Positions 1 through 10,719 of a stretch of DNA of 10,719 nt are shown one piece after another. This DNA comes from Pseudomonadota bacterium (GTDB lineage: Bacteria; Pseudomonadota; Alphaproteobacteria; Caulobacterales; Caulobacteraceae): positions 1 to 10,719 of the forward strand of contig JAEXJH010000441.1 of assembly GCA_023445955.1 (NCBI GenBank), in the 5' to 3' direction. Each line of letters starts with the position of its first letter. The first letter of the stretch is position 1. Both the position numbers and the translations under genes were made by a program. The notes below the pieces were generated by a model. The model worked only from the letters and a program-made list of their open reading frames with translations, had not been told where the DNA came from and searched no databases.

Positions 1-533
1 GGGCGGACCAGCGAGACCGTCATCAGCACCGGCTCGTTGCCGACCAGCTCGACACTGCTTTTATGGACCGCGCGCAGCGCGGCGACTTTCTTGGGGTCGG
101 TCTCGATCTGGCGGATCTCGGCGACCAGACGAGCGGTCGGAACGGCGTAGCGGGCATAGGCGTCAGGCGCGACGTCCTTGCCGTTGATCAGGCCGTAGAT
201 TGGCTTGCCATCGGCGTCGAGGACGAAGACGATCTTGTAGCCCAGCGCCCCGCCCAGCGAAGCGCCGATGTTCTGGCTGGCCCAGGCCTGATCGTACTGG
301 TTGTCCAGTTTGATGATCGCCTCGTCCCAGATGACGTAGGGATTGAGAGCGGTCTGGATCTCCTGGCCGCGCTGACGCAGGCCGTTGCCGACCAGGGTCT
401 GCTCGTATTGGCGCTCACGGACGTCGGCGTGGCGGGTGGCCACCGTCAGGGCCACACCGGCAAGCAGGATCATGCCCGCCGCCATGCCGGCGATCAGGCC
501 AAAGATCTTGAGCTCGATGTTCCTGCGATCCAT
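1..533 (-). CDS. CHASE4-domain membrane sensor protein, N-terminal part (gene continues beyond the window)
   Basis: The open frame reads leftward from an ATG at 533-531, preceded by a good Shine-Dalgarno (AGGGGAG), and stays open for 177 codons to the window edge. Residues 10-32 form a hydrophobic membrane segment after a short charged N-terminus. Residues about 40-177 look like a periplasmic CHASE4 sensor domain: the family-typical aromatic-Trp-Asp stretch (PYVIWDEA, 65-72), then a Trp and NIGASLG, then a beta-rich segment with VLDADGKPIYG (104-114). CHASE4 is an extracytoplasmic input domain usually joined to GGDEF/EAL, histidine kinase or chemotaxis outputs. The output domain lies outside the window, so its activity cannot be stated. 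The 88 bp before it separate it from the DUF805 gene on the same strand. The domain call rests on motif recognition only. Confidence 0.75.
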   Translation of the reverse strand, partial: MDRRNIELKIFGLIAGMAAGMILLAGVALTVATRHADVRERQYEQTLVGNGLRQRGQEIQTALNPYVIWDEAIIKLDNQYDQAWASQNIGASLGGALGYKIVFVLDADGKPIYGLINGKDVAPDAYARYAVPTARLVAEIRQIETDPKKVAALRAVHKSSVELVGNEPVLMTVSLVR

Positions 534-621
534 CCCACTCCCCTGAGATGGCGCATCCTTCCTGCGAACGGTTGCAGAAGTCCTTACCGTGACAGTCCTG
601 TGGACAATTTATCGCACATCG

Positions 622-1560
622 TTACGCGATTTGAGTTTCGCGCGGATCGGGACCGTAGGCGTTGCCGCCGCGCGTCCCCGCCAGGCACATCAGCACCAGG
701 TTGATTACGCTGCCGACGACCGGGATGAAGGTCACCAGCCACCAGGCGAACGACAGGCCGCTATCGTGCAGCCGGCGCGCGGTCACCGCCAGGCTAGGCA
801 GCAGCAGGCCTATCGTCGCCGTCCCCACGCCCATCAGCAGGAACGGCGCGGATCCGGACTCCCGCGGCAGGAAGGCCGACAGGCCGAAGAACACCACCGC
901 CAGAACCGCCCATTGGAACAGCAGGAACAGCCAATATTCCGACCGCGTGGCCCGCCCGTCGAACCGCGCGTACTTGACCAGCGGCGCCAGCATCAGCGGC
1001 ACGCCAGGCTTCCCGGCGACCGGCCGGACGGCCTCGGGAGCCACGTCATCCAAGGCCAGCGGCGCTTCGTCGAAGGGATGCGGCGGGACGTATGGCTTCG
1101 GGACGACCTGGACCGGCTGAAGCGGCTCCAGCTCCAATGCCTCGCGGTCCCAGAGCAGTTCGTCCGGAAGCCCAAAGGTGTTCTCGCCCCGCGCGCCGCG
1201 CAGCAGGCCCAACTCGACGAGCGGCCACAACTGTACGACTGGAATGAGCAGCACCAACAAGAACGCGCCACTCCGGTCGCGGTCATGGCAGCGTCGGACC
1301 AGGGCGGCCAGCAGCAGCCAGGTCGTCGGGACCAGGGCCACCAGATAGGCCATGCTGACCGCCTGTTGCCAGATCGCCCAGCCCGCGCCGGGGCCTTCGA
1401 TCACGGCCAGTGGATGCCAATTGGGCAAGCCGGCCAAGCTCAGCAGGCCGTCGCTGGACACCGGGGCCAGGGCCACCAGCGCCGCGCCGAGCACAGCCCA
1501 CCAGAACGTCGAGACGGGACCGCGCCCCTCGAAGCTCGCCAGTCGTGCAAAATTGGACAT
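622..1560 (-). CDS. Inner-membrane protein with tandem DUF805 units
   Basis: A 312-residue protein with two DUF805-like halves. The N-terminal unit (about 4-130) has FARLASFEGRGPVSTFWW, hydrophobic helices and RRCHDRDRSGAF (89-100), and ends in GARGENTFG. The C-terminal unit (about 196-306) has KYARFDGRATRSEYW (196-210), ARRLHDSGLSFAWW (261-274) and GTRGGNAYGPDP. The C-terminal unit matches the family signature better; the N-terminal one is degenerate. A proline- and acid-rich linker (about 133-190) separates them and is probably cytoplasmic. DUF805 proteins are small membrane proteins of unknown function, usually a single unit of about 110-140 residues, so this is a duplicated form. I chose the ATG at 1560 because GAGGT lies 5 bases upstream; an in-frame TTG at 1599 would add 13 residues but fits less well. 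No function can be assigned. Confidence 0.85.
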   Translation of the reverse strand: MSNFARLASFEGRGPVSTFWWAVLGAALVALAPVSSDGLLSLAGLPNWHPLAVIEGPGAGWAIWQQAVSMAYLVALVPTTWLLLAALVRRCHDRDRSGAFLLVLLIPVVQLWPLVELGLLRGARGENTFGLPDELLWDREALELEPLQPVQVVPKPYVPPHPFDEAPLALDDVAPEAVRPVAGKPGVPLMLAPLVKYARFDGRATRSEYWLFLLFQWAVLAVVFFGLSAFLPRESGSAPFLLMGVGTATIGLLLPSLAVTARRLHDSGLSFAWWLVTFIPVVGSVINLVLMCLAGTRGGNAYGPDPRETQIA

Positions 1561-1609
1561 CACAGACCTCGTCCTCGTTGCCTTGGACGGGCGCTGCAAG
1601 AACGCTGCC

Positions 1610-1631
1610 GGTTATCGCGAGTTCAATAACC
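1610..1631. promoter_or_regulatory. Inverted repeat upstream of the DUF805 gene, possible operator
   Basis: Six-base arms GGTTAT (1610-1615) and ATAACC (1626-1631) flank a 10-base spacer, about 50 bp upstream of the DUF805 start codon. The arm centres are 16 bp apart, which could suit a dimeric regulator, and a TTGAAC sequence resembling a -35 element lies inside on the minus strand. No convincing -10 was identified. The repeat is seen directly; a regulatory role is inference. Confidence 0.25.
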
Positions 1632-1644
1632 CTAGGTAGAGAGA

Positions 1645-1698
1645 CGGTTCGCACCAAAATGGGACGAACCGCCCTCCTCCACCCACTTTCGAGGGCGG
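1645..1698 (-). terminator. Probable transcription terminator after metH2, two overlapping hairpins
   Basis: In the gap after the metH2 stop codon two inverted repeats overlap. One has 8-bp arms, CCGCCCTC at 1669-1676 and GAGGGCGG at 1691-1698, with a 14-base loop. The other has 7-bp arms, CGGTTCG at 1645-1651 and CGAACCG at 1665-1671, with a 13-base loop. They share 1669-1671, so they cannot both form completely. Read on the minus strand the first hairpin is followed by TTCGTCCCATTTT rather than a clean U-run, so this is at best a weak intrinsic terminator. Its place between the end of a long operon and a separately promoted gene supports the reading. Confidence 0.45.
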
Positions 1699-1711
1699 GA
1701 GGAAGACCAAA

Positions 1712-4381
<2,670 letters not shown>

Positions 4382-4387
4382 AGTCGC

Positions 4388-5464
4388 TTAGGCCAATTCG
4401 AACGGTTCGAGGCCCGCCAGGCGCATGGCCTTGGGACGCTCGGGGATCTGACGAGGGGTCACGCCGCGCACTTCATCGGCGACGTGACGGATGTGATCCG
4501 GCGTGGTGCCGCAGCAGCCGCCCAGGATGTTGACGAGGCCGTCCTTGGCCCACTCGTGCAAGGCGTGGCCGGTCTCGTGCGGCTCCTCGTCGTACTGACC
4601 CATGGCGTTGGGCAGGCCGGCATTGGGATAGGCCGCGACCAGGGTGTCGGCGATGCGGGCCATCTCGGCGATGTGCGGGCGCATCAAGTCAGCGCCCAGG
4701 GCGCAGTTGAAGCCTACCGCGAACGGCTTGCAGTGCTTGACGCTGTTCCAGAACGCCTCGGCCGTCTGGCCCGACAGGGTGCGGCCCGAGCGATCGGTGA
4801 TGGTGCCGCTAATCCAGATCGGCAGCTCCTCATGGCCCTCGTCGCGCAGGTCGAGGATGGCCTTGATCGCGGCCTTGCAATTCAGGGTGTCGGTGATGGT
4901 CTCGATCAGGAAGAGATCGACTCCGCCCTTGTACAGCGCGTCCACCTGCTGGCGGTACGCCTCGTACACCTGGTCGAAGGTCACCTTGCGCGCGCCAGGA
5001 TCGTTCACGTCGGACGACATCGACAGCATGACGTTCAGCGGCCCGATCGAGCCGGCGATGAACTTCGGCGAGGCGGGGTTCTCGGCGTTCCAGCGGTCGG
5101 CGACCGAGCGGCCGATCCTGGCGCCCTCGAAATTGATGTCCCAGACGTCCTGCTGGCCCAGGTGATAGTCGGCCTGGGCGATGGTGGTGCCCGAGAAGGT
5201 GTTGGTCTCGGAAATGTCGGCGCCAGCCGAGAAATAGGCGTCGTGCAGTTCGGCCACGAGATCCGGCCGGGTCAGGCACAGGATGTCGTTGTTGCCCTTC
5301 ATCTGGCCGTTGTAGTCGGCGAAGCGATCGGCGCGATAGTCGGCCTCGGTCAGGCCCTTCTTCTGGAACATCACGCCCCAGGAGCCGTCCAGGATCAGGA
5401 TCTTCTGCTTCGACGCGCCCTTGAGGGCGGCGACGCGGTTGGCGCGGATAGTCAGGTCGGTCAT
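4388..5464 (-). CDS. metH: Methionine synthase, N-terminal polypeptide (homocysteine S-methyltransferase domain)
   Basis: A 358-residue zinc-dependent homocysteine-binding barrel, equal to the first module of E. coli MetH. The zinc ligands are visible as GFNC (Cys254) and GGCCGTTP (Cys317, Cys318). Other family stretches are SAGADISETNTFSGT (79-93), GSIGPLN (138-144) and DLFLIETITDTLNCKAA (183-199). The usual glycine-rich LDGGMGT near the N-terminus reads LDGSWGV here (25-31). The protein ends in RLAGLEPFELA, which corresponds to the linker before the folate domain in single-chain MetH, so the break falls between domains and not inside one. It should work with the metH2 product as a two-part enzyme. 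The start ATG overlaps the stop of the metallo-beta-lactamase gene by 4 bases, with GGAG 7 bases upstream inside that gene. It could be mistaken for a stand-alone S-methylmethionine-type enzyme (MmuM), but the neighbour and the linker-like tail argue against that. Confidence 0.95.
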   Translation of the reverse strand: MTDLTIRANRVAALKGASKQKILILDGSWGVMFQKKGLTEADYRADRFADYNGQMKGNNDILCLTRPDLVAELHDAYFSAGADISETNTFSGTTIAQADYHLGQQDVWDINFEGARIGRSVADRWNAENPASPKFIAGSIGPLNVMLSMSSDVNDPGARKVTFDQVYEAYRQQVDALYKGGVDLFLIETITDTLNCKAAIKAILDLRDEGHEELPIWISGTITDRSGRTLSGQTAEAFWNSVKHCKPFAVGFNCALGADLMRPHIAEMARIADTLVAAYPNAGLPNAMGQYDEEPHETGHALHEWAKDGLVNILGGCCGTTPDHIRHVADEVRGVTPRQIPERPKAMRLAGLEPFELA

Positions 5465-6345
5465 CGCTTGGCTCCGGGAGCGGCGGCCTGCTGGCGCGCC
5501 AGTTCCTGGTTGAATCGGGTCTCATAGCCGTCGACGAGACGGCCCAGTTCGGTCGGATCGACGAAGGCGTTCGGATCGCCGCGCAGCTGCTTCTGGCGCT
5601 TGGCCAGCAGGTCGCCCTGCTCTTCGTGGCTGGGCAGCATCACGTCGGTCGGGATGGCGCGCATGGCCGCGAAGCTGGCGCGATAGTCGGCGACGATGTT
5701 GCGGTGCTCCTTGTTGCCGACCAGCTGGTTGCCGGCCACCGACAGCGAGCAGTTGAAGGTGACGTTCAGCGGACGGCCCTTCTCGGTCACCTGGGTCGTC
5801 CAGGTGGTGCAGCCGATCGAGTGGCCCGGCGTCAGGTGGGCGACTAGGGTCGTCTCGCCCAGCTTCAGCTTCTGGCCATCGCCGAAGGCCTTGTCGACCT
5901 TGACCGCCGGGAACGGCGTCGGGCCGTTGCTGTTGCCGCCAATGTGGTGGCCGGCCTCCAGCGCCGGCTCGTCCAGGCGCGAGGCCCACAGCTTGGCCTG
6001 GGGGATATCGGCCTTCAGCTGGGCGAAGCCGCCGGCGTGGTCGTAGTGGGCGTGGGTGTTGATCAGCACCTTCACGTCCGCCAGCTGGAAGCCCAACTGC
6101 TGGATGCTGCGCTCGATCAGCTTGCCGCCTTCCGCCGACGGGCCGCCATCCAGCAGGATGTGGCCCTCCGACGAGGTGATCAGCCAGACCGACAGGCCTT
6201 CGGAGCCGACATAGTAGATGTTGCCGACCACGCGGTACGGCTTGATCGGCCGAACCCAGTTGGCGTTGTCGTCGGCCGGGGCGGCGGTCTGGTGCGCGAC
6301 GGCCGGCGTGGCCAGCAGCGCCAGGGCGAGGATCAGGGCCTTCAT
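5461..6345 (-). CDS. Subclass B3 metallo-beta-lactamase family protein, exported
   Basis: A 294-residue protein with a signal peptide (residues 1-17, hydrophobic core ALILALALLATPAVA, likely cut after AVA), so probably periplasmic. The mature part has the metallo-beta-lactamase fold with the full B3 zinc set: HAHYDH (His98, His100, Asp102, His103), His175 in TPGHSIG and His240 in PSHEEQ. CSLSVAGNQLVGN (199-211) lines up with the Ser-bearing loop of B3 enzymes such as L1. The C-terminal FVDPTELGRLVD is common in this subclass. C. crescentus is known to carry the B3 enzyme CAU-1/Mbl1B; this may be its orthologue, but I could not align them. The gene lies between metF and metH with 4-base overlaps on both sides and has a strong GGAGG 7 bases before its ATG. 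Beta-lactam hydrolysis is likely from the family; a role linked to methionine metabolism, for example on a thiolactone or other ester, is only a guess from context. The residues after His240 (EEQGD) are unusually acidic. Confidence 0.9.
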   Translation of the reverse strand: MKALILALALLATPAVAHQTAAPADDNANWVRPIKPYRVVGNIYYVGSEGLSVWLITSSEGHILLDGGPSAEGGKLIERSIQQLGFQLADVKVLINTHAHYDHAGGFAQLKADIPQAKLWASRLDEPALEAGHHIGGNSNGPTPFPAVKVDKAFGDGQKLKLGETTLVAHLTPGHSIGCTTWTTQVTEKGRPLNVTFNCSLSVAGNQLVGNKEHRNIVADYRASFAAMRAIPTDVMLPSHEEQGDLLAKRQKQLRGDPNAFVDPTELGRLVDGYETRFNQELARQQAAAPGAKR

Positions 6346-7286
6346 GCGGCGGCCTCCGCCGGAGCCGGCGTCGTCTCGCGAATGCCCAGCACACGGCAGA
6401 TCGCATAGACCAGGTCAGCCCGGTTCAGGGTGTAGAAGTGGAAGTCCTCGAAGCCCTGCTCCTGCAGCTTGGCGCACATCTCGGCAGCGACCGAGCAGGC
6501 GATCAGGCGGCGGGTCTCGGCGTCGTGCTCGAGGCCGTCGAACAGGTTGCCCAGCCACGACGGGATCGCCGTCTGACAGGCGGCCGCCATCTTCTTCAGG
6601 CCCGCGAAGTTCGTGACCGGCATGATCCCCGGCACGATCGGAATGGTGATCCCGGCGGCGCGGACCTTGTCGACATAGCGCAGGAAGGCGTCGATATCGA
6701 AGAAGAACTGGCTGATGCCCAGCGTCGCGCCGGCGTCGACCTTCTGCTTCAGGACATCAATGTCGTGCTCCAGCGACGGGCTTTCCGGGTGCTTCTCCGG
6801 ATAGACGCCGACCAGCACCTCGAACGGCGCGATGCCGCGCAGGGCCTTGGTCAGCTCGGTGGCGTTGGCGTAGCCGTCCTCGCGCGGCACGTAGACGCCG
6901 CCGATCCCGCCCTCGCCCGGAGGCGGGTCGCCGCGCAGCGAGACGATGTGGCGAACGCCCGTCTCCCAGTATTCGCGGATCACCTCGTCGACCTCGTCAC
7001 GCGAGGCGCCGACGCAGGTCAGGTGGGCGGCGGGCTTGAGATTGGTCTCGTCCAGGATGCGCTTGACCGTGCGGTGCGTACGCTCACGCGTCGAGCCGCC
7101 GGCGCCGTAGGTCACCGAGACGAAGGCCGGGTCCAGCGGAGCCAGGCGGGTGATGGCCTGCCACAGGCTCTCCTCCATCGCCGGGGTCTTGGGCGGGAAG
7201 AACTCGAACGAAACGCGGGGACGATAGGTGCGCTCGCCGGCGCGGGCGACGGGACCGATCACGCGGCGGGTAGGCGGAAGGGTCAT
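6342..7286 (-). CDS. metF: Methylenetetrahydrofolate reductase
   Basis: A 314-residue cytosolic flavoenzyme that reduces 5,10-methylenetetrahydrofolate to 5-methyltetrahydrofolate, the methyl donor for MetH encoded downstream. Family landmarks in order: VSFEFFPPKT (25-34, catalytic Glu28), VSVTYGAGGSTRERT (56-70), HLTCVG (88-93), SLRGDPP (116-122, with the flavin/folate-contacting Asp120), VGVYPEKHPES (159-169), GATLGISQFFFD (186-197), PGIMPV (219-224) and FHFYTLNR (282-289). The length fits the bacterial MetF family (about 290-310), with a short extra N-terminus. The ATG shares ATGA with the stop of the ArsR-methyltransferase gene and has AGAGG about 8 bases upstream. The stop overlaps the next start in the same way, so it is co-translated within the methionine operon and presumably controlled by the palindrome at 8263-8286. 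Confidence 0.97.
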   Translation of the reverse strand: MTLPPTRRVIGPVARAGERTYRPRVSFEFFPPKTPAMEESLWQAITRLAPLDPAFVSVTYGAGGSTRERTHRTVKRILDETNLKPAAHLTCVGASRDEVDEVIREYWETGVRHIVSLRGDPPPGEGGIGGVYVPREDGYANATELTKALRGIAPFEVLVGVYPEKHPESPSLEHDIDVLKQKVDAGATLGISQFFFDIDAFLRYVDKVRAAGITIPIVPGIMPVTNFAGLKKMAAACQTAIPSWLGNLFDGLEHDAETRRLIACSVAAEMCAKLQEQGFEDFHFYTLNRADLVYAICRVLGIRETTPAPAEAAA

Positions 7287-8260
7287 GCGGCGTTCCTCTC
7301 GGCCAGCGCGGCGGCGGGGCGGCGGGCGGTCCAGATCTTGACGGTCAGCCCCTCGTCGGTGGCCGGCGGCAGGGCGATGTTGCTTTCCAGCGCCAGGCCC
7401 GCAGCCTGCAGCCAGGTGACGATCTCGACGTCATCGAAGCCCAGGCGGCGGTGCTGGTGCGCCTCGCGCAGGAACTCGTGGTCGTGCGGGGCGAAGTCGG
7501 CGATCAGCAGCAGGCCGCCGGGCGTGACCAGGCGCGCGGCCTCGGCCACGGCGTTGGCCGGATCGGTCAGGTAGTGCAGCACCTGGTGGACGGTGACCAG
7601 GTCGGCGCAGCCGCCCGGCAGGCCGGTGCGGAAGATGTCGCCGTGGCGCAGCTCGCAGCTGGAGAGACCCGCCTTGGTCACCTCGTCGCGGGCGATGTTA
7701 AGCATCTGCTGCGAGAGATCCAGGCCCAGGGCGTTGTTGGCGCGCTTGCCCAGCAGCGTTAGCATGCGGCCCGCGCCCGCGCCCAGGTCGACCAGCTCTG
7801 CGAACGGCCCCTCGCCGGTCGCGCGCAGGATCGCCGCCTCGACCTCGGCCTCATCGACATACAGCGAGCGGATCTCGTTCCAGCGCGCGGCGTTGCGGGC
7901 GAAATAGGCCTGGGCGTCGGTCGAGCGCTCGGCGCGCACGGCCGACAGCTTGTCGGCGTCCAGCCGCACGATCGGATCGGTGTCGTCGATCAGGTCCAGC
8001 GCCTGCTCCACGAGGAAGCGCCCAGGCGACTTGGCGGCTAGGCGGTAGAACACCCAGGCCCCGTCCGGAAAGCGCTCGACCAAGCCCGCTTCGGCCAGCA
8101 GCTTCAGGTGACGCGAGACGCGCGGCTGGCTCTGGTCCAGGATCCGGCACAGCTCCAGCACCGACAGCTCCTCTGCTGCCAGCAAGGCCAGCAGACGCAG
8201 GCGCGTCGACTCGCCGGCGGCGCGCAGCACTTCGACGACCTGTTCAGCGGTGAGCTTCAT
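7283..8260 (-). CDS. ArsR-family regulator fused to a SAM-dependent methyltransferase domain (SahR-like)
   Basis: A 325-residue fusion. Residues about 6-80 form an ArsR winged helix-turn-helix (ESTRLRLLALL 17-27; recognition helix SQPRVSRHLKLL 44-55; wing DGAWVFYRL 66-74). No cysteine metal site is evident in it. Residues about 115-310 form a class I methyltransferase: motif I DLGAGAGRML (158-167), acidic loop GLDLS (179-183), GDIF (207-210) and post-motif TPGG (246-249). ArsR regulators of methionine-cycle genes that sense S-adenosylhomocysteine (SahR) are known in Proteobacteria. This protein's position as first gene of a metF-metH operon fits that role, with the methyltransferase domain acting as ligand sensor; catalysis is not excluded. 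It probably regulates its own operon through the adjacent palindrome. No Shine-Dalgarno precedes the ATG, suggesting a leaderless message. Its stop overlaps metF by 4 bases. The domain assignment is strong; the ligand and targets are inferred. Confidence 0.9.
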   Translation of the reverse strand: MKLTAEQVVEVLRAAGESTRLRLLALLAAEELSVLELCRILDQSQPRVSRHLKLLAEAGLVERFPDGAWVFYRLAAKSPGRFLVEQALDLIDDTDPIVRLDADKLSAVRAERSTDAQAYFARNAARWNEIRSLYVDEAEVEAAILRATGEGPFAELVDLGAGAGRMLTLLGKRANNALGLDLSQQMLNIARDEVTKAGLSSCELRHGDIFRTGLPGGCADLVTVHQVLHYLTDPANAVAEAARLVTPGGLLLIADFAPHDHEFLREAHQHRRLGFDDVEIVTWLQAAGLALESNIALPPATDEGLTVKIWTARRPAAALAERNAA

Positions 8261-8262
8261 AG

Positions 8263-8286
8263 GGACATAAAGATATCTTTATGTCC
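8263..8286. promoter_or_regulatory. Perfect 24-bp palindrome, probable operator of the methionine operon
   Basis: The half-site GGACATAAAGAT (8263-8274) is followed at once by its exact reverse complement (8275-8286), with no spacer and no mismatch. The AT-rich core with central GATATC stands out in otherwise GC-rich DNA. It ends 2 bp upstream of the ArsR-methyltransferase start codon (8260). ArsR-type dimers bind such palindromes and usually repress from a promoter-overlapping site. No second copy was noticed elsewhere in the window. The repeat is directly visible; its recognition by the adjacent gene product is inference. Confidence 0.85.
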
Positions 8287-8296
8287 GATTTGGCAA
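8270..8296 (-). promoter_or_regulatory. Candidate promoter of the methionine operon, overlapping the operator
   Basis: On the minus strand TTGCCA (8296-8291) could serve as a -35 and TATCTT (8275-8270) as a -10, with a 15-base spacer (16 if the -35 is read one base earlier). Transcription would then begin around 8263-8260, at or next to the A of the start codon, giving a leaderless mRNA. The -10 lies wholly inside the palindrome, so a bound repressor would block RNA polymerase. The spacing is slightly short and the elements are imperfect. Confidence 0.4.
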
Positions 8297-8303
8297 GAGG
8301 ATA

Positions 8304-8681
8304 TTATGCCTCGCCGATGCCGGCCGCAGGCTCCCAAAGCTCGATTTTAACCCCTGCCGGGTCGATCAGCCAAGCGAAACGGCCCATGCCGTCTTCGTCC
8401 TGGCGGCCCGTCGGCTCGACGCCCTCGGCGGCGGCCTTGGCCAACACGCCGTCGATATCATCGACCACGAAATTGATCATGAACGGCGCCGTCGAGGGCG
8501 CGAAATACTGGCTGTCGGCGCCGAAAAGCGCCCAGTTGGTGGTCGCGGTGCGCGGCGACTTGAACACCGCCCCGCCCCACGAGTGGATTTCGAAGCCCAG
8601 CACCCGCGCGTACCAGTCGCGCACGGCGGCCGGACCCTCGGCCTTGTAGAACACCCCGCCCAGACCCAGCACCTTGGCCAT
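8304..8681 (-). CDS. VOC-superfamily (glyoxalase/bleomycin-resistance fold) protein
   Basis: A 125-residue protein with the paired beta-alpha-beta-beta-beta pattern of the vicinal oxygen chelate fold. The first half has LGGVFYKAEGPAAVRDWYARVLGFEI (7-32). The second has FMINFVVDDIDGVLAKAAAEGVEP (67-90) and ends in GRFAWLIDPAGVKIELWEP (100-118), where Glu114 is at the usual metal-ligand position. The first strand has no His or Glu at the expected ligand position, so the metal site may be altered. The ATG at 8681 is preferred because AGGGGA lies about 7 bases upstream; an in-frame start at 8708 would overlap the HxlR gene. Only 2 bases separate it from the HxlR stop, so the two form one transcript. 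The substrate is unknown; members include dioxygenases, glyoxalases and drug-binding proteins. Confidence 0.8.
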   Translation of the reverse strand: MAKVLGLGGVFYKAEGPAAVRDWYARVLGFEIHSWGGAVFKSPRTATTNWALFGADSQYFAPSTAPFMINFVVDDIDGVLAKAAAEGVEPTGRQDEDGMGRFAWLIDPAGVKIELWEPAAGIGEA

Positions 8682-8683
8682 CG

Positions 8684-9037
8684 CTAATCCCCTGTCGCGC
8701 TCGCCCAATCCTCAGACCACCTTAGCAGAGGCCACAGCGCGATGATCAAGTCCGCACCGCGCGGGCTGAGACGATAGCCGCCGTCGGCGGCCACGATGTC
8801 GGCGGCGCGCAGCTCGGACAGGCGCGTGTTCAGCGTCCCCGGCGGCAGCTCGGCCGCCGCCTGCAGGGCGCGAAAGGTCAGGACGCGGCCCTCACGCAGT
8901 TCCCAGACTATGCGCAACGCGCCGCGCCGGCCCAGCAGATCCAGCGCCGCCATGATCGGCTTGCCGCTCTCCGAGCCGCGAACGGCGCGCCCGGGCAAAG
9001 GCGCTTCATTTTTTGTAGCGTTGTCGGAATTTTCCAT
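8684..9037 (-). CDS. HxlR-family winged-helix transcriptional regulator
   Basis: A 117-residue protein (from the ATG at 9037) with the HxlR pattern: IMAALDLLGRRGALRIVWELREG (28-50), a helix-turn-helix in LTFRALQAAAELPPGTLNTRLSELRAADIV (53-82) and the wing GGYRLSPRGADLI (86-98). The cysteine that redox-sensing HxlR members carry just before this core is absent here (KPIM), so thiol sensing at that site is unlikely. An upstream in-frame ATG at 9070 would add 11 residues, including two cysteines, but would run into the divergent gene; neither start has a Shine-Dalgarno. It is followed 2 bases later by the VOC gene and is divergent from the CMD-family gene at 9069. A palindrome covers its start codon, which suggests autoregulation and control of the divergent gene. 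Confidence 0.8.
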   Translation of the reverse strand: MENSDNATKNEAPLPGRAVRGSESGKPIMAALDLLGRRGALRIVWELREGRVLTFRALQAAAELPPGTLNTRLSELRAADIVAADGGYRLSPRGADLIIALWPLLRWSEDWASATGD

Positions 9038-9055
9038 GTTACAAATTTTGTAGCA
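9037..9055. promoter_or_regulatory. Palindromic operator candidate between the HxlR and CMD genes
   Basis: TACAAA (9040-9045) and TTTGTA (9047-9052) are exact inverted copies around a single T. The symmetry extends outward to TG...CA at 9037/9038 and 9054/9055 with one mismatched pair (9039/9053). It overlaps the start codon of the HxlR gene at 9037 and ends 2 bp before the Shine-Dalgarno (AAGGAG, 9058-9063) of the divergent gene. A further copy of the half-site TTTTGTAGC occurs at 9011-9019, 35 bp from the matching copy at 9046-9054. HxlR proteins commonly bind such sites in divergent intergenic regions. Confidence 0.65.
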
Positions 9056-9068
9056 CGAAGGAGCCGCC

Positions 9069-9611
9069 ATGTCGCCGAGGATCGAACCCGCCAGAGCCCC
9101 CTACCCCGCCAGCGTCGCCCGCACGCTCGAACAGTTGAAGACGCCCGGTGACCAGCCGCTGTCGCTGTTCCGCACCTTGGCCCGCGACGAGCGTCTGTTT
9201 TCCCGCTTCACCGGCGGCGGCCTGCTGGACCCCGGCCATGTGACCCTGCGCGAGCGCGAGATCGTCATCCATCGCGTTTGCGCCCTCAACGGCGCGGCCT
9301 ATGAGTGGGGCGTCCACGCGGCGCTGTTCGCCGGCGCGGCCGGGCTCGACGCCGAGCAATTGACGGCCACGACCACGCCAGGCGTCGCGGCTTGCTGGAG
9401 CCCGCGCGAGGCGCTGCTGATCGGCTTCTGCGACGCGGTCAACGCCCGCGCCGACATCGACGACGCCCTGTGGGCGCGTCTGTCGGAAGCCTTCTCGGAA
9501 GAAGCCCGGATCGAACTGATGATGCTGGCCGGCTTCTACCGAACCGTCAGCCTGCTGGCGAACGGCCTGCGGCTGGAGCCGGAGGCGTTCGCCGCGCCGT
9601 TTCCGGCCTAG
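9069..9611 (+). CDS. Carboxymuconolactone-decarboxylase (CMD/AhpD-like) family protein
   Basis: A 180-residue, mostly helical protein with the CMD-family signature LREREIVIHRVCALNGAAYEWGVHAALF (60-87): Cys71, Glu79, Trp80 and His83. The AhpD CxxC redox pair is absent, so this is not a classical AhpD peroxidase reductant. It resembles the large group of uncharacterised CMD proteins of about 180-190 residues found beside oxidative-stress or aromatic-metabolism regulators. A conserved C-terminal helix (ARIELMMLAGFYRTVSLLANGL, 146-167) repeats the family's second helical hairpin. The ATG at 9069 has AAGGAG 5 bases upstream, a strong start. It is divergent from the HxlR regulator and probably its target. 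Its stop shares bases with the stop of the convergent dehydrogenase gene. The substrate is unknown. Confidence 0.85.
   Translation: MSPRIEPARAPYPASVARTLEQLKTPGDQPLSLFRTLARDERLFSRFTGGGLLDPGHVTLREREIVIHRVCALNGAAYEWGVHAALFAGAAGLDAEQLTATTTPGVAACWSPREALLIGFCDAVNARADIDDALWARLSEAFSEEARIELMMLAGFYRTVSLLANGLRLEPEAFAAPFPA
9608..9611. other. Shared CTAG: overlapping stop codons of convergent genes
   Basis: The palindromic CTAG gives the TAG stop of the plus-strand CMD gene (9609-9611) and, read on the other strand, the TAG stop of the dehydrogenase gene (9610-9608). The two genes therefore overlap tail to tail with no room for a terminator between them, so each transcript must run into antisense of the other. 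Confidence 0.9.
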
Positions 9612-10567
9612 GCCGCGACCGGGGTGGCCAGCGGCTCGCCATGGAAGTAGCGGCGCAGGTTCTCGAGGGTCAGGCTGACCATGGCCGGGATGCTGTCCAG
9701 GGTCGCGCCGGCCGAGTGCGGGGTCAGCACGGTATGCGGCACGCCCACCCAGCGCGCGGCGGGCGTCGGCTCCTGGGCGTAGACGTCGAGGGCGGCCATG
9801 CCCAGCGTGCCCGCTTTCAGGGCCTCGATCAGGGCGTCCTCGTCGATCAGCGCGCCGCGCGCCACGTTTACGATCAGGCCCTGCGGCCCCACCGCCTCGA
9901 TCACGGCCTTGTTGATCAGGTGGTGGTTGGAGGCGTCCGAGCGCGAGCAGACGACCAGCACGTCGCTGTCGCGGGCCAGGGCCATCAGGCTGTCGGCGCG
10001 GTGATAGTCGCTCTCCTTGGGACGCGGCCCCCACCAGGCGATCTTCATCTCGAAGGCCGAGAGGCGGCTGGCCACGGCCTCGCCGATGTGGCCGAGGCCG
10101 ACGATACCGGCCTTGCGGCCGCGCAGGCCGTGGCGCGGGGCCATGCGTTCGGCGTGAGTCCAGTGACCCGAGCGCAGACGATGGTCGCCCTCCACGATGC
10201 CGCGCCAGGTGGCCAGGACCAGACCCACCGCGTGGTCGGCGACGTCGGCGGCGTTGAGGCCGGTGGAATGGGTGACGGCGATGCCGTGCGCCTTGCACCA
10301 CGGCACGTCGACGCCGTCATAGCCGACGCTGACACAGGCGATCAGGCCCAATTGAGACATCTCCGAGAGCATGTCGCGCGACAGGGCGAACTCGCCCGCG
10401 TGGACGATGGCCCGCACCCGCCGCCCCGGTCCGTCCAGGAACGCCATCCTGTCGGGATAGTCCCACAACCGGTGCACCTCGTAGGCGCCCTCCAGCAAGG
10501 GCTGAAGCGGGATCAGCATCTCGTGGGACAGCAGGATGTGAGGCTTATCGGCTGCGGTTTGCGGCAT
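9608..10567 (-). CDS. D-isomer 2-hydroxyacid dehydrogenase (glyoxylate/hydroxypyruvate reductase-like)
   Basis: A 319-residue NAD(P)-dependent oxidoreductase that interconverts 2-oxoacids and D-2-hydroxyacids in the cytosol. The catalytic domain is built from both ends (about 1-100 and 285-319), with the nucleotide-binding domain between. Visible motifs are the substrate-loop stretch VSVGYDGVDV (79-88), the Rossmann GLGHIG (157-162), NVARGALIDEDAL (234-246, catalytic Arg237), ALDVYAQEP (259-267, catalytic Glu266) and TPHSAG (282-287, catalytic His284). The dinucleotide specificity loop reads WWGPRPK (178-184), with Arg182 hinting at NADP, as in hydroxypyruvate reductases; the exact substrate is not readable. 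The ATG at 10567 is preferred because GGAG lies about 7 bases upstream; an in-frame ATG at 10579 has no such site. It has no obvious functional link to its neighbours. Confidence 0.9.
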   Translation of the reverse strand: MPQTAADKPHILLSHEMLIPLQPLLEGAYEVHRLWDYPDRMAFLDGPGRRVRAIVHAGEFALSRDMLSEMSQLGLIACVSVGYDGVDVPWCKAHGIAVTHSTGLNAADVADHAVGLVLATWRGIVEGDHRLRSGHWTHAERMAPRHGLRGRKAGIVGLGHIGEAVASRLSAFEMKIAWWGPRPKESDYHRADSLMALARDSDVLVVCSRSDASNHHLINKAVIEAVGPQGLIVNVARGALIDEDALIEALKAGTLGMAALDVYAQEPTPAARWVGVPHTVLTPHSAGATLDSIPAMVSLTLENLRRYFHGEPLATPVAA

Positions 10568-10719
10568 CGTGTTCTCCATCTGCGCCAGTCACCCGGACCG
10601 GCGGCGGATTTGTCTCGCCCCCAGGCGCTTCGCTGGAAACGCCCACCCAGAAGCTAAGCAGAGCCCCGCGCGGACGCCAGTGTCGGGAACATCACGCTGT
10701 GGTGACGAGCGCCCCCGCA

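Follow-up and report, generated by a model that had tools for sequence, protein, structure and literature searches.

The perfect 24-bp palindrome at positions 8263-8286 of the window (the whole analysed stretch of 10,719 nucleotides from a member of the Caulobacteraceae) is very probably the binding site of the adjacent regulator, located on that regulator's own promoter. In the reading that we prefer, to which we assign a probability of around three in four, the palindrome is an operator that would be bound by the product of the adjacent gene, an ArsR repressor of the SahR type whose sensor domain is of the methyltransferase family. The operator would be located within the promoter of the operon sahR-metF-MBL-metH1-metH2, between the -35 element (CTTGCC) and the ATG, and transcription would start from the first base of the ATG or no more than ~3 nt from it, making the sahR mRNA leaderless or nearly so. 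The bound repressor would directly block RNA polymerase and, by analogy with SahR, SAH would release it and thereby turn on the regeneration of methionine. The start site, the binding, the repression and the role of SAH as effector are what we infer from the evidence below.

The palindrome (GGACATAAAGATATCTTTATGTCC) pairs in 12 of 12 arm positions with a loop of zero, belongs to neither strand in particular, contains a conserved 20-bp core at 8265-8284 and ends 2 bp before the sahR start codon (ATG, 8260-8258, minus strand); the minus-strand letters from 8297 down to 8255 read CTTGCCAAATCGGACATAAAGATATCTTTATGTCCCTATGAAG. The first-pass annotation had described a 24-bp palindrome without mismatch that stops 2 bp short of the ATG of an ArsR-methyltransferase gene, with a TATCTT inside the palindrome, and both descriptions agree with the letters and coordinates, the TATCTT being found at the palindrome centre. 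Within the window it is the sole even palindrome with an arm of at least 7, the runner-up having an arm of 6. An arm of at least 12 was encountered once in 300 first-order Markov sequences matched in composition (0.0033 per window), and the 20-bp core pattern gave 1 match in the window versus 0 in 200 shuffles.

The regulator gene (7283-8260, minus strand) encodes a sahR-like protein of 325 amino acids, with an ArsR/SmtB winged helix at around residues 9-77 and a SAM methyltransferase-family domain at around residues 140-290. The DNA-binding domain was recognized as of the ArsR family by NF033788 (76.9 bits, cut-off 55) and PF01022 (49.1 bits, cut-off 22). The C-terminal domain is of the class I methyltransferase family and matches PF08241, which makes it plausible that the regulator binds SAM or SAH. 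In the 55 solved structures listed, the best stretch spanned the ArsR or the methyltransferase part, never both. The assigned start is sound, as its frame offers no earlier start codon after a stop and the next in-frame GTG/TTG is located 30 nt downstream; the upstream VOC-family gene ends at 8304, leaving 43 bp between its end and the sahR ATG. On the same strand, sahR heads a series of genes that continues with metF (6342-7286; TIGR00676, 332.4 bits, cut-off 293.7), whose start overlaps the sahR stop by 4 bp, a subclass B3 metallo-beta-lactamase (MBL) gene of the blaCAU family (5461-6345; NF000427, 524.7 bits, cut-off 500), metH1, encoding the homocysteine S-methyltransferase part of methionine synthase (4388-5464; profile matches), and metH2, encoding the rest of the domains of the B12-dependent enzyme (1712-4381; profile matches). 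From sahR through metH1, consecutive genes overlap by 4 bp; metH2 begins 6 bp past metH1. Given its position between metF and metH1 in the operon, the expression of the MBL gene may track methionine-cycle metabolism; the words 'methionine' and 'metF' are absent from the main text of one paper on Mbl1b (PMC11980594).

A second dyad in the window deserves separate mention. At 9040-9052 an odd 13-bp dyad (TACAAA-T-TTTGTA; 0 matches in 200 shuffles) is separated by 2 bp from an ATG (9037, minus strand) in the frame of a small, helix-turn-helix-like gene, which occupies 8684-9070 by its longest frame, shows a weak match to PF12840 and is oriented divergently to its neighbour at 9069-9611. Here, too, an operator-like dyad abuts a regulator-like start.

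The operator is well conserved among relatives. An operator was scored when at least 10 of 12 arm positions and at least 8 of 10 pairs matched. By this rule the core ACATAAAGATATCTTTATGT, with small changes, was found upstream of sahR in 80 of the 80 named loci (Caulobacteraceae loci with 68-96% protein identity, being the best 80 of 397 related stretches), and in 42 of these best 80 of 397 it was perfect over 20 bp. Lack of conservation in related genomes was one of the findings that the first-pass annotation would have taken to refute its proposal; the proposal passed this check, as the operator was kept in all 80 named loci (best 80 of 397). As a separate observation, an MBL match was obtained in 50 of the 80 named loci (best 80 of 397), and in 46 of the 65 with at least 4.5 kb of downstream sequence the MBL gene directly followed metF.

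Allowing at most 3 mismatches, the genomes of 12 relatives yielded 46 operator sites in total (3-4 per genome), and a reversed control pattern yielded 1 match in total in the same 12 genomes. By coordinates, 12 of the 46 sites are at sahR and 34 elsewhere. The latter include, by script, 12 sites upstream of ahcY and 12 upstream of metK (one each per genome), and metE is preceded by a site in at least 6 of the 12 genomes (5 by script and L117 by reading). All in all, 29 of the 34 were assigned by script and L117 by reading, and the remaining four (L101, L108, L111 and L130) carry no gene assignment. The script names for ahcY, metK and metE rest on short sequence words taken to mark these genes. 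In an NCBIfam check of one example per gene, ahcY and metK scored above cut-off; the best match of the metE example was metE, below the full-length cut-off, this gene being cut by the locus end. The SahR core targets are represented in the window by sahR-metF-metH, and in each of the 12 relatives' genomes by ahcY and metK. As judged from their positions, the predicted sites at sahR, ahcY, metK and metE are those of the published SahR regulon and, together with the ArsR domain, they support the earlier suggestion of a SahR-type regulator of methionine genes. It is extremely improbable that the palindrome is bound by another regulator and that its placement beside sahR is incidental, considering that the sites stay with sahR, ahcY, metK and metE and that published SahR regulons share the core targets, and include metE in some genomes (PMC4239095). 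Autorepression is supported by the finding that in Ensifer the expression of sahR is highest in the sahR deletion (PMC8877191).

The position of the palindrome relative to the promoter differs between targets. Read by eye, a -35-like TTGC abuts the upstream edge of the palindrome at the metK sites, and at the ahcY and metE sites the palindrome lies immediately upstream of TTGC or TTGAC. Among the gene-assigned sites, the operator touches the start codon at sahR alone. For five metE loci (L103, L107, L114, L122 and L125) we observed, at around positions 1500-1520, a SahR-type palindrome immediately 5' of TTGAC, followed by a cobalamin riboswitch (RF00174, 103-112 bits, 5 of 5) and then metE, which in these loci is apparently under double control by SahR and B12.

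In the window, the palindrome fills the stretch between a conserved -35-like element and the ATG. This element (CTTGCC, 8292-8297, minus strand) reads TTGCCA from 8296 to 8291, and its first T (8296) precedes the A of the ATG (8260) by 36 nt. When the named loci (best 80 of 397) were aligned on the palindrome, CTTGAC/CTTGCC appeared around 21-22 nt before the centre with 0.76-1.62 bits, and the positions upstream of it carried at most 0.51 bits. Of the 192 loci with an operator, 128 had a TTG with at least 5 of 7 matches to CTTGACA at a distance of 17-26 nt upstream of the centre; the same search in two upstream control intervals recovered 9 and 12 of 192.

The comparison was extended to the order with a sample of 150 genomes, from which 148 sahR-like loci were examined (G085 gave no match and G090 a weak match only, so both are out; second matches in G051 and G160 were omitted). 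An operator according to the above rule was found in 112 of the 148. Another 36 lacked it, of which 20 by hand count keep the arms (at least 10 of 12) with a changed core. Within the 112, the ATG was located at most 19 nt from the centre in 54 and farther away in 32, and in 26 none was found by the script. Since a locus was scored for spacing only if its centre was preceded at 17-26 nt by a TTG/TTT and followed within 19 nt by an ATG, the range of possible spacings is limited. Within that range the distance from TTG to ATG was 35 (24 loci), 36 (47) or 37 (4) in the 75 scored named loci (best 80 of 397; a scored -35 was absent in the other 5), and 34-37 in 48 of the 49 scored order loci (of the 54 whose ATG is near, the other 5 had no scored -35). 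Seven order loci share a 90-nt context with a named locus; with these duplicates removed the distance was 34-37 in 116 of 117 loci and 35-36 in 102, and the -35-like element was exactly CTTGAC or CTTGCC in 83 and began with TTG in 115. In C. crescentus, 93% (1542/1666) of the RpoD motifs start at -34 to -37 from the mapped start (PMC4287350). Given the 36 nt observed in the window, the transcription start is expected at the first base of the ATG, give or take a few nt.

The sequence around the start codon is consistent with this expectation. No Shine-Dalgarno sequence was found within 25 nt before sahR. By eye, such a sequence could be recognized before metF (GAGAGGAA), the MBL gene (GGCGGAGG) and metH1 (GGAG), which within these 25 nt agrees with the first-pass account of its absence at sahR and its presence at the three genes; before metH2 nothing of the kind was seen by eye within 25 nt. 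AGGA, GGAG or GAGG occurred at -15 to -4 in 0 of 124 close loci, a count that is partly forced as the operator arm occupies that place, and in 8 of 33 other loci (32 order loci and L069). In C. crescentus 75.4% of the genes are without a Shine-Dalgarno sequence (PMC4117421). Pyrimidines occupy the positions -1 to -3 in 66-68 of the 75 scored named loci (among the best 80 of 397; 68 of 75 at -1), and in 41, 29 and 39 of the 49 order loci at -1, -2 and -3, respectively. With pyrimidines at these positions in the window as well, the A of the ATG is the natural purine start. Based on the spacing of the -35 and the pyrimidines, the predicted transcription start region is 8260-8263 (minus strand), comprising the first base of the ATG (8260) and the ~3 nt upstream of it. 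When the initial 101 nt of the predicted mRNA were folded, the first 12 nt were unpaired (overall z -0.63), an uninformative result. A leaderless or nearly leaderless sahR mRNA is the best, if unproven, reading of the sequence.

The first-pass annotation had designated TATCTT (8270-8275, minus strand; spacer 15) as the -10. It is the sole hexamer at spacers of 11 to 25 with an A at position 2 and a T at position 6, and it can be listed as a tentative candidate. Its spacer of 14-15 nt from the -35, and a consensus promoter scan that reported nothing there, make it a weak one. TATCTT is part of the Caulobacteraceae core, and in some distant lineages this core is replaced (e.g. by AAAGACATG or AAATCAATG) while the operator is still near the ATG and the geometry is kept. 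Considering the spacer, the scan and the distant cores, TATCTT is not established as the -10, and of the promoter proposed earlier it is the start at or near the ATG, as predicted by the -35-to-ATG spacing, that finds support.

If TATCTT were the true -10, a start at the usual spacing would precede the ATG by at least 2-3 nt. This would suit an arrangement with the same operator and regulator, in which transcription starts inside the right half of the palindrome and yields a short leader free of a Shine-Dalgarno sequence. The 32 of 148 order loci with an ATG more than 19 nt from the operator centre point in the same direction, as do 6 of the 117 scored loci (L230, L232, L234 and L236-L238), where a second in-frame ATG follows 15 nt later with a Shine-Dalgarno word, so that this lineage may be leadered. 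We nevertheless consider such a short leader unlikely for the window, as the distance of 35-36 nt from TTG to ATG fits a start at the ATG and the pyrimidines at -1 to -3 leave the A of the ATG as the nearest purine, both here and in most named loci (best 80 of 397).

A promoter farther upstream would produce a leadered mRNA in which the palindrome forms an RNA hairpin at the start codon. A promoter-like pair with 9 of 12 matches is indeed present at 8373-8344, inside the VOC gene, and a perfect palindrome could fold in RNA. However, a 9-of-12 site within 160 nt upstream of the centre was missing in 79 of the 80 named loci (best 80 of 397), by which the pair at 8373-8344 was ruled out, and the lone site that was found, in L034, differs in sequence. 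A zero-loop palindrome makes a poor hairpin, and at ahcY, where the -35-like element lies downstream of the palindrome, the palindrome would presumably stay outside the transcript. A search of the window with Rfam gave 0 matches at the gathering score and no SAM/SAH riboswitch family in the leader, and an RNA switch was ruled out on this basis. An upstream promoter combined with an RNA hairpin is therefore very unlikely.

The distance from the operator centre to the ATG is 13-19 nt and depends on the lineage: Caulobacter loci mostly have 14 nt, most Phenylobacterium-like loci 14-15 nt and the more distant lineages mostly 16 nt. The distance from TTG to the centre is mostly 22, 21 and 19-20, respectively. 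Across lineages the operator moves more than the total distance from TTG to ATG does. The two distances are correlated at -0.69 (124 loci, in which the 7 duplicates are included, as in all correlation tests before thinning). For 21 representatives (85% identity over the first ~60 residues) the correlation was -0.57, and 31 of 10000 shuffles were as tight; for 9 representatives (75% identity) the spacing test was not significant (981 of 10000 shuffles), and within the 80 named loci (best 80 of 397) the summed spacing was no tighter than its parts. The pattern is suggestive, short of proof, of selection on the promoter-to-ATG distance. A wider proposal, possible if somewhat short of probable, is that in Caulobacter's order selection holds the promoter-to-ATG distance of the autorepressor near 35-36 nt while the operator drifts between the two, and that leaders were acquired in some lineages. 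On this view leaderlessness would be a property that the circuit retains, by which the synthesis of the repressor is kept low or independent of ribosome recruitment, and not an accident of a short gap. Among the order loci with a distant ATG, 21 of 32 have a -35-like element 18-23 nt from the centre, and so the layout of an operator on the promoter seems to be broader than leaderlessness.

Some lineages showed arrangements of their own. In a Caulobacteraceae subgroup (L058, L063, L068 and L069) the arms ACATAAAGATAT and ATATCTTTATGT are 4 nt apart, two overlapping half-site arrangements are possible and the -35 is absent at the usual place. Phenylobacterium loci, L034, L039 and L040 among them, carry a direct repeat of the arm ACATAAAG over the -35 region (TTGACATAAAGACATAAAG...), which could represent a third half-site.

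A search of the open literature, judged by title, gave no paper linking SahR to leaderless mRNA, and for 'SahR' with 'Caulobacter' none about this regulator. Both regulator and operator belong to a known kind, and the switch is a well-conserved, ordinary one. The SahR passages of PMC4239095 describe a 20-bp palindromic motif, the presence of SahR in 4 of 4 Caulobacterales, and sahR, ahcY, metH, metH2, metF and metK as core targets. The present system is like this Proteobacteria regulon in its ArsR-type regulator, the 20-bp length and palindromic form of the motif and the predicted targets sahR, ahcY, metK, metF and metH; the same passages are silent on a leaderless start and on the geometry between operator and ATG. 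For that geometry the closest parallel is the acuR-acuI-dddL operon of Rhodobacter sphaeroides, which is leaderless with a 5'RACE start exactly at the AUG (PMC3017554). As (by prediction) in the present locus, an autorepressor is the first gene and an inverted-repeat operator covers the promoter; the -35 and -10 lie within 36 bp of the ATG, and the regulator is without a Shine-Dalgarno sequence, whereas the downstream genes have one. AcuR differs in belonging to the TetR family, in having acrylate as inducer and in its operator sequence, and its leaderless start was proven by experiment, whereas that of sahR is predicted from sequence (PMC3017554). Further leaderless regulators mentioned by the acuR authors are lambda cI and Tn1721 tetR. 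In C. crescentus, 375 leaderless mRNAs (9.6% of the CDSs) have a translation efficiency similar to that of others (PMC4117421); these form a genome-wide class, whereas the present case concerns one operon. With this class and the identical layout of acuR, the arrangement is commoner than the first-pass annotation had implied. What this analysis adds is the order-wide geometry of -35, operator and ATG; a chromosomal B3 metallo-beta-lactamase gene also comes under predicted methionine-cycle control. With operator, promoter, predicted start and start codon packed within ~40 bp, and with relatives that apparently have a leader, one autoregulated gene can be compared directly in its leaderless and its leadered form.
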